In this document: piece after piece, positions 1 to 64,000 of the stretch
Layout: every line of letters starts with the position of its first letter
Numbering within the stretch: the first letter of the stretch is position 1
From: Legionella birminghamensis
Lineage (GTDB): Bacteria > Pseudomonadota > Gammaproteobacteria > Legionellales > Legionellaceae
DNA: 64,000 nucleotides
Direction of reading: 5' to 3'
Assembly: GCF_900452515.1 (NCBI RefSeq)
Contig: NZ_UGNW01000001.1
Location: forward strand, 1,054,001 to 1,118,000
The notes under the pieces: model-generated
Database searches by the model: none
Seen by the model: the letters and a program-made list of their open reading frames with translations, nothing else
What the model was told of the DNA's origin: nothing
Made by a program: the position numbers and the translations under genes

Positions 1-1965
1 CATCCCTTACCGCAACCCTCCGTGGATACGGGTATGGGATTAGAGCGAATTGCGGCAGTGGTGCAGGGAGTCCATAATAATTATGACATTGACAGTTTTC
101 AGTTGCTCATCCGCTCCATTCTGGAAATGACCTCCGGTATTGATCCCGAACATCCTTCCCTGCGCGTAATTGCTGATCATATCCGGGCCTGTGCTTTCCT
201 GATTGCTGACGGCGTGTCGCCCAGCAATGAAGGGCGCGGCTATGTCTTAAGGCGTATCATTCGCCGGGCAGTCCGTCATGGCAACAAGCTTAACCTGCCA
301 TCCCCTTTCTTCAATAAGCTGGTAGAGCCTCTGGGAAATGTGATGGGAGATGCCTATCCGGAGCTTTTGGAAGCAAGATTACAGATTGAGCGAATCCTGC
401 TTCAGGAAGAAAATCAGTTTAGCCGTACCCTGGAGCAGGGCCTGAGGCTTTTACAGGAACAAATTCAGGCTTTAAAATCCGATAGCATTCCAGGCGAAGT
501 CGTTTTCAAACTATATGATACTTATGGATTTCCTCTCGATTTAACCCAGGATATTGCCCGCGAGCAGAATTTACAGGTTGATATTGACGGTTTTAATCAA
601 TGCATGCAGCAGCAGCGGGAGCTTTCGCAATCCGCCAGCCAATTCTCTGCTGACTATTCTTCCACTTGCCAGATTGAGGAATCCAGCCATTTCCATGGTT
701 ATAGCATGGAAAGTATGTCCAGCCCTATTACTGTCCTGTTAATGGATAATAAGCGGGTAAATGTATTGGCGAGCGGTGAAAAAGGCGCCATTATCCTTGA
801 ACACACTCCTTTTTACGCAGAAAGCGGCGGGCAGGTTGGTGATAAAGGGCAGATAATTACCGACCATGGCGTCTTTCAGGTTGAGAATACCCAGCGTGTC
901 GGCCAGGCAATTGTCCATTATGGTGAAGTGCTGGAAGGTGAAATGAAGCTCGGGCAAACAGCGAACGCGCAAATCGATGCAGATCGGCGGGCTGCCATTC
1001 GGCTTAATCATACGGCGACCCATTTGCTGCATGCCGCATTGAAACAGATTATTGGTTCCCATGTGCAGCAAAAAGGTTCCCTGGTTGATGCGGAGCGCGC
1101 ACGTTTTGATTTCTCTCACTTTGAAGCATTGAGCCAGGAGCAACTGCAAGCACTGGAGCGACTGGTGAATGAGCAGATAAGAGAAAACGAAGAAGTGCTA
1201 ACGCAGGTAATGAGCCTGGAAGAAGCTAAGAAAAGCGGGGCGGTTGCATTATTTGGTGAAAAATATAGCGATGAAGTGCGGGTATTGTCTGTAGGTGATT
1301 TTTCGATGGAACTCTGCGGGGGAACACATGCAGGGCGTACCGGCGATATTGGTTTGTTTAAAATAGTTGCCGAGTATGGTATTGCCAGCGGCGTGCGGCG
1401 TATTGAAATGGTCACCGGTGCCCATGCCCTGGATTGGGTTAACCAGCAACTTGGTCTATTGGACGATATTGCTGGTAAATTAAAGACCAGCCCAGGCACA
1501 GCCAATGAAAAATTAAGCCAGCTTATGGCTGATTATAAACAGCAGGAAAAAGAATTAAGCCGTATGCAGGCAAAGCTGGCGGCAAAATCAGGAGGCGACT
1601 TGCAAAAGGAAATGCAAATTATTGCGGATGCTGCTGTTCTGGTGAAGCAATTGGAGGGTGCCGATAATCAGGCAATGAGAACCACACTGGATCAGCTAAA
1701 GTCGACCAATGAGCGTGCTATTATCGTGCTGTATACCATTGATAGCGGCAAAATAAATGTCATTGCCGGCATCACCAAATCCCTGGTCGGCCAGGCGCCT
1801 TCTGCTGCTTCCCTGGTAAAACTGCTCTGCGGCAAGGGTGGCGGACGTGAAGATATGGCGCAGGGCGGCGGACCATGCCCTGATGATTTGGACAGCCGTT
1901 TGGCAGAGCTGGCAATGCTGCTGCAGGATTGGGGAAAATCGAGGGTAACTGACCGAAACCCCTAG
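1..1965 (+). CDS. alaS: Alanyl-tRNA synthetase, 5'-truncated by the window edge
   Basis: AlaRS charges tRNA-Ala in the cytoplasm. The frame is open from base 1, and the first codons already read HPLPQPSVDTGMGLERIAAV, the class II motif-3 region, so roughly 230 to 240 N-terminal residues (most of the aminoacylation core) lie outside the window. Visible parts are the rest of the tRNA-recognition domain, the editing domain with the zinc-type motif HTATHLL (codons near 1010-1030) and its partner CGGTH (near 1316-1330), and the C-terminal DHHA1-type domain rich in Gly-Gly (GKGGGREDMAQGGG) near the end. The stop is at 1963-1965. The GTG at 22 is internal, not the true start. The identity is secure; only the length is incomplete. 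Confidence 0.97.
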   Translation, partial: HPLPQPSVDTGMGLERIAAVVQGVHNNYDIDSFQLLIRSILEMTSGIDPEHPSLRVIADHIRACAFLIADGVSPSNEGRGYVLRRIIRRAVRHGNKLNLPSPFFNKLVEPLGNVMGDAYPELLEARLQIERILLQEENQFSRTLEQGLRLLQEQIQALKSDSIPGEVVFKLYDTYGFPLDLTQDIAREQNLQVDIDGFNQCMQQQRELSQSASQFSADYSSTCQIEESSHFHGYSMESMSSPITVLLMDNKRVNVLASGEKGAIILEHTPFYAESGGQVGDKGQIITDHGVFQVENTQRVGQAIVHYGEVLEGEMKLGQTANAQIDADRRAAIRLNHTATHLLHAALKQIIGSHVQQKGSLVDAERARFDFSHFEALSQEQLQALERLVNEQIRENEEVLTQVMSLEEAKKSGAVALFGEKYSDEVRVLSVGDFSMELCGGTHAGRTGDIGLFKIVAEYGIASGVRRIEMVTGAHALDWVNQQLGLLDDIAGKLKTSPGTANEKLSQLMADYKQQEKELSRMQAKLAAKSGGDLQKEMQIIADAAVLVKQLEGADNQAMRTTLDQLKSTNERAIIVLYTIDSGKINVIAGITKSLVGQAPSAASLVKLLCGKGGGREDMAQGGGPCPDDLDSRLAELAMLLQDWGKSRVTDRNP

Positions 1966-1972
1966 TGGAAGT

Positions 1973-2074
1973 ATAGCCTTGATGTGCTCCAGTTCTGAGA
2001 GATCCTTCGCAAATTTGCTTTCGAACGGATTGAGAAGTTTGTGAGGAACTCAGGCGCCAGTTCATCAAGGCTAT
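1973..2074. repeat. Inverted repeat between alaS and mscL
   Basis: A perfect 12-bp inverted pair, ATAGCCTTGATG at 1973-1984 and CATCAAGGCTAT at 2063-2074, encloses about 78 bases. The enclosed DNA starts GAGAGATCCTTCGCAAATTT; a related string, GAGAGATCCTCGCAAGATTT, recurs at about 24486-24505 in the pyrB-comM gap. This looks like a short palindromic extragenic element and could fold in the alaS 3' UTR. There is no T-run, so a standard intrinsic terminator is not supported. Confidence 0.55.
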
Positions 2075-2093
2075 GGAATAATGGACTAACAAG

Positions 2094-2477
2094 ATGAGCT
2101 TTTTAAGTGAATTCAAGCAATTTGCCATGCGTGGCAATGTGGTTGACCTCGCAGTGGCAGTTATTGTTGGAGCTGCTTTCAGCAAGATTGTTTCTTCGCT
2201 GGTGGATGGTATTGTCATGCCTTTGATTGGCTTGCTCCTCGGGGGGGTTAATATCGCTGGCAAATCATTGAAAATTGGTGCTGCTGTAGTGAAATGGGGC
2301 GCCTTTTTACAAACTATCATTGATTTTACTATCATCGCCTTTGCCATTTTTGTAGCAGTCAAATTCATTAATCTGCTGCAGCAAAAAAAAGACGCTGAAC
2401 CGGAAAAAACCAGCAAGGAAGAAATACTATTAACAGAAATAAGAGATCTGCTGCAAAAGAACCTTAATCAAAAATAA
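2094..2477 (+). CDS. mscL: Large-conductance mechanosensitive channel MscL
   Basis: MscL is a homopentameric inner-membrane channel that opens under membrane tension to release solutes during hypo-osmotic shock. The 127-residue length is typical. The N-terminal amphipathic helix [20 protein letters not shown] is followed by TM1 (about residues 15-40, with the pore glycine/alanine stretch AVIVGAAF), a periplasmic loop with [16 protein letters not shown]2 (about 68-92) and a charged C-terminal helical bundle ending [14 protein letters not shown]. It stands alone after the alaS inverted repeat. The ATG at 2094 matches the family's conserved N terminus. Confidence 0.97.
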
Positions 2478-2543
2478 GATCGCAGCTAAGCAGGCAGCAA
2501 TTTCTGCTAAGCTAATTAGTATCTGGTTAATTGGATCACCCTT

Positions 2544-3107
2544 ATGGAATACCGCAAACCTGAAGAATCTGATTTTGCGAAAATGGTTGATTTACAGAAC
2601 GAAAATTTGGCTGTTAATCTGGCGAGCGACCTGGGCGATGGATTTTTGTCAGCCGGGTTTACTGCCGAACAGTTAAAGGCAATGGACGCAGATCTGGGCA
2701 TTACAGTCGGCGTTGAGGGCGATGAGCTCTGTGCCTATCAATGCACAAGCACCCTGGGCTACAATAAAAATGTCCCTTTGGTTCAGGCAATGATTGATCA
2801 ATTCAAGCACCTGAATTACCAGGGGAAAGCGCTTTCACACTATCACAGCTGCGTTTACGGGCCTGTCTGTATTGCCAGAACACACCGGGGAAAAAACATT
2901 ATGTCCGGTCTATTTCAACATATGAGCCGATATATTATTGAGAAACACCCTGAAATTGAACTATTGACGGTGTTGGTTTCCAAAGCAAATCCCCGCTCGG
3001 TTAATGCACATATCAAATTGGGAATGGAAGTCATAGGTGATTTCCTGTTTAATGGTACCGAGTTTGTTATCCTGGTTTTTCCGCTGTATTCAATACGGAA
3101 TGGTTAA
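2544..3107 (+). CDS. GNAT-family N-acetyltransferase
   Basis: This 187-residue protein has the GNAT fold: MEYRKPEESDFAKMVDLQNENL at the N terminus, an acetyl-CoA binding segment ARTHRGKNIMSGLFQHMSRY (about residues 112-131, fitting R/QxxGxG/A-type motif A), and a C-terminal VSKANPRSVNAHIKLGMEVIG, the classic motif-B pattern of N-acetyltransferases. The acceptor substrate cannot be read from sequence. It is monocistronic, followed by a strong GC-rich palindrome at 3147-3181. The start ATG at 2544 is the first in frame and fits the family. Confidence 0.85.
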   Translation: MEYRKPEESDFAKMVDLQNENLAVNLASDLGDGFLSAGFTAEQLKAMDADLGITVGVEGDELCAYQCTSTLGYNKNVPLVQAMIDQFKHLNYQGKALSHYHSCVYGPVCIARTHRGKNIMSGLFQHMSRYIIEKHPEIELLTVLVSKANPRSVNAHIKLGMEVIGDFLFNGTEFVILVFPLYSIRNG

Positions 3108-3146
3108 GAATCAGGTAATCTCTTGAATGCCGGCGGTGCTTCTTAT

Positions 3147-3206
3147 TCGAATCCCCGCGGCATTTGACCGCGGGGATTCGACTGCATTTTGTGTAGATAC
3201 CTATAG
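3147..3206. repeat. GAATCCCCGCGG palindrome with a CTACACAA-type end
   Basis: TCGAATCCCCGCGG (3147-3160) and CCGCGGGGATTCGA (3168-3181) form a perfect 14-bp stem with a 7-base loop. Just downstream, TTGTGTAGATACCTAT (3189-3204) matches the outer end of the MITE-like element at 54503-54728. It is probably a decayed or minimal copy of that element family. The hairpin could also end transcription of the upstream acetyltransferase, although no T-run follows. Confidence 0.75.
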
Positions 3207-3294
3207 GATACCCTAAAATATATTTCCCCATCCAAAATTTTATTCCCGGATTTGAGCTATATTAAAATTAACAAAGGACTGAGTTGAAAATGCC

Positions 3295-3981
3295 ATGCCT
3301 TCTATAATGTCAATATCAAAGCTTATAAAAAGCTCTGACGAAATGAGTCCTGTACCTGATTCCTACCCCAAAAAATTGGCAATGGCAGCTATTGATCATC
3401 TGAAAACCCTGCCCTCTCCTGGAAGTAAAAAGGAAAAAGAGAGTATAAAAATAGTAGAAGATATTCTAAACGGGGACGATTCCACTCTGGAAAAGATAAA
3501 AAAGGCTTACAATGCCATGAAAAAGAATGGTGCCTGTAACAGCAAACATCAGGCGCTTGCAGCGTTTCAGTTTATTCTAAGCACATTAATCGAAAAACGA
3601 ATTGCAAACCCGGATAATGTCATGCCTTTGGAATTGCTTTCCCTTCGCGATCATTTTATTGTGCAACTTGACAATAGTGTTATTTGCGATCCAAAACTGC
3701 AAGCCTGCTACCTGGTAAGTGATTTAAAAACTCTGATCTCAAAAGATCATACCGAGGGCTGGGGATTGTTTTCCGACCCGAGTACCTATTTTAAAATAGA
3801 TAACCATTGGTTTTGCTCTTCCTGTTTTAATACCAATAATAAAGCCAGCCGTGATGAAGCCTCCATGAGAAGTACTTACAAATTATTTGCCCCTGTCTAC
3901 CATGATTCCCCCTTGGCCGCCAGGAGAGAGGCAGCACCAGAGGCAGAAGAAACGCCTGATATATCTCCGGCCAAGCGTTAA
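3295..3981 (+). CDS. Hypothetical protein, possible Dot/Icm effector
   Basis: I do not recognise this 228-residue protein. It is hydrophilic, has no signal peptide or membrane segment, and looks mostly helical in the first 110 residues (Lys/Glu-rich). A Cys-containing middle part follows (CDPKLQACYLVSDLKTLISKD, then WFCSSCF near residue 173). The C terminus EAAPEAEETPDISPAKR is Glu-rich, small and polar, which resembles the E-block signal known from many Dot/Icm substrates. An ATG at 3290 is out of frame; the chosen ATG at 3295 has GAG eleven bases upstream, and an in-frame ATG four codons later is an alternative. Effector status is inference from the C terminus and orphan nature only. Confidence 0.6.
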   Translation: MPSIMSISKLIKSSDEMSPVPDSYPKKLAMAAIDHLKTLPSPGSKKEKESIKIVEDILNGDDSTLEKIKKAYNAMKKNGACNSKHQALAAFQFILSTLIEKRIANPDNVMPLELLSLRDHFIVQLDNSVICDPKLQACYLVSDLKTLISKDHTEGWGLFSDPSTYFKIDNHWFCSSCFNTNNKASRDEASMRSTYKLFAPVYHDSPLAARREAAPEAEETPDISPAKR

Positions 3982-4028
3982 CAAATCCACTAAATTTCAG
4001 TATATTGTAAGTTTGTCTATTAGGGAAA

Positions 4029-5042
4029 ATGGTTTTGGCACTTCGTGATCGATTGTCGGCATTTCAATATTGGCCTCATGTCATCACGGTTAGCATTATT
4101 GTGCTGGCTGTTGCCGGCTATCGTTATTTTGCCTATTATGATACGCGCTCCAACGATGCCTATGTCTCTGCCAATATTATCAATATGGCGTCCCTGGTTT
4201 CCGGTCCAATCAGCGAGATTTATGTTGTTGAAAATCAGCGCGTAAAGAAAGGCGATAAGTTGATTACCATCGATCCCAGGCCTTATTTATATGCTTTGAA
4301 TAAAGCCAAAGCGCAATACAAGATGGCAAAAATTACCTATGCCAATGAAAAACTGGGGATACAGGTCGCAGAAGAGGAATTGCGCCAGAGCAAATCAATG
4401 CTTGCCTTAAGCCAGGATCATTTACGCCGTTATCAAAAATTACAGCAGCACGGCGATCTGGCAGAAATTCAGTTGATTAATACCGAAGCCAAAATAAGCG
4501 AGCAACAGGCTATAGTGCTGGCCGCTATGCAGAAACTCAGAATTGCACAGCAGAATTTTGATGATAACGCGATTAAGGCTGCTTTAGCGGAGGTCAACAA
4601 AGCCCAGTATTTATATGATCATACAACAGTGGTAGCGCCCACAGACGGTTATATTACCAATTTTAATCTGCGTAAAGGGCAATATATTCGAACAGGGGAG
4701 GGGTTATTCGCTTTGGTAGATACCAGCTACTGGTGGATTGTAACGCGTTATCGTGAAACATCCATCCGTTTAATCAAACCTGGAGATAAGGCAAAAATTT
4801 ATCTTGATATGTATCCCGGTAAAACTTTCCACGGGCATGTAGAGAGCATTGGCTGGGGAATTAACCGGGTACAGGCCGGGCAGGTTGCGCCTTCTACGCT
4901 GGCGTACCTTGAGGCGACCGAAGACTGGATAAAAATAGCGCAGCGTTTTCCTGTGCGTATCGCTATCGATGACATCAGTGAGGAGTACCCCCTGAGAATT
5001 GGTGCGAGTGCGACGACGATTACCTATCCGGTGAAAAAGTGA
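4029..5042 (+). CDS. HlyD/EmrA-type membrane fusion protein (efflux periplasmic adaptor)
   Basis: The 337-residue adaptor has one N-terminal membrane anchor (about residues 16-33, HVITVSIIVLAVAGYRYF), then the lipoyl/barrel-sandwich half-motif (TRSNDAYVSANIINMASLVSGPI), a long coiled-coil hairpin (about 90-190), and the second lipoyl half VVAPTDGYITNFNLRKGQYI followed by a beta-barrel. It overlaps the downstream FUSC gene by four bases (5039-5042), so the two are translationally coupled. The pairing is that of AaeA/AaeB-type aromatic carboxylic acid or fusaric acid efflux pumps. Substrate is unknown. No outer-membrane factor gene is adjacent, so a TolC-like partner elsewhere is inferred. Confidence 0.88.
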   Translation: MVLALRDRLSAFQYWPHVITVSIIVLAVAGYRYFAYYDTRSNDAYVSANIINMASLVSGPISEIYVVENQRVKKGDKLITIDPRPYLYALNKAKAQYKMAKITYANEKLGIQVAEEELRQSKSMLALSQDHLRRYQKLQQHGDLAEIQLINTEAKISEQQAIVLAAMQKLRIAQQNFDDNAIKAALAEVNKAQYLYDHTTVVAPTDGYITNFNLRKGQYIRTGEGLFALVDTSYWWIVTRYRETSIRLIKPGDKAKIYLDMYPGKTFHGHVESIGWGINRVQAGQVAPSTLAYLEATEDWIKIAQRFPVRIAIDDISEEYPLRIGASATTITYPVKK

Positions 5043-7174
5043 GCTGTCCTTTCATTCCCCAGTCTCTGGAAAATCGTGCTGCAATTAGAACAGCCATTTC
5101 AACACTTACTGCCATTCTTATTGCCTTCGCACTCCATCTTGATAAGCCTTACTGGGCCGGCATGACTGTTGTAATTTTAGCCAATATTTACACCGGAAAT
5201 ATTATTGATAAAGCAATTATGCGTATCACCGGGACAATTATAGGCGCCTGGCTGGGTTATTTTTTAGCCGGTTTTATTGCGAACAGTTTTTTTCTCTATT
5301 TATTAGGCGGTTTTTCTCTCATTACGATTGCTGTGTATTACTATAATCTGAGCCGTTATGCCTATGCCTATCTGTTACTGGCAATCAGTGCCTTTATCGT
5401 GATATCTGAACTCGCCTTTTCACCGGGAGAGGCATTTCAGGTGGCGATATGGCGTCCTGCAGAAATTGGCCTTGGCGTCATTGTCTCTGCGATTTCTGCT
5501 TTGTTTCTTTTCCCCAACACCATTCAGGATGCGATGAATAAAAGCACTAACACTGTTTTTATCAGTATTGATAATCTGCTTGCCAAAATTGCATCGGCCC
5601 TGCAGGAACAGAATCTGGAAATGCTGTCCGCAATCCAGAAAGATAACCTGAATGTTAAAAAGAAACTGCGGCAGGGCATTGAAATGCTGGGTTTTATGCG
5701 CCGCGAGATCGGCTTTGAACGGGTTAAGCTGGATCAGTACCGCTTAGTGCTTGAGTCCTTCCAATCCTTTATCCGCATGAATAGTTATTATGTAAGAAAC
5801 AATTTCTTCATGGTAAAGGAAAACAAGGCATTGATTGAGCAATTCGATTTGCAAAGCATTTTTGCCGCAATTCAAAGCGATCTGAATTATATAAAGTCTG
5901 CATTTATGGACGAGCAGAAACCAGAAGGCAATTTGCAAAGCCCGCTGCTGATTGACAATTTCCGGCGAAGGATTAACCAATTAATGTCTGCCCATCCCGG
6001 CCAATATCAAAATATGCTCGCAATTGCCCATTTTTTGAGGCAGTTAAACAGCATGCTGGAAAATATGAATACGGTGTTCGCAGGGAGGGAAAAGCCTGTG
6101 GAAATCCGGCAAAGATTAATTTCACACCAGGAACAGCTGAGAAATGATCCTGATGTGATTCTACATGCTATTAAAGCCGGTTTATCGGCGACTCTCGCGC
6201 TTGTGTTCTGGCTCATCAGCAACTGGCCTGGCGGTTTAAACGGAATTATAAGCAGCATTGTTATTTCCGTGCGAAAGAGCTTGTTTGAGATGAAAAGTGT
6301 TAGCTTGCATCGGATATTGGGCTGTTTGTTAGGCGGAGGGTTAGCATTAGGATCATTAGCGTATTTCGCGTTTAATCTTTATGATTTTATGCTGTTAATC
6401 CTGATTGGTGTATGGGCATTTAGCTATTTTTCCTTTAAGCGGCCTGCCGATGCGTATATCGGTTTACAGGCTAATCTGGCATTGGTTATCACAGTCGCTC
6501 AGGAAGGCGGAGCGCCGACCAGTTTAACGCCTCCTTTGGAGCGTCTGGGGGGAATTTTTATCGGTATTGCTGCCAGTTTTCTGGTCGCTAATGTGCTTTG
6601 GCGGACTGATCTCTGGCATATTCTGCTCAGGCAAATCGCCAAATTGAAGCGCCACTTGATTCATAATTGCAAACAAATGCTGAGGTCTGAATATAAGATG
6701 ACTCGCCCTTTTGATTTGGTTAATCAGTTCTGGTTAACCAGAGGGGCGCTAGAAACCCTGGAGGTTGAAGGTCAGACCAATGAAAAAAAACTGGCTCAGC
6801 TGCAGGCTATTCATGATGAATACGATAAATTAGTGATGATGCAGGCTACTTTGAGTCACATTCAGGAAACAGTAAACCAACAGCAGGCGATTGCTACTGC
6901 CAGTCAATTAAACCTTGATCTGAACCAACTTGCAGAGGCGGTGGGCGGTCTTTATGAAGAAGCAAATATCTCTAAAGTCTCAGAAACACAGGCTGAGTTA
7001 ACATTAGCTATGCATAAAATAGTGGAGCAAGTGGGTGCATTCTCTGCCGATGAATTGGAAAACTGTGAAGTCTACCTACAAGCCCTCTATCAATTAACAG
7101 TAATTAATCTGGACATCTTGAAAATTGCTGAACCTGTGCATTTTGGGAGTATTAAGGGGCTTACCCAGCATTGA
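5039..7174 (+). CDS. FUSC-family inner-membrane transporter (AaeB-like)
   Basis: The 711-residue protein has the duplicated FUSC layout: an N-terminal block of about six hydrophobic helices (residues about 15-165), a large cytoplasmic region (about 170-375), a second membrane block (about 380-520, LSATLALVFWLISNWPGGLNGIISSIV) and a cytoplasmic C-terminal helical tail. Such proteins export aromatic acids, fusaric acid or similar compounds together with an HlyD-type adaptor, here the gene immediately upstream. The GTG start at 5039 overlaps the adaptor stop. I infer proton-driven efflux from the family; the substrate is not predictable. Confidence 0.85.
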   Translation: MSCPFIPQSLENRAAIRTAISTLTAILIAFALHLDKPYWAGMTVVILANIYTGNIIDKAIMRITGTIIGAWLGYFLAGFIANSFFLYLLGGFSLITIAVYYYNLSRYAYAYLLLAISAFIVISELAFSPGEAFQVAIWRPAEIGLGVIVSAISALFLFPNTIQDAMNKSTNTVFISIDNLLAKIASALQEQNLEMLSAIQKDNLNVKKKLRQGIEMLGFMRREIGFERVKLDQYRLVLESFQSFIRMNSYYVRNNFFMVKENKALIEQFDLQSIFAAIQSDLNYIKSAFMDEQKPEGNLQSPLLIDNFRRRINQLMSAHPGQYQNMLAIAHFLRQLNSMLENMNTVFAGREKPVEIRQRLISHQEQLRNDPDVILHAIKAGLSATLALVFWLISNWPGGLNGIISSIVISVRKSLFEMKSVSLHRILGCLLGGGLALGSLAYFAFNLYDFMLLILIGVWAFSYFSFKRPADAYIGLQANLALVITVAQEGGAPTSLTPPLERLGGIFIGIAASFLVANVLWRTDLWHILLRQIAKLKRHLIHNCKQMLRSEYKMTRPFDLVNQFWLTRGALETLEVEGQTNEKKLAQLQAIHDEYDKLVMMQATLSHIQETVNQQQAIATASQLNLDLNQLAEAVGGLYEEANISKVSETQAELTLAMHKIVEQVGAFSADELENCEVYLQALYQLTVINLDILKIAEPVHFGSIKGLTQH

Positions 7175-7247
7175 GAAACTTCCAGCATTGACTATTAAGT
7201 ATTAGAAAAATACAATTAATTCCCAATCCGCATCTTAAGTGAGCAGC

Positions 7248-8669
7248 ATGATAGATTTAAATCAATTATTTAACGATCTCTTAAACAAATACCCTGAGTT
7301 AAAAGCTTACCTGGATAGTGAACCACCAAATACAAGGTTGATCAGTAGGGATCTATCAAAATCTTATAAGCTCAATGACGAAGCGTTTACCCTTGTTGAT
7401 GTATGTGTTATTGGTGGAAAAGAGAAGCATCTTGAAGCCTTGAAACCTGGGCCAAGGGATATGAAAGAGACATCTTATAGCGCCATTCGTTGGGTTGCTC
7501 AAACGGGTAATATGGCGATTCTTGAGCAGCTCGAAAATGCTTTAATAGCTGAAACCAAGAATTACACAAAGCCTGCCTTGCAGGAGAGAATGTTTATGCC
7601 TTTCATATTGGCAGCGGAAAATGATCATATGGAAATGATTAAACGCTTTGAAAGATGGTTAGAAAAAGAAATGAATGTTGCCTTAAGGGCGAATGAGTAT
7701 TTCGTGATCCGCAGACTCGCTTATGCAGTCAAAATAGATTTTATCAGGCATTTTGAAACCCACTTGACGGATGCGCAAAAGAAGGAACTCGTTCGTGTTC
7801 GTGACTATGATATTTTAAGAAATGCCGTCCATAAATCGAATCTGGAAATATTTAAGCATTTCGAAGCCTATGCCTCAATTGCAGATATGAAGGATTTCTG
7901 TTTTGGAAGGACGGTTTACCATAGCATGATCGTTGAGGCGGCACTGAACGGCAAAAGCAACCCTGCTTTGCTTTATCATTTATTAGCATTTTTAGCCGTG
8001 ATGATTGATAAAGAAAACGATGTGCTACAATTCGACGGTGAACGTTATTCCCCGTTTGTTATCCAGCAATTGACTCTTATTCACGAGCGTAGGGCAGCCC
8101 TTAAGGCCAAGCATCCAGATGAGACCTTTGAACTGTCAGACAAAGAAGCGAAAACGGCCTTTTATACATTGCGCGCTTTAATCCGCTATGGGATTAAAAG
8201 CGAAAATGCTGGAGCCGAAGACAGCCTGAATTATGTTCATGTTTTATTAGGCCTTCTCAGGAATATCCCGGTAGTAAAGGAGGAGGAACGCATCCTTATG
8301 CAGGCGCAGTCAGAATTATTGAGCCTGGTTAAAAGGGTATGCGATAGTATCAATCCATTGCCGGAAGCAATAAAAGGGGTTAAAACGATCCTTGATGAAA
8401 AAGGTTCTGATCCTGAAGCTTGTGTTATGGCTATTCGGGAATACTGTCAAAAAGAGAATGGCCAGCTTTCACGCATGAGCCCTCAGATGTTCTCGCCCTC
8501 GCAAAAAGAAATTAAACAATTTTGTACTATTCTGGCATTTATTAACGATGAGAAGATAATGGCGAGTGTAGATGCTCTCCGTGAATTGATTGAGAAAAGA
8601 ATGTCTAATGCCGCCTCAGTCGAGAGCAGTACGCCTGAGATTTTGACTCCCGGCTTATCGGGTATTTAA
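7248..8669 (+). CDS. Hypothetical 473-residue ankyrin-like protein, possible effector
   Basis: I do not recognise this protein by name. The first half has repeating helix pairs spaced like degenerate ankyrin repeats: AIRWVAQTGNMAILEQLENAL, FILAAENDHMEMIKRFERWL, and further copies near FVIRRLAYAVKIDFIRHFETHL and LRNAVHKSNLEIFKHFEAYA (about residues 80-210). The second half is helical without clear motif. No signal peptide or TM segment is present. The C terminus carries a short Ser/Glu/Pro tail (SVESSTPEILTPGLSGI). I chose ATG 7248, which has AAGTGAG just upstream, over the in-frame GTG at 7239, which has no ribosome site. Eukaryotic-like repeats plus orphan status suggest, but do not prove, Dot/Icm translocation. 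Confidence 0.65.
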   Translation: MIDLNQLFNDLLNKYPELKAYLDSEPPNTRLISRDLSKSYKLNDEAFTLVDVCVIGGKEKHLEALKPGPRDMKETSYSAIRWVAQTGNMAILEQLENALIAETKNYTKPALQERMFMPFILAAENDHMEMIKRFERWLEKEMNVALRANEYFVIRRLAYAVKIDFIRHFETHLTDAQKKELVRVRDYDILRNAVHKSNLEIFKHFEAYASIADMKDFCFGRTVYHSMIVEAALNGKSNPALLYHLLAFLAVMIDKENDVLQFDGERYSPFVIQQLTLIHERRAALKAKHPDETFELSDKEAKTAFYTLRALIRYGIKSENAGAEDSLNYVHVLLGLLRNIPVVKEEERILMQAQSELLSLVKRVCDSINPLPEAIKGVKTILDEKGSDPEACVMAIREYCQKENGQLSRMSPQMFSPSQKEIKQFCTILAFINDEKIMASVDALRELIEKRMSNAASVESSTPEILTPGLSGI

Positions 8670-8714
8670 TTAGGCCTCTTAACCTATGGCCAAGGCGCAT
8701 GGACTTATCCTACT

Positions 8715-8735
8715 TACTGCGGCATGTCCGCAGTA
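8715..8735. other. Small hairpin in the 8670-8870 gap
   Basis: TACTGCGG (8715-8722) and CCGCAGTA (8728-8735) form a perfect 8-bp stem with a CATGT loop, 46 bases after the preceding stop. No T-run follows, so a Rho-independent terminator is only possible. The rest of this 200-base gap shows nothing I can name. Confidence 0.4.
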
Positions 8736-8870
8736 TCCAGAAATGGTTTGAGTAACCTTGGATATCCATAACAGGCCGCGGTAGGCAGGATTTCTGTAAG
8801 CAAGTATTGGTCAATGCAGAGACAGCATATTTTTGCCATAATTTATAAGGATCCCTAATTTTAGGCTGCT

Positions 8871-9587
8871 ATGGATAAGCAAAATGGCTACTACATTGGT
8901 ACCTCAGGCTGGAGTTATGAAGGCTGGATCGGAAATTTTTACCCCGAGAAAATAAAATCTCCAGAGGTTTTGCCCTGTTATACACAGACCTTCGATTCGG
9001 TCGAGCTAAATAACAGCTTTTACCAGCTTCCAAAAGAAAAAAACATAAAAAAATGGCTTGAGCAAACTCCACCTGAATTTGTTTTTTCCTGTAAAGCCAA
9101 CCGCTATATAACCCATATGAAAAAACTGGAGGATGTCGAGGAAAGTGTCGATAAATTAATAACTGCTTTTCGTTATTTCGAAGATAAACTGGGCGCAATA
9201 CTTTTTCAATTTCCCCCTTATTGGCATATTGATATAGCACGTCTTAAAAAATTCATTGATTATCTGCCTAAGGATTTACGCTATACCTTTGAGTTTCGTT
9301 CAAAAAGCTGGTTTTGTGAGGCGCTTTATTTCTATGATTTTAAACAGTATCAGACGCCCTTGGTGGTAACAGCGGATTTCATTTATATTCGTATGCATGG
9401 ACCTGAGGCAGTCGCTTATTCCGGTTCTTATTCAGAGGAAAAATTACAGGAATGCGCTCGAAAAATACTCGAGTGGCAAAAAGAAAAAAAGCCAGTTTAT
9501 TGTTATTTTGATAATGATGAAAAAGCTTGTGCCCCCAAAGACGCTAAACGATTGCGAGAGATTTTAAGGAAACAAAAAAAGTCGTAG
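8871..9587 (+). CDS. DUF72 (YecE-like) family protein
   Basis: The 238-residue protein has the DUF72 signatures: GTSGWSYEGWIGNFYPEKI near residue 10, VELNNSFYQLP (about 43-53), FVFSCKANRYITHMKKL, GAILFQFPPYW, YTFEFRSKSW, YIRMHGPEAVAYSGSYSEEKL and the terminal CYFDNDEKACAPKDAKRL. DUF72 proteins adopt a TIM-barrel fold; the biochemical role is not established. The ATG at 8871 fits the family start. The stop TAG (9585-9587) lies inside a GTAGGCTGGGC repeat element, which therefore abuts or supplies the 3' end of the gene. Confidence 0.88.
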   Translation: MDKQNGYYIGTSGWSYEGWIGNFYPEKIKSPEVLPCYTQTFDSVELNNSFYQLPKEKNIKKWLEQTPPEFVFSCKANRYITHMKKLEDVEESVDKLITAFRYFEDKLGAILFQFPPYWHIDIARLKKFIDYLPKDLRYTFEFRSKSWFCEALYFYDFKQYQTPLVVTADFIYIRMHGPEAVAYSGSYSEEKLQECARKILEWQKEKKPVYCYFDNDEKACAPKDAKRLREILRKQKKS

Positions 9588-9607
9588 GCTGGGCTTTAAA
9601 GCCCAGC
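9584..9607. repeat. GTAGGCTGGGC palindromic repeat, copy 1
   Basis: A perfect 20-base palindrome, GCTGGGCTTTAAAGCCCAGC (9588-9607), is preceded by GTAG that contains the stop codon of the DUF72 gene. The same element occurs at 17421-17478, 37968-37992 and 56496-56519, each time directly after a coding region. It is likely a mobile or amplified extragenic palindrome that could serve as a transcript 3' end for the convergent genes here. Confidence 0.75.
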
Positions 9608-9624
9608 AACTTTCTGGCTATTTT

Positions 9625-10455
9625 TCATAACCCATTACCAGGTTTCTGTGTTAATAAATACTTCAGAATGATTCCAGTATTAACTGGGCCCTTGATGATT
9701 AGTTTTTCATAAAACTCAACAATGATCTGGGCAGTCAGGGTCTTATTCTGGGGGCTGTCATAAGGTCTGGTGAATGTTTCCTCAATTGCTGAGTCCCCGT
9801 ATTTAGCGGCCAATTCCTGAAAAATTTCATGAAGGCTTTGTTGTGCGGAAACAACCTCCTCCGAATTAAGTCCGGAAGAAGGGCTTCTAATTGCTGATTC
9901 TATTATATTTAATTTGGCAACGGTAATCGTATCACCGCAGGCTTCAACCCCTTTTTCAAGATTATCAAAATTAATATGATTGGGGAAAAAGCTGGCAAAC
10001 TCCATATCAATAACCAGCGAGGGATCTGAATTGTACAGTTTCTGATAGCAATTCAGGGTGGTTACTGTGTAGTCATAGATAGATTGATTGCTTGCATTAG
10101 CAATGTATTTGGATAATTGGGCATTAATAAATTCGCCCGTATAAACGGCAACGACCTGCTGTCCTTTGGAATGCTGTATAGCTGTTCGAGTCTGATCCAT
10201 ATAACTTTGAAATTCCTCTGGGGATTGCTGGGCAATAAGGTTCATTACCGGATAATTCTGCCTCATATGTGTTTCAAATTCCGACGCGCGGTAGTAGGGA
10301 ACCCCATAAAGAAAAAGAAAGGCTATCAGGAGTGCAAAAACAATAATCATGAGCCATAAAGAAAGGCTGTTTAAGGATTTCCTTATGGCAAAAATACAGA
10401 GAAAGACCATGGACAAGGCGACTATTAGAGCAACAATAATATATATCCAATGCAT
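9625..10455 (-). CDS. Hypothetical membrane-anchored protein
   Basis: The 276-residue product begins with two hydrophobic helices (about residues 3-24 and 32-52: HWIYIIVALIVALSMVFLCIFAI and LWLMIIVFALLIAFLFLYGVPYY). The rest is a soluble domain of about 220 residues with two cysteines (NCYQKLY and EACGDTI) and mostly helical character. I do not recognise a family. The soluble part would be exposed at the membrane surface; which side is not certain. It is monocistronic, convergent with the DUF72 gene, with repeats at both ends. The start ATG at 10455 is preceded by CAAGGAAAAGCAAC, a reasonable ribosome site. Confidence 0.7.
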   Translation of the reverse strand: MHWIYIIVALIVALSMVFLCIFAIRKSLNSLSLWLMIIVFALLIAFLFLYGVPYYRASEFETHMRQNYPVMNLIAQQSPEEFQSYMDQTRTAIQHSKGQQVVAVYTGEFINAQLSKYIANASNQSIYDYTVTTLNCYQKLYNSDPSLVIDMEFASFFPNHINFDNLEKGVEACGDTITVAKLNIIESAIRSPSSGLNSEEVVSAQQSLHEIFQELAAKYGDSAIEETFTRPYDSPQNKTLTAQIIVEFYEKLIIKGPVNTGIILKYLLTQKPGNGL

Positions 10456-10561
10456 GTTGCTTTTCCTTGGAGTTGAATGACTTAATTAAAGTATACTCAT
10501 TTGTTGGAATTCTGTTTGCACCTCTCGCGAATATGCGCAGTTACCCAGAGATATTCACATC

Positions 10562-10848
10562 GAATCCCCGCGTACAATTGACCGTCCGAATCCCCGCGGC
10601 TGCGACCGCGGGGCCCATGCCTGGTTCCGAACATGATCTTCAGGGGAATCCTATGTTGCTGAAAATAGCAATTAATAGCAGTTAGGAACAAATCTTTCAA
10701 ACATTAACCTTAAATTAGCAAAACCAATATTCTCAATAGGTTTCATGTGGGCCCCGCGGTCGCAGCCGCGGGGATTCGGATGGCGCTGCCGCGGGGATTC
10801 GGATGGCGTTGCCGCGGGGATTCGGATGGCGTTGCCGCGGGGATTTCG
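10562..10848. repeat. Composite GAATCCCCGCGG repeat element with 23-bp tandem array
   Basis: This fills most of the 10456-10848 gap. Two left copies of GAATCCCCGCG (10562 and 10590) lead into a stem ending GACCGCGGGGCCCATG (to about 10620). Then comes an AT-rich core of about 125 bases, and a mirrored right end GGGCCCCGCGGTC (about 10750-10762). From 10765 a 23-bp unit is repeated: 10765-10787, 10788-10810, 10811-10833 and a partial copy 10834-10848 that touches the stop of the glutathione transferase gene. The core resembles that of the element at 54503-54728 (for example AACAAATCTTTCAAACATTAA here and AACAAGTCTTTTTAACATTAA there, each about 21 bases). Confidence 0.8.
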
Positions 10849-11466
10849 TTATTCATAACAATCAAGTGCCTTCTTCACCGCGGGCCGCTCTCCTATTTTA
10901 CGATACCATTGAATCAGGCTAGGGAATTGATCCTCATCAATATGGGCCTGATAAAAGGCTTCATAGCAATATAGCCAGGGCCAGATGGCCATATCTGCAA
11001 TGGTATACTCCTTGCCGCTGATAAAAGCATTGCTTTGCAGCTGCTTATCCATTACCCCCATCAGACGCAGTACTTCATTGGCGTAACGATCCTGGGCATA
11101 AATAACCTGTTCTGGTGCATAGCGGTGAAAATGTCCGTACTGGCCAAACATAGGGCCGATGTGGGCGGCTTGAAAATAACACCACTGCATTACCTCAAAT
11201 TTGGCTCTAAGATGTTCCGGTAAAAACTTTCCGTGCTTTTCGGCTAAATATTGGAGGATGGCTACACTTTCAGGAAGATAAAAGTTTTGTTCGCTGTCGA
11301 AAAGAACCGGAATTTTGTTATTGGGTGAAATGGCCAGAAACTCGGGCTTAAACTGCTCGCCGCTCATGATATCGATTTTGGTAATAGAGTAGGGTAGCTG
11401 CAGTTCTTCGAGCATAATGGTTGGTTTTATACCGTTAGGGGTACGTGCAGAATATAAAATATACAT
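10849..11466 (-). CDS. Glutathione S-transferase family protein (YfcG-like)
   Basis: The protein has an N-terminal thioredoxin-like GST domain: MYILYSARTPNGIKPTIMLEEL, then KIPVLFDSEQNFYLPESVAILQYLAEKHG with the cis-Pro and the Glu-Ser glutathione-binding pair. A helical C-terminal domain follows, with ISGKEYTIADMAIWPWL, the conserved N-capping box. The TPNGIK motif resembles YfcG/Ure2-type enzymes, which act as disulfide-bond reductases, so a redox role rather than classical conjugation is likely. I start at ATG 11466 because AGAAAGGAAATCATC precedes it ideally; an upstream in-frame ATG at 11499 lacks a site. The 3' end abuts the tandem repeat array. Confidence 0.9.
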   Translation of the reverse strand: MYILYSARTPNGIKPTIMLEELQLPYSITKIDIMSGEQFKPEFLAISPNNKIPVLFDSEQNFYLPESVAILQYLAEKHGKFLPEHLRAKFEVMQWCYFQAAHIGPMFGQYGHFHRYAPEQVIYAQDRYANEVLRLMGVMDKQLQSNAFISGKEYTIADMAIWPWLYCYEAFYQAHIDEDQFPSLIQWYRKIGERPAVKKALDCYE

Positions 11467-11509
11467 GATGATTTCCTTTCTCATTAGGTGATTCAGCAAA
11501 ATGTGTCTG

Positions 11510-12325
11510 TCAGTCAGCTCCCCACACGACTGGAAATAAAGGATGCCTCATGGAAGCTCCGGCTGCTAACTCGTTTGCAAGCCCGGGAAAGTCAGGTGAG
11601 GTGGTCCATGCACGCGGCGCATGAATAATATCATCTCCCAGAAAGCGGAGCGAAAAAGCCCTTCTTCCCTGTGTACTCTCTGCTCCTTGGGAAGAATGGA
11701 GACTAAGCATATGGAAACAGAGGATATCCCCGGGCTGCATGGCCCAGGATTTAATTTCATAGTCCTGTGGATTTCGTTCAATATCTGGAAGCTCGGCCAG
11801 AGAGCCTTCGGGAAACCATTTTGCCTGCTGATCCATAAAAGAGCGAGGCATCAGCCAGGGACCAAGGTGAGAGCCGCTAATAAACCGTAAAGCGGCCTTG
11901 GGGCTGATTGGATCGACAGGGATCCAGATGCTGCAATTCTGAAAGCCGTCAATATTGTAATAAGGCTGATCCTGATGCCAGGGGGTAGCCTGAAGGGTGC
12001 CTGCTTCCTTAACCAATAAGTGATCATGGTAAAGTCGAATGCAACGGCTATTGGTTAATTTAGCGGCTACTTCCCCCAATTGAGAGTTAAAAATTAAATC
12101 CTGATAGAAAGGGTTTGTTTGCCAGGTACAAAAATCTTCAACAAAATAGCCGGGGTCATCAGGACGGCTGGCCACTTTGGAGCGGGGGCTCAAGTCCCGC
12201 AAATTTTTTTCTATACCCCGCGTCAAGGTGGAAATTTCTTGCGGGCCAAGCACCTGCCGAATACAAACAGCACCATCTAGCTGATACTGTGTGATAATCG
12301 ATGCCTCATCCTGATTCCAAAGCAC
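11510..12325 (-). CDS. Phytanoyl-CoA dioxygenase (PhyH) family protein
   Basis: The 271-residue Fe(II)/2-oxoglutarate-dependent oxygenase has the HxD iron motif in TPWHQDQPYYNIDG (about residues 116-129), the helical LGEVAAKLTNSRCIRLYHDHLLVKEAG segment before it, a substrate-shaping region SIWIPVDPISPKAALRFISGSHLGPWL, and the distal histidine in GDILCFHMLSLHSSQG (about 206-215). The arginine for 2-oxoglutarate falls in RRAFSLRFLGDD. The substrate is not predictable: PhyH proteins act on fatty acyl-CoAs, ectoine and various small molecules. It lies 43 bases upstream of the GST start, in the same orientation, so the two may be co-transcribed. Confidence 0.88.
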   Translation of the reverse strand: MLWNQDEASIITQYQLDGAVCIRQVLGPQEISTLTRGIEKNLRDLSPRSKVASRPDDPGYFVEDFCTWQTNPFYQDLIFNSQLGEVAAKLTNSRCIRLYHDHLLVKEAGTLQATPWHQDQPYYNIDGFQNCSIWIPVDPISPKAALRFISGSHLGPWLMPRSFMDQQAKWFPEGSLAELPDIERNPQDYEIKSWAMQPGDILCFHMLSLHSSQGAESTQGRRAFSLRFLGDDIIHAPRAWTTSPDFPGLANELAAGASMRHPLFPVVWGAD

Positions 12326-12361
12326 TTTGACACTCCCTGTCGGCTATTCCTTTGCAATGTA

Positions 12362-12565
12362 TCACACTGAATGCGGCTGAATCCAGCCCATACTAAAGGC
12401 AAGCAACAGAAATAAAAACAGCAGCAGCGACAAGCCAATCCGCCAACTCAAGGCTTTTACCGTGCGGTTAGAAGAGCCTTTGTCTTTGATAAGAAAAATC
12501 AATCCGCTTCCTAATGCGAATAAAATAACCAGCATCACAATTAGGATGATTGCTTTGGTGAACAT
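12362..12565 (-). CDS. DUF2909 small twin-transmembrane protein
   Basis: This 67-residue protein has two hydrophobic helices (about residues 3-26 and 44-62) joined by a short basic loop (IKDKGSSNRTVKALSWRIG). That is the DUF2909 pattern found beside cytochrome c oxidase assembly genes. It is divergent from surf1, 41 bases away, so the promoters share that interval. A role in oxidase assembly is inferred from context only. Confidence 0.8.
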   Translation of the reverse strand: MFTKAIILIVMLVILFALGSGLIFLIKDKGSSNRTVKALSWRIGLSLLLFLFLLLAFSMGWIQPHSV

Positions 12566-12606
12566 TTGTTATAATCTCCTCAATGCTTTTCTCATAATTT
12601 AAAAAA

Positions 12607-13317
12607 ATGCTGAGTGTAACTTGTTTTAATCATCGTTTCACGCTTGCCTGGCGTGTCGTGTTTTTTGCCTTGTCAGTAGTTGCCTTGCTTTTGTCCTTAG
12701 GATTCTGGCAATTAAACCGCGCAAAGGAAAAACAACTGATGCTTACTGCAGAAGCCAGAGAGCAGCAATTGCCTCCAGCCGCATGGCAGGGCGGCATACC
12801 TTACCCTAAACAATATCAGTCAATTCGAGTCGCAGGCCAGTATTTAGCCCCTGTTTTTCTGCTGGACAATCAATTTTATCAACATCAGACAGGGTACAAT
12901 GTGTTATCTCCCTATCAGCTTGCTAATGGCGAAGTGCTGCTAGTTGACAGGGGATGGCTTGCTGCTGATCGCAGCCATCTTCCCGCATTGCCTGAATTGC
13001 ATTCTGTACCGAGCATAAGCGGGCAAGCGTATTTTCCTTCCAGTAAAACCTGGGTTTTAGGGCAGGATTTTGAAATAAAATCGGATGGCATCACCATAGT
13101 TGAACGCATTGATACGAAATTAATCAGTAATCTTTTGCATAAATCTGTCTATCCGTTTATTATTCGCCTCAACAAAGAAGAAGCCAATGGTTTTATCCGC
13201 GAGTGGCCTGTTGTGACGATGTCGCCGCAACGTCATTATGCCTATGCGTTGCAATGGTTTGCCTTGGCTTTTATCGCATTGGCTGCTTTTATTGGCTCGA
13301 ATCTGAAAAAAAATTAA
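12607..13317 (+). CDS. SURF1 family cytochrome oxidase assembly protein
   Basis: SURF1 assists haem a insertion into subunit I of aa3-type cytochrome c oxidase at the inner membrane. The 236 residues have the expected form: TM1 (about 14-36, LAWRVVFFALSVVALLLSLGFWQL), the LGFWQLNRAKEKQ family motif, a periplasmic domain with RVAGQYLAPVFLLDNQ and LVDRGWL, and TM2 close to the C terminus (about 208-230, HYAYALQWFALAFIALAAFIG). It is the first gene of the haem A/oxidase assembly operon, and its TAA overlaps the ATG of the next gene (13315-13319). Confidence 0.92.
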   Translation: MLSVTCFNHRFTLAWRVVFFALSVVALLLSLGFWQLNRAKEKQLMLTAEAREQQLPPAAWQGGIPYPKQYQSIRVAGQYLAPVFLLDNQFYQHQTGYNVLSPYQLANGEVLLVDRGWLAADRSHLPALPELHSVPSISGQAYFPSSKTWVLGQDFEIKSDGITIVERIDTKLISNLLHKSVYPFIIRLNKEEANGFIREWPVVTMSPQRHYAYALQWFALAFIALAAFIGSNLKKN

Positions 13318-13844
13318 TGAGAAATATTTTAAAGTCTAAAAATCTGGTTTTGTACATTCTGGCGCTTTTGTTTTTTGCGCCAGGTATTGCCGCCTATCTT
13401 TTTTTTACTCATCCTCAATGGCTTAGTGCTCAGGCAACCAACAAGGGTAATATGCTGGCGCCTGCACTTCGCGTCGATTTGTCCAATCCGAAAGGCAAAT
13501 GGCAGCTTATCCTCTGGCAACCTGGTGATTGTGAACAAGCCTGTTTGGCTCAATTGGATAAGTTAGGCCGTATTCGTCTGGCCCTTGGCAGGCATTTGTA
13601 CGAAGTAGAAGAACGCCTGGTTCTTCCCTCTGGCGTGAAATTGCCTGAAAAAACAGCCCGCATACTCCAGGATCAGGATATGCGTTATCAGAATTTAACT
13701 GCACTGCAGATGCCATCCAGCGCAAAGGTCTATATTGCCAATCCGGACAATTACCTGATTCTTTCCTATTCACTTGCCGCCAAGCCGGCAGATATTTATC
13801 AGGACTTAAAACACTTATTAAATGCGGGTAAACAGAGTGGCTAA
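13317..13844 (+). CDS. Membrane-anchored protein of the oxidase assembly operon
   Basis: I start this at ATG 13317, which overlaps the surf1 stop (TAATG); a longer frame from 13203 lies within surf1 and is unlikely. The 175-residue product has one N-terminal TM helix (about 9-30) and a periplasmic domain with LRVDLSNPKGKWQLILWQPGDCEQACLAQLDKLGRIRLALG, a thioredoxin-like context with CEQAC. This agrees with the small hypothetical gene that sits between surf1 and ctaA in many Gammaproteobacteria. The two cysteines four apart suggest redox or copper handling, but the function is not established. Confidence 0.8.
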   Translation: MRNILKSKNLVLYILALLFFAPGIAAYLFFTHPQWLSAQATNKGNMLAPALRVDLSNPKGKWQLILWQPGDCEQACLAQLDKLGRIRLALGRHLYEVEERLVLPSGVKLPEKTARILQDQDMRYQNLTALQMPSSAKVYIANPDNYLILSYSLAAKPADIYQDLKHLLNAGKQSG

Positions 13845-14853
13845 TACAATTTATACAAACTGGATGCGATGGGCGGCAAGCCTTGCGGTGATATTGTCAT
13901 TACTGGTTGTTATGCTGGGTGGTTATACCCGCTTAACCAATGCGGGTCTGGGCTGTCCGGACTGGCCAGGCTGTTATGGGCACATGGTTCTCCCTTCTGA
14001 TACTGAAACCTTGAATAAAGCACAGACTGTTTACCCGAATAGCCCCATCGAATCTCGGAAAGCATGGACTGAAATGCTGCACCGCTATGCGGCTGGTACA
14101 TTGGCCTTATTAATTTTTATCATTGGTGGAACAACTCTTTCCCGGGCTTTCAAAAGGCAAGCCCCTTTCTTGGGTTTGCCGCTTGTATTGATGCTGCTGG
14201 TCATATTCCAGGCAGCCCTGGGCATGTGGACGGTAACGCTTAAATTGCTTCCAGTCGTTGTAATGGCCCATTTACTGGGTGGCATTCTAATTTTTTCCTG
14301 CCTTCTGCGTCTTCGTCTGCAAATGGCCAAGCCGGAAAAGGTAAATCAGTCCTCCTGGTCTCCGTGGATTGCACTCGCTGCATTCATTGTGTTTCTTCAA
14401 ATTGCTTTGGGCGGTTGGGTGAGCGCTAATTATGCAGGAATTGCCTGCATTGGCTTTCCCCAATGTAATGGGGAATGGCTGCCCGCCTTAAAACTTTCCC
14501 AGGGGTTTAATTTATTTTCTCCGGTAGGGGCAAATTATCAGGGCGGCCTCCTGGATAGTGAAGCCAGGGCAGCGATTCAGAGCATCCATCGTCTGGGTGC
14601 CTTAATAACCACTCTCTATTTACTCGGCCTTTCCGGATTAATACTGTTGAAATCAGGTAACCAGCCATTGCGGCGCGTGGCGATTTTGGTGCTGATTCTT
14701 CTGGGATTACAGTTAAGTCTGGGAATTATCAATGTTCTTTATTTACTGCCATTATGGTCGGCTGTTGCTCATAATGGCGTGGCCGCAATGTTGTTAGCCA
14801 GTTTATTCATGATGTTTTATTTCTCTCAGGGAGGTCGTCTTGATGCAAAATGA
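13822..14853 (+). CDS. ctaA: Haem A synthase (COX15/CtaA)
   Basis: CtaA oxidises the C8 methyl of haem O to the formyl of haem A for aa3 oxidases. The 343-residue polytopic protein has eight predicted TM helices, the family motif GGYTRLTNAGLGCPDWPGCYGH (split across about residues 32-53, with its Cys pair), histidines in EMLHRYAAG and VMAHLLGG, the second-half IACIGFPQCNG Cys pair, IQSIHRLGAL and VAHNGVAAMLLA. Its ATG at 13822 overlaps the preceding gene by 23 bases; a GTG at 13837 is the alternative. It is followed immediately by ctaB, its biochemical predecessor. Confidence 0.95.
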   Translation: MRVNRVANTIYTNWMRWAASLAVILSLLVVMLGGYTRLTNAGLGCPDWPGCYGHMVLPSDTETLNKAQTVYPNSPIESRKAWTEMLHRYAAGTLALLIFIIGGTTLSRAFKRQAPFLGLPLVLMLLVIFQAALGMWTVTLKLLPVVVMAHLLGGILIFSCLLRLRLQMAKPEKVNQSSWSPWIALAAFIVFLQIALGGWVSANYAGIACIGFPQCNGEWLPALKLSQGFNLFSPVGANYQGGLLDSEARAAIQSIHRLGALITTLYLLGLSGLILLKSGNQPLRRVAILVLILLGLQLSLGIINVLYLLPLWSAVAHNGVAAMLLASLFMMFYFSQGGRLDAK

Positions 14854-15724
14854 AGCCTGCTTAATGTCAGCATCCTGGCGAGATTATCTGGAGCTTTGCA
14901 AACCGCGTGTTGTTTTATTGATGCTGTTAACCGTGTTAGTCGGCATGTATCTGGCGGCGCCTGGCTGGATCCCTTTGCCAACTTTGTGCATCACGCTTGT
15001 TGGAATCGGCTGTGCGGCCAGCAGTGCGGCGGCCATTAACCATTTGGTTGATAAACGTATAGATGCGCTGATGGCAAGAACAAAAAAACGTCCAGTTGCC
15101 CATGGCCGCATTTCCATTAAGCAGGCCTTAAGTTTTGCTTTGATTCTTGGCGCGACAGGCTTGTCTCTGTTGGCGCTCCTGGTGAATACACTGACTGCCG
15201 TACTCACTTTTGTAACCCTGATTGGTTATGCGGGGATTTATACCGGCTATCTGAAACGTGCAACGCCTCAAAATATCGTGATTGGCGGCCTGGCTGGGGC
15301 GTCACCCCCCTTATTGGGATGGACGGCCATTACCAACCAGCTTGATCCCAATGCACTTTTACTGGTATTAATTATTTTTACATGGACTCCCCCTCATTTC
15401 TGGGCATTGGCAATTTACCGTTTCGAAGATTACCGCCATGCAGAAATTCCCATGCTGCCGGTAACCCATGGTATTGCTTTCACCAAGCTTAATATTGTTC
15501 TTTATACCGTTCTGTTGCTCGTGGTTACCATGCTGCCTGTTATTGTAGGAATGAGTGGACTGGTTTATCTGGCGGGTGCGATGATACTGGGCTTTCGTTT
15601 TTTACATTGGACGTGGCGTTTGTATCGAAGTGATACGCCGGCTGTCGCCCTTGGTACCTTTCGATTTTCAATTGTGTATTTGATGTTACTATTCGTTTTT
15701 TTATTAGTTGACCATTACGTGTAA
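14843..15724 (+). CDS. ctaB: Protoheme IX farnesyltransferase (haem O synthase)
   Basis: This UbiA-family prenyltransferase converts haem b to haem O. The signatures are ELCKPRVVLLMLLTVLVG at the N terminus, the first Asp-rich motif NHLVDKRIDALMARTKKRP (about residues 65-83) and FRFEDYRHAEIPMLPVTHG-type second motif (AIYRFEDYRHAEIPML). Multiple TM helices follow. I take ATG 14843, which has AGGGAGG eight bases upstream, rather than the adjacent TTG at 14840. It overlaps the end of ctaA by eleven bases, so translation is coupled. The gene is called ctaB or cyoE; the haem A context favours ctaB. Confidence 0.95.
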   Translation: MQNEACLMSASWRDYLELCKPRVVLLMLLTVLVGMYLAAPGWIPLPTLCITLVGIGCAASSAAAINHLVDKRIDALMARTKKRPVAHGRISIKQALSFALILGATGLSLLALLVNTLTAVLTFVTLIGYAGIYTGYLKRATPQNIVIGGLAGASPPLLGWTAITNQLDPNALLLVLIIFTWTPPHFWALAIYRFEDYRHAEIPMLPVTHGIAFTKLNIVLYTVLLLVVTMLPVIVGMSGLVYLAGAMILGFRFLHWTWRLYRSDTPAVALGTFRFSIVYLMLLFVFLLVDHYV

Positions 15725-15734
15725 GAGGAAAAAA

Positions 15735-16370
15735 ATGGCAAGTCAAAATAAAAGAATTACCCTGACAGTCACTTTGCTGGTGGCTATCGCAGCAATGTTT
15801 GCCGGTTTATTTGTTTCACAGCATATTCACTGGAAAAAAGAGATTGATCCTTCGCAGTTCCATGGCACTTTCCTGCAGAAGCCGCGTGATATCGAGCAGT
15901 TCAGTTTGACTGGAATCGACCAGCAATCTTTCGATAATCATAGCCTGCAAGGGCAATGGACGATGATATTTTTTGGTTTTACCAATTGCGGTTATGTATG
16001 CCCTACAACCATGGCTGAGTTGGCAAAGATGTACGGCATTTTAGAGCAGCAACATACTAAACCTTTACCCCGTGTTGTGATGGTAAGCGTTGATCCGGAA
16101 CGAGATGATCTGAATACATTGAAAAATTATGTACTAGCCTTCAACCCTCATTTTTACGGTGCAAGGGGAGAGCAGCAGGCTGTTAAGAAAATGGCGATGG
16201 AAATGGGCATTGCCTATGAGAAAAAAATATCAGGTAACCCAGACAATTATGACGTTCAGCATAGTGGCGCCGTCATGCTTTTCAATCCCCAAGGGGAACT
16301 GAGTGCTTTTTTCACCACACCTCATCGAGCTGAGCTGCTGGCAAAAGACTATCAGCTTCTGGTTGGCTAA
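15735..16370 (+). CDS. SCO1/SenC family copper chaperone
   Basis: SCO proteins deliver copper to the CuA centre of cytochrome c oxidase. Starting at ATG 15735 (AGAGGA upstream; the frame from 15708 overlaps ctaB), the protein has one N-terminal TM anchor (about residues 9-28). A periplasmic thioredoxin fold follows, with the copper motif GFTNCGYVCPTT (C85 and C89) and the distal histidine in YDVQHSGAVML (H176). It is the last gene of the surf1-ctaA-ctaB-sco operon, 10 bases after ctaB. Confidence 0.93.
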   Translation: MASQNKRITLTVTLLVAIAAMFAGLFVSQHIHWKKEIDPSQFHGTFLQKPRDIEQFSLTGIDQQSFDNHSLQGQWTMIFFGFTNCGYVCPTTMAELAKMYGILEQQHTKPLPRVVMVSVDPERDDLNTLKNYVLAFNPHFYGARGEQQAVKKMAMEMGIAYEKKISGNPDNYDVQHSGAVMLFNPQGELSAFFTTPHRAELLAKDYQLLVG

Positions 16371-16509
16371 AATCCTGCTTCAGCGGGGTTAATAGCAAGT
16401 CAACAAGCTCTTTACTTGTCGTCTATACTTTTCATGAGGTCTGCGAAAGCAGACCGATGGAAATTAATAGGCTTTGGAAACAATAAAAACAATTGGGATA
16501 ATTATCTTC

Positions 16510-17418
16510 ATGAAAATTGCGATCTTGGCGACCAATCCCCATTTATATTCTCACAAACGGTTAAAGGAAGCCGGTGAAGCTGCAGGACATGAAGTCAATA
16601 TTATCAATCCGTTGTATTGCTATATGAATGTGGCGGCTTCCAGCCCCAAAGTTCATTATCGCGGCGGAGAGCCTCTGCCTAAGTATGATGCAGTGATTCC
16701 GCGTATAGGTGCTTCAATTACCTATTACGGCACTGCTGTTTTACGTCATATGGAAACGATGGGCATGTATACCATCAACGAATCCATAGCTATTTCACGT
16801 TCACGCGATAAGTTTCGCTCCTTGCAAATACTGGCAAGAAAGGGGATTCCCATGCCGCTGACCAGTTTTGCACAATCTCCGGATGATACCGAGGACTTGA
16901 TTCGTATGGTCGGTGGAGCCCCTTTGGTAATTAAATTACTGGAAGGAACCCAGGGAAAAGGGGTTATTCTGGCAGATAGCCATCAATCCGCTGTCAGCAT
17001 TATTAATGCATTCAAGGAAATGTCAGCCAATATTCTGGTGCAGGAGTTTATTCAGGAATCCAAGGGAACCGATATCCGCTGTTTTGTAATTGGTGATAAA
17101 GTCGTTGCCGCAGTTAAAAGACAGGCAAAAGAAGGCGAGTTCCGTGCCAATGTACATCAGGGTGGTAAAGCGCAAAAGGTGGCCTTATCGCCTCAGGAGC
17201 GTGCAATAGCCGTTGGCGCTGCGAAAGCAATGGGTCTCAAGGTAGCAGGCGTAGATTTAATCCGCTCCAACCACGGCCCTTTAGTTCTTGAAATCAACTC
17301 TTCCCCGGGGTTGGAGGGTGTTGAAAAAGCCACTCACATCAACATTGCCGGAAAAATTATCCAATACATCGAAAAAAATGCCAAACCAAAAGGTTTGAAT
17401 CAACGATTTCAGGGCTAA
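16510..17418 (+). CDS. rimK: RimK-type ATP-grasp ligase
   Basis: RimK adds glutamate residues to the C terminus of ribosomal protein S6. From ATG 16510 the product is 302 residues: [22 protein letters not shown], then [23 protein letters not shown], the ATP-grasp core ([63 protein letters not shown]) and metal ligands in VDLIRS and [13 protein letters not shown]. All are typical of RimK. An upstream in-frame start at 16474 would add twelve residues that do not match the family. The gene stands alone and ends just before a large inverted repeat. Confidence 0.95.
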
Positions 17419-17420
17419 GA

Positions 17421-17478
17421 TTGTAGGTTGGGCTGTAAAGCCCAACAATGATCGCTGGGCTTACAGCCCAGCCTACAA
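17421..17478. repeat. GTAGGCTGGGC palindromic repeat, copy 2 (double form)
   Basis: TTGTAGGTTGGGCTGTAA (17421-17438) is mirrored by TTACAGCCCAGCCTACAA (17461-17478) with a single mismatch, and smaller GGGCT/AGCCC stems nest inside. The element lies three bases after the rimK stop and sixteen bases before the 3' end of the convergent XRE gene, so it may end both transcripts. Confidence 0.8.
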
Positions 17479-17494
17479 ATAGAATGCGGATATC

Positions 17495-17749
17495 CTAAGA
17501 AGCCCGCGTTTCTTTCTTTCTGTTCTCACTTTTCCCTATGAGCCAATCGGGATTGACTTCCAGCTCATCAGCCAGTTGACATAGCACTTTAGGGGCGGGT
17601 GTGGCAATCCCGTTCAGAAAGGCTTCTGCCTGATATTTAGGAATTTTCAAGAGTCTGGAGAATACTTCAATCCGTTCATCCTCTCGAAGAGGGACACCGA
17701 TACCGTCCAGTTCTTTATTCAGACGTTCAGCAAATCGTTTATTGCTCAT
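17495..17749 (-). CDS. Small XRE-like helix-turn-helix protein
   Basis: The 84-residue protein MSNKRFAERLNKELDGIGVPLREDERIEVFSRLLKIPKYQAEAFLNG has the look of a lambda-repressor-like HTH. LLKIPKYQAEAFLNGIATPAPKVLCQLADELEVNPDWLIG (about residues 36-76) covers the HTH and the usual C-terminal helix with the NPDWLIG ending. It may regulate itself or a nearby gene; the target is unknown. I start at ATG 17749, preceded by GGAG six bases upstream; the TTG at 17755 in the same frame is less likely. Confidence 0.75.
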   Translation of the reverse strand: MSNKRFAERLNKELDGIGVPLREDERIEVFSRLLKIPKYQAEAFLNGIATPAPKVLCQLADELEVNPDWLIGKSENRKKETRAS

Positions 17750-17874
17750 CACCAACTCCGAAAGTATTCTTATGATTCTTCTATAGCATAAATAATCGCT
17801 TTTGCAATAATCTGGTATATTATTAAAATGTGAATGGAATAATAAACTTAATCGACACCACTGGGGAGCATATT

Positions 17875-18792
17875 GTGGAATCCTTGATTACTTTGGGCTT
17901 ACTTGTCATTTTTGCCGTCACTTTTGTCCTGTCAGGTGTTAAAGTTGTACCCCAATCGGAAGAATGGACAGTCGAACGCTTTGGGAGATACACCCACACA
18001 CTGCATCCGGGTCTGGGGCTTATTGTTCCATTTATTGATCGCGTAACCTACAAAGTGAACATGCGGGAAAGAGTGCTTGAGATTCCTCCTCAGGAAGTAA
18101 TTTCCTCAGATAATGCGATGGTGACGATTGATGCGGTTTGTTTTTTCCAGGTAGTGGATACCGCCAAATCTGCTTACCAGGTCGATAATCTTGAACATGC
18201 TATCCGTAATCTGACCATGACGAATATTCGTACCGTACTGGGATCTTTGGAATTGGATGGTATGTTAAGCCACCGGGATGAAATTAACAGCCGTTTAATG
18301 CATGTCGTGGATCAGGCAACTACGCCATGGGGTGTGAAGGTAACCCGTATTGAAATCCGGGATATTCGCCCGCCTCAGGATCTGGTAGATGCTATGGCTA
18401 ACCAGATGAAAGCCGAGCGGGAAAAAAGAGCGTCCATTCTAGCTGCTGAGGGTGACCGGCAGGCGGAGATTTTAAGGGCAGAAGGGGACAAGCAAGGGCA
18501 GATCCTGCGTGCCGAAGCGGCTCGTCAGGAGGCGTTTCTGGAGGCCGAAGCCCGCGAACGGACTGCCCAGGCAGATGCCACTGCCACACGCATGGTCTCA
18601 GAGGCCATTGCTTCAGGTGACATCAATGCCATTAATTATTTCGTTGCTGAAAAATATGTGGATGCACTGAAATCAATCGGCAATGCCCAAAATAGTAAAA
18701 TGGTGTTATTACCGATTGAAGCGACAGGCATTATCGGGGCACTTGGCGGCATTACCGAATTGGTAAATAACGTTAAAAACAAGTCAAATTAG
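17875..18792 (+). CDS. Stomatin/SPFH-band protein (QmcA/paraslipin type)
   Basis: The 305-residue protein has an N-terminal membrane helix (about 3-22, [19 protein letters not shown]), the SPFH domain with [34 protein letters not shown] and [26 protein letters not shown], and a long Ala/Glu coiled coil ([29 protein letters not shown]). It pairs with the NfeD gene ten bases downstream, a classic SPFH-NfeD operon involved in membrane microdomains and protein quality control. I choose GTG 17875 because GGGGAG lies six bases upstream; GTG 17830 in frame would add 15 residues and has no site. Confidence 0.92.
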
Positions 18793-18802
18793 CGAGAAAA
18801 TA

Positions 18803-19279
18803 ATGAGCGGGTTGGTTTATTGGCATTGGTTGGCATTGGCCCTAATCCTGATGATAGCTGAGACATTAGGCGCCGCAGGCTTATTGATTGCCTTGGGAAT
18901 GGCAGCTACCTTGACAGGTCTTATTACCTTAATGGCCTTTTTGCACTGGCAATGGCAACTAATATGGTTTTCGATTTTATGTATTGTATTTACCATCGGC
19001 TGGTGGAAAGTACTTCGATACCGCACAAGGGTTTCGCCGCCGCCTTTAATGAATCGCCCACTGGATGCCTTAATAGGCCGCACGGCCCTGTTAAGTCAGG
19101 CGATTGAAAATGGCAGGGGTAAAATTTACTTAAATGACGCCTATTGGTTTGTAACCGGCCCTGAATTGCCTGTTGGGACGCGAGTAAAGATCCTGGGCGT
19201 ACAGGATAATACGGTTTTACTGGTTGAACCTCTGGACGAACTGCTTATCAAACCGAATCCCGGCGGGGATTTAAGGTAA
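18803..19279 (+). CDS. NfeD-family membrane protein
   Basis: The 158-residue protein has two or three hydrophobic helices in its first 70 residues (LALALILMIAETLGAAGLLIALGMAATLTGLITLMAFLHWQWQLIWFSILCIVFTIGWW). A soluble OB-fold domain follows (DALIGRTALLSQAIENGRGKIYLNDAYWFVTGPELPVGTRVKILGVQDNTVLLVEPL), the NfeD C-terminal domain. It is the short form without a ClpP-like protease domain. It probably works with the stomatin encoded immediately upstream. Confidence 0.92.
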   Translation: MSGLVYWHWLALALILMIAETLGAAGLLIALGMAATLTGLITLMAFLHWQWQLIWFSILCIVFTIGWWKVLRYRTRVSPPPLMNRPLDALIGRTALLSQAIENGRGKIYLNDAYWFVTGPELPVGTRVKILGVQDNTVLLVEPLDELLIKPNPGGDLR

Positions 19280-19369
19280 GTGGAAAGCTAAGATTCAAGC
19301 ATCAACAGACAACACAAAGAGGTTGAGTCAGTTTACCAAATGAAGGGAGATTATTCTTCCCTCACCCCT

Positions 19370-19909
19370 TTAAGGCTCATCACAACTCAATTGTGTAATC
19401 AAATTTATTAGCTGGGATTTAATAATCTGCTGATGAAAAATCCTTATTATAATAAAGTAGAGCTTTCCCCAGATATTTTTATATCGGATAAGTGTAGTTA
19501 GTTTGATAGTACGAGTCGTTCGTAGAATGACTATTCTAACATCCAAATGTTTATCATCTTCGCCAAATAACAATTCATCGTCTGTAAAATCATACAATCT
19601 GAAGAGTCCAATTCTTTTTCCGATAATCAATTGAGTGTCAAACTCTTTATCTGATGGAATATCGCTTGTTTTTAAGCCGAGCCAGCCCACCAGTCTATTT
19701 CTAAGATACAGCAGCTTGCGAGCCCATTGAGGCGAGGAATTAAAAAAAAGTTTTGCTATTTTTTCAATTGAATGATTTGAGTCAGCTGAAAGTACCCCTG
19801 AAAAAGTATCGGAATAGTGAAACCCTGGAAGTGCTTTATTGGTAATCTCGGTACTCGGTCTATTTATTTTTTTAATAACTATAGGGCATGTTAGCATTGG
19901 TCCTTCCAT
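19370..19909 (-). CDS. DUF2867 family protein
   Basis: This 179-residue protein shows DUF2867 features: the N-terminal LPGFHYSDTFSGVL, then FFNSSPQWARKLLYLRNRLVGWLGLKT, LYDFTDDELLFGEDDKHLDVRIVILR and the C-terminal WGKLYFIIIRIFHQQIIKSQLINLI. The function of the family is not established. The ATG at 19909 and a second ATG at 19897 (GGAAGGA just upstream) are both possible starts. The gene stands alone; the 186 bases upstream hold no feature I can name. Confidence 0.75.
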   Translation of the reverse strand: MEGPMLTCPIVIKKINRPSTEITNKALPGFHYSDTFSGVLSADSNHSIEKIAKLFFNSSPQWARKLLYLRNRLVGWLGLKTSDIPSDKEFDTQLIIGKRIGLFRLYDFTDDELLFGEDDKHLDVRIVILRTTRTIKLTTLIRYKNIWGKLYFIIIRIFHQQIIKSQLINLITQLSCDEP

Positions 19910-20095
19910 TTTTATCCAAGTTCCTAGTCCTTTGATTAAGAAAGGTAAAATTCCATTATAATGGTACTGATTTAAAGTTCAAATACAGGCTGTTTTTCAG
20001 GAACCCTTGGGCGCGGGGAAAGCATGTTTCCCTCACGTTTCGAATAATTCAATTTTGATTGATATTAATGCGATTTCTGTAGGTTCACGCTGTCA

Positions 20096-20980
20096 TTACA
20101 GTTCAAATCTTAATTGTTCTTCAGCCGATGGTGCAGGAGCAATATGATTCCGCCAGAAGCGCTGGATGGTGGTAGCGGCTTTGTTTTCAATGACTAATTG
20201 CTTTTTTCTATTTTTTATAAGTAATTCCATCTTTATATCTTGATACTCTTTAGCTTTGCCCAGCGTTTCAAGAGAAACATGAGGGTCGTATAATTTAAGG
20301 TTTAAGCAATCCAGTGGAGTCAGTAGATTGTTATCTTGAATATTGTCTTTCGCCCCCTGTTTCAGTAGTAAAAGAGCAAAATCAAATTTTTCATCCCATA
20401 AGGCCTGATGCAATAATGTCATGCCAGTCTCAGGGTTTTGTTCATTTTTGTTTAGAAAAAAATCCAGAAGATACTCAAAATCACTAATATTATTTTGGTT
20501 CATAGCTGTAATCAGAGAAGAGTAAATATCGGCTCCATCATTAACGAAAGGGTATTTTACCTGTAAAAGCAAATCGAAATAGGAGCCTTGTATCATTGAT
20601 ATGCAATGGACATCAAATTCAAAAAATCCATCTGAGTTTGCAGTACATGTTGGCGAAAAGGGCTGATTATCACCTTCAACAAATGGGTTATCTATGGTGT
20701 TACAGAAGTTAGGAATGTTAACCGTAGAGCAGTCATCCGGAGATACACCAATTTTTTGGGCCAGGTGAACAAATAAAGCAGACAGCATAAAGCAGTTCAC
20801 TTTGATTGGATTGTTTTCAGGACGTTTGTAAATATCTATTGATTCCGCATTACCTTCATATACCCAATTTTTTTCTTTTATAAACCGGGAGGTAACATCA
20901 AACAGCAAATCAATATCTGGATCATTTGTTTCTGCCTGTCTTCTATAATCCGTCAATATCGCATCTTCAACCGTCATCAT
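20096..20980 (-). CDS. Ankyrin-repeat protein with C-terminal IQ motif, candidate effector
   Basis: The 294-residue protein has an N-terminal domain I do not recognise (residues about 1-140) with several cysteines, then ankyrin-type repeats: FVNDGADIYSSLITAMNQNNISDFEYLLDFFLNKN (about 145-180) and TGMTLLHQALWDEKFDFALLLLKQGAKDNIQDNNLLTPLDCL (about 185-227). Near the C terminus AATTIQRFWRNHIAP matches the core IQxxxR calmodulin-binding motif, and the tail APSAEEQLRFEL is Glu-containing, as in Dot/Icm signals. Ankyrin repeats and an IQ motif are both eukaryotic-like. Known Legionella precedent for an IQ motif is SidJ, which is activated by calmodulin. Translocation is inference. Confidence 0.75.
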   Translation of the reverse strand: MMTVEDAILTDYRRQAETNDPDIDLLFDVTSRFIKEKNWVYEGNAESIDIYKRPENNPIKVNCFMLSALFVHLAQKIGVSPDDCSTVNIPNFCNTIDNPFVEGDNQPFSPTCTANSDGFFEFDVHCISMIQGSYFDLLLQVKYPFVNDGADIYSSLITAMNQNNISDFEYLLDFFLNKNEQNPETGMTLLHQALWDEKFDFALLLLKQGAKDNIQDNNLLTPLDCLNLKLYDPHVSLETLGKAKEYQDIKMELLIKNRKKQLVIENKAATTIQRFWRNHIAPAPSAEEQLRFEL

Positions 20981-21117
20981 TACTGCCTATTTTGATTGCA
21001 TTTTAAAGACATATTTTACTTTGAGACAAAAAAGAATCAATGGAGCAATAGATTGAACATTAAATAAGGCGGAACCAGTGTAGACATAATGCGGGGGATT
21101 ATACATCCTGAATAATC

Positions 21118-21163
21118 GTCTTTGCGAGCCGGAATGAAGAGGTTTCACTTTGTTCGCAAAGAC
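21118..21163. repeat. GTCTTTGCGA palindrome, short copy
   Basis: GTCTTTGCGA (21118-21127) and TCGCAAAGAC (21154-21163) form a perfect 10-bp stem, 19 bases beyond the stop of the cold-shock gene. A longer copy with 29-base arms lies at 21797-21880. The short copy may act as a terminator for the cold-shock mRNA. The remaining 20981-21181 interval shows nothing else. Confidence 0.65.
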
Positions 21164-21181
21164 GGTAATTATAGACATGGC

Positions 21182-21406
21182 TTAAGCCATTTCTTCAACT
21201 TCACCCATTGGAATAACATTAGACGCATGCAAACCGCGCTCGCCTTTTTCAAGATCGTAGGTCACTTGTTGTCCGGGCGCCAGAGTTTTATACCCTGAGC
21301 CATGAATGGCTGAAAAATGAACAAAAATATCTTCGCCACCGCCTGCAGGCACAATAAATCCCCATCCTTTGGCATTATTAAACCACTTTACTTCGCCTCT
21401 AGCCAT
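21182..21406 (-). CDS. Cold-shock domain protein (CspA family)
   Basis: The 74-residue single-stranded nucleic acid chaperone has RNP1 KGWGFIVP and RNP2 DIFVHFSAI, with the flanking VKWFNNA, VTYDLEKGERGLHASNVIP expected for the family. I start at ATG 21406, preceded by AGGAGAGG; the longer frame to 21445 has no family match. The upstream 21407-21700 interval is strongly AT-rich (long A and T runs around 21550-21650), consistent with a promoter and a leader, though I cannot mark a cold-box with confidence. Confidence 0.95.
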   Translation of the reverse strand: MARGEVKWFNNAKGWGFIVPAGGGEDIFVHFSAIHGSGYKTLAPGQQVTYDLEKGERGLHASNVIPMGEVEEMA

Positions 21407-21703
21407 AAATCCTCTCCTTTTGCTAATGCAAACTGGCAGCTGCATATCGATTTATACGACAGAACCAATAGCGCAATTGCCTTCGTCCTTAAATGACAAT
21501 TGTGAAAACCCATAAATAATACAGGTACTTTTCAACATAACTCAAAAATCATTCTTGTCAAATATTTTTTTGAAGTTTTTCATTCATTTTCCAGATAAAA
21601 ATAAAAATATGTGTTAAAAAAAATAACTATTTAAAAAAAATGATCATAATGGGAATTGAGAAAATTAACTTTTCAGCTTGAATCGCTTAGAATCACGCGC
21701 TAC

Positions 21704-21991
21704 AAACAGATACATAGGTAAATCTACACCAATGCATTAGAAATATCGAATCCCCGCGACACCGAGGCATAGGTATTTACACAAGTTCTACAAGCCGTCT
21801 TTGCGATCATAGCGAAACAATCCAGAACGAAGTTAAAATGAAGCACCGAAACTGGATTGTTTCACTTCGTTCGCAAAGACAGATGGCCTCTCCGTCAGAC
21901 TCACTTATATGATATGGCTTGTAGTCACTTGTGTAGATAGCTAGGGGACAGACTGTGTTTCAGAGAAGTGCAGATACCTATGAAACAGACT
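21704..21991. mobile_element. Nested MITE-like element with imperfect 9-bp target duplication
   Basis: The outer ends are CATAGGTAAATCTACAC at 21713 and GTGCAGATACCTATG ending at 21982. They are flanked by AAACAGATA (21704-21712) and AAACAGACT (21983-21991), which match at 7 of 9 positions. Inside is a second inverted pair: CATAGGTATTTACACAAGT (21768-21786) plus CTACAAGCC (21788-21796) against GGCTTGTAG (21916-21924) plus ACTTGTGTAGATAGCTAGG (21927-21945). A 29-base-arm palindrome (21797-21825 with 21852-21880) forms the centre. A partial GAATCCCCGCG lies at 21748-21758. There is no ORF. This accounts for most of the 21407-22004 gap. Confidence 0.7.
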
Positions 21992-22004
21992 TTAGGGGAG
22001 CTTC

Positions 22005-22451
22005 ATGTTTTCAATTGACGCACGTATTTTAAGCACTAGTGTTTTTCTTTATGAAAGCCATTTATCCACTGTTCTTGTAAAAAATGACAGTCAATTCCCC
22101 TGGCTTTTACTCATTCCCAGAGTATATGGGGTAGAGGAAATGATACAATTGCCTTCGGCTCAGCAGACCCAACTGATGGGGGAAATCGCATTCTTTTCAC
22201 GGATTCTGCAATCCTGTTGCCAACCGGATAAATTAAATATAGCTGCCTTGGGTAATATTGTTTCCCAGTTGCATATTCATATTCTTGCCCGTTATAAAAC
22301 AGACAATGCCTGGCCTCATAGCGTCTGGCAAGCTTCAATTACACCCAAGCCCTATAACCCGGAGGAGCTGGCTATTTTTATCAGCCGATTACAAGAGCAA
22401 ATTGAAAGAAATAACAATCAAAGATCTCCGGAAACATCCAAAATTCCCTAA
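22005..22451 (+). CDS. HIT-domain protein
   Basis: The 148-residue protein belongs to the histidine-triad superfamily of nucleotide hydrolases/transferases. The N-terminal strand contains LLIPRVYGVEEMIQLPSAQQTQLMGEI, and the triad region is GNIVSQLHIHILARYKTDNAWPHSVW (about residues 84-109), with HxHx followed by Leu instead of a third His. This variant is seen in a proteobacterial subfamily whose substrate is not known. It lies immediately after the repeat element, upstream of yqgE. Confidence 0.85.
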   Translation: MFSIDARILSTSVFLYESHLSTVLVKNDSQFPWLLLIPRVYGVEEMIQLPSAQQTQLMGEIAFFSRILQSCCQPDKLNIAALGNIVSQLHIHILARYKTDNAWPHSVWQASITPKPYNPEELAIFISRLQEQIERNNNQRSPETSKIP

Positions 22452-22515
22452 TCAAAAAAGTTTTGTCTAGATGGTATATACTGAAAGTTAAGAACTAAAT
22501 TTCAGGAGAGGGTTT

Positions 22516-23079
22516 ATGGCAATAGAGACTTCATTCGCTAATCAACTACTAATTGCCATGCCTTCGCTAAACGATCCTAATTTTCAACGGGCAGTGATTT
22601 ATGTCTGCGAGCATAATGAAAATGGTACCGTGGGGTTGATTATTAATCGGCCAATGCAATATCCCCTGGGATTGGTATTTGAGCAAATGAATATTCAGCC
22701 TCTTCGCAATGAGCAGAATTATCAGCCTTTATTATATGGCGGTCCAGTGCAACCAGAGAGGGGATTTGTGATTCATCGACCGACAGGCGGATGGCGTTCC
22801 AGTTTATCGCTGCGGGATGATGTAACAGTGACTACTTCAAACGATATTATACGGGCGATTGCGGATGATACGGGGCCAAAGGACGTCTTAATTACTCTCG
22901 GATATACGGGCTGGGGAGAGCATCAGCTGGAGGAGGAAGTTTTGACCAATACCTGGTTAGTTTGCCCTTATAAATCTGAGATTCTTTATGAAGTTCCTTT
23001 TGCCCAGCGTTGGGAATATGCCGGTAAAATCCTGGGAATCAATATGAGCCAACTGACTTCCGATGCTGGCCATGCCTGA
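22516..23079 (+). CDS. YqgE/AlgH family protein
   Basis: The 187-residue protein has the complete YqgE pattern: LLIAMPSLNDPNFQRAVIYVCEHNENGTVGLIINRP at the N terminus, LYGGPVQPERGFVIHRP, LGYTGWGEHQLEEEVLTNTWLVCP and LFQ/ILYEVPFAQRWEYAGKILGIN. Its function is not firmly known; AlgH was linked to alginate regulation in Pseudomonas. It is followed 47 bases later by ruvX, the usual gammaproteobacterial neighbour. AGGAGAGG lies seven bases before the ATG. Confidence 0.93.
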   Translation: MAIETSFANQLLIAMPSLNDPNFQRAVIYVCEHNENGTVGLIINRPMQYPLGLVFEQMNIQPLRNEQNYQPLLYGGPVQPERGFVIHRPTGGWRSSLSLRDDVTVTTSNDIIRAIADDTGPKDVLITLGYTGWGEHQLEEEVLTNTWLVCPYKSEILYEVPFAQRWEYAGKILGINMSQLTSDAGHA

Positions 23080-23126
23080 TAAATCTCGATTATAATCTGT
23101 AAACAGCACAATTTGGATTTTTTTAT

Positions 23127-23546
23127 ATGCCCAGCGGTATTTATTTGGGATTTGATTTTGGTTTGAAACGAATTGGAGTGGCTGTAGGGCAGAAAATTAC
23201 GCTGACAGCCCGTCCACTAACCACCCTCCATGCTGAATCAGGCATTCCTGATTGGCGACAGATCGATAAATTGGTTAAAGAATGGAAACCGGACGCATTA
23301 ATTGTTGGATTGCCCACCTGCATTGACAGCAGCGAACAATATACTACACCCCTGGCTCGCGAATTTGCCGAGCAGTTAATCCGTCATGTTGCTTTGCCTG
23401 TTCATCTGGTCGATGAAAGATTGTCAACGGTAGAGGCCCGGGCAGAGTTGTTTGCTCAGGGCGGATACCGTAAACTTAAGAGTAGCCCCATCGACAGTTT
23501 TGCTGCTTGTGTAATTCTTGAGCAGTGGCTGCAACATCCTGGATAA
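23127..23546 (+). CDS. ruvX: RuvX/YqgF-type Holliday junction resolvase-like protein
   Basis: The 139-residue RNase H-fold protein has LGFDFGLKRIGVAVGQ (first catalytic Asp), DALIVGLP near residue 55, VDERLSTVEAR (the conserved Glu) and the terminal IDSFAACVILEQWL (last Asp). The E. coli homologue processes the 5' end of pre-16S rRNA, and resolvase activity has been proposed for some members. It follows yqgE and precedes pyrB six bases later, so the three form an operon. Confidence 0.94.
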   Translation: MPSGIYLGFDFGLKRIGVAVGQKITLTARPLTTLHAESGIPDWRQIDKLVKEWKPDALIVGLPTCIDSSEQYTTPLAREFAEQLIRHVALPVHLVDERLSTVEARAELFAQGGYRKLKSSPIDSFAACVILEQWLQHPG

Positions 23547-23551
23547 ATAAC

Positions 23552-24451
23552 ATGAATCATTTTCTGGATATTAATCAATTAAGCGCGGCGCAAATTTACC
23601 AGTTACTGGAACGCGCCCAGGCATTTAAACAGGGAAAAGCCTCCTACCCGGTTTACTCGCAATATTGCATGGCAAACCTGTTTTATGAAAACAGCACCCG
23701 AACCAGAGTCAGTTTTGAAATGGCCGCAGCCCATTTATCCATGCAGGTTATTAATTTAGATCTCGGACGCTCCTCTGAAAGCAAGGGGGAAGTGATTGAA
23801 GATACGATACGCAATCTTGCGGCTATGGGAATTAATTTATTTACTATCCGTCATTCCCAGAATCTTCTGCCGCAGGAGTTGGCTGCTGTATTAGCGGATG
23901 ATATTCATTTGATTAATGCCGGTGACGGCACGAATCAGCACCCCAGTCAGGCAATGCTGGATCTGATGACTATTCTTGAGCATAAGCCCGATTTGTCATC
24001 GCTTAAAATCGCCCTGATTGGAAATTTGCGGCATTCACGCGTTGCCAACTCCCTGCAGGTTTTATTTAGTCTGATGGGAGTGAAAGAGCTTCGCCTGATA
24101 GCGCCGCAATTATGGCAGCCGCAAAAGCTGCACTTTGGCCAGGTGACAGAATCCCTGCAGGATGGATTGAGCGATGCCGATGTGGTCATTTGTCTCCGCG
24201 TCCAGCGTGAAAGATTGCTGGACAACGAAAGCCTGGATTTAAGTACTTTTCGCCGCTATTTTGCACTGACCCCAGACAGCATAAAATGGGCTAAACCGGA
24301 TGCCATTGTTATGCATCCAGGACCGGTAAACCGTGGTGTGGAAATTGACAGTGAGATTGTAGATGGCAAACAATCGGTAATTCTGCAGCAGGTGAGCAAT
24401 GGTGTTTTCATGCGTATGGCAATCATTGAGTCATTAATTGCCCGCGGCTAG
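23552..24451 (+). CDS. pyrB: Aspartate carbamoyltransferase catalytic subunit
   Basis: PyrB condenses carbamoyl phosphate with aspartate, the first committed step of pyrimidine synthesis. Hallmarks are the carbamoyl-phosphate motif YENSTRTRVSFEMAA (about residues 47-61), SSESKGE, the HPSQAMLDL motif with the GDGTNQHP loop (about 130-145), and the terminal IVMHPGPVNRGVEI (about 251-264). I start at ATG 23552 (MNHFLDINQLSA); a frame from 23525 overlaps ruvX and is less likely. No pyrI is adjacent, so the enzyme is probably of the class without the zinc regulatory chain. Confidence 0.95.
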   Translation: MNHFLDINQLSAAQIYQLLERAQAFKQGKASYPVYSQYCMANLFYENSTRTRVSFEMAAAHLSMQVINLDLGRSSESKGEVIEDTIRNLAAMGINLFTIRHSQNLLPQELAAVLADDIHLINAGDGTNQHPSQAMLDLMTILEHKPDLSSLKIALIGNLRHSRVANSLQVLFSLMGVKELRLIAPQLWQPQKLHFGQVTESLQDGLSDADVVICLRVQRERLLDNESLDLSTFRRYFALTPDSIKWAKPDAIVMHPGPVNRGVEIDSEIVDGKQSVILQQVSNGVFMRMAIIESLIARG

Positions 24452-24464
24452 GAGCCATCGCTGC

Positions 24465-24803
24465 GAATTCCCGCGGCTTGAGCTTGAGAGATCCTCGCAA
24501 GATTTAATCATCTTAACAGTACCACGTACCGCGCTTTATGCGCGGTAACCATAAATAGGATGGTGTATTGTAATACTTTTTATTCATCAGCAAACATTGC
24601 ATGGATACCGCGCATAAAGCGCGGTACGTAGCGTTTTTCAGTTATCCCTCAAGGGCTTGACCGCGGGGCCATGCAGCCCTCAAAACCCGATTTGCTTTGT
24701 GCAAAAAAAGGGTCCATTATGGGTCCCGCGGTCAAGCCGCGGGAATTCGGAATGGTCAAGCCGGGGAATTCGGCACGGTCAGCCGCGAGAATTCGGAATG
24801 GTT
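24465..24803. repeat. Complex repeat region between pyrB and comM
   Basis: This 350-base gap has no gene. It holds three layers. The first is a GAATTCCCGCGGC end (about 24467) and GACCGCGGGGCCATG (about 24660-24674), with mirrored GGGTCCCGCGGTC (about 24722-24734) and then three degenerate tandem GGGAATTCGG copies up to 24800. The second is an inverted pair at 24524-24547 and 24606-24629, whose 24-base arms are exact reverse complements, each itself nearly palindromic around CCGCGCTTTATGCGCGG. The third is a GAGAGATCCTCGCAAGATTT string (24486-24505) related to that after alaS. Confidence 0.75.
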
Positions 24804-26315
24804 TCACCTTGGAGCCTGCAGCATCTGCCTGAATGACAAAGCCTGCTTTATTGAGCTGCAGTCTACTCTATCCTTCCGCTGAATATCGGCAATACTGCGT
24901 GCTACTTTTAATAAGCGATGATAGGCCCTGGCAGATAAATTCAGGCGGGATAGTACTTCTGTTAAGAGTTGGTGTTCCTCTTGCTCAAGCGCACAGAGCG
25001 TTTCGCAGTCTTTCGTACTGAGGTGGGCATTGAGACAGCCTTGCCGTTTAAATTGGATGTCGCGAAATACCTGTACTTCCTGTCTGAGACGTTCGCTTTG
25101 CCCTGAACTTGTATTTAAAGGGCGGAGCAATTCCTCATTGGAAAGAGGAAGTACCGTAATTTGCATGTCAATGCGATCTAGAAAAGGCGCTGATAGTTTG
25201 CCCATATAACGCTGGATACGTTCCGGGCTGCACAGGCAGTTTGCCCTGGGGTTTCCCCATTGTCCACAAGGGCAGGGATTCATTGCTGCAATCAGTTGGA
25301 ACTTGGCCGGATACTCCATCTGAACAGCAGCTCTGGAAATATTAATTACCCCCGATTCCAGTGGTTCACGCAGGGTTTCCAAAACATGCCGGCTGAATTC
25401 TGGGAGCTCGTCTAAAAATAATATGCCGTTATGCGCCAGAGAAATCTCCCCTGGCTTGGGAGGGTTGCTGCCGCCAACCAGAGCCACATTAGATGCTGTA
25501 TGATGGGGCGAGCGAAAAGGAGGGGAGCGCCAGGCCTCATAATTGATTGTTTTTTTACTGATGGAATGAATAGCGATGCATTCAAATGCCTGCTCATCAT
25601 CAAGTTCTGGGATTAGAGTCTGAAAGCGTTTTGCCAGCATGGTTTTTCCACTGCCGGGGGAACCGCATAGCAAAACGCTGTGACCGCCCGCTGCAGCGAT
25701 GAACATTGCCTGTTTGGCATGATCCTGGCCTTTGATATCAGACCAATCGATGACTGAGTCAGCAGCCGTTGATACAGGAGGGGGCGGAAGACTTTTCAAC
25801 GATGTGTCCATGCAAAGGTAGCTGCATATTTCCCTAAGACTGTTTGAGGCTAAAACGCCTTCGTAACTTAATAGGGATGCTTCTTCGATATTTGCCTCAG
25901 GAATAATGATCAACCGGTTATCGCGGCGGCTGGATAAAATAACGGGAATGATGGCATTTACACCTCGCAACCCGCCATCCAGGGCTAACTCGCCAATAAA
26001 CTCATGATCGCCCAGTTTGTCCAGCGGAATTTGTCCGGATGCTGCCAGAATGCCAATGGCTATGGGCAGATCAAAGCCGCTGCCCGATTTGGGTAGTTCG
26101 GCAGGGGCTAAATTAACTGTAATTTTGCGGCAGGGAAATTCAAACTGGCTGTTAACAATAGCGCTTCTTACCCGATCCTTGCTTTCTTTTACTGCTGTTT
26201 CTGGCAGCCCCACAATGGTAAAACTCGGTAATCCATAGGCCAGATGGACTTCTACTGAAACAGGCTTGGCATAAATACCAATAGCACTGCGTGTTTTGCT
26301 TAGTGCGAGATTCAT
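24804..26315 (-). CDS. comM: YifB/ComM family AAA+ ATPase (Mg-chelatase-like)
   Basis: ComM is a helicase that promotes branch migration during natural transformation. The 503-residue protein has an N-terminal LonC-like domain (VEVHLAYGLPSFTIVGLPETAVKESKDRVRSAI), then the AAA+ module with Walker A CGSPGSGKTMLAKRF (about residues 216-230), Walker B GILFLDELPEFSR (about 294-306), and the arginine-bearing MNPCPCGQWGNP zinc-type loop, ending in a C-terminal Mg-chelatase domain. It matches a naturally competent lineage such as Legionella. UbiK is directly upstream. Confidence 0.95.
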   Translation of the reverse strand: MNLALSKTRSAIGIYAKPVSVEVHLAYGLPSFTIVGLPETAVKESKDRVRSAIVNSQFEFPCRKITVNLAPAELPKSGSGFDLPIAIGILAASGQIPLDKLGDHEFIGELALDGGLRGVNAIIPVILSSRRDNRLIIIPEANIEEASLLSYEGVLASNSLREICSYLCMDTSLKSLPPPPVSTAADSVIDWSDIKGQDHAKQAMFIAAAGGHSVLLCGSPGSGKTMLAKRFQTLIPELDDEQAFECIAIHSISKKTINYEAWRSPPFRSPHHTASNVALVGGSNPPKPGEISLAHNGILFLDELPEFSRHVLETLREPLESGVINISRAAVQMEYPAKFQLIAAMNPCPCGQWGNPRANCLCSPERIQRYMGKLSAPFLDRIDMQITVLPLSNEELLRPLNTSSGQSERLRQEVQVFRDIQFKRQGCLNAHLSTKDCETLCALEQEEHQLLTEVLSRLNLSARAYHRLLKVARSIADIQRKDRVDCSSIKQALSFRQMLQAPR

Positions 26316-26356
26316 TTATATTCCTTTAGGTAGACTTGGCAACTCAAAAAACCAGT

Positions 26357-26629
26357 TTAAATTTCCGTGTTCTGATCTTTATTGTTGGTTTGGAGTTTAA
26401 TCATTAAATTAACCTGAGCCTCCAGCGCTTCCAGTTTCTCTCTGGTCCGGGCCAGTACTTTGGTTTGCACATCAAATTCCTCGCGGGTGATTAAGTCCAG
26501 GCGATTAAAAGCTACCTGAAGAATTTCTTTAAATTTATCTTCAATATCCTTTTCAAGATTCTGGATGCTGGAGGGAAGGCTGGAAAATAGCTTTTTTGCT
26601 AGTTCATCGAAATACTTGGGGTCAAACAT
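26357..26629 (-). CDS. ubiK: UbiK/BMFP (YqiC) accessory factor
   Basis: This 90-residue protein is a small coiled-coil accessory factor of aerobic ubiquinone synthesis, forming trimers and binding UbiJ and membranes. MFDPKYFDELAKKLFSSLPSSIQNLEKDIEDKFKEILQVAFNRLDLITREEFDVQTKVLARTREKLEALEAQVNLM carries the N-terminal amphipathic helix, the V/ITREEFDVQ motif and the C-terminal heptads. It is co-oriented with comM, 41 bases apart. Confidence 0.93.
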   Translation of the reverse strand: MFDPKYFDELAKKLFSSLPSSIQNLEKDIEDKFKEILQVAFNRLDLITREEFDVQTKVLARTREKLEALEAQVNLMIKLQTNNKDQNTEI

Positions 26630-26797
26630 TTATGAAGCTCCTTATCAGTCTCGAATTGCTGATTATAACTGAATGTCGAATAGCAGGGAACCAATTGTCA
26701 AAGACACCCTAATCAGAGCCGGATTAAAAAAGTTCTTTGATTAATGAATTGATAAGTTAGAATAATCATTCGTCTAGACAGCTTCCAGGGATAAACA

Positions 26798-27136
26798 ATG
26801 AAAATGGTCACAGCAATTATAAAACCGTTCAAACTTGATGATGTTCATGAAGCATTAATGGAGATAAATGTTCCTGGGATTACAATCTCCGAGATGCGGG
26901 GGGTTGGACGTCAGAAGGGCCATACTGAATTATACCGCGGCGCCGAATATGTTGTTGATTTTCTTCCAAAAATCAAAATTGAACTGCTTCTCCCCGATAA
27001 TATGGTTGAGGCTGCTATTGATGCTATCTGTAAATCGGCCTACACCGGAAAAATCGGCGACGGAAAGATTTTTGTTTATGATTTGCAGCAGGTTATTCGC
27101 ATACGTACCGGGGAAATGGGTGAGGATGCTATATAG
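26798..27136 (+). CDS. PII nitrogen regulatory protein
   Basis: PII is a trimeric signal protein that senses 2-oxoglutarate and ATP/ADP. The 112 residues start MKMVTAIIKPFKLDDVHEAL. The T-loop has GHTELYRGAEYVVDFLPK with the uridylylation tyrosine Y51 (and Y46), the B-loop TGKIGDGKIFVYDL, and the C-loop IRTGEMGEDAI. The sequence cannot tell GlnB from GlnK: there is no amtB beside it, so the glnB role is a guess. Its last bases overlap the 3' end of the convergent EVE gene by eight. Confidence 0.93.
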   Translation: MKMVTAIIKPFKLDDVHEALMEINVPGITISEMRGVGRQKGHTELYRGAEYVVDFLPKIKIELLLPDNMVEAAIDAICKSAYTGKIGDGKIFVYDLQQVIRIRTGEMGEDAI

Positions 27137-27587
27137 CCAACTCCTTAATGAAACGCCACTCCTCTGAACTCACCGGCATTACGGACAGGCGATTGCCCTT
27201 GCGTAGTAATGGCATGCCTGCCAGCTGAGGGTAATTTTTTAATTCTTCCAGCGAAATGAGGTGATTAAATTTTTCTTTAAACTGAACATCTACCATAAAC
27301 CACCGGGGATTTTCCGGGGTGCTTTTGGGATCAGGGTGTTCGCTGTCCGGGTCAAATGCGGTGTGATCAGGATAGGCTTCGCTGGTTATTTCAGCAATGC
27401 CAATAATGCCTGGAGGTGCGCAATTGGAGTGGTAAAATAGCACTTGATCACCTACTGACATTTCCTTTATAAAATTTCTTGCCTGATAATTGCGGACACC
27501 GTCCCAATGACTGGTTTGATTGGGCGATTTTTGTAAATCATCAATACTAAAACAGGAAGGTTCAGATTTCATTAACCAATATTTCAT
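27129..27587 (-). CDS. EVE-domain protein (thymocyte nuclear protein 1-like)
   Basis: EVE domains are PUA-like folds that bind modified bases such as 5-methylcytosine derivatives. The 152 residues start MKYWLMKSEPSCFSIDDLQ, the defining motif, and continue with WDGVRNYQARNFIKEMSVGDQVLFYHSNCAPPGIIGIAEI, then DPKSTPENPRWFMVDV. The gene is two bases from the upstream 5-formyl-THF cyclo-ligase and so in one operon. Its biological role in bacteria is unresolved. Confidence 0.92.
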   Translation of the reverse strand: MKYWLMKSEPSCFSIDDLQKSPNQTSHWDGVRNYQARNFIKEMSVGDQVLFYHSNCAPPGIIGIAEITSEAYPDHTAFDPDSEHPDPKSTPENPRWFMVDVQFKEKFNHLISLEELKNYPQLAGMPLLRKGNRLSVMPVSSEEWRFIKELAI

Positions 27588-27589
27588 TC

Positions 27590-28162
27590 TTATTTTATCC
27601 AGTAAGTTTTAAGTTCAGTCACAACGGCAGACATTTTTATATCCCAGGTATCAGGATTAATAAAGTCAGTATGCTGGAACTCGTAGGCAACACCAATCAG
27701 AACGGGATGATTAACTGTGCTCAGGGATTTATCATAGTAGCCGCCTCCCATCCCCAGACGAGTTCCGTATTCATCGAAAGCCACTAGGGGCATTAGAATA
27801 ATATCCAGGCGCTGGGGATCGATGGAATGGCTCAAATCAACCTGTGGTTCTTCAATATTATACTTGTTTCTGGTAAAAGTCGTTGCAGGTGTCGCAGGAA
27901 CAAAATGCAATTGCCTGTCAGCTTGAATGACCGGAAAATAACAATATTTTCCGTGCAGGGGAACCGAGCGCCAGATATCATGCAAATCGACTTCCCCGTT
28001 CGTTGCGTGATACAGGGCAATATGTTTCGCTTTACGGAAAATATCCAGTTGCTTAATGCGATTACAGATTCGTCTCGATGTGTTTCTGCGGTATTCATAA
28101 GTAATGCGTTCCCTAATATTTCGATAAACTTCTCTTTGTGTTCGTTTCAGGTGATCGCTCAT
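27590..28162 (-). CDS. 5-formyltetrahydrofolate cyclo-ligase
   Basis: This enzyme converts 5-formyl-THF to 5,10-methenyl-THF with ATP. The 190 residues show RTQREVYRNIRERITYEYRR at the N terminus, HIALYHATNGEVDLHDIWR, YCYFPVIQADRQLHFVP, LDIILMPLVAFDEYGTRLGMGGGYYDKSL (the conserved GxGxGYYDR-type phosphate site with K) and VLIGVAYEFQ. I start at MSDHLKR (ATG 28162, with GGA seven bases upstream); the ATG at 28174 has no ribosome site. Upstream is a divergent intergenic stretch with no 6S RNA that I could see. Confidence 0.93.
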   Translation of the reverse strand: MSDHLKRTQREVYRNIRERITYEYRRNTSRRICNRIKQLDIFRKAKHIALYHATNGEVDLHDIWRSVPLHGKYCYFPVIQADRQLHFVPATPATTFTRNKYNIEEPQVDLSHSIDPQRLDIILMPLVAFDEYGTRLGMGGGYYDKSLSTVNHPVLIGVAYEFQHTDFINPDTWDIKMSAVVTELKTYWIK

Positions 28163-28381
28163 GGGTAATTCCATTCATTTAAAGAAAAATGCTTATAAAA
28201 TAATTGTGGAATAAGAATCGCTGAAAATCTATCACAAATCAACGCAGCAACATCTTAATTATTCCTGTTTTTGCTTCAGAAAAATTTATTCCTGGAATCT
28301 ATGCATAATTTGAAAAATAAGGTATATAGCATTTTTTTTATTGCTAAATTCAATAAAATTTGAAAAAGAGGTGAATCAAAA

Positions 28382-28558
28382 ATGACTGATCTGTTTGATG
28401 AGGATGAGTTGCTGGACGAAGAGGGTTTTGTAAATACCGATGAGGAAGTTGACATTGATGAGGGCGAATCTGCAATTCTTGACGCGCGTCGACGTTTGGA
28501 GAATATGCTGGAGGAAAAACGCTTGCGCGAAGAACTTGATGATTTCATGGATTATTAG
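28382..28558 (+). CDS. Small acidic protein, PA3496 family-like
   Basis: A 58-residue ORF: MTDLFDEDELLDEEGFVNTD is strongly acidic, followed by a charged helix ESAILDARRRLENMLEEKRLREELDDFMDY. The RRRLE..LEEKRLR..L pattern is that of the PA3496 putative envelope-integrity family. It has an excellent ribosome site (AGAGGTGA, seven bases from ATG 28382), and the TAG (28556-28558) shares its G with the GTG start of pabC, so the genes are translationally coupled. Codon use and the family match make it real despite its size; the function is not established. Confidence 0.85.
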   Translation: MTDLFDEDELLDEEGFVNTDEEVDIDEGESAILDARRRLENMLEEKRLREELDDFMDY

Positions 28559-29388
28559 TGAGCCATTCAATCCAGATACAATTCCAGCCGCCAGGGGCCA
28601 GCCTATGCCTTTCCTCGGCGGACAGGCTCTTTCTTGGTGAGGCGGTATTTGAGACACTGAGGGTTAAACACTTCAAGCCATTATATGCTGCCCTTCACTG
28701 GGGACGCTTAAAGAATACAGCTTCTGTATTAAATATTCCTTTCCATTTAAGTTTGGATGATTGGCAAAAAGAAATTCAACAATATATAAAAGAGCAGCGT
28801 ATTTGCGATGGCGGATTGAAAATTATTCTTACGCCTGGCTCAGCTTCTAGGGGGTTGCTGCAAAAGGGGAATAGCCCGCATCTTATTGTGGAAGGGTTTA
28901 GCTATCTTTACGATTCGAGTCCAGTTAATCTGGTAAGTTGCCCATGGTTTAGGGATAGCCGAAACCCGATTTATCAGGTTAAATCCCTCAGTTATCTGGA
29001 AGAGATCATCGCGCGCCGCTGGGCTCTTAGCCAACAGGCGGACGATGTATTGTTTTTTAACACTGACCATCTGGCCACTGAAACCAGCGTTGCCAATGTA
29101 TTTATTATCCACGATGGGCAAGTAAAAACACCTGCCAAAGAACATGGATTGATTCCGGGGGTATTGCGTGAGCGTCTATTTCAAATTTGTAAAAACAATG
29201 AGATTAGCTGCCAGGAGAGTCAGATTACACACGGCATGATAGTGGAAGCGGAGGCTCTGTTTACCAGTAATGTACTTCAACGAATCAAGCCCGTTGCCCG
29301 GTTTGATGGGCTTGAAAAAAATACAGCGCACCCCATTGTTTTGCAATTGTCTTCTCTGCTCGCACAGGTGGATGAAGCAGACTGCTAA
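28558..29388 (+). CDS. pabC: Class IV aminotransferase, probable aminodeoxychorismate lyase
   Basis: This is a 276-residue fold-type IV PLP enzyme. Visible features are DRLFLGEAVFETLRV at the N terminus, KIILTPGSASRGLL, the PLP lysine in VKSLSYLEEIIARRWAL (about residue 141), and the phosphate-binding ETSVANVFIIHDGQVKTPAKEHGLIPGVLR. Such sequence suits PabC, which makes 4-aminobenzoate for folate, and agrees with a nearby folate gene, but D-amino acid transaminase relatives cannot be excluded. It starts with GTG overlapping the preceding stop. Confidence 0.8.
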   Translation: MSHSIQIQFQPPGASLCLSSADRLFLGEAVFETLRVKHFKPLYAALHWGRLKNTASVLNIPFHLSLDDWQKEIQQYIKEQRICDGGLKIILTPGSASRGLLQKGNSPHLIVEGFSYLYDSSPVNLVSCPWFRDSRNPIYQVKSLSYLEEIIARRWALSQQADDVLFFNTDHLATETSVANVFIIHDGQVKTPAKEHGLIPGVLRERLFQICKNNEISCQESQITHGMIVEAEALFTSNVLQRIKPVARFDGLEKNTAHPIVLQLSSLLAQVDEADC

Positions 29389-29405
29389 CTGGCGCATTCA
29401 GTCTT

Positions 29406-31856
29406 TTATTCTGGCAAGAATTTTATACTCACATCAGGACGGGTTAATGGCGATGAGGTTTTTTTCGGACTGAAAATCCCCATCCCGTTTACCACAGAGC
29501 TGGGAGCGGTTTTGCATAATCGCATAGCCCATTGCTTATATTGATCCTCACTAAGATAGACCCTTAATTTATCAAGAGTCTCAATGGCCCTTCCCCAATC
29601 CTCAGGTTTAGTTTCTTTCATATATAATGAAAAGTAGTAAATAGCCAGCTGCGACTCTTTATCTTCATTAACAAAGTTACAAAGAACCCCTGAATGATGG
29701 AAGCGTCCCGCTTCGAGCAGATGTTGTTCTGCTCTATCCAGAAAAGTCACACCGGGATTTTTTTCCTCATCCATGGCACTGACAGAGCCTTCATCCCGAA
29801 TTAAGCGTCTGGAATGGCATTCTTTAATTTCATTTTTTAGTTCAACACCCAGTGAATGGGTCAGATAGAATTTTGCCAATTTATCCAATTGATAATTATA
29901 GACTTCCTCCAGGATGGCGGAATTAAGCGAATCAGCTTGCAATAGCTGGCAAAGAAGCAGGAGTGCCTCTCTTACCTTGGCATTTTCCTCTTCATAATCC
30001 ATGCTCTCTCTTTTTATTCTGCAGATCTCAAGCAGTTCTTTCAATTGTTTCATTAATAACTCGGCTGAATTTTTCGTGTTTGGGCATGTTTCCTTCAGCT
30101 TTTGCCAATCTTCGTGATCATAGAAATGAATATGGATTAATCGATGCTCGGCAGCTGGGAGCAGTGAGGGGGACGATTCACTAACACGGGCAAGAATCCA
30201 CTCCTGTGAAAATCGACTCATTACTTTCCTCCGTTCACGGCGAACAGTATTAATACTATCCAGTAAATCAGAGTCTGAATAGCCGCTATTCAATACAATG
30301 GTAATGGCATCATATTCAGCTTCACGGATAGAAACGGGGATGATAGGGGGATAGTTATGTGGATTTAAAATGCTTTCCTGTTCAGCTGGCGTTTGGAATG
30401 AAGTGTTTGGCCGTATTTGGTTAATCAGGCCTCTCTGCAGTAATTGAATCATTTCGTAGCCAATCTCATTTTCTTTCCAGTATCCTCCTTCTTTGTTTTG
30501 ACGATAGTCAATGAAGAGCTGCTCGCATAACTTTTTTGCCAGGGAATAAAGCAGGGGGTTCTGCGGTGGCGGATATTTATCCCGATGGCTTATGAATATA
30601 TCTTTTAACATTTGTAAAGGCGTATCACGGTTGACTGGTTTACCGGTCAGTATTGCGCGAGCCTCGCGGCTTTTCTGTTCTTGTGAATCGAGGCTTTCAT
30701 AAAGTTTATCTGCGAGTTCTTTTTTCATGGCATGACGCAGACTGTCTTCAGAAAAAATGGAGACATGAGGCTTTGTCATGCTTGTTATGAGTTCTTCCAA
30801 GGGATCAGTCAATTTGATTGAGCTGTGCTTTGCAATCGCGTCCATGATTTTTCGCTGGTATGGACCAAGATAAATAGGTGAATTTGTTTCCAGGGATTCA
30901 AACAATGTATCTACAGCATGGTTGGAGAGAAAGTTTTTCAAAAATGTTTTTGACATATTCCCTTCAAACAGGCCATCGCTGGAAAGATATCGAAGTTCAT
31001 GGTTAGCAGCTAATTCAAGGTAGATGCATAGGGATTGTGGCTGGTCAGCACTGGTTTTTGAAGACAGGTGGTAATGAGAAATTCCAGTAATGTTCATTTG
31101 CCGGCAGTATTGAGCATCCGACATACTCAGTAATACCAGTAATTCGGCTCCCAGATTCAAATGAATAGAAGTGTATGAACTATCTGTTACAAAAGTTTCC
31201 AATAATGCCTTTGTCAGTGTATTGATTTCAATGTATTGATGGGGATCTGGGTATTCAAACGCTTTCTGGCTAAGCTGATAAAGCCTGTGGCAGACCAGTA
31301 CAGGCGATGCTTTATAAATTTTTTGCAGAAGCAAATGATAAAGATTACAGTCAAGACCGTATTTTATAGCCTCCAAGCGGTTTAATACTTCCTCAATATC
31401 ACTATCTGCTGTTAATTTTTCAATACGAGTTTTTAAATCCCCCAAGGCCATTTGGGGACGGATAAAAATTGCCTCTTCAAAATCAGGCTCCTCCAGAAGC
31501 CCTATTGCGGCTCGTCGATAATCTTCCAGGGTGAGTGTGGTTTCAGAAACATCGATATCATCAAGTAATGCCTTTCTTAATCTGGAACCTTGCGGATAAT
31601 TGGCAATAAGAAATAAAGATAAAAACTTCCAAAGCCAGGTAAAATGAGCCGTCCAGGTCCAGCCTTGACCATGTCTGCTGCTGATTAACTGATCACGGTA
31701 GTCAGTAAATAGACGCTTTCTAACGGATAAGCTTTCTTCTGAAGACAGTATATCCAGGAGCTTCTTTTTGACGCCCTTATATTTTCTGGTTTTAGTGTGC
31801 AGCAGTTTCTCTTTCCAGAGGAATAATTTTTTTTCTTCCAGGTTGTAAGAACGCAT
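29406..31856 (-). CDS. Large hypothetical protein next to the icm locus, possible effector
   Basis: I do not recognise this 816-residue protein. It has no signal peptide or TM helix and reads as a helix-rich solenoid. Stretches such as LKTRIEKLTADSDIEEVLNRLEAIKYGLDCNLYHLLLQKI and LLLLCQLLQADSLNSAILEEVYNYQLDKLAKFYLT carry Leu patterns, and the tail region (GRFHHSGVLCNFVNEDKESQLAIYYFSLYMKETKPEDWGRAIETLDKL) resembles a TPR/HAT-type arrangement. The C terminus SSPLTRPDVSIKFLPE is polar. Its coding DNA is ordinary for the window. Size, cytosolic nature and location beside icmT make it an effector candidate; this is inference. The genes around are unrelated in function. Confidence 0.7.
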   Translation of the reverse strand: MRSYNLEEKKLFLWKEKLLHTKTRKYKGVKKKLLDILSSEESLSVRKRLFTDYRDQLISSRHGQGWTWTAHFTWLWKFLSLFLIANYPQGSRLRKALLDDIDVSETTLTLEDYRRAAIGLLEEPDFEEAIFIRPQMALGDLKTRIEKLTADSDIEEVLNRLEAIKYGLDCNLYHLLLQKIYKASPVLVCHRLYQLSQKAFEYPDPHQYIEINTLTKALLETFVTDSSYTSIHLNLGAELLVLLSMSDAQYCRQMNITGISHYHLSSKTSADQPQSLCIYLELAANHELRYLSSDGLFEGNMSKTFLKNFLSNHAVDTLFESLETNSPIYLGPYQRKIMDAIAKHSSIKLTDPLEELITSMTKPHVSIFSEDSLRHAMKKELADKLYESLDSQEQKSREARAILTGKPVNRDTPLQMLKDIFISHRDKYPPPQNPLLYSLAKKLCEQLFIDYRQNKEGGYWKENEIGYEMIQLLQRGLINQIRPNTSFQTPAEQESILNPHNYPPIIPVSIREAEYDAITIVLNSGYSDSDLLDSINTVRRERRKVMSRFSQEWILARVSESSPSLLPAAEHRLIHIHFYDHEDWQKLKETCPNTKNSAELLMKQLKELLEICRIKRESMDYEEENAKVREALLLLCQLLQADSLNSAILEEVYNYQLDKLAKFYLTHSLGVELKNEIKECHSRRLIRDEGSVSAMDEEKNPGVTFLDRAEQHLLEAGRFHHSGVLCNFVNEDKESQLAIYYFSLYMKETKPEDWGRAIETLDKLRVYLSEDQYKQWAMRLCKTAPSSVVNGMGIFSPKKTSSPLTRPDVSIKFLPE

Positions 31857-32059
31857 AATTATCTCATTAAGATTAAAAATTATTCAATAATCATACCGCG
31901 AATTAAAAAATTCTACTGTTAAGTTATTGTAAGACTTTGCATCATTGTGTTAATTTGAATTTAGAGCTATATAAATAAATAAGTACCCAGAATTATCAGT
32001 TACCAATTAGGAGGATCCAGCAGCTGAAGAAAAAAAGAAAAGACTGAATATTAAAGTTT

Positions 32060-32092
32060 CTTAATAAAACCTTAATTTTCGGTTGATATTAT
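32060..32092 (+). promoter_or_regulatory. PmrA-like tandem box with -10, upstream of the 64-residue gene
   Basis: Half-sites CTTAATAAA (32060-32068) and CTTAATTTT (32071-32079) are spaced by two bases, giving the 11-bp period of the PmrA consensus (cTTAATATT, two bases, cTTAATATT). A -10-like TATTAT lies at 32087-32092, seven bases downstream, which would put the start site near 32099. An identical layout lies before the icmR-position gene at 33220-33252. PmrA is a known activator of many Legionella effector genes. Binding here is a prediction. Confidence 0.6.
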
Positions 32093-32119
32093 TGGTATAG
32101 GTTTAATGCTGGAGTTTTT

Positions 32120-32314
32120 ATGGCCAACAAACAATCACAGAGTACTGCATCAATTTTAAGAAGCTTGGGAGCAGCTAAAAAAGCAAGCTCGATCTCAATT
32201 GAAGCGAAATCTCAACGGGTACAAAATTCTGCTGACACTAAAGATCTGGGCCAGTTGGTTATGGACTGTATGATTAAGAAAGATGGACCACAGAATACTC
32301 CAAGCGGATTCTAA
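32120..32314 (+). CDS. Small hypothetical protein upstream of icmT
   Basis: The 64-residue protein MANKQSQSTASILRSLGAAK continues KASSISIEAKSQRVQNSADT and ends DGPQNTPSGF. It is hydrophilic, Ser/Lys/Gln-rich and has no TM segment. It has its own strong ribosome site (GGAG five bases before ATG 32120) and a promoter of PmrA-like form. I recognise no family. It lies 163 bases before icmT on the same strand but with an independent promoter between, so it may be a small effector or regulator of the locus rather than a structural part. The gene reading is well supported; the function is unknown. Confidence 0.65.
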   Translation: MANKQSQSTASILRSLGAAKKASSISIEAKSQRVQNSADTKDLGQLVMDCMIKKDGPQNTPSGF

Positions 32315-32406
32315 AGGATCATCATCTCCATAGTATATCGATTACCTATAGTTGATTACTTTATATTTTCACATCTTGTATATTCTCAAAATTTCTTCTT
32401 AAACAG

Positions 32407-32447
32407 TTGACAATAAATCTCGCACAATTAAATATGTTATATATAAT
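32407..32447 (+). promoter_or_regulatory. Probable icmT promoter with CTCGCA motif
   Basis: A consensus -10 TATAAT (32442-32447) lies 17 bases after CTCGCA (32419-32424), in the shared 15-base string AATCTCGCACAATTA (32416-32430). A closely similar AATCTCGCAAAATTA precedes icmP at 34411-34425. A TTGACA at 32407-32412 is too far (29 bases) to serve this -10. The start of icmT is 30 bases downstream. Confidence 0.5.
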
Positions 32448-32477
32448 TGATAATGGTTAAATGATTCGAGGTTTGTA

Positions 32478-32738
32478 ATGGCTGGTACTTTTTCCGAGAA
32501 TACTCACTGGAGGGACTCGGCCAGGAGTGCGCGATTTTTTATGGTAGATGCCAGAGCAGCATTTCCTATTTTCCTTTTTCTCATGCATATCCGAATATGG
32601 ACGGGCGTGTTAGTTCTGGTCTCGGCCTTTTTTTTCGGGATTATTGAGCATTATGGTTTCACTGTTCCTGTTTTTCTACGCTGGCTCAGAGGTTTTATGG
32701 CCGGGCGGATCAGATCATCTCAACCCTGGTGGCGCTAA
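32478..32738 (+). CDS. icmT: Dot/Icm component IcmT
   Basis: IcmT is a small inner-membrane protein needed for Legionella pore formation and egress; its exact position in the apparatus is not settled. The 86-residue length equals that of L. pneumophila IcmT. The sequence has one long hydrophobic region (about residues 28-62, AAFPIFLFLMHIRIWTGVLVLVSAFFFGII) with basic ends. Its stop TAA overlaps the ATG of icmS (TAATG), the usual icmTS arrangement. Confidence 0.95.
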   Translation: MAGTFSENTHWRDSARSARFFMVDARAAFPIFLFLMHIRIWTGVLVLVSAFFFGIIEHYGFTVPVFLRWLRGFMAGRIRSSQPWWR

Positions 32739-33082
32739 TGGAAGTCGATATTCGAAAAAGCATGGCCTTAATTGCTGCAAGCATGAATGCCAAATTTTAT
32801 TTAAATGACCGTTTTGTAAGCTTTGATGAAGTATTTTCTGATACCGGCTTACTGCCGGCAATTGCCAGAAGGGCGGATCAGTTATGCTCACTGTGTTTGG
32901 GGTATGGTCTGGGGGCTACATTTGATGAAGCAGAGGGATCCCTCTTGGGTATCCGGGTCGTGTTTGATGAAGTTACGCCAAACTCATTACGCCTATTGTG
33001 TATGACTGATGTGATTAATGAATTGATCCAGGGCGGTCCCAGCCGGGATTATACGCCATTGGATGAGTTAATGTATGACTAA
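32738..33082 (+). CDS. icmS: Dot/Icm chaperone IcmS
   Basis: IcmS pairs with IcmW as an acidic chaperone that presents many effectors to the coupling complex (IcmO, IcmP, LvgA). The correct start is ATG 32738, giving 114 residues as in L. pneumophila: MEVDIRKSMALIAASMNAKF continuing YLNDRFVSFDEVF, SLCLGYGLGATFDEAEGSLLGIRVVFDEVTPNSLRLLCMTDVINELIQGGPSRDYTPLDELMYD. A frame from 32729 would add three residues. Its partner icmW is not in this window and is expected in the second locus with icmV and dotA. Confidence 0.97.
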   Translation: MEVDIRKSMALIAASMNAKFYLNDRFVSFDEVFSDTGLLPAIARRADQLCSLCLGYGLGATFDEAEGSLLGIRVVFDEVTPNSLRLLCMTDVINELIQGGPSRDYTPLDELMYD

Positions 33083-33219
33083 CATAAAATACTTGCTAAA
33101 TCTCTTGATTAGTTAAACGCTTCAGGGTTAAATGAATATAAGCATATTGTTTAGCAAAATTTCAGGATGGGTCAATTATTCTCTTCCTGGTGTAAAAAAA
33201 ATACCTTTAAGATAAATGT

Positions 33220-33252
33220 CTTAAGTTTAGCTTAAGAAAAGACTGCTAAACT
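33220..33252 (+). promoter_or_regulatory. PmrA-like tandem box with -10, upstream of the icmR-position gene
   Basis: CTTAAGTTT (33220-33228) and CTTAAGAAA (33231-33239) are tandem half-sites with a two-base gap, and the -10-like TAAACT (33247-33252) follows after seven bases, the same geometry as at 32060-32092. The gene start is at 33288. Binding by PmrA or a related OmpR-family regulator is a prediction. Confidence 0.55.
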
Positions 33253-33287
33253 TGAAGTAGTAAATTGAATGAGTTGGGGTGTAAAGA

Positions 33288-33644
33288 ATGGCAGAAATAC
33301 CAGACAGTACTAAATTAATGCAAAGTTCTTTTGGGCGCAGTTCATCCACAAACCCTGAAAGATCAGTCCCAGACGTTGCTAACCACGCTTCGCCCTTATC
33401 CAGAATTCGCTCTTCCTACTCACAGGAAGATGTACTGGCCGATGTTAAAAAGCTTGTTTCGACAGCAAGAAAATTGAACAGTGCCCGACCTGATGAGAAA
33501 ATTGGAAGAGGGATTAGTGTCCTTGATAAATGTATTGAGAGGGTCTTGGCTGCCCACGCTGAAGAAGTGAAACACACACGACCGGTTCGCGCAGAGGAAG
33601 CTGCTTCTTCCGAAGTTGAAACGCCTGCATATAAGTTCTTTTAA
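33288..33644 (+). CDS. Probable FIR protein (functional homologue of IcmR)
   Basis: This 118-residue orphan occupies the position of icmR, between icmS and icmQ. Genes at this position are extremely variable between Legionella species, and the proteins (FIR, functional homologues of IcmR) act as chaperones that bind IcmQ. It lies 205 bases after icmS with its own promoter. The disordered Ser-rich N terminus is followed by amphipathic helix SQEDVLADVKKLVSTARKL (about residues 43-64) and VLDKCIERVLAAHAEEVKHT (about 78-97). That two-helix layout is consistent with IcmQ binding. No sequence similarity to IcmR is visible, as expected. Confidence 0.8.
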   Translation: MAEIPDSTKLMQSSFGRSSSTNPERSVPDVANHASPLSRIRSSYSQEDVLADVKKLVSTARKLNSARPDEKIGRGISVLDKCIERVLAAHAEEVKHTRPVRAEEAASSEVETPAYKFF

Positions 33645-33690
33645 TTTCAATAATTTCGCCCAATAGTCTGCATTGGCTTTAGAATGCTGT

Positions 33691-33737
33691 TATACTCCAC
33701 ATATCCCTAAATGATAGAACAATTCCGTTCTATCATT
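33691..33737 (+). promoter_or_regulatory. icmQ promoter TATACT and 11-bp leader hairpin
   Basis: TATACT (33691-33696) matches the -10 element known for several icm/dot promoters. Downstream, in the expected 5' UTR, AATGATAGAAC (33710-33720) pairs perfectly with GTTCTATCATT (33727-33737) across a six-base loop. The hairpin ends 26 bases before icmQ. It could be an operator for a dimeric regulator or an RNA leader structure; no T-run follows. Confidence 0.6.
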
Positions 33738-33763
33738 GTTAATTTCGAGAAAATTTCTGACGC

Positions 33764-34351
33764 ATGAAAGAAAATTTAGGCGATAAACAAGCTGAAGATA
33801 TTTTGAAGGCTCTGGATGAGGCTATTGAATCAGGCCCCTGGGAAGAGTCTAATTTTTTGCGTGTTATTGGAAAGAATTTGAGGGAAATCCGTGAGAATTA
33901 TTCACGTTCATTAAGCAGTTCCAGTGCTAAAAATAATTCTAATGCAACATTATTAAACAGAGTCGCTCTAAGAAGCGGACAACAGGAAGTATTTATAGCG
34001 CTTTATTCCTCAGAGGGGAATAATCTGCAAAGCTGGGAGAGAATTCTTGCCAATTTGCCCCGACAGGTCATTTCACGTCCGATATATACGGATGAAGAAA
34101 ATGTAAAGTTTATGATTAAGTCGAAAGAAAATAAGCTGAATGAAGCTTATATTAGTGTTTTTATTAATCAGAGCGATATTTTACTTCTCTCAGCCGATAA
34201 AACCCCGCAGGATAAATTTGGCAAGCCTCTTCTAACTCTGAAAGATCGTGCCATCAATCTTGAGAATATTAATCGATTTGTCCATTATTCCGGTACTTAT
34301 AAATATATGAAAGGACGTCTGATCAAGAATCAACCGAATGAAAGCTCCTAA
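33764..34351 (+). CDS. icmQ: Dot/Icm component IcmQ
   Basis: IcmQ is a pore-forming and NAD-binding protein that is held in check by its IcmR-type chaperone. The 195 residues are close to the family's usual length (191 in L. pneumophila). The N-terminal helical part ADILKALDEAIESGPWEESNFLRVIGKNLREIRENYSR is the chaperone-binding and membrane-active domain. The C-terminal part contains QQEVFIALYSSEGNNLQSWERILANLPRQVISRPIYTDEENVKFMIKSK and KFGKPLLTLKDRAI, as in the IcmQ NAD-binding domain. It pairs with the orphan gene just upstream. Confidence 0.95.
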   Translation: MKENLGDKQAEDILKALDEAIESGPWEESNFLRVIGKNLREIRENYSRSLSSSSAKNNSNATLLNRVALRSGQQEVFIALYSSEGNNLQSWERILANLPRQVISRPIYTDEENVKFMIKSKENKLNEAYISVFINQSDILLLSADKTPQDKFGKPLLTLKDRAINLENINRFVHYSGTYKYMKGRLIKNQPNESS

Positions 34352-34410
34352 TCTTTAATCTGCCGCCGCTTAAGTACAGTTTTCATTTTTAATTTAAAAA
34401 ATAACGAAGT

Positions 34411-34444
34411 AATCTCGCAAAATTATGTTGGGCAGGTATATACT
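34411..34444 (+). promoter_or_regulatory. Probable icmP promoter
   Basis: AATCTCGCAAAATTA (34411-34425) repeats the icmT promoter motif. Seventeen bases after its CTCGCA part lies TATATA (34437-34442), overlapping the TATACT of known icm promoters (34439-34444). icmP begins at 34482. Confidence 0.5.
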
Positions 34445-34481
34445 TGCTCTTAGGTATAACTCTTTGATTTGACCGGACCGG

Positions 34482-35615
34482 ATGGCTCAACAATCTCAAC
34501 AGCAAGGCGGCGGCGATAATTCAATGGCCCCAGTATGGATTATGGTACTGGTGTTTTTGATTGGTTGGCTTATCTGGTACGCTGGACATCAATATATTGT
34601 TGCATTTGTATTCAAACTAAATGTGTTGCAAGCGAAGCTCGTCAGTCTTTTTATAAGTAACCCCAAGCTTGAAAATGATGTTTATCTAATGCAAACAATT
34701 GATCCTGCAACTGTCAGCTGGAACCAGTTTCTGGACTTGACCCGTACGGTCGGTGATTATATTCGCTATCCTGTAATTGTCATTCTCGTTGCTTTGGCCT
34801 TTTATCTTTACCAATCAAATGTAGTCCTCAAGTTTCGTCGTGCCCATGATATGAAAACCCTCAGGGCACAGGAGCAATACAACTGGCCGGCTATAATGCC
34901 CGTCGTCAAAGAGGATCTGGTTAGCCAGGATATTAACAAGGGTCCATGGGCAATGGCGCTGACACCCATGGAGTTTGCACGCAAATATCATTTGCTTAGA
35001 AAAGACGATGCGATTCTGGATAATCCAGTGCCAGGCATGGAGATGACTGCCGGCATTCGTCGCGGCGATGCCAAACGTGTGTTTACCCTGCAGTTAGGGC
35101 CTTATTGGGACAACTTTGATCGCTGTCCCCCTCATGCCCGTGCCCTGGCTGCGATCTTCATGGCCAGAATGAATAGAGATAGGGGTTCGGCCAACATGAT
35201 AATGGAAACGCTTGATAAAACCTTCAGCGAAGGCAAGCCGGACTACTCGGTAGCTCTGCCTGTCATTAAAAAATATCAGGATGCTGAGAATGTTCAGGAA
35301 ATTTTGGCACAGCATGCCTACCTCCTTACAGTAATGGCTTCTTTGCTGCAGGCGTCACGAGAAGATGGTGTAGTCGCCAGTGCAGAATTTCTATGGTTAA
35401 AGCCCACGGATAGACGATTATGGTATATGCTTAACTGTATAGGTAGACAGACGCCTTTCGCTGAAGTAGCTGGGCCTTTTGCCCACTGGAAAGCAGAAAG
35501 AGCTATGAAAAGACGTTCGCTGGTGCCGATGATTGATGAAGCTATTAAAGCCTTGGAAATTGCTGTCAAGGAAGTGAAATTATCCCCTCGTGAAGTCCAG
35601 GAGTTGCAGCCATGA
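34482..35615 (+). CDS. icmP: Dot/Icm coupling complex component IcmP/DotM
   Basis: IcmP (DotM) binds Glu-rich signals of effectors and works with IcmO, IcmJ and IcmS in the type IV coupling complex. The 377-residue protein has two N-terminal TM helices (about residues 19-42, APVWIMVLVFLIGWLIWYAGHQYIVAFVF, and about 92-110, YPVIVILVALAFYLY) and a cytoplasmic domain rich in basic surface patches (KFRRAHDMKTLRAQEQYNWPAIMP, TRRGDAKRVFTLQLGPYWDNFDRCPPHARALAAIFMARMNRDRG). The last bases overlap the icmO ATG by four, typical for this pair. Confidence 0.96.
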   Translation: MAQQSQQQGGGDNSMAPVWIMVLVFLIGWLIWYAGHQYIVAFVFKLNVLQAKLVSLFISNPKLENDVYLMQTIDPATVSWNQFLDLTRTVGDYIRYPVIVILVALAFYLYQSNVVLKFRRAHDMKTLRAQEQYNWPAIMPVVKEDLVSQDINKGPWAMALTPMEFARKYHLLRKDDAILDNPVPGMEMTAGIRRGDAKRVFTLQLGPYWDNFDRCPPHARALAAIFMARMNRDRGSANMIMETLDKTFSEGKPDYSVALPVIKKYQDAENVQEILAQHAYLLTVMASLLQASREDGVVASAEFLWLKPTDRRLWYMLNCIGRQTPFAEVAGPFAHWKAERAMKRRSLVPMIDEAIKALEIAVKEVKLSPREVQELQP

Positions 35616-37960
35616 TGCGCGGTATTGATTCACGTCATGAAATAGATCCAACCCAGTTACTTAGGGATACCCGAACGGTAGGCCAGCGTTTGGGTGATTT
35701 TTTTTCAGATCCTACCAATGTATCCATTATATTGGTTTCACTTGCAGGTATTTCCTACTATGTTTCAGAAGTAGCGACCTTATTATTACTCATAGGCTTT
35801 TTCTTTTTTCTTTATACCTATACCCGCAAACAAGTCCTGCCTTTTCGCTTGCCCAAAATCGCCCGGGTTAAAGACTATAATGATTTAAAGCCTGGTATCA
35901 AGACCCCCTATACTGCGCGGGGTATTGCTTTTTTTGGAAATGATCGCAAAAGTAACGAGGAACTATGGTTTGCAAACGAGGATTTGCGGACTCATGCATT
36001 AATATTTGGTTCCACCGGTAGCGGTAAAACAGAAGCATTGGTATCACTGGCATTTAATGCCCTGGTGCAGGGCAGCGGTTTTATCTATGTCGATGGAAAA
36101 GGGGATAACTCCCTGTATGCAAAAGTCTTTTCAATGGTCAGAAGCATGGGGCGGGAGGATGATTTACTTTTAATCAACTTCATGACGGGTGCCCGGGATA
36201 TTGTGGGCCCGCAGGAAAAGCGCCTTTCCAATACGTTAAACCCGTTTTGTCAGGGTTCGTCAAGTATGCTAACGCAGCTTGTCGTCAGTCTTATGGGCTC
36301 ATCCGGACAATCTTCAGACGGCGACATGTGGAAGGGAAGAGCTATCAGCTTCGTTGAAGCCCTAATGAAACTATTGGTTTATATGCGTGACGAGGGCGCC
36401 ATATTGCTGGATGCCAATTCCATCCGGAATTATTTTGATTTACAGCGTCTGGAAGCAATTGTTATTGACAAGGTTTTTCCGCGGGATGAACAGGAAAGTA
36501 TTAATATAGAGTCAGTTCCAAAGCTGGTGACTGACCCTTTAAGGAACTATGTATTCAATCTTCCTGGATATAATAAAGAGAAAAAAGGCAAACAGGTTTC
36601 CCAGGTGCTGGAACAACATGGATTTATTACCATGCAGTTAGTCCGTGTGTTCTCGTCATTAGCTGATACCTATGGACATATCATCCGTACTAACCTTGCG
36701 GAAGTTGATTTTAAGGACGTTGTACTTAATCGCCGCATTCTGGTGGTGTTATTACCCGCTCTGGAAAAATCACCCGACGAGTTATCCAACCTTGGAAAGG
36801 TGATTGTATCGTCACTCAAGGCGATGATGGCAGCTGGCCTGGGAGAGGAAGTGGAAGGGGATTACCGTGATGTGATTGAGCGTAAACCCACCAACTCACC
36901 AACACCTTATATGTGTATCCTTGACGAGTATGGTTATTATGCGGTTCAAGGCTTTGCTGTTGTGCCAGCCCAGGCGCGTTCATTAGGATTTTCAGCCATC
37001 TTTGCCGGGCAGGATTTACCGGCATTCCAGAAAGCATCCAAAGAAGAAGCCGCGTCAATTGGTGCAAATACAAACATTAAAATCTGTATGAAGCTTGAGG
37101 ATCCTACGGAGACATGGGATTTCTTTACCAAAACGGCTGGTGAAGCCTATGTTACCAAAGTAGATTCTTTCCAGACAAAAGATAGCAGCATGACCAATAG
37201 CTATCTCGATACCAAGAGTTCATCTTTTGAAAAGAGATCCCGTATTGACCTCTTGGACCTAAAAGAGCAGACAGAAGGTGAAGCTCATATTTTCTTCAAG
37301 TCAAAAATCGTTCGTGCCCGCATGTTTTATGCGAACCCTAAACCAGTTAAACAGTTGAAGCTTAATCAGTTCCTTAAAGTCGAAGCACCGCCGGACGATT
37401 ATCTGTCAAAACTGCAAAAACAACTTTCCGGTTTCCAGAAAGTGCTTGAAAGCGGTGACCTCAGTATTGATAAGCTGGTGGAAAGTGAAGAGATCAGCCT
37501 AATTACTAAAGTGTTGCGCGAATCGACTGTGGTTGAACCGATTGAGCGGGGTGTGGCTGCATTGCTGGCATACCATGGGCATAATGAGCCTGAGCCTGTC
37601 GAAGAAATTATTGAAGAAGAGGAAGAAGGGGTTCTGACTATATTCAGTAAACTACGCACTCCATTTAATGCACTTCCATTACTGGTCAAGGATGTGGAGC
37701 AATTCTCCTTACCGATTCTTGCCATTAATGAAACCAGGAACTATCTGGCTTCTATTGAAAGAAATAGCGGCGCGAAGGATAAGTATTCAGGCTCAGTTGC
37801 CAACGAGCTTATAAAAGACTTCCAGATGGCCACCACCTATCCGCCGATGGAAAGGGATGTAGTAGAGCCTTATGAGTTAACAGAAATAGTTAGAACGCTC
37901 ACCGATAGAATCGTGGAAGAGCGGCGTAAGGCAAATGAAAAAGCATCAGAAGAAAGCTAG
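35612..37960 (+). CDS. icmO: Dot/Icm coupling ATPase IcmO/DotL
   Basis: IcmO is the VirD4-type coupling protein that recruits effectors. The 782 residues (783 in L. pneumophila) have two TM helices (about residues 36-52 and 54-70), Walker A GSTGSGKT at 133-140, Walker B with CILDEYGYYAVQGFAVVPAQARS (about 431-453), the AAD region, and the C-terminal tail (beyond about 590) that binds IcmSW and other adaptors, with its Glu-rich EPVEEIIEEEEEGVL stretch. It forms a co-translated pair with icmP. A repeat element follows. Confidence 0.97.
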   Translation: MMRGIDSRHEIDPTQLLRDTRTVGQRLGDFFSDPTNVSIILVSLAGISYYVSEVATLLLLIGFFFFLYTYTRKQVLPFRLPKIARVKDYNDLKPGIKTPYTARGIAFFGNDRKSNEELWFANEDLRTHALIFGSTGSGKTEALVSLAFNALVQGSGFIYVDGKGDNSLYAKVFSMVRSMGREDDLLLINFMTGARDIVGPQEKRLSNTLNPFCQGSSSMLTQLVVSLMGSSGQSSDGDMWKGRAISFVEALMKLLVYMRDEGAILLDANSIRNYFDLQRLEAIVIDKVFPRDEQESINIESVPKLVTDPLRNYVFNLPGYNKEKKGKQVSQVLEQHGFITMQLVRVFSSLADTYGHIIRTNLAEVDFKDVVLNRRILVVLLPALEKSPDELSNLGKVIVSSLKAMMAAGLGEEVEGDYRDVIERKPTNSPTPYMCILDEYGYYAVQGFAVVPAQARSLGFSAIFAGQDLPAFQKASKEEAASIGANTNIKICMKLEDPTETWDFFTKTAGEAYVTKVDSFQTKDSSMTNSYLDTKSSSFEKRSRIDLLDLKEQTEGEAHIFFKSKIVRARMFYANPKPVKQLKLNQFLKVEAPPDDYLSKLQKQLSGFQKVLESGDLSIDKLVESEEISLITKVLRESTVVEPIERGVAALLAYHGHNEPEPVEEIIEEEEEGVLTIFSKLRTPFNALPLLVKDVEQFSLPILAINETRNYLASIERNSGAKDKYSGSVANELIKDFQMATTYPPMERDVVEPYELTEIVRTLTDRIVEERRKANEKASEES

Positions 37961-37967
37961 TATCCCT

Positions 37968-37992
37968 CGTAGGCTGGGCTATAAAGCCCAGC
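37968..37992. repeat. GTAGGCTGGGC palindromic repeat, copy 3
   Basis: GCTGGGCT (37973-37980) and AGCCCAGC (37985-37992) pair with the loop ATAA, followed by GCAAAAAATTAG. It lies eight bases past the icmO stop and probably ends the icmP-icmO transcript. The remainder of the 37961-38255 gap is AT-rich, with no other feature I can mark. Confidence 0.6.
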
Positions 37993-38255
37993 GCAAAAAA
38001 TTAGCCGCCTAACTATTCCTCCTAATTGTAAAATTACAGAAAAAATTTCCTCGATAAGCTTTCCTCTCGTTTGTGATAATTTAAAATCTATTTTGCATAT
38101 TACTTGCCCATCACTGCTTATTTCTGGATTGAATTTTCATGAACTGCTTGTAACGCAATGATTTGTATGTTTTTATTTGATAATGAAATTACCGAAGGTC
38201 ACAACAGCGTTTATCATCCTGATAAGCTGTGAATAATTTTGACAAGAGAGTATAA

Positions 38256-38828
38256 GTGAGACGAACGTTTTCTGACCTAATAAGATCAATAGCGCTTCCG
38301 GCCAGTTTGCTGGCGTCTGTTGCTTTGCTGGGCTGCAATAAGGGTGGTTCCTATCCAATCGATGATGAGGGAATCAAATTACCGGGAAAGGTTCAGAATG
38401 GCTCTGACTCCGCTGTAATGACCATGCAAAGTAAATTTAAAAATATAGGAGTTAAAGTCGTTACTATCGGATCTGATTATCTGATTAGTATTCCATCTGC
38501 AGCATTATTTGCTGATCAATCGCCTCGTTTAACCTGGCAATCTTATGCTGTTCTCAATGAAGTTGCCCGGTTTATGAAGCTGTTTAGAAAAGTTTCAGTG
38601 ACAGTAACCGCCTACAGTAATAAATATTTGTCTTGTAAACGCGAGCAGGCGCTTACATTAACACGTGCAAGATCAGTTGCTGATTACTTATGGTCACAGT
38701 GCATCGATAGCCGCTTTGTATTTGTTGAAGGGGCGGGGAGCGATAAACCTATTGTAGGAATCACGCAGGGTGGAGACCAGTCGCCTAACTCCAGAATTGA
38801 AATTACGTTTAGAGAAGCTATCGTTTAA
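38256..38828 (+). CDS. icmN: Dot/Icm outer-membrane lipoprotein IcmN/DotK
   Basis: The 190-residue lipoprotein begins with a lipobox signal (MRRTFSDLIRSIALPASLLA then SVALLGC, Cys at 27). The mature C-terminal domain is OmpA-like and peptidoglycan-binding: RLTWQSYAVLNEVARFMKLFRKVSVTVTAYSNKY, LSCKREQALTLTRARSVADYLWSQCIDS and NSRIEITF. It adds to the periphery of the outer-membrane core complex. The start is GTG 38256, with AAGAGAG just upstream. It is also known as lphA. Confidence 0.93.
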   Translation: MRRTFSDLIRSIALPASLLASVALLGCNKGGSYPIDDEGIKLPGKVQNGSDSAVMTMQSKFKNIGVKVVTIGSDYLISIPSAALFADQSPRLTWQSYAVLNEVARFMKLFRKVSVTVTAYSNKYLSCKREQALTLTRARSVADYLWSQCIDSRFVFVEGAGSDKPIVGITQGGDQSPNSRIEITFREAIV

Positions 38829-38839
38829 CAGGGGTTAAA

Positions 38840-39124
38840 ATGAGTCGCGAGGCTTGGAATTTAATTAAAGAATCCAAATCGTTTTACGTCACGACCTATC
38901 GGCGGATCGGAAACTGGATTTTGTGTATGCTAGGCGTAAACGTATTACTTTTTATTGCCGTTACATACAGCCGATTTCATCAACCGCCGCCGGATTTTTA
39001 TGCAACGAATGGTATTACACCCCCGGTTAAGCTGGCTTCAATGGATACGCCTAATTATTCAAATGAGGCTTTGCTGCCGCCTGATCCCGTAAATGATGAT
39101 AATGAAAAACCAATTCCAGAGTGA
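38840..39124 (+). CDS. icmM: Dot/Icm inner-membrane protein IcmM/DotJ
   Basis: The 94-residue length equals that of L. pneumophila IcmM. It has an N-terminal cytoplasmic helix (MSREAWNLIKESKSFYVTTY), one TM segment (about residues 26-44, IGNWILCMLGVNVLLFIAVTY) and a periplasmic tail. IcmM is a short homologue of IcmL and shares its TM-side region; the two associate in the inner membrane. It overlaps the beginning of the icmL leader. Confidence 0.93.
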   Translation: MSREAWNLIKESKSFYVTTYRRIGNWILCMLGVNVLLFIAVTYSRFHQPPPDFYATNGITPPVKLASMDTPNYSNEALLPPDPVNDDNEKPIPE

Positions 39125-39135
39125 AAGAGGAAAAA

Positions 39136-39774
39136 ATGGCTGACGATGCTTTAGCAGTGGTAACACTTCGAAACGAGTTTTACCGTGATGGACAAAGAAA
39201 ATTAATGGTGGCATTGATACTGTCATTTATTGTTAACTTTATGATGGCAGGTTTGCTTGTCTATGTGCTTACCCATCCGCCTGCCCCAAAATATTTTGCA
39301 ACAAGTATCAGTGGGCGGATAACGCCATTGTTTCCCTTGAACGAACCAAACCAATCGGATTCAGCCGTTCTACAATGGGCGAATCAGGCTGCGATTGCTG
39401 CTTTTACCTATAATTTCGTTAACTATCGCGATGAGTTACAGGCATCCTCCGGGTTCTTTACAGCTGAGGGCTGGCAACAGTTCCTGACTGCTTTACAGCA
39501 ATCGAATAACCTGGATGCGGTTAAGGCAAAAAAATTAATTGTTTCAGCCGTAGCAACTCGAGCTCCAATCATTTTGCAGAAAGGCTTGCTCAATGGCCGG
39601 TTTTCATGGCGCATCCAAATGCCGATTCTCGTTACTTATCAAAGTGCTAGTGAGTTTTCACAGCAGAATAACATTGTTACAATGTTAATTACTCGAGTGT
39701 CTACCTTGAATTCACCTCGGGGAATAGGAATTTCTCAATTTGTCGTGGGACCAGCTAGTGGTGGAGTAACCTGA
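39136..39774 (+). CDS. icmL: Dot/Icm inner-membrane protein IcmL/DotI
   Basis: IcmL (DotI) is a VirB8-like inner-membrane protein that forms a complex with IcmM. From ATG 39136 the protein has 212 residues, exactly as in L. pneumophila; the frame from GTG 39121 would add five residues. It has one TM helix (about 22-45, LMVALILSFIVNFMMAGLLVYVLTH) and a periplasmic NTF2-like domain with YFATSISGRITPLFPLNEPNQSDSAVLQWANQAAIAAFTYNFVNYRDEL. The ATG has AAAGAGGAAAAA in front. Confidence 0.97.
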   Translation: MADDALAVVTLRNEFYRDGQRKLMVALILSFIVNFMMAGLLVYVLTHPPAPKYFATSISGRITPLFPLNEPNQSDSAVLQWANQAAIAAFTYNFVNYRDELQASSGFFTAEGWQQFLTALQQSNNLDAVKAKKLIVSAVATRAPIILQKGLLNGRFSWRIQMPILVTYQSASEFSQQNNIVTMLITRVSTLNSPRGIGISQFVVGPASGGVT

Positions 39775-40907
39775 TGCAAAAAACCAGACCCCATAAATTA
39801 TTTAAATATGGTTTGACTGCTGTAGTCGCTTTTCATTCAGTCATTACTGTGTCCTATGCTGCCGAGCAGTCTGACTCAGCGCAGCAGGCTCTACAGCAGT
39901 TACGTATGCTGCAGCAAAAATTATCTGCTCAGCAGGGTGGCACATCCAGCATCAATCCGCAGCTAGGCAATATTCCATTAGGAACTGCCCAGGGGGCTGG
40001 GCAAACGCAGCAAAGTTCAACAACTGTCCAGAATACCACTGTGGTAAATGCGACAACTGGACAGCAGATTTCTGGCCCGCCGCAGACAGCTGCCGGACCT
40101 GAGCAACAACAGGCGCCAACTCCAAATGATAATGAGTTAATCGATAAACAGGCTTTTGATGGCGTATTGCGGCAAAAATTCCCTTTAACGCCTGAACAGA
40201 TCATCCGTTTGCGGCATGCCTACCAATCAAATGAGTTTGCTGAAACATCTACAGCTGGGACACCTCCTAAACCGACAGCGACTTCCCAGTTTGTCAATTT
40301 GTCTCCCGGCTCAACCCCGCCCGTTATTCGTTTGTCGCAAGGCTTTGTTTCATCGCTGGTGTTCCTGGATTCCACAGGAGCTCCCTGGCCTATCAGTGCC
40401 TATGATTTAGGTGATCCGGCTTCCTTCAATATTCAGTGGGATAAAACCAGTAATACCTTAATGATTCAGGCATTAAGATTGTACAACTATGGCAACCTGG
40501 CTGTGAGATTAAGGGGCTTAAATACACCGGTTATGCTGACTTTGATCCCAGGGCAGAAAGCAGTCGATTATCGAGTTGATTTGCGCATTCAGGGTTATGG
40601 CCCAAATGCCAAAAGCATGCCGATGGAAGAGGGCATACCTCCGGCAGCCAGTGACATTTTATTGCACGTTTTAGATGGTGTCCCGCCGGATGGCAGTACA
40701 CGGCTCGTAGTAAGCGGCGGCGACGCCAGAGCCTGGTTGCTGAACGATAAAATGTACGTTCGAACCAATCTTACCATCCTGTCGCCGGGATGGATCGGCA
40801 GTATGACCAGTGCAGATGGAATGCATGCATATGAAATGCAGAAGTCGCCTGTTTTATTGGTTTCCTGGCATGGCAAAGTCATGCAGCTCAAGGTAGAAGG
40901 GTTATAG
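39774..40907 (+). CDS. icmK: Dot/Icm outer-membrane core protein IcmK/DotH
   Basis: IcmK (DotH) is a VirB9-like protein of the outer-membrane core, and with DotG and DotF forms the central channel. The 377 residues (about 360 in L. pneumophila) have a signal peptide (KYGLTAVVAFHSVITVSYAAE), a Gln/Thr-rich variable linker (about residues 55-125) and the conserved C-terminal domain: RLSQGFVSSLVFLDSTGAPWPISAYDLGDPASFNIQWDKTSN and LPGQKAVDYRVDLRIQGYGP. Its ATG shares a base with the icmL stop. The linker is the part that explains the extra length. Confidence 0.96.
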   Translation: MQKTRPHKLFKYGLTAVVAFHSVITVSYAAEQSDSAQQALQQLRMLQQKLSAQQGGTSSINPQLGNIPLGTAQGAGQTQQSSTTVQNTTVVNATTGQQISGPPQTAAGPEQQQAPTPNDNELIDKQAFDGVLRQKFPLTPEQIIRLRHAYQSNEFAETSTAGTPPKPTATSQFVNLSPGSTPPVIRLSQGFVSSLVFLDSTGAPWPISAYDLGDPASFNIQWDKTSNTLMIQALRLYNYGNLAVRLRGLNTPVMLTLIPGQKAVDYRVDLRIQGYGPNAKSMPMEEGIPPAASDILLHVLDGVPPDGSTRLVVSGGDARAWLLNDKMYVRTNLTILSPGWIGSMTSADGMHAYEMQKSPVLLVSWHGKVMQLKVEGL

Positions 40908-40910
40908 CAA

Positions 40911-43900
40911 ATGGCAGGCAGAAAAGAAAACCTTAAAGCACTTTTTACAAATACCCGTTCTCGGGTCATCATTGTTTTTACAACCATCCTGCTGGTTATT
41001 GCCGTAGTGATTGGAGTCATCAAATTTATGGGTGCGGGAACAGACGGTCCCGGCGCGTCTGCAGATGTTCCCGGCGCACCAGCCATCCAATCCATTCCTG
41101 GCGCACTAAATCCTACTGCCCAATATGCCAAGCTACAGGAAGCTCAGAATGTTACTCAGGCACAGAACGCCTTAAAAACCGGAGGCAGTGCTATTCCAAC
41201 ATTGATCCGTTCCCAACAAATCGGAAGCGGTGTTGACGGCGTTGGCATGGCCGGTGATAACGGCCAGGGCGGCGTCGGGTTTTCGACATTAGCCATGGAG
41301 GATGAAGCAGGGGCGCAACGCAGCCTGTGGCTGGATGAATTAAGAAAGGGGAATTGCAATAAGTCCGTAGTGCAGAAAGTCGTTAGCGAAGGAGCAAACA
41401 TTTCCCTCCTCAAACAAGCATGCTCCTGCGTCCAGTTAAAAGCAGATGGTTATCAATTAGCAGATTTACAGCAGAGCTGTTCCTGTCAGGAATTAAAAGC
41501 AGCAGGATTTAATGCCAGGCAGTTAAAAGACAACGGTTATTCAGCTGGGCAATTGCGCATTTGCGGTTTCGATGCCTGCGAATTGAGAAATGCTGGATTT
41601 ACTGCGCAACAAATGAAAGATGGCGGTTTTTCCGATGGCGAGTTAAAAGGAGCTGGATTTTCGGATGCCGAGATCAACAAGGCAAGCGGCTTGCCTGATG
41701 GTGTCACTGAAGCAGACATACGAAAGGCTGGCTGCGATGTGAATGCCTTGCAACGTTTGCGTTCAGCAGGGGTCTCTGCTGCAGCAATACGCCGCACAAA
41801 TGGCTGTGGTGCGAATCAATTAAAAACTGCAGGTTTTACTGCCCAGGATTTACGTAACGCCGGATTTTCTGCCGCTGATCTTAAAAATGCAGGCTTTACC
41901 CCGGAGCAATTAAGACAGGCTGGTTATAGCGCAAGAGATTTATTGAACGCGGGTTATACACCGGATGAATTGCTTAAGACAGGATATACGCCAGCCGAAA
42001 TTGAAGCGGCTGAATCAGAATTGCCCCCTGGTATAACACCAACTGATGTAAAGAATGCAGGTTGTGATATTAATGGGGTGACCAAAGAAAGGTTGGCCGG
42101 CGTGAGTGCAAAATTGATTCGTCAGTATGCCAATTGCAGTGCCCAGGCATTAAAAGCCGCGGGATTCACAAATGGTGATTTGGCCTATGCTGGATTTACT
42201 CCCGACCAAATAAAGGCTGCCGGTCTATTATCTGATGACGCCATTCGAGCAGCGGGATGTGATCCAGACAAATTAAAATCGATTAATACTGGAGGTGTTT
42301 CTGCGCGTAAAATCAAAGATCTGAATGGCTGTACGGCAGCAGCTCTAAAAGCTGCAGGCTATGGAGCGCAGGCTTTGCTGGATGCTGGATATACACCCCA
42401 GGAATTGACCGCTGCCGGGTTTACTCCGGATGAAATACGTGCGGCGCAGCAAGCTTCTGATGCAGCAATTAAGGCTGCTGGTTGTGATCCTGACAAGCTG
42501 AAGGCTCTTTATGCAGCCGGTGTGTCTGCGAAACGGATCCATGATTTAAATGGCTGTTCCACTGCTGCTCTAAAATCAGCGGGCTACGATGCAAAATCTT
42601 TACTGGAAGCGGGCTTTACTCCCCAGGATCTGCTAGCTGCCGGATTTACCCCGGAACAAATTCGCCAGGGACAGTTAGCGACAGATGCGGCAATCAGGGC
42701 AGCAGGCTGTGATATTAATAAGCTGGGCGAATTGAAAGCTGCAGGCGTCACTGGAAAACGTATCCACGAATTGAGTGGTTGTAGTGCTGCAGTTCTGAAG
42801 GATGCAGGTTTTAGCGCTCGTTCGCTTTTAGACGCCGGGTTTACCCCTCAGGATCTTAAGAATGCCGGATTTACTGCCAGGCAATTACTCGATGCCGGAC
42901 TTACACCGCAACAACTATTGCAGGCTGGCTTTACTCCTGATCAACTAAGACAGGCAGGTGTCAGTGCGGCAGATATTATTGCAGCCGGTCGCGTTGCGAA
43001 TTGTAATGTTTCTTCTTTGCAGGCTGCTCATGCGGCAGGTGTATCGGCGACAGTGATCAAGCAAACTTTGGGTTGCAGCGCTGCTGGACTCAAGGCTGCT
43101 GGCTACAATGCTGCTGACCTTCGCGCTGCTGGGTTCACTGCTGCAGAACTAAAAAATGCGGGTTTTAGTGCTCCTGATCTGAAAGCAGCTGGCTTTAGTG
43201 CAAAAGAACTCCGTGATGCGGGTTTTCCAGCTGAAGAATTAAAAGCGGCAGGGTTTACTGCAGGTCAGCTCAAAGAAGCAGGATATTCAGCAGCGGAGCT
43301 AAAATCATCTGGATTCACCGCGAAACAATTAAAAGATGCAGGCTATAGCGCTAAACAATTGAAGGATGCTGGTTTTAGTGCAACAGAACTAAGAGCCGCC
43401 GGTTTTTCAGCCAAGGATCTGAAAGATGCCGGATTTAGCGCAGCGGCATTACGTACTGCCGGTTTTTCTGCAAAAGATCTTAAAGATGCAGGCTTTACAG
43501 CGGAAGAGTTAAGAAATGCCGGATTTTCTGCTTCTGCATTAAAGGATGCCGGGTTCTCGGCAGATGATTTGCGGAAAGCCGGGTTTAGTGATGCAGAGCT
43601 TCAGGCTGCAGGTATACAGCCGGGCTCAGCAGTTGCTGGTCTGGGCGAGAATCAGATTCCTGGAGCTACTTCCGGTGTTCCGGGTGTTCCTGGTTTGTCC
43701 GGGACCGGGCTTACAACAGCCTCTAGTCAGGCTGCTGCCAATAGCAGGCAGCTTCAGGAAATTCTCAACAGGCAAAATCAGCAGATGGCTGACCAACGCT
43801 ATCAGCAACGGATACAACAGCGTACGTCTGACATGATGGGTGCAGCGACATCCTCTCTCCAGAGTTGGTCTCGAGTATCGGTGCAGGCTTATACAGCCAG

Positions 43901-44585
43901 CAGTATTCCTGAAGAAGAGCCCAAAGCAGGTACAGGGGTGTTAGTCCCAGGCTCCCAGACCAATATAGCAGTAAGCAGCTCTCAAACAACGACAATTGTC
44001 CAGACAGCACCCAAAGCCGTAATTAAGACAGGGGATATCATTTTCGCAGTGCTGGATACTTCAGTGAACAGCGATGAACCGGGTCCGATTTTAGCAACCA
44101 TAGTGTCTGGAAAATTAAAAGGTTCGAAGTTGATTGGAAGTTTCACATTGCCCAGCAACTCGGACAAAATGGTGATTAGCTTTAATACACTGTCCATTCC
44201 CGGAACGCCACATACGATTTCAGTTAATGCCTTTGCTATTGATCCCAACACTGCACGCACTGCATTGGCTAGTCGCACCAACCATCATTATCTGCAACGT
44301 TATGGTTCCTTATTTGCCTCCTCCTTCCTGGAAGGGTTTGGTAATGCATTCCAATCGGCAAACACGACTGTAACTGTTGGCGGCACCGGAGGCGGCGACA
44401 ATATTACTGTGCAGAATGGTATTGGACGATCGGCATTGGAGAACGCTGTAATAGGTTTGGCAACCGTAGGTAAATCCTGGGGCCAGGTCGCTCAACAACA
44501 GTTCAACCGTCCGACCACAGTTGAAGTATTTTCAGGTACTGGAATGGGTATCCTCTTTACCCAAGATGTCACGTTAACAAGCTAA
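40911..44585 (+). CDS. icmE: Dot/Icm core channel protein IcmE/DotG
   Basis: IcmE (DotG) is the VirB10-like protein that spans inner membrane, periplasm and outer membrane to form the channel. The 1224-residue product is longer than the L. pneumophila form (about 1048). It has an N-terminal cytoplasmic part, one TM helix (about residues 16-38, SRVIIVFTTILLVIAVVIGVIKF), a Gly/Pro-rich linker, a repeat domain (about residues 165-905) of ten-residue units such as AGFTAAELKN, and a VirB10-like C-terminal domain (KTGDIIFAVLDTSVNSDEPGPILATIVSGKLKGSKLIG). The extra length lies in the repeats. It begins three bases after icmK. Confidence 0.96.
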   Translation: MAGRKENLKALFTNTRSRVIIVFTTILLVIAVVIGVIKFMGAGTDGPGASADVPGAPAIQSIPGALNPTAQYAKLQEAQNVTQAQNALKTGGSAIPTLIRSQQIGSGVDGVGMAGDNGQGGVGFSTLAMEDEAGAQRSLWLDELRKGNCNKSVVQKVVSEGANISLLKQACSCVQLKADGYQLADLQQSCSCQELKAAGFNARQLKDNGYSAGQLRICGFDACELRNAGFTAQQMKDGGFSDGELKGAGFSDAEINKASGLPDGVTEADIRKAGCDVNALQRLRSAGVSAAAIRRTNGCGANQLKTAGFTAQDLRNAGFSAADLKNAGFTPEQLRQAGYSARDLLNAGYTPDELLKTGYTPAEIEAAESELPPGITPTDVKNAGCDINGVTKERLAGVSAKLIRQYANCSAQALKAAGFTNGDLAYAGFTPDQIKAAGLLSDDAIRAAGCDPDKLKSINTGGVSARKIKDLNGCTAAALKAAGYGAQALLDAGYTPQELTAAGFTPDEIRAAQQASDAAIKAAGCDPDKLKALYAAGVSAKRIHDLNGCSTAALKSAGYDAKSLLEAGFTPQDLLAAGFTPEQIRQGQLATDAAIRAAGCDINKLGELKAAGVTGKRIHELSGCSAAVLKDAGFSARSLLDAGFTPQDLKNAGFTARQLLDAGLTPQQLLQAGFTPDQLRQAGVSAADIIAAGRVANCNVSSLQAAHAAGVSATVIKQTLGCSAAGLKAAGYNAADLRAAGFTAAELKNAGFSAPDLKAAGFSAKELRDAGFPAEELKAAGFTAGQLKEAGYSAAELKSSGFTAKQLKDAGYSAKQLKDAGFSATELRAAGFSAKDLKDAGFSAAALRTAGFSAKDLKDAGFTAEELRNAGFSASALKDAGFSADDLRKAGFSDAELQAAGIQPGSAVAGLGENQIPGATSGVPGVPGLSGTGLTTASSQAAANSRQLQEILNRQNQQMADQRYQQRIQQRTSDMMGAATSSLQSWSRVSVQAYTASSIPEEEPKAGTGVLVPGSQTNIAVSSSQTTTIVQTAPKAVIKTGDIIFAVLDTSVNSDEPGPILATIVSGKLKGSKLIGSFTLPSNSDKMVISFNTLSIPGTPHTISVNAFAIDPNTARTALASRTNHHYLQRYGSLFASSFLEGFGNAFQSANTTVTVGGTGGGDNITVQNGIGRSALENAVIGLATVGKSWGQVAQQQFNRPTTVEVFSGTGMGILFTQDVTLTS
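41400..43620 (+). repeat. Coding repeats of icmE, with 225-bp super-repeats
   Basis: The DNA encodes about seventy ten-residue units of the general form LKxAGFxAxx. Within it lie three longer units of 75 residues (225 bp), beginning at 42240, 42465 and 42690. Each starts AI(R/K)AAGCD and carries a GVSA(R/K)xI and a second Cys (LNGC or LSGC); the third decays after about 70 residues. From about 43060 to 43610 the array is simple ten-residue units without Cys, consistent with recent expansion by slippage or unequal exchange. Confidence 0.85.
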
Positions 44586-44596
44586 GCAGGTAGGAA

Positions 44597-45496
44597 ATGG
44601 CCGATAATTATCAAGGTAATGATGAATACGAGTTCACTGATTTAGATGCTCTGGATCCAGAGCCGATGGACAGTGAAGAGCCACAGCAATCGTCCGCTGT
44701 AGCCAAAAAGAAAATGTCTGATATGGGAGAGACCAATGTCAAGCGAAATGCGCTTATCGCAATCGTTGTCATTGTTCTGGCCATGTTGGGGTACAAGTTT
44801 CTCGGATCATTTTTTACAAGTAAACCCAAGCCCGTGGATACTACGGAGGCTCCGGTGACTGCAACTGTACCGCCTACCGATACAACGCCTGCAACAGCTA
44901 CACAGCAGCCTGAAGTAGTAGATCAGGAGCCATCTATTCCGGTATCTACATCGGCCAGCGTTGCACCCGATACAACAACGACAACCACGACAAATACTAC
45001 GCAGGTGGCTTCCGGGCTTGGCGATACCAGCAGTTCCTCCGCGAACGATCAACAAGTGAACCAGAAGCTTTCTGCCCTGGAACTCAGTCAGCAGAATCTT
45101 CGTACTGAGGTCAATTCACTGAGCGAGCAACTGGGAGGCGTGAATACTAGTATCAACGAATTAACCAATAAAATTAATTCCTTAAATCAAATGATAACGA
45201 CACTTGCTGGAAAAGTAGAAGAGCAATCCAATCAGATTACTGTTTTGACAGTGAGGACTCAACCTAAAAAAATTGTACATAAAGTAGTCAAGCAGATTGT
45301 CCCAAAAAATATTTATTATCTCCAGGCTGTAATTCCTGGAAGAGCTTGGTTAATTGGAACAAATGGGTCTACACTTACCGTTAGAGAAGGGACAAATATT
45401 GCAGGATATGGGGTCGTTAGATTGATAGACCCGCATCAGGGACGCGTCGTTACAAGTTCAGGACAGGTAATCAGGTTTAGTCCCCAAGACAGTTGA
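44597..45496 (+). CDS. icmG: Dot/Icm core protein IcmG/DotF
   Basis: IcmG (DotF) is a bitopic inner-membrane protein of the core complex, with a periplasmic domain; the domain composition agrees with the family. The 299 residues (269 in L. pneumophila) have an acidic cytoplasmic N terminus, one TM helix (about 52-70, NALIAIVVIVLAMLGYKFLG), a Thr/Pro-rich linker (about 75-150), coiled-coil heptads (about 150-215, NQKLSALELSQQNLRTEVNSLSEQLGG) and a C-terminal beta domain (YLQAVIPGRAWLIGTNGSTLTVREGTNIAGYG). The low-complexity Thr linker accounts for the length. Confidence 0.95.
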   Translation: MADNYQGNDEYEFTDLDALDPEPMDSEEPQQSSAVAKKKMSDMGETNVKRNALIAIVVIVLAMLGYKFLGSFFTSKPKPVDTTEAPVTATVPPTDTTPATATQQPEVVDQEPSIPVSTSASVAPDTTTTTTTNTTQVASGLGDTSSSSANDQQVNQKLSALELSQQNLRTEVNSLSEQLGGVNTSINELTNKINSLNQMITTLAGKVEEQSNQITVLTVRTQPKKIVHKVVKQIVPKNIYYLQAVIPGRAWLIGTNGSTLTVREGTNIAGYGVVRLIDPHQGRVVTSSGQVIRFSPQDS

Positions 45497-45503
45497 GGCA
45501 TAT

Positions 45504-46082
45504 ATGGGTGATGGTGGTAGCGGTGGTTTAGTTTCTTGGATAACAAGTAATGCAAGCATTTTTAATAATCTCGCAGCCAATTTACTTCCTGTCGAGCGCT
45601 TGGTTACAGGGGCTGCCTATCTCATAGGCATCGCTTTTGCATTTAAGGCAATTTACAGTTTGAAAGTTTATGGTGAAGCCAGAACCATGATGTCAAGCAA
45701 TACGAGCATCAAAGAGCCCGTCATGTACATCATGGTTGCTGCTATCCTAATCTATTTTCCAACTGGCTTGGATATAATGCTCAATACCACTTTTGGTTCC
45801 TCCAATATTCTGCAGTATGCCCCTATGGATAGCCAAAATCAGGCTTTGGATACTTTATTTGGCACAGGCAGTGCCGTAGGACAATCGCTTTCCCTGTTAA
45901 TTCAGGTGATTGGGGTTATTGCTTTTGTCAGAGGATGGGTCTTGATAGCCCGATCCGCATCGCAAGGGCAACCTCCAGGAGGGACAGGAAAGGGATTAAT
46001 GCATGTTTTTGGTGGAATCTTAGCCATGAACATTGTAGCAACGCTGGAAATGATTAATAATACATTATATGGTACAAGTTGA
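45504..46082 (+). CDS. icmC: Dot/Icm inner-membrane protein IcmC/DotE
   Basis: The 192-residue integral membrane protein is close in length to the L. pneumophila one (194). It has about four TM helices (about residues 35-52, 70-90, 125-145 and 160-180) and the motifs LLPVERLVTGAAYLIGIAFAFKAIYSLKVYGEARTMMSS and LIQVIGVIAFVRGWVLIARSASQGQPPGGTGKGLMHVFGGILAMN. The latter is a conserved amphipathic or re-entrant segment shared with IcmV and IcmD-type proteins. Its exact place in the channel is not settled. The start ATG 45504 follows the icmG stop by seven bases. Confidence 0.94.
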   Translation: MGDGGSGGLVSWITSNASIFNNLAANLLPVERLVTGAAYLIGIAFAFKAIYSLKVYGEARTMMSSNTSIKEPVMYIMVAAILIYFPTGLDIMLNTTFGSSNILQYAPMDSQNQALDTLFGTGSAVGQSLSLLIQVIGVIAFVRGWVLIARSASQGQPPGGTGKGLMHVFGGILAMNIVATLEMINNTLYGTS

Positions 46083-46110
46083 ATTTAATTGAAATTAAAG
46101 GAGAATCACT

Positions 46111-46524
46111 GTGAAAACGCTGGCTGATAAAACAATTCTAAATAAGCGGCTATTCGTTTGGTTTGCTTGTTTAGGTTTAATGGTTATGGCGGGGGAAGCC
46201 GCTGCATCATCCACCCTTACTCTAGGTGGTATGGCTTCAAGTATCACAGGCTCCTTTGCCAGCTTAACCCGTTTAATTACTGCAGGATCCTATCTTGCTG
46301 GTCTTGGATTTTCTATCGGTGCTATTATGAAATTCAAACAGCATAAAGATAATCCAACTCAAATTCCTATTGGTACGCCAATTGCCCTTGTTTTAATTGC
46401 GGCGGCCTTACTATTCCTGCCTACAATATTAGGAATAGCAGGAGCTACAATGTTTGGCGGCAGCGGCGGACAGACTGCTGGCCCAGGTGGTTCTATCTTC
46501 AGCAGTGGTTCTTCTGGTTCATAA
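46111..46524 (+). CDS. icmD: Dot/Icm inner-membrane protein IcmD/DotP
   Basis: The 137-residue membrane protein (132 in L. pneumophila) has an N-terminal hydrophobic signal-like helix (about residues 14-30), and two TM helices (about 50-75 and 86-110) with MASSITGSFASLTRLITAGSYLAGLGFSIGAIMKFKQHKDNPTQIPIGTPIALVLIAAALLFLPTI. The tail is Gly/Ser-rich. The start GTG 46111 has AAGGAG seven bases before it. It is a paralogue of the IcmC-type modules. Confidence 0.93.
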   Translation: MKTLADKTILNKRLFVWFACLGLMVMAGEAAASSTLTLGGMASSITGSFASLTRLITAGSYLAGLGFSIGAIMKFKQHKDNPTQIPIGTPIALVLIAAALLFLPTILGIAGATMFGGSGGQTAGPGGSIFSSGSSGS

Positions 46525-46536
46525 GAATCAATAGCA

Positions 46537-46578
46537 GGGTATTATTTTCAGTCTATAATTAGACAGAAAATAATACCC
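46537..46578. promoter_or_regulatory. Long hairpin between icmD and icmJ
   Basis: GGGTATTATTTTC (46537-46549) pairs perfectly with GAAAATAATACCC (46566-46578), and after one A-A mismatch GTCT (46551-46554) pairs with AGAC (46561-46564), giving a 17-bp stem and a 6-base loop. It lies 13 bases past the icmD stop and 32 bases before icmJ. No T-run follows, so an mRNA processing/stability hairpin or attenuator is more likely than a plain terminator. Confidence 0.65.
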
Positions 46579-46610
46579 GTTGTTGTAAAATTGCAAGGTA
46601 ATAGAAGCTA

Positions 46611-47243
46611 ATGGCCGTCAATCAGGAACGCAATAAGTTAAGGCTTGTAGCCAGCCCTGGCGCCTGGCGCTTATATTCAGCTAGAAAAGCGGATGAGCGA
46701 TTTAAAGCCTACGAACAAAAAGTATTTCTACGCGACCGTTATACCTGTCAATTCTGTGGTTTTCAGGCAAAACTCTTTCAAGAAGTTATTAATATTGACG
46801 GTAATTATACAAACAACAAGATTTCCAATATGGTTACAGCATGTTGTTTCTGCGCTCAATGTTTTTTTGTTGAATCCGTTGGGGTTGGTGGTTATGGCGG
46901 GGGTACACTTATCTATCTTCCAGAACTTCAGCAATCCGAACTGAACAGTTTATGCCATGTCCTTTTTTGCGCAATAACCAATGATACGGGCTATAAAGGC
47001 AGCGCTCAGAATATATATAGAAGTTTTAAATCCCGATCCCAGACTGTCGAGGAAAAATTCGGAGAAGGTACCAGCGATCCCTCTATCTTTGGACAATTGA
47101 TTATTGACTCTGGTGCAACATCTCCTGAAATTACTGATAAATTATTTAATAATATACGGTTACTTCCATCCAGAGCCAAATTTAGAAGACAAATAGAGCA
47201 ATGGGCGGCTAGTGCTTTGGAAGAAATGGCTGAGAGCACTTAA
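46611..47243 (+). CDS. icmJ: Dot/Icm coupling complex component IcmJ/DotN
   Basis: IcmJ (DotN) is a soluble zinc-binding protein that attaches to the IcmO tail in the coupling complex. The 210 residues (208 in L. pneumophila) contain the zinc site CQFCGF (about residues 44-49) with CCFCAQCFF (about 80-88), in an HNH-like setting (RDRYTCQFCGFQAKLFQEVINIDGNYTNNKISNMVTACCFCAQCFF). The rest is helical (SAQNIYRSFKSRSQTVEEKFGEG). It begins after the hairpin at 46537-46578 and ends 63 bases before icmB. Confidence 0.95.
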   Translation: MAVNQERNKLRLVASPGAWRLYSARKADERFKAYEQKVFLRDRYTCQFCGFQAKLFQEVINIDGNYTNNKISNMVTACCFCAQCFFVESVGVGGYGGGTLIYLPELQQSELNSLCHVLFCAITNDTGYKGSAQNIYRSFKSRSQTVEEKFGEGTSDPSIFGQLIIDSGATSPEITDKLFNNIRLLPSRAKFRRQIEQWAASALEEMAEST

Positions 47244-47306
47244 TTAGTCCAAACAAATTCACATCGGTAAAAGTATTACTTAACAGGCAAGTTATTAGGA
47301 AAAGCT

Positions 47307-50300
47307 ATGGCGAATTGGGCAGATTCATTTTTCGAAGGGGTTGACACTTTTTTTGCTTGGCTAAGTACCTCCCTTAAGCAGACGACTGAATCTTATTTGG
47401 AATTGGAAACGGCGGATAGCCCTACGGTTCTGGTTAACCATGATGGCTCGCTGCTTTCAATTCTGAAAATCGAGGGTGTCACTGCCTTAGCGGGTGCTGA
47501 GGAATTTGAGCATTTGGTAGAAGGTTTAAGCAATGCCTTTCAAGGTGCGATGGGTCGCCCTGGTCATGCACTTCAGGTTTTATTTAGTCATGACAAACAA
47601 AATATCCGTAAAGTTATCAAAGATATCTATGGGCCGGCAGAGTCTACTGCCCAACGTCTAAATCTGAATCTAGACGATTTGTTTAAAGAACGAATTGATT
47701 ACCTTTCACTTTATTGTGCGGAAGAGCGTGTCTATTTTGTTTTACTCACGCGTCCCTTTAATCTGCCTTCCGACCAGTTAAAAACTGCAAATAAAACTAA
47801 GCTGAAAATGCTCAGGGATTCCAAGGCGCCGCCATTTAAAAACTCACAAACTATCTATGCGGCAATACCTGAGTTGCGTGATACGCATGACGCTTATGTA
47901 CGCGCGGTGATGAATGACCTCGACAGTTTAAATGTCTTTGCCACACTGTTAAAAGTCCACGATGCTGTACATGCCATCCGGATGACTGGCGATCCTGATT
48001 TTACCAGTGATGATTGGCGGGCAACTTTACCTGGCGATAAAATTCTGCCCAAAGAGATTAATAGCTTTGAAGGGGATGCTTCTGATTTACTCTGGCCTCC
48101 TCTATCCAAACAGGTGTTGCCTCGTGATGCGGAGATACTCGATTTACGGACAGTACGGGTGGGCGATAAAATTTACTCCTCCGTATTCATCGATTTGTTT
48201 CCTAAGGAAATCCGGCCATTCATTACCTTATTTGCCCGTATATTACCAGCCCATATTCCCTGGCGAATATCCTTTCTAATTGAAAGCGAAGGCCTTGATA
48301 CAATTAAGTTCAAGGGGTTGCTGGCTTCGATTCTCAGCTTTTCTTCTGCTCAAAATCGCTTAATCAGTGATTCGGTAAATCTTTTGAAATATCTGCAGTT
48401 GAACACAGATGATGCGATTGTACGCTTACGAGTAGTAGCAACAACCTGGGCGAAAGAGGGTGAAATGGCGCTTCTTCGCCGCCGCAGTTCGGAATTGGTA
48501 AAAGCGATCCAGGGCTGGGGCTCTACAGAAGTATCTGAGGTCTGCGGAGATGCCTTCGCCGGCTTTGTGTCCAGTATGCTGGCTGCGACTACCCGAAGTG
48601 CTGCGGTACCTTCGGTGGCTCCCTTGTCTGATGTAATCAGTATGTTGCCGATTACAAGACCCGCATCACCCTGGAGCACCGGTGCATTACTGTTTCGTTC
48701 GCCGGATGGCAAACCCTGGCCGTTTCAACCGGGTTCTACCCAGCAAACAACCTGGATTGATCTTGTTTATGCGCGTCCGGGATCGGGTAAATCTGTTTTG
48801 TCGAACGCGTTGAACCTGGCGCTTTGCCTGTCTGGTGGTTTAACCCGTCTGCCCCGCATTGCAATTATTGATATTGGCCCCTCCAGTAGTGGTTTGATCT
48901 CACTTTTAAGAGAGGCTTTGCCGGCCTCACAAAGGCATTTGGTAGCTTATCATCGTCTGCGAATGACACCGGAATATTCGATTAACCCTTTCGACACCCA
49001 ATTGGGTTGTCGTTACCCAACTGCGCTTGAACGCTCTTTTTTGGTTAACTTTCTAACTTTGTTGACTACCCCTCTTGGGGCAAGCAAGCCTTATGATGCG
49101 ATGCCTGATTTGGCGGGTATGGTGGTTGATGAGCTGTACAAGAGTTTTGCTGATGAGTTTAACCCGACACCATACGCACCTGGGGTGGAAGAATTTATTG
49201 ATTCGATTCTCGAGGAAATAGGCTTCGTTCGCGATTCGAAATCCACTTGGTGGGAGGTTACGGATGCGCTTTATTCAGCTGGTTTTGTCCATGAAGCAAT
49301 GCTTGCACAGCGTTATGCGATGCCTTTGCTTGCCGATGCCGCCTCCATTTGTCGGACTCCCTCCATTGAGGACTTGTATGAGCGGGTTGTCGCTCCAACT
49401 GGAGAATCGCTAATCAGCGCGTTTTCGCGTATGATTTCCGGTGCTGTTCGGGAATATTCCATATTATCAAGAGTTACCAGCTTCGATATTGGTGATGCCA
49501 GGGTGGTCTCCCTGGATCTTGACGAGGTAGCGAAGAGCGGGGGGGATGCAGCCGACAGACAAACCTCCGTCATGTACATGCTGGCACGCTATGTACTTGC
49601 CCGGCATTATTATCTCACTGAAGAAAGTATGGGTACTGTTCCTGATCAATATAAGGAGTATCACAAAGACCGTGTTCTGGAAATTCGTGAAGATCCCAAA
49701 CGGATTGTTTATGACGAATTCCACCGTACCGCCAAATCTTCTGCTGTTCGTGATCAGGTTATTGTCGATATGCGGGAAGGAAGGAAATGGAAAGTCCAGA
49801 TTTCCCTGCTTTCCCAATCTGTAGATGACTTTGATCCAGTGATGATTGATTTCGCCACTGCAATTTATATTATGGATGCCGGACCTTCTCAGGCAGTGGA
49901 AAAGACCAGTCAGATTTTCGGTCTTACCAATACCGCCAAGATCGCCCTGCGCACGCGGGTGCATGGCCCAAGGCAGGGCGGGGCAACTTTTCTGGTCCAA
50001 TATGCCACCAAAACCGGTGTTAACGTCCAGTTACTGACGCTGACGCTTGGTCCGATTGAGCTTTGGGCATTTAGTACTACTGCTGAAGACGCGGCTGTTC
50101 GTAACCAGCTTTATCGTCATATCGGCCCTTCAGAAGCACGACGTTTTCTTGCTGCATTATTCCCCAATGGCTCAGTGGCCAAGGAAGTGGAGAATCGTTT
50201 GATTCTTATGAAATCCGAGGTGGGATTAATTGAAGAGGATGCAAAAGCGAGCGTTATAGAGCAGCTAGTGAATGATTTGCTGAATGCTTATGCAAAAGAT

Positions 50301-50336
50301 CCAAATATGAAGAGTCTTCCCGGAAAGATTCAGTAG
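47307..50336 (+). CDS. icmB: Dot/Icm ATPase IcmB/DotO
   Basis: IcmB (DotO) is a VirB4-like ATPase that forms hexamers with DotB at the base of the machine. The 1009-residue length equals that of L. pneumophila. The N-terminal domain is followed by the ATPase core with Walker A ARPGSGKSVLSNAL (about residues 488-501), Walker B-type DPKRIVYDEFHRTAK (about 793-807) and the QISLLSQSVDDFDPVMIDFATAIYIMD region. It ends the long plus-strand gene set. The 50337-50639 gap beyond it carries repeats instead of tphA. Confidence 0.97.
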   Translation: MANWADSFFEGVDTFFAWLSTSLKQTTESYLELETADSPTVLVNHDGSLLSILKIEGVTALAGAEEFEHLVEGLSNAFQGAMGRPGHALQVLFSHDKQNIRKVIKDIYGPAESTAQRLNLNLDDLFKERIDYLSLYCAEERVYFVLLTRPFNLPSDQLKTANKTKLKMLRDSKAPPFKNSQTIYAAIPELRDTHDAYVRAVMNDLDSLNVFATLLKVHDAVHAIRMTGDPDFTSDDWRATLPGDKILPKEINSFEGDASDLLWPPLSKQVLPRDAEILDLRTVRVGDKIYSSVFIDLFPKEIRPFITLFARILPAHIPWRISFLIESEGLDTIKFKGLLASILSFSSAQNRLISDSVNLLKYLQLNTDDAIVRLRVVATTWAKEGEMALLRRRSSELVKAIQGWGSTEVSEVCGDAFAGFVSSMLAATTRSAAVPSVAPLSDVISMLPITRPASPWSTGALLFRSPDGKPWPFQPGSTQQTTWIDLVYARPGSGKSVLSNALNLALCLSGGLTRLPRIAIIDIGPSSSGLISLLREALPASQRHLVAYHRLRMTPEYSINPFDTQLGCRYPTALERSFLVNFLTLLTTPLGASKPYDAMPDLAGMVVDELYKSFADEFNPTPYAPGVEEFIDSILEEIGFVRDSKSTWWEVTDALYSAGFVHEAMLAQRYAMPLLADAASICRTPSIEDLYERVVAPTGESLISAFSRMISGAVREYSILSRVTSFDIGDARVVSLDLDEVAKSGGDAADRQTSVMYMLARYVLARHYYLTEESMGTVPDQYKEYHKDRVLEIREDPKRIVYDEFHRTAKSSAVRDQVIVDMREGRKWKVQISLLSQSVDDFDPVMIDFATAIYIMDAGPSQAVEKTSQIFGLTNTAKIALRTRVHGPRQGGATFLVQYATKTGVNVQLLTLTLGPIELWAFSTTAEDAAVRNQLYRHIGPSEARRFLAALFPNGSVAKEVENRLILMKSEVGLIEEDAKASVIEQLVNDLLNAYAKDPNMKSLPGKIQ

Positions 50337-50378
50337 AGGCCCTATAGGTTTTTCCATCTGAATTCGGCGGCTGCGACC

Positions 50379-50615
50379 CATAGCTATTGACACAAATCCA
50401 GTCGAATCCCCGCGGCTTCGACCGCGGGGCCCATGGTGGCCTTAAACAAGAGCTTAGAAAAACTACAATCCTGCCAGAAGTAAAGATTGAATGAATTGCT
50501 TAGTAAATTGAGTCTCCGAATTAGATTCATTGGGGCCCCGCGGTCAAGCCGCGGGGATTCGGATTAGTCAAAGCCGCGGGGATTCGGCGTGGTCGTGCCG
50601 TGGGGATTCGGATGG
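50379..50615. repeat. Composite GAATCCCCGCGG repeat element between icmB and icmF
   Basis: The left end is CATAGCTATTGACACAAAT (50379-50397), then CGAATCCCCGCGG to GACCGCGGGGCCCATGG (about 50403-50435), a core of about 95 bases, the mirrored GGGGCCCCGCGGTC (about 50533-50546), and three tandem, increasingly degenerate GCCGCGGGGATTCGG copies to 50611. The right outer end (TTGTGTAGATAGCTATG) is missing, so the element seems truncated on the icmF side. No gene is present in this 303-base gap. Confidence 0.75.
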
Positions 50616-50639
50616 TCGGTTGGAAAAGTGCAAAGGCGT

Positions 50640-53570
50640 TTATCCCTGGGCTATGTCTTTCTTAAGGCTAAATCCTGTCAGGATACCAGGGCTAAATGGA
50701 TTGATCTGATTTTGTGTTTTCAATAAATAGCGTCCAGAGTTACCATTTACTTCAAACAGAATTTGCAGGCTGCTGCTGTCATTGCTATCAACCAGCACAT
50801 TGACTTTCTGGAGCATTTTAAAGAAAGCCCAGGTGCCTGTTTCTTCCAATTCGTAGTGGTTGCCTTCAATAGAGCTTAAGCTAAGTTTTGCCCCGCGTTG
50901 CGGCCAGGTAAATTCTGTATCAGATTCACTGTTTTGATTATCAGACAGTGAAGTTTCACCAATGGTGAGCTGTAAACTGGAGACAACGGGATCCAGATTT
51001 ATTTTCTGCAGGGAAAATTCAATGCGGCTGGTATCTGAATCGTCAGGGAAGAACATATTGCTGATAACATTGGCTCTGATTAATTCATTAATTAAATCAT
51101 TGGAAATTGGCATTAGATAGCCATTTAATTCTTTAGGCTGCCACTGTGCATGCGATGTATCCAGGAAGGGTTTTAAATAATGAGTAACAAAGCTGTTCAA
51201 GGTTCCATGGGGTGAGAAGAAATGATCGAAATCCTCAAGGCCTATTTCTTCTTTCTCTGTTGGATCCAGAGGATAGCGCTTGGCTATGGCATTTTTGTAA
51301 ACACTATAGACGCGTTTATTCCATTGTTTGTTTAAGAATTCGCGGCTTTCATTGATAAAAATGAACCAGGTATCGTCAGCAATTTGTTTTGCCCAGCTGG
51401 CAATGGGCTCAGGAAGTTGTCGTGAGCGATTATAAAGGGAACTTAATGGATCAGTCAGGGTATCGCCGCGGAATCGCGCCTGAGTGAGGTCGAATACGGT
51501 TTGCCCTTGATCATTGACTAAAGCCAGGGTGGTCAGAAACTTTTCCAGCTCATTGACATTGACTGTCAATTCCTGCGCAGCTGAGCTGGTCATTAAATTC
51601 AGGGCCGTAAATTGATTGGCAATTTTCTGATTAAAGAGACTGGCGTTTTCAGCGGCTTCCGGGCTGGTTTCTTGCTGAATTAATTGAACCAGACGTCTGA
51701 TTGAATCAGATTGCTGCAGCGCTTGTGTTAATTGTTTGGCTTGCTGATAACCCTGATAGTGTTGCGGTCTGGTGCGCCTGGTAAAGTTGAGCCACCAATT
51801 ACTGTAATCAAAGCAATAGGCTTGTTCAAGCTGAGTTTGCAGGTTATCGAGATCTTGACGTGCAAGCACCCAGTTTTCTTTTTGTAATGTGACTGTGATT
51901 TGTGGAAGTAAGCTTAGGACTTCAATAAAGCCTGCTTTAGTGAAATAATCAGGCAATTCCTTGGAAGCCAGGTCAAAACCTTCAACGCTGATTGAGGTCT
52001 TTCCCTGGGGAAATTGCGCTTTTGCTAAAGAGTAATATAAATAGGTAGCCGGCAGGGCATTAAGATAATTCCGTGCATCGCTGACAATCTGTTGATTAAT
52101 TGGAAGCGCCTGACGCGGCTGCTTAAGCGCATTGTGAAGCAGAAGCAGCTGCTTATCATTCTGAAATGCTGCATTAGTGTTTTTCCAGTAATCACTAAAC
52201 CAGGCAGTTACCGCTTGTTCAGAGAAATGCTCCGGCTCTCCCAGCATTAAATAGATTTTTAAAGCCTGATAACGAGCCAGCTGAGTCTGGGATGGATTGG
52301 AAATTACCTCTTCCAGAGATGATAATACATCGGGTAGAAAGTTGTCGTGCAATTTACTAATCGTACTATTATGCAACTGCAGTTTCAGTTGTTCGATGAC
52401 AGGATGAGAAACCCAGCCTACAGGAATCAGGTTAAGCTTGGTTTCTGCCTGCGATAAATGATACAGGGCAGAGGCTAAATCCTTGTTCTGGCTGCTCAGT
52501 GTTTCATAGGCCATGAGCTCTTTGCTTGCATCGTCAAGCAAGTCTGCGGTCTGGTTATATTGATACCACAAAACGCTCAGAAATACTGCAACCACTGCTG
52601 TGGTTCCCAGGGCAGCAATTTTGTGACCTTTGGTTAAAGAGGCATCCAGTTTTTTGGTCTGTTCCTGGAAGGCTTTAATTGCGCCTTCAATGAAATAAGC
52701 GCGGTAATTGCTTGATTGATGATATTTATCGGGAATAGTTAATGCGTATTCATGTTGAATTCTCTGATTTAAGCGGTCAACTGAAACGCCGCCCTGTTCT
52801 GCACTGGTAAAATAAACCGCCTGCAGGAGAAAGTCTTTTGCGGCCAGCTGCTGAATTAAGGTTTGGACTGGAATTCTCAAACTGGCCAACTGCAAAGGAA
52901 ACTCTCTGATCAATGTCCGTTTAACACTGGAACGGGCTGGATGCAGTTTATTGATGGTTTCCTGCCCAAGCACTTCAATCATACGATCGAACTGAAGACG
53001 ATAGTGATCAAAGAGTTTTTTAGGCTGAAGATTATAGTCCAGTGAAAAGCCCAAGGGTTTACTTAAGTCCTGGATATGCTCCGACTGGAAAAAATCGCAG
53101 AATCCGGCCAGTGTATCCAGCTTGGTAAAGATAACTGCTAATTCAGTCTTATAACCCAATGCTTTGCTGAAACGCTCAAGTAGATTGGCATGGGACTTAC
53201 ATTGGCTTGCAATCTGCACGGGCTCCGTCATTAAAAAATCACGGCTGTCGACGCATAAAATAATGCCGCTAACGCGAAGACCTCTATGGCAGCGGTTTAA
53301 CTGTTTTAAGTTATGATGGAGCAGATTGTCGGTTTCATGAAGCCAGGTTTCACCAAGCTCCAGAATAATGCCGCTGTTATTATAAAAGAAATTGGCGCCA
53401 TTTAACTCATCTACGGCATGATGGTTTAGATTTGCCTGCTTAAGCAAGGTTGTTTTGCCTTGATGGCTTTTTCCGATGACCAGCAAAAAGGAAAGGGGAT
53501 TGGATTGTGGTTTTAACAGGCTAACAATTTTTTTTAGAGCGTCACAGAGCGCTTGCAGTGATCTATCCAT
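50640..53570 (-). CDS. icmF: Dot/Icm inner-membrane protein IcmF
   Basis: IcmF with IcmH helps polar targeting and stability of the core complex; it is homologous to TssM of type VI secretion. The 976 residues (973 in L. pneumophila) have an N-terminal GTPase-like domain with a P-loop GKSHQGKT (residues 33-40), a hydrophobic segment (about 318-342, KIAALGTTAVVAVFLSVLWYQYNQ) and a long periplasmic helical domain ending in a beta-rich C terminus (RIEFSLQKINLDPVVSSLQLTIGETSL and FFKMLQKVNVLVDSNDSSSLQILFEVNG). Its ATG shares a base with the icmH stop, so they form an operon. Confidence 0.95.
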   Translation of the reverse strand: MDRSLQALCDALKKIVSLLKPQSNPLSFLLVIGKSHQGKTTLLKQANLNHHAVDELNGANFFYNNSGIILELGETWLHETDNLLHHNLKQLNRCHRGLRVSGIILCVDSRDFLMTEPVQIASQCKSHANLLERFSKALGYKTELAVIFTKLDTLAGFCDFFQSEHIQDLSKPLGFSLDYNLQPKKLFDHYRLQFDRMIEVLGQETINKLHPARSSVKRTLIREFPLQLASLRIPVQTLIQQLAAKDFLLQAVYFTSAEQGGVSVDRLNQRIQHEYALTIPDKYHQSSNYRAYFIEGAIKAFQEQTKKLDASLTKGHKIAALGTTAVVAVFLSVLWYQYNQTADLLDDASKELMAYETLSSQNKDLASALYHLSQAETKLNLIPVGWVSHPVIEQLKLQLHNSTISKLHDNFLPDVLSSLEEVISNPSQTQLARYQALKIYLMLGEPEHFSEQAVTAWFSDYWKNTNAAFQNDKQLLLLHNALKQPRQALPINQQIVSDARNYLNALPATYLYYSLAKAQFPQGKTSISVEGFDLASKELPDYFTKAGFIEVLSLLPQITVTLQKENWVLARQDLDNLQTQLEQAYCFDYSNWWLNFTRRTRPQHYQGYQQAKQLTQALQQSDSIRRLVQLIQQETSPEAAENASLFNQKIANQFTALNLMTSSAAQELTVNVNELEKFLTTLALVNDQGQTVFDLTQARFRGDTLTDPLSSLYNRSRQLPEPIASWAKQIADDTWFIFINESREFLNKQWNKRVYSVYKNAIAKRYPLDPTEKEEIGLEDFDHFFSPHGTLNSFVTHYLKPFLDTSHAQWQPKELNGYLMPISNDLINELIRANVISNMFFPDDSDTSRIEFSLQKINLDPVVSSLQLTIGETSLSDNQNSESDTEFTWPQRGAKLSLSSIEGNHYELEETGTWAFFKMLQKVNVLVDSNDSSSLQILFEVNGNSGRYLLKTQNQINPFSPGILTGFSLKKDIAQG

Positions 53571-54355
53571 TAGTTTTCCAGTTTCGCGGTAGCAGTATGA
53601 CCAAATTGAACCATTCTGGCTTTATTTTCGACTAGCAAATAACTCAGTCCGTACCCTGCCGCCAAAATGCATAAGGAAACAAAAGCAACTGTTATAAAAG
53701 GTTTATGGTTGCTTACCCTGCTTTCAACCTTTTTAGGCTCTTTAAATAGGCGATAGGATTTATTGACACGGTATTGTTTAATGAGTTGAAACAATTCCTC
53801 TATCAGATTGTCAAGCACTTGCCGTCCATCGCTGCGGTAGTGCTGTTTCCCTTCAAAGCCGGTAATCAGGCAATAATAAGCCAACTCAATTAAGTCCAGA
53901 TATTGATTCGGTCTATCCTTGATATGCTTTACGATATCAAAGAAGCGTTCTTCAGGTCCAACGCCGTTATGCGACAGGGGGGTAAACGCCTGAAACTCCG
54001 CCGGAACGCTATAAAGTCTGAGGTAGCTTTTTCCCAGTATTTCATCAATGGTTGCACATAATAAATAATGAGCAATCGCGTTTAACTCATCAGAATAGGC
54101 TTTTCCATGCAAGCGGCTATGAAAAGCAAGCAGTTCATGTTCAACATTTTCCCGTATATCAGCAATCGGAGGAAGCGATGGGCTGATGCATAAACGCTCC
54201 AATAAAGATAATACAGGCCCGGCTGCAGCTACTAATGGATTAGTAGTGAAAGGCGCAATAAATAATTTGGAGCGATAATAGCCATGAGCAGATAGAGGTT
54301 TGCCCATAATAGATAAATTGCTGACAAGTGAGGCCGAAATTGACTCAGCTGTCAT
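53570..54355 (-). CDS. icmH: Dot/Icm inner-membrane protein IcmH/DotU
   Basis: IcmH (DotU) is an inner-membrane protein of the DotU/TssL family, which stabilises the system with IcmF. The 261 residues have an N-terminal cytoplasmic helical domain with LLAFHSRLHGKAYSDELNAIAHYLLCATIDEILGKS and GPEERFFDIVKHIKDRPNQYLDLIELAYYCLITGFEGKQHYRSDGRQVLDNLIEELF, and a single C-terminal TM helix (about residues 223-243, FITVAFVSLCILAAGYGLSYLL), as expected for the family. It is the first gene of icmH-icmF. Confidence 0.96.
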   Translation of the reverse strand: MTAESISASLVSNLSIMGKPLSAHGYYRSKLFIAPFTTNPLVAAAGPVLSLLERLCISPSLPPIADIRENVEHELLAFHSRLHGKAYSDELNAIAHYLLCATIDEILGKSYLRLYSVPAEFQAFTPLSHNGVGPEERFFDIVKHIKDRPNQYLDLIELAYYCLITGFEGKQHYRSDGRQVLDNLIEELFQLIKQYRVNKSYRLFKEPKKVESRVSNHKPFITVAFVSLCILAAGYGLSYLLVENKARMVQFGHTATAKLEN

Positions 54356-54493
54356 ATTTTGACTCCAACTTACTTCTCAAATTAATGAGGTATGAATATT
54401 AATCAAGCAGTGTATTGGGTGTTGTAAAATACACCTGAGCTATCTGCTTAATACAGAAAGTGTATCGATAATACGTCATCTCGATTACCTTGT

Positions 54494-54737
54494 CGATAAG
54501 ACCATAGCTAACTACACAAATATTTTCCCCGTCCGAATCCCCGCGGCACCCATGCCTGTTGAAGTAGTATGGTCCTCAGACATGTTTCAATGCTGCCAAA
54601 AAATAGGGTTTAACAGGCAGTCATAAACAAGTCTTTTTAACATTAAATTGGCTTCGTGTGGACCCCGCGGTCGCAGCCGCGGGGATTCGATAGCGTTTAA
54701 TTCCCATCCACTTGTGTAGATAGCTATGCGATAAGAC
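54494..54737. mobile_element. MITE-like element, 226 bp, with perfect 9-bp target duplication
   Basis: The element spans 54503-54728 with terminal inverted repeats CATAGCTAACTACACAAAT (54503-54521) and ACTTGTGTAGATAGCTATG (54710-54728), matching at 17 of 19 positions. It is flanked by the direct repeat CGATAAGAC at 54494-54502 and 54729-54737, a perfect 9-bp target duplication. Inside are GAATCCCCGCGGC (54535-54547), an AT-rich core and CCCCGCGGTCGCAGCCGCGG (about 54664-54683). There is no ORF, so it depends on a transposase elsewhere. This lies in the 54356-54745 gap between icmH and the next gene. Confidence 0.85.
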
Positions 54738-54745
54738 AGGGGAGA

Positions 54746-55228
54746 TTAATTTTCCTCTGTAAATAGGGGCTGAAAATAGCGGTCTATCCAGGCTTCGCCG
54801 AGAAATTCGAATGCATCCTCCAGAAAATCAGCCAGTTCATCGGGGGAAATCTGATGTTCTTCCCCGTGAGCTTCGATGTCATGATGAAAATAACTTTCCC
54901 AATACTGCTCGCAGAATTCGCAATAATCACGGGTATTCAAAATGAAAAAATGCCAGAGATCGTCAAGTCGTAACAGTGGGCCAAATAGATGGGTCGCCTT
55001 GCCCTGAGTTTTACGAAATTGGGTTAACCACATCCATCCCAGTAAGTCTTTCCATAATTGACGCGATTGCTCAAGTGAACGTTCTGGATGCTTTAGAGCG
55101 TACTGAGTGACAAGACGTTCATTATCATACTTCAGCAGCTCATTTAAAGGCAGAAAAGAAGTCATCGAAAACGACAGCAGCTTGTTCGCCACTCCTTGTG
55201 TTTTGTAATTGCCCTGACAATTCGGCAA
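54746..55228 (-). CDS. Hypothetical protein with a WH-C motif, glycine-rich domain protein-like
   Basis: The frame gives up to 160 residues (from a TTG at 55228); the first ATG is at 55165 (MTSFLPLNELLKYDNERLVT, 139 residues), and the start is uncertain because AAGGAG lies 27 bases before that ATG. The core LDDLWHFFILNTRDYCEFCEQYWESYFHHDI resembles the DxxWHxHILxTxxYxxxC...G.fxxH motif of the glycine-rich domain-containing protein family (PF07173). Such domains are found widely but their role is unclear. The C-terminal half is acidic. It sits just after the mobile element. Confidence 0.65.
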   Translation of the reverse strand: MPNCQGNYKTQGVANKLLSFSMTSFLPLNELLKYDNERLVTQYALKHPERSLEQSRQLWKDLLGWMWLTQFRKTQGKATHLFGPLLRLDDLWHFFILNTRDYCEFCEQYWESYFHHDIEAHGEEHQISPDELADFLEDAFEFLGEAWIDRYFQPLFTEEN

Positions 55229-55327
55229 ATTTTTTCTTGTTTTGTCATCGTTTATCTCCTATCTCTTAATGAGGGTCTTTTAGATTATTTGAACAGCAAT
55301 TTAATCACAAATCAATCAAAAATAATC

Positions 55328-55364
55328 ATAGATTATATCTATCGAAACAATAAAAACATTCGAT
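55328..55364 (+). promoter_or_regulatory. Predicted OxyR-binding site upstream of ahpC
   Basis: The sequence gives ATAG (55328-55331), seven bases, CTAT (55339-55342), seven bases, ATAA (55350-55353), seven bases, CGAT (55361-55364). This is the OxyR consensus ATAG-N7-CTAT-N7-ATAG-N7-CTAT with 14 of 16 positions matching. It ends 58 bases before ahpC. A suitable -10 falls within TAGGATATAC (about 55394-55403). Confidence 0.7.
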
Positions 55365-55422
55365 TTTACTTATAAATAGCGGTCAACTACAGTTAGGATA
55401 TACAACAGAAAAGGAGAAAAAA

Positions 55423-55965
55423 ATGATCACAGTAGGTAACCGATTTCCTCAGTTCCAATTAAAGGCAACAGTCAGTAATGACATCAAAGAAGCGTTTACA
55501 ACCATCAACAATGAAAGCTTTGGCGGTAAATGGCTTGTTGTCTTCTTCTGGCCAAAAGATTTTACCTTTGTATGTCCAACTGAGATTGCCGGATTCGGAA
55601 AACTGGAGTCTGAGTTTGCGGACAGGGATGCCCAAATCCTGGGAGTTAGTATCGATAGCGAGTTTGTGCATCTGGCCTGGAGAAAACAACACCCTGATTT
55701 GCATGAACTATCATTTCCCATGCTTGCGGATATCAAACGCGAATTAAGCGGCAGTCTGGGGATCCTTGATGAGCAGGAAGGCGTAGCGCAAAGGGCGACT
55801 TTTATCGTAGACCCTCATGGAATCACCCGATTTGTTATGGTTACGGATTTAAATGTCGGGCGCAATCCGCAGGAGGTTTTACGGGTTTTGGATGCTTTAC
55901 AGACCGATGAGCTTTGCCCCTGTAACTGGAAGAAAGGTGAAGAAACCATCCATATTCAGGAGTAA
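55423..55965 (+). CDS. ahpC: Alkyl hydroperoxide reductase AhpC-type peroxiredoxin
   Basis: AhpC reduces peroxides with a peroxidatic cysteine. The 180 residues have FTFVCPTEIAGFGKL (peroxidatic C51), the conserved Arg in GVAQRATFIVDP (about residues 122-133), and resolving Cys in DELCPCNW (C165). It is partnered with AhpD immediately downstream, so electrons are probably supplied by the AhpD thiols (as in the Legionella ahpC2D pair) rather than AhpF. AAAGGAGAAAAAA lies before ATG 55423. Confidence 0.96.
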   Translation: MITVGNRFPQFQLKATVSNDIKEAFTTINNESFGGKWLVVFFWPKDFTFVCPTEIAGFGKLESEFADRDAQILGVSIDSEFVHLAWRKQHPDLHELSFPMLADIKRELSGSLGILDEQEGVAQRATFIVDPHGITRFVMVTDLNVGRNPQEVLRVLDALQTDELCPCNWKKGEETIHIQE

Positions 55966-55970
55966 TAATT

Positions 55971-56483
55971 ATGTTGACTGCGATTACTGAGCGTTTACCC
56001 GAAGTCGCGAAAGATGTCAGGCTGAATTTGGGCAAGGTGTTGGATTTGGAGCAAACCGATGGCTTGACTCCTTCACAGGTAGTCGGCTGTGCATTAGCGG
56101 TGGCCTATCATTTAAGCGATCCCTTAATAATTGAGGAATTGGAGGCACTCAACTCCGATCCTCTGGTGAGCAATGGGGCAAAACTGGCTGCGAGCCTCAT
56201 GGCAATTAGTAATATTTACTACCGCTTTACCCATTTAAGCGAACAGCCAGAACTTACGCAGATTCCTGCCGGTCTCAGAATGCAGGGAATGGCCAATCCC
56301 GGAGTTGACAAGCTGACTTTTGAGATGATGTGCCTTGCCGTTTCTATCCTGAATGGCTGCGGAGCCTGTATGAGTGCACATAGCAGGCAATTAGGCCAGC
56401 ATGGTATTGCAGCAACCGCTCTTGCAAGAATAGGCCGTATAGCCGCTATAATTCATGCCACGAATATAAGCCTGAAGTTATAG
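55971..56483 (+). CDS. ahpD: Alkyl hydroperoxidase AhpD-type protein
   Basis: AhpD reduces AhpC and has weak peroxidase activity itself. The 170 residues carry the CxxC active site in ILNGCGACMSAHSRQL (C130, C133, with H137 after it), within the all-helical CMD fold. It starts six bases after ahpC and is part of its operon, under the OxyR-type box. The 3' end is followed by a repeat palindrome at 56496-56519. Confidence 0.95.
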   Translation: MLTAITERLPEVAKDVRLNLGKVLDLEQTDGLTPSQVVGCALAVAYHLSDPLIIEELEALNSDPLVSNGAKLAASLMAISNIYYRFTHLSEQPELTQIPAGLRMQGMANPGVDKLTFEMMCLAVSILNGCGACMSAHSRQLGQHGIAATALARIGRIAAIIHATNISLKL

Positions 56484-56495
56484 CGAATCCATATC

Positions 56496-56519
56496 GTAGG
56501 CTGGGCTGTAAAGCCCAGC
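56496..56519. repeat. GTAGGCTGGGC palindromic repeat, copy 4
   Basis: GCTGGGCT (56500-56507) and AGCCCAGC (56512-56519) with a GTAA loop lie directly between the convergent 3' ends of ahpD and sodC, where one hairpin could end both transcripts. Confidence 0.75.
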
Positions 56520-57005
56520 TTAATTAATTACTCCGCATCCCAAACGTGCACCGCCGCCACCTAAGGGAGGATTATCACTGTAATTGTCACCGCCGGCATG
56601 AATCATCAACGCAAGATTTTTGAGATCGCTGGTTTTTAGTCGGGGTGCCAGCAAAGGCGTATTGGCTTTCCCGTCCTCCATAACGAATAAAACCGGTAAA
56701 TCACCGAGATGACCACTCGAATAAGGTCCTTTGTGCTGATTGGTTTTATGTGGATCAAAATGGCCGCCTGCAGCCATACCGGCTTCACTGCAGTCCGCGT
56801 TTTGGTGCAAATGAAAGCCATGAGCCCCGGCTGGTAGATTGCTGAGCGAAGGGATGATTAGCAACCCATAATCACTATCCTTGAAAATTACTTCACCTAA
56901 AAGGGTATTTTTGTCTGTTGTATAGACCTTCGTAGAAACTTCCTGAGCCAGAGCGGCATGGGTTACCGAAAGGCAAAAAGAAAGGCAAGCCATAATTTTT
57001 TTCAT
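56520..57005 (-). CDS. sodC: Periplasmic Cu/Zn superoxide dismutase
   Basis: SodC dismutates superoxide in the periplasm. The 161 residues have a signal peptide ([20 protein letters not shown]), the copper ligands in [10 protein letters not shown] (about residues 64-73), the zinc loop [25 protein letters not shown] with several His, and the C-terminal [28 protein letters not shown] (about 133-160) with the disulfide Cys. It converges on ahpD, so oxidative-stress genes are clustered here. Confidence 0.97.
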
Positions 57006-57085
57006 AAATATTCCTTGTGCTATAATCTTTCACTGCACCTGCGTGCTGCTGACCTATACTATATATAAAACATAAAAAATGGTTT

Positions 57086-58342
57086 GTGGAATTGAATCAG
57101 CCTCCAGTTCGAACATTACTGGCACGACAGGGAATTTATGATAACACAAGTTCTGTGCTTGCTTATGAACTCTTATATCGCAACAGCGAATTAGAGAATT
57201 TGAATCTTGCATTGAATAGTTCAGGCGAATTGGCGACCTACTCTGTTCTACTGGATTTGTTTGCCAACCTCAACATAGACGCCATCGTCGGCAACAAGCG
57301 CGCATTCATAAATTTTACCTATCAGCATCTCATTGAGCAAATACCGGCATTACTCCCCAGAAAAAGGATTGCCATAGAAGTTTTGGAAACAGTGGTCATT
57401 AACCAGGAAGTTATTTCCAGTATTATTGCGCTGAAGAATAAGGGTTATGAAATTGCACTGGATGATTTTGTTTTCCGCGAAGAAATAAAACCACTGCTTG
57501 AAGTCGCTGATATTGTTAAAATCGATGTCCTAAACCTGAATGAACAGCAAATTGTAAAACAACTTTCACATCTTCAGGTATTTAAAGGAAAATTACTCGC
57601 TGAGAAAGTCGAAAACAAGCAGCAATTTGATGTTTGTGTGAATCTTGGATTCGATCTTTTTCAGGGTTTTTTTCTCGATAAACCACAAGCATTAACAGGG
57701 CAGGCGATTACTGAAAACAAAGCGCAGATCCTGCGGTTATTGGCGGAAATAAATGATGAGGATCTATCTGTTCAGCGCGTTGAAGAAATAATTCTGCAAA
57801 TACCAAAATTAAGTTACCGGATCCTGCGTCTGGCAAACTCTGCTTCCATTTATAGCAGCCGCAAAATAGAATCATTAATGGATGCCATCACAAAATTAGG
57901 ATTAAATCAGATTAGAAACTGGCTTAGTTTGTTACTGTTGGCAAGCCATGACGAGATTGCATCGGATTTACTGGAAAGAACTTTAATCCGCGCCAAAATG
58001 TGTGAATTACTTGCCAAGTCGATGAAATATTCTGCCGCTCAGCAGGCCTATACGGTGGGTTTACTTTCCACCCTGGATGGTATTTTAAATGAACCAATGC
58101 CGTCTCTTCTCGAAAAAATGGGACTAAGTGGAGCATTAAATGATGCTTTACTAAATTATAATGGAATATTAGGCAGCATTCTTAAAGCGGCTATTGATTA
58201 TGAGCACGCCAATTTTAATGAATTGACACATATTCGGATTGAGAGTGAAGTGCTGACCCAATCTTATCTGGACGCAATAGAGTATGCAAATAATGTAATG
58301 GAAATTATCAGCCGTAAGGATCCTGTGGTTAGTGCGGATTAA
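57086..58342 (+). CDS. EAL-HDOD (YuxH-like) signalling protein
   Basis: The 418 residues consist of a modified EAL domain (about 1-205) and an HDOD domain (about 210-400). EAL motifs are altered: the first is AYELLYRN in place of xEALxR, with EVLETVV, ALDDFVF (DDF) and KIDVLNL. The HDOD part shows LRLLAEINDEDLSVQRVEEIILQIPKLSYRILRLANSA and LGLNQIRNWLSLLLLAS. Such proteins usually act as cyclic-di-GMP-related regulators without full phosphodiesterase activity, but activity here is unknown. The start GTG 57086 has a weak ribosome site, and a TTG at 57092 is the alternative. Confidence 0.85.
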   Translation: MELNQPPVRTLLARQGIYDNTSSVLAYELLYRNSELENLNLALNSSGELATYSVLLDLFANLNIDAIVGNKRAFINFTYQHLIEQIPALLPRKRIAIEVLETVVINQEVISSIIALKNKGYEIALDDFVFREEIKPLLEVADIVKIDVLNLNEQQIVKQLSHLQVFKGKLLAEKVENKQQFDVCVNLGFDLFQGFFLDKPQALTGQAITENKAQILRLLAEINDEDLSVQRVEEIILQIPKLSYRILRLANSASIYSSRKIESLMDAITKLGLNQIRNWLSLLLLASHDEIASDLLERTLIRAKMCELLAKSMKYSAAQQAYTVGLLSTLDGILNEPMPSLLEKMGLSGALNDALLNYNGILGSILKAAIDYEHANFNELTHIRIESEVLTQSYLDAIEYANNVMEIISRKDPVVSAD

Positions 58343-59267
58343 AAAATGGATTTTCCTGGCTTTTGGCTGTGGAATTTTTTAGATATTCTCTTACTGTTTC
58401 ACCCAGAACACTATCTTTTGCAGCTTTCTTTTCAGTTTCACTCATTCCATTGAAAATATCAGTTTCTCCTTTATCAATATTTTCCAATATTTTTTCGACA
58501 CTGGCTTGTTTAATGGATGGAAGAAAACCGCCCCTGAAAAACAGGAAAGTAGTATGTTTTTTATCACCATTCGCTGCGCGAAAACTATAAATTTCATGGA
58601 GCTTTTTTAGCTTTTGCAAAGCAATTGAGTGTTCAAAGTCAGAGCTTGAAATATATTGCCTTAATGTATTCTGATTGATCGGCCTATGATTTCTAATCAT
58701 ATCCCACAGCAAGGGAATGGTACGGATTACGTGGTATCCACAGTCTGTTGAATTAAAGAAATGCTGCTTTTCTGTGTAGATACGAGCAAGTTCAGCATGG
58801 CCTCTGCCATTTGGAGAGCTTTTACTGTCAATAATGCAGGTCTTAAGACAGTTGGCATGGCATGAATACTCAATAACGATGTGATCTTCGCGAAAACCGC
58901 TTTCGACCCTTGGTGAAATAAGATGAATTGTTTTACCAGGGTAGAGCGCTTTCACATGATTAAGAATTTCAGCCAGTTCTTCGGGTTTGAAGTTGAATCT
59001 GAAACTGCCTTTATTGGCAACGGAGTGATGGGCTGATACAGTGGTTGTAATGATTATCTGATCGTCATTTTCCTCAACCCAATATTTTTTAGGCGTTCCA
59101 TATCCGGAAGGCTTGTAAATATAAGCCTTGACGTTTTCTTCAGAAAAAAACTCAATAGCGATTTGATCAGAAGCTTCAAAATACTCTGATGGGGGAGCGG
59201 AACCAAATAAATCATGGAGGCTGGCTTCAACATCGGAAGCGCCCAGTTGCAAATTTGTGCTGCTCAT
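58329..59267 (-). CDS. Predicted CE-clan cysteine protease, candidate effector
   Basis: I recognise no named family for this 312-residue protein, but residues 127-190 carry a CE-clan (Ulp1/adenain-type) catalytic layout: histidine H129 in REDHIVIEYS, aspartate D147 in TCIIDSKSS (18 residues on, typical spacing), and the nucleophile C176 in NSTDCGYHVIRTI, the classic DCGxxV motif. A possible oxyanion Gln is Q168. Enzymes of this clan in pathogens cleave ubiquitin or SUMO, or acetylate host proteins. The C-terminal half is helical with a polar tail (SQENPFFNPH). No signal peptide is present. It overlaps the 3' end of the EAL-HDOD gene by 14 bases on the opposite strand. Confidence 0.65.
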   Translation of the reverse strand: MSSTNLQLGASDVEASLHDLFGSAPPSEYFEASDQIAIEFFSEENVKAYIYKPSGYGTPKKYWVEENDDQIIITTTVSAHHSVANKGSFRFNFKPEELAEILNHVKALYPGKTIHLISPRVESGFREDHIVIEYSCHANCLKTCIIDSKSSPNGRGHAELARIYTEKQHFFNSTDCGYHVIRTIPLLWDMIRNHRPINQNTLRQYISSSDFEHSIALQKLKKLHEIYSFRAANGDKKHTTFLFFRGGFLPSIKQASVEKILENIDKGETDIFNGMSETEKKAAKDSVLGETVREYLKNSTAKSQENPFFNPH

Positions 59268-59436
59268 GAGTGTAATTCTTCAGTGGCTATATATTAAATT
59301 ATAGATGAAATTGATTAACGAATTATGAATACAATTCAAGCGCGATGCACTTTACTGATCCGAACTACACTTATTTATTCCTGGGCTGTCAAAATTCAGG
59401 AAAAGTTTTATAATCATTATTTTACTACCCTGGTGA

Positions 59437-61470
<2,034 letters not shown>

Positions 61471-61490
61471 ATTGGGCTACGGAGGCCTAA

Positions 61491-63110
61491 ATGGATTTTA
61501 GTTCCTTGGAGCAACGGCTGCTGCTTATCGAAAAACGCTTGAGCCAGGTAGAGAGTTTACTCCACCTGCCAGCTTCGGATGCAGTTCAGGCTGAGACAGC
61601 GATAAGCCAGCCAAAAGAATTCGAAAATAGAAGCCCTGCCCGACAGGGCAACTGGCTGGGATTAGTGGCCTCCCTTTGTTTTATCCTCGCTGCCGGTTTC
61701 ATCATCAAACTGTCTATTGATACTGGATGGCTGACTCCGGAAAGGCAGATTGGACTGGCTTTTCTCTTCGGAACTCTCCTGATAGCAAGCGGCTTTGTAT
61801 TCATTGCAATTGATAAATATTATGCAAGCCTCCTGCCGGCTGCGGGAATAGTCGTTTTATATCTGAGTGATTTTGCCGCGCATCGTCTTTATTTTCTAAT
61901 TTCTTTTGAAACAGCGATTGTATTGACGAGTCTTATCTCAATTCTTTGTATTACTTTGTATTTGAGATTCAGGCACGATATCTATTCCATCATTGCAGCG
62001 ATCGGATCTTATCTGGCGCCTGTTGTGTTAGATATTAATGCCAATGCCCTGTTTTCACTCTATTATTTTCTAATCTGCTCCCTGACCTATGCTACGATTT
62101 CCATTTGGGTAGAATCTCGAATCCTGATTGTCATGGCCGCTTATTTATCCATTCTGGTGACCGGATTAATCGGTCTGAGTTTGCAAATGGATACTCTTAT
62201 CGCTGTGTTTCTGGCATTGCATTTCCTGGTGTTTGCCATCGGCACCTATCTTTATTCCAAATTGGGTGCCGAACCAATGACAGAGCGGGAATCCTGGGCT
62301 TTTTTCCCCGTGTTGCTAATATTTTATTCCCTGGAATATTTCTATATCAACAGGGCTTATCCTGGATTGGCTCCCTGGGTTTCAATTGGTTTTTCTGCCA
62401 TCCTCAGCGGTCTTTACCTTTCAGCGAAACAATGGTTTCCTGATAGGGTAATTAGCTCCCGAGCCTTGATTATGGCCTTTGCCACCATCGTTTTCTTTCA
62501 TTCCTTTTATCTGGAGCTGCTTCCTGATGCGTTTAAACCCTGGCTGTTCGTTGCAATAATCGCCCTGTGTTCTTTTCTTCCGGCCAGGTTATGGGATAAG
62601 CCGCGAGATGGTGCTTATTATCTGCCTTCGCTTGCCATTTTTCTGGTTCTGGTCATTGAATATTCCAGCATGCTCATGCATTTGCTTGAGAATAGCAGTT
62701 ACACCTGGCTCCTCGTTTCCTTCGCTTCATTTGCCAGTCTTTGGTTATTAATTACCCGCCATCGAGATCACCTGATTCAGAAACAAGAATATGGTTTGGC
62801 ACTATTAATTGCGGCCCATCTCTTGGGCGTTAGCGCCCTGTACCAGTTTTTTCATGAGATAAGCTCCTTGGCAGTATCTGCTTCCTGGCTATTTTACGCC
62901 GTAAGCGTGATTGCTTATGCTTATTTTCGTAAAGACAAAACAATGGCCAAATCGGCTTTATTAATTTTAAGTGTTGCTGCAGGCAAAGCGCTGCTTTACG
63001 ATACCGCCTCTACACCGACAGGAGTGCGTATTTTCTGTCTCATTTTGACAGGTGCGGTTTTGTACGGCTGCGGTTTGCTTATGAAACGAATTGCCAATTG
63101 GCGGGGATGA
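61491..63110 (+). CDS. DUF2339 multi-pass membrane protein
   Basis: The 539 residues begin with a short coiled-coil (FSSLEQRLLLIEKRLSQVESLLHLP), then at least twelve hydrophobic helices. The pattern WLGLVASLCFILAAGFIIKLSIDTGWLTPERQIGLAFLFGTLLIASGFVF is the start of the DUF2339 family, and the C terminus has KTMAKSALLILSVAAGKALLYDTASTPTGVRIFCLILTGAVLYGCGL. The function of the family is not known. It lies 21 bases after the flavoenzyme, with ACGGAGG before ATG 61491. Confidence 0.88.
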   Translation: MDFSSLEQRLLLIEKRLSQVESLLHLPASDAVQAETAISQPKEFENRSPARQGNWLGLVASLCFILAAGFIIKLSIDTGWLTPERQIGLAFLFGTLLIASGFVFIAIDKYYASLLPAAGIVVLYLSDFAAHRLYFLISFETAIVLTSLISILCITLYLRFRHDIYSIIAAIGSYLAPVVLDINANALFSLYYFLICSLTYATISIWVESRILIVMAAYLSILVTGLIGLSLQMDTLIAVFLALHFLVFAIGTYLYSKLGAEPMTERESWAFFPVLLIFYSLEYFYINRAYPGLAPWVSIGFSAILSGLYLSAKQWFPDRVISSRALIMAFATIVFFHSFYLELLPDAFKPWLFVAIIALCSFLPARLWDKPRDGAYYLPSLAIFLVLVIEYSSMLMHLLENSSYTWLLVSFASFASLWLLITRHRDHLIQKQEYGLALLIAAHLLGVSALYQFFHEISSLAVSASWLFYAVSVIAYAYFRKDKTMAKSALLILSVAAGKALLYDTASTPTGVRIFCLILTGAVLYGCGLLMKRIANWRG

Positions 63111-63120
63111 AGGTTATCTT

Positions 63121-63216
63121 GATCCGTTCGGCCCGAGGAGCCGCTTGCGCGGCATCTCGATGGCTCGGTGCGAAGCCTTCAAGACGGAGCTATGGCTCCT
63201 CCTACGGTCGAACGGA
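63121..63216. repeat. ATCCGTTCG palindrome element
   Basis: Arms ATCCGTTCG (63122-63130) and CGAACGGAT (about 63208-63216) are perfect inverses, and AGGAGCC (about 63136-63142) pairs with GGCTCCT (about 63193-63199). The whole 96-base element has a GC-rich, imperfect hairpin form and lies 10 bases past the DUF2339 stop and just before the 3' end of the convergent gene. Confidence 0.7.
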
Positions 63217-63234
63217 TTTAATGCAAAAGAAGAG

Positions 63235-64000
63235 TTACACGCTAAGTACCCTTGCCTGGGTCTCAATTCTCACCAGGGATTTGGGCTTGTCGAAAAACCC
63301 GATTCGATTGTAGGAAAGCGCTTCGCGAATGGACTCCTGATCATCTTCTTTATAATCTAAAAATTCATCAGGCGTTGTATTTTTAGTAACCTGGGTAAGG
63401 GCACGATCAAAGGCCTGTTGCAGCTTATTCGCTTTTTTTAAATTATTTAATCCAAAGCAAGACTGTTTAAAGCCGCTGATCTCCTGGCGAATCTTGCCTG
63501 CTAACTGCAGAATGGCATAATTATCAGCAAGAGCCAGCTTTTGAACCGGCTTAAAAATTGAATGGGTATGCGATTGATTTGGTGCTGATGAATTCAGTTT
63601 TACCAGATGGGGATCCTGTTTTTCAATCATTTCTTTAAAGGTTTCAGGAGTATAGGAAATGACTTCATCATTATTTTTAATCAGATGAATCTGGGCATTG
63701 CTTGTCCCATTTTTAAGAGAAAGGATTTTAGAGTGCAAAACATGCGGATCTCTATCTTGAAGGCTGATTCTAATCTCATCAAAGTCAAAATAGATATTAT
63801 TGAATTTTGTTAATAGCTGGCAAAAATAGTCAAAATCAACATAATGTAATTTATGGATATTAGTGTTAGACAGCTTAATTGTAGTTATTCGATCAGGTAG
63901 GGCATCAAAAAACTTTTCCTTGCAAGGCTGAAGGGATAATTGTGTAAGATCGACCTCTGTAAAATCTAGTTCTGTTTGATCATCTGGGATGCTCGCAAGT
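63235..64000 (-). CDS. LRR-like protein, 5' part outside the window
   Basis: The frame is open from the stop at 63235 to the window edge (about 255 residues); the TTG at 63738 that begins a shorter reading is internal. In the N-terminal part, TELDFTEVDLTQLSLQPCKEKFFDALPDRITTIKLSNTNIHKL resembles the leucine-rich repeat units common in Legionella effector-like proteins (LPxxITTLxLSxNxL pattern). The C-terminal part LKKANKLQQAFDRALTQVTKNTTPDEFLDYKEDDQESIREALSYNRIGFFDKPKSL is helical and I cannot name it. It may be an effector; evidence is limited to the LRR-like pattern. Confidence 0.65.
   Translation of the reverse strand, partial: LASIPDDQTELDFTEVDLTQLSLQPCKEKFFDALPDRITTIKLSNTNIHKLHYVDFDYFCQLLTKFNNIYFDFDEIRISLQDRDPHVLHSKILSLKNGTSNAQIHLIKNNDEVISYTPETFKEMIEKQDPHLVKLNSSAPNQSHTHSIFKPVQKLALADNYAILQLAGKIRQEISGFKQSCFGLNNLKKANKLQQAFDRALTQVTKNTTPDEFLDYKEDDQESIREALSYNRIGFFDKPKSLVRIETQARVLSV

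What the first reader, a model, noticed from the sequence alone, without database searches (positions are those of the whole stretch)
54494..54737. A complete 226-bp MITE-like element with a perfect 9-bp target duplication beside icmH
Inverted ends of 19 bp (17 of 19 matching) are flanked on both sides by CGATAAGAC directly at the termini. Together these make a transposition event the simplest reading. The interior carries the GAATCCCCGCGG palindromes that recur over the window, so this copy defines the full structure of the family (outer CATAGCTA...ACACAA end, inner GC-rich stem, AT-rich core). A 9-bp duplication points to a transposase family with that step; no transposase is in the window.
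Basis: seen in the sequence. Interest (0 to 1): 0.75.

Follow-up and report, generated by a model that had tools for sequence, protein, structure and literature searches.

The report
Orphan mini-transposon beside a secretion gene
A short piece of DNA with no gene of its own has jumped in beside a secretion-system gene of a Legionella-like bacterium; it has many relatives in this genome, while an insertion sequence with the same ends was found in another Legionella species, so it is a well-documented but ordinary kind of mobile element with a liking for hairpin-shaped landing sites.

Summary
A 226-bp element (54503-54728) has ends matching at 17 of 19 positions, between perfect CGATAAGAC repeats. 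A sister species has the empty site with one CGATAAGAC. It is a MITE, but not the type copy: it lacks 12 nt of the left hairpin present in the 236-bp copy L178.

The genome holds at least 43 long BLAST matches, 185 end motifs against 15 in the control, and 339 CCCCGCGG-N4-8-CCGCGGGG hairpins against 0-19 in 142 family genomes.

The end motif occurs in 3 of 143 family genomes: this one, G129 (a MITE with another interior) and Legionella impletisoli, where it ends a complete 1347-bp IS4-family insertion sequence. Transposases 37-40% identical to it have near-identical ends; three show 9-10-bp duplications. The window's genome has only a distant Tn5-type relative of that transposase. So the MITE looks orphaned, moved in trans by an IS not found here.

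Targets are often loops of GC-rich palindromes, though not at the focal site. Known kind; no description of this family turned up in the searches made.

The parts
54494..54502 (.). left target duplication CGATAAGAC
   Evidence: single copy in G005
54503..54521 (+). left terminal inverted repeat, 19 bp
54535..54546 (+). first arm (GAATCCCCGCGG) of the left hairpin; the second arm is deleted in this copy
   Evidence: alignment
54503..54728 (+). whole MITE copy, 226 bp
54663..54684 (.). right hairpin CCCCGCGG-TCGCAG-CCGCGGGG
54710..54728 (-). right terminal inverted repeat, 19 bp
54729..54737 (.). right target duplication CGATAAGAC
54468..54496 (-). promoter-like site in front of icmH that overlaps the left duplication (consensus match only; 1 found, 0.8 expected by chance)
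   Evidence: a 32-bp block at 54467-54498 also matches loci L200-L203 of same-genus genomes
53570..54355 (-). neighbouring DotU/IcmH gene
   Evidence: PF09850
50379..50609 (+). relative with one left end, two hairpins, extra half-hairpin units and a diverged core
   Evidence: core alignment z 4.9
10560..10846 (+). relative with two hairpins, a 23-bp unit array (10761-10845) and a diverged core; no terminal repeat found
   Evidence: core alignment z 7.6
21768..21945 (.). 178-bp element with the same ends but another interior; no matching flanking repeat
3149..3205 (-). fragment: one hairpin and one terminal repeat

Best explanation
The element is a non-autonomous DNA transposon (MITE) of an IS4-family group whose members end in CATAGSTATCTACACA. 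A transposase supplied in trans recognises the two inverted ends, cuts the element out and pastes it into a new site with a 9- or 10-bp stagger, which leaves the direct repeats. Preferred targets are loops of G+C-rich palindromes (GG-N5/6-CC between CCCCGCGG-like arms); the site beside icmH is an exception, a plain intergenic site. The partner transposase was not found in this genome; an intact 1347-bp IS with the same ends sits in Legionella impletisoli, so the partner was probably lost here after the burst, or acted from a plasmid. Shown by sequence: ends, duplications, empty site, the same ends on an IS, target bias, no close transposase found. Inferred: that a transposase of this group moved the MITE, cut-and-paste chemistry (from what is known of Tn5), and loss of the partner.
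For: Perfect 9-bp duplication and exact empty site. Direct repeats in excess over reshuffled flanks. The end motif is found in 3 of 143 family genomes; in one of them it bounds a complete IS with a 422-aa DDE transposase. BLAST aligns that IS to the MITE's two ends. Relatives of the transposase at 37-40% identity have near-identical ends on at least one side in 7 of 7 inspected and on both sides in 4 of 7, with duplications CCTTATAGG, CATTGGGAGG and CCCAAGATG in three. G129 carries a second MITE with the same ends and another interior; 6 of 13 pairs have exact 9-10-bp repeats. Y(2)R(3)E(6)K residues invariant in six transposases. Hairpin arm beside 58 of 133 ends against 0.46% of random positions.
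Against: No transposase able to move it was shown in this genome, so activity in trans is inferred. 28 of 43 paired copies have no repeat within two mismatches, and some flanks are inverted instead of direct (L139; L054, L059), which simple insertion does not give. The interior has no clear match to the IS beyond the ends. The focal target is not a clear palindrome (4 of 10 arm bases complementary).
Confidence: 0.87

Rival explanations
1. The MITE is moved by the one Tn5-type IS resident in this genome (470-aa ORF, L032:3154-4566).
For: It is the only PF14706 transposase of the genome and a distant relative of the L. impletisoli transposase (26%, E 7e-7). Its ends, CATATCATTACCCATAAGT, agree with the MITE's right end at 12 of 19 positions by my reading.
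Against: The ends differ at 7 of 19 positions, and the repeat read beside it is 8 bp (GCTGCAAC), not 9-10. The same IS in G005 (three copies) goes with no MITE of this type there: G005 has no end-motif hit.
Confidence: 0.08
2. The hairpin pairs are REP/REPIN elements spread by a RAYT (Y1 tyrosine) transposase, and the ends and duplications are incidental.
For: Two G+C-rich hairpins in inverted order with a spacer look like a REPIN; some relatives in the window have hairpins and no ends found (10560-10846). 339 hairpins in the genome.
Against: No Y1_Tnp match in this genome, while 5 of 14 control genomes ring. Terminal repeats, 9-10-bp duplications and an exact empty site point to a DDE transposase.
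Confidence: 0.03
3. The copy beside icmH has been kept as a regulatory element of icmH (folded structure or altered promoter).
For: It folds far better than shuffles as single-stranded DNA (z -5.65) and lies just upstream of a promoter-like site in front of icmH.
Against: No terminator-like site found and the promoter-like site is no more than chance gives (1 found, 0.8 expected); no Rfam match above gathering score; sister species G005 and G006 do without the element.
Confidence: 0.08

Closest known systems
IS4 family, subgroups IS50 (Tn5) and IS4Sa (PMC2266710, passages read)
   Same: Partner IS: one ORF, invariant YREK residues, 1347 bp, 9-10-bp duplications in the group; its left end fits the end signatures CW------Y---CA-A--W- (IS50) and CA------T (IS4Sa) printed in that paper. 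The profile of six transposases finds only Tn5 transposase among solved structures (E 8e-7).
   Different: No match to Pfam's Tn5 DNA-binding and dimerisation domains, NCBIfam's IS4 model only below its cut-off (98 against 160 bits); IS50 duplications are given as 8-9 bp, here 9-10. The subgroup stays open.
ISRm22 of Sinorhizobium (IS4 family), which inserts into REP palindromes (PMC1525189, abstract and passages read)
   Same: IS4-family element aiming at the axis of G+C-rich palindromes; that paper also reports copies with unequal flanking repeats and offers recombination as the cause.
   Different: ISRm22 is an IS, with 6-bp repeats in that paper; here non-autonomous elements with 9-10-bp repeats. 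Sequences were not compared.
QMITE2 of Coxiella burnetii (PMC5896051 and PMC10969869, passages read)
   Same: MITE of about 190 bp with 7-9-bp repeats; truncated copies look like REP elements.
   Different: Sequences were not compared. I saw no parent IS named in the passages read; here an IS with the same ends is identified.

Membership tests
MITE | short, terminal inverted repeats, no transposase gene | tested here: met
   226 bp, ends 17 of 19 equal; no ORF of 100 aa or more within it
MITE | target duplication on insertion | tested here: met
   perfect 9 bp here, single copy in the empty site; 15 of 43 paired copies within two mismatches
MITE | many copies in the genome | tested here: met
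   at least 43 long matches; 185 end motifs
MITE | ends shared with an autonomous IS | tested here: met
   L. impletisoli IS, in another species
MITE | mobilised in trans by that IS | not testable with these tools
   needs an experiment
IS4 family (partner IS) | DDE transposase with YREK motif, single ORF | tested here: met
   PF01609; Y305, R308, E312, K319 invariant in six sequences; one ORF
IS50 subgroup (partner IS) | end signature CW------Y---CA-A--W- and duplications of 8-9 bp | tested here: inconclusive
   end fits but IS4Sa's signature fits too; duplications 9 or 10 bp in relatives
IS50 subgroup (partner IS) | Tn5-type DNA-binding and dimerisation domains (my own criterion) | tested here: not met
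   no PF14706 or PF02281 match at E up to 0.001
REP/REPIN | RAYT (Y1_Tnp) in the genome | tested here: not met
   no match at E up to 0.001; 5 of 14 control genomes ring

The most novel reading that the evidence does not exclude
The MITE carries in its own body the kind of palindrome that its transposase prefers as a landing site. Each insertion would lay down new landing sites (more with the 23-bp half-hairpin units), a positive feedback that could explain 339 hairpins here against at most 19 in any of 142 relatives. Nothing excludes this, but of 133 ends examined only 3 have another recognisable core within 300 bp outside, two of these in tandem dimers and one in the hairpin of another copy.
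Probability: 0.2. Interest if true: 0.6.

Novelty: new member of a known kind. Interest (0 to 1): 0.4.

Why it matters
It links an orphan MITE burst to a definite group of insertion sequences by ends that stay nearly the same while the transposases diverge to 37-40% identity. It adds a case of an IS4-type system that favours hairpin repeats, and it warns that many hairpin-rich repeats in this genome are parts or landing sites of transposable elements and need not be conserved regulatory elements. A sister species with the empty site makes the effect on the neighbouring gene testable in principle.

Tried and rejected
I first took the resident Tn5-type transposase as the partner; its ends and repeat length differ, so it is now a rival. 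PF14706 in 11 same-genus genomes (own included) matched in 4, with 7 places; the ends read there are of three kinds, none the MITE's. Nested insertion into other copies as the main mode was tested and is rare (3 of 133). Rfam gave one match, far below its gathering score. The MITE has no blastn match in the plasmid collection. One solved-structure search with the single transposase found nothing; the alignment profile did.

Literature: searches for Legionella with MITE, REP or insertion-sequence terms, for IS4 or IS50 with MITE and palindrome terms, for L. impletisoli with insertion-sequence terms, and for the end sequence as text gave no title that names this family. I saw listings only (15 of 81 papers, 8 of 14), except for passages of PMC2266710, PMC1525189, PMC10969869 and PMC5896051. 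ISfinder was not available.

Empty-site test at 14 own sites against G005: 11 of 14 had both flanks paired; in 8 of 11 the G005 interval is shorter by 100 bp or more; in 3 (50360, L132, L134) it is not clearly empty, and at 50360 G005 has another palindromic repeat. Only the focal site gives an exact junction. A third core comparison (24665-24730) gave no support (z 1.1).

Limits: one search scored 40 of 271 candidates; searches list only part of the places or genomes. My own-genome sample is the window plus 95 stretches chosen from listed ends and matches, not a random sample. One search kept one pair per right end (46 rows to 43); 9 of the 46 rows have an end with 4 mismatches. One search left out ends nearer than 320 bp to the start of a stretch. 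In one search the two Acinetobacter lines were set one base off and are not used; searches give the right places. Recalled, from no call: the Tn5 outside-end sequence, and Tn5's cut-and-paste chemistry.

Unexplained: inverted instead of direct flanks in some copies (L139; L054, L059); recombination between copies is my guess.

Full report
What is there. It lies between the DotU/IcmH gene (53570-54355, PF09850) and a 160-aa ORF without a Pfam match. It is a mild deletion form: aligned with six other copies, it and L175 lack the second arm of the left hairpin, 12 nt that L178 (236 bp, perfect duplication GGATAAACC) has.

Proof of insertion. The DotU/IcmH gene is present in 11 of 11 same-genus genomes, own included. 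The closest two, G005 and G006 (92% identical protein), have no element at this place. G005 reads CTTGTCGATAAGACAAAAAAG, with one CGATAAGAC; G006 has CGATAATAC there. Alignments of the two flanks overlap in G005 by exactly 9 bp. Among 14 own sites tested in the same way, 11 could be paired and 8 of these are shorter in G005 by 100 bp or more. A full-length copy is absent from 10 of 10 other same-genus genomes; one of them has a 30-bp match.

The family in this genome. BLAST gives 83 matches, 43 of them at least 138 query bases long, with only 40 of 271 candidates scored. The end motif has 185 hits against 15 for the reversed control. In the window plus 95 stretches I found 43 distinct inward pairs of 87-342 bp. 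Exact 9-10-bp direct repeats: 4 of 43; up to one mismatch 11 of 43; up to two 15 of 43. Reshuffled right flanks give means of 0.22, 0.96 and 1.81. Length varies partly through tandem 23-bp half-hairpin units: 5.0 copies in L164, 3.7 at window 10761-10845. The relatives at 10560-10846 and 50379-50609 have diverged cores (alignment z 7.6 and 4.9 against block shuffles, control stretch -0.9; part of the score lies in the shared edges of the compared stretches); a third candidate, 24665-24730, gave 1.1.

The partner. Of 143 family genomes, 3 hold CATAGSTATCTACACAARTG at up to one mismatch: the own genome (95 hits), G129 (147) and G106 (10). In G106, 9 of the 10 lie within about 320 bp of a contig end, as expected for a repeat that broke the assembly. 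One copy there is complete: 1347 bp with one 422-aa ORF, a DDE transposase. BLAST aligns the MITEs to this IS at their ends and finds nothing significant inside; the first 28 bp of a G129 MITE match it at 93%. In the 143 genomes a complete copy of this transposase is seen only in L. impletisoli; a degenerate 45% relative is in G113 and a 49-aa remnant at 67% in G060. The own genome has only the distant Tn5-type IS (26%), and G129 has no match at E up to 0.001. G129's MITE has another interior; of 13 pairs read, 6 have exact 9-10-bp repeats, 4 of these GGTCAAGCC or GGCTTGACC.

Kinship of the partner. Relatives turned up in Acinetobacter, Shewanella, Fukatsuia and, over 52 residues, a planctomycete MAG, and in 43 plasmid records, all below 60% identity. 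In 7 of 7 relatives inspected an end like CATAGGTATCTACACA was found on at least one side, in 4 of 7 on both, one or both with up to 4 mismatches in two of them. Repeats read: CCTTATAGG, CATTGGGAGG, CCCAAGATG. In a sample of 369 gammaproteobacterial genomes the end motif is present in 6, this one included. The profile of six transposases hits only Tn5 transposase among solved structures. The L. impletisoli protein has no match to Pfam's Tn5-specific domains and scores below the cut-off of NCBIfam's IS4 models. I therefore call it IS4 family, near IS50 or IS4Sa by its ends (PMC2266710, passages), and leave the subgroup open.

Targets. The 112 distinct outer flanks of own ends give aTCCCCGCGG-N4-GACC; G129's 25 are alike; L. 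impletisoli's 11 give TGC-N2-TGCTTTAAGC. A CCCCGCGG arm within 22 bp outside the end is present at up to one mismatch for 58 of 133 ends, against 0.46% of random window positions. Of 18 pairs with recognisable repeats, 4 have at least 7 of 10 complementary arm bases beside the repeat, against 0.58% of random sites; means 4.6 and 2.55. The focal site is not of this type (4 of 10). Hairpins CCCCGCGG-N4-8-CCGCGGGG number 339 here and 0-19 in the 142 others. Known parallels are ISRm22 in REP sequences (PMC1525189, abstract and passages) and QMITE2 of Coxiella (PMC5896051 and PMC10969869, passages).

Effect on the neighbour. The insertion point lies at a promoter-like site on the icmH strand, and the left repeat leaves that site whole. 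The site is no better than chance by itself (1 found, 0.8 expected), but a 32-bp block at 54467-54498 also matches loci L200-L203 of four same-genus genomes. What the element does to icmH is unknown.

Verdict. A transposed MITE with a clear empty site, apparently orphaned in its genome, and an IS with matching ends in another Legionella species. A new family of a known kind.

Noticed in passing
window 24524-24629; L216 (G005) about 16970-17080: Another palindromic repeat (ACGTACCGCGCTTTATGCGCGGTA and its inverse) lies inside a hairpin element of the window; a similar one stands in G005 at the place of the own 50360-50620 element.
   Followed up: partly
L032 (own genome) about 3066-4573; L035, L037, L039 (G005): The resident Tn5-type IS and its three G005 copies sit in another hairpin-like repeat (GGACAAGC..., ACGTAGGCG side), so it too seems to favour palindromic repeats.
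   Followed up: partly
window 40911-44585: A 1224-aa ORF holds many copies of a 30-bp unit (spacings mostly multiples of 30), so about a 10-residue protein repeat.
   Followed up: no
window 9582, 17421, 37967, 56494: Four copies of a 37-nt repeat with a TGGGCT-N-TAAAGCCCA palindrome.
   Followed up: no
NCBIfam NF011312 against L044:262-1530: A model named flagellar regulator FlhF matches this transposase with its second half only (108 bits, cut-off 951), which suggests a transposase sequence inside that model.
   Followed up: no
L139, L054, L059: Some copies have inverted instead of direct flanks, such as GGCGAAGACC and GGTCTTCGCC.
   Followed up: partly
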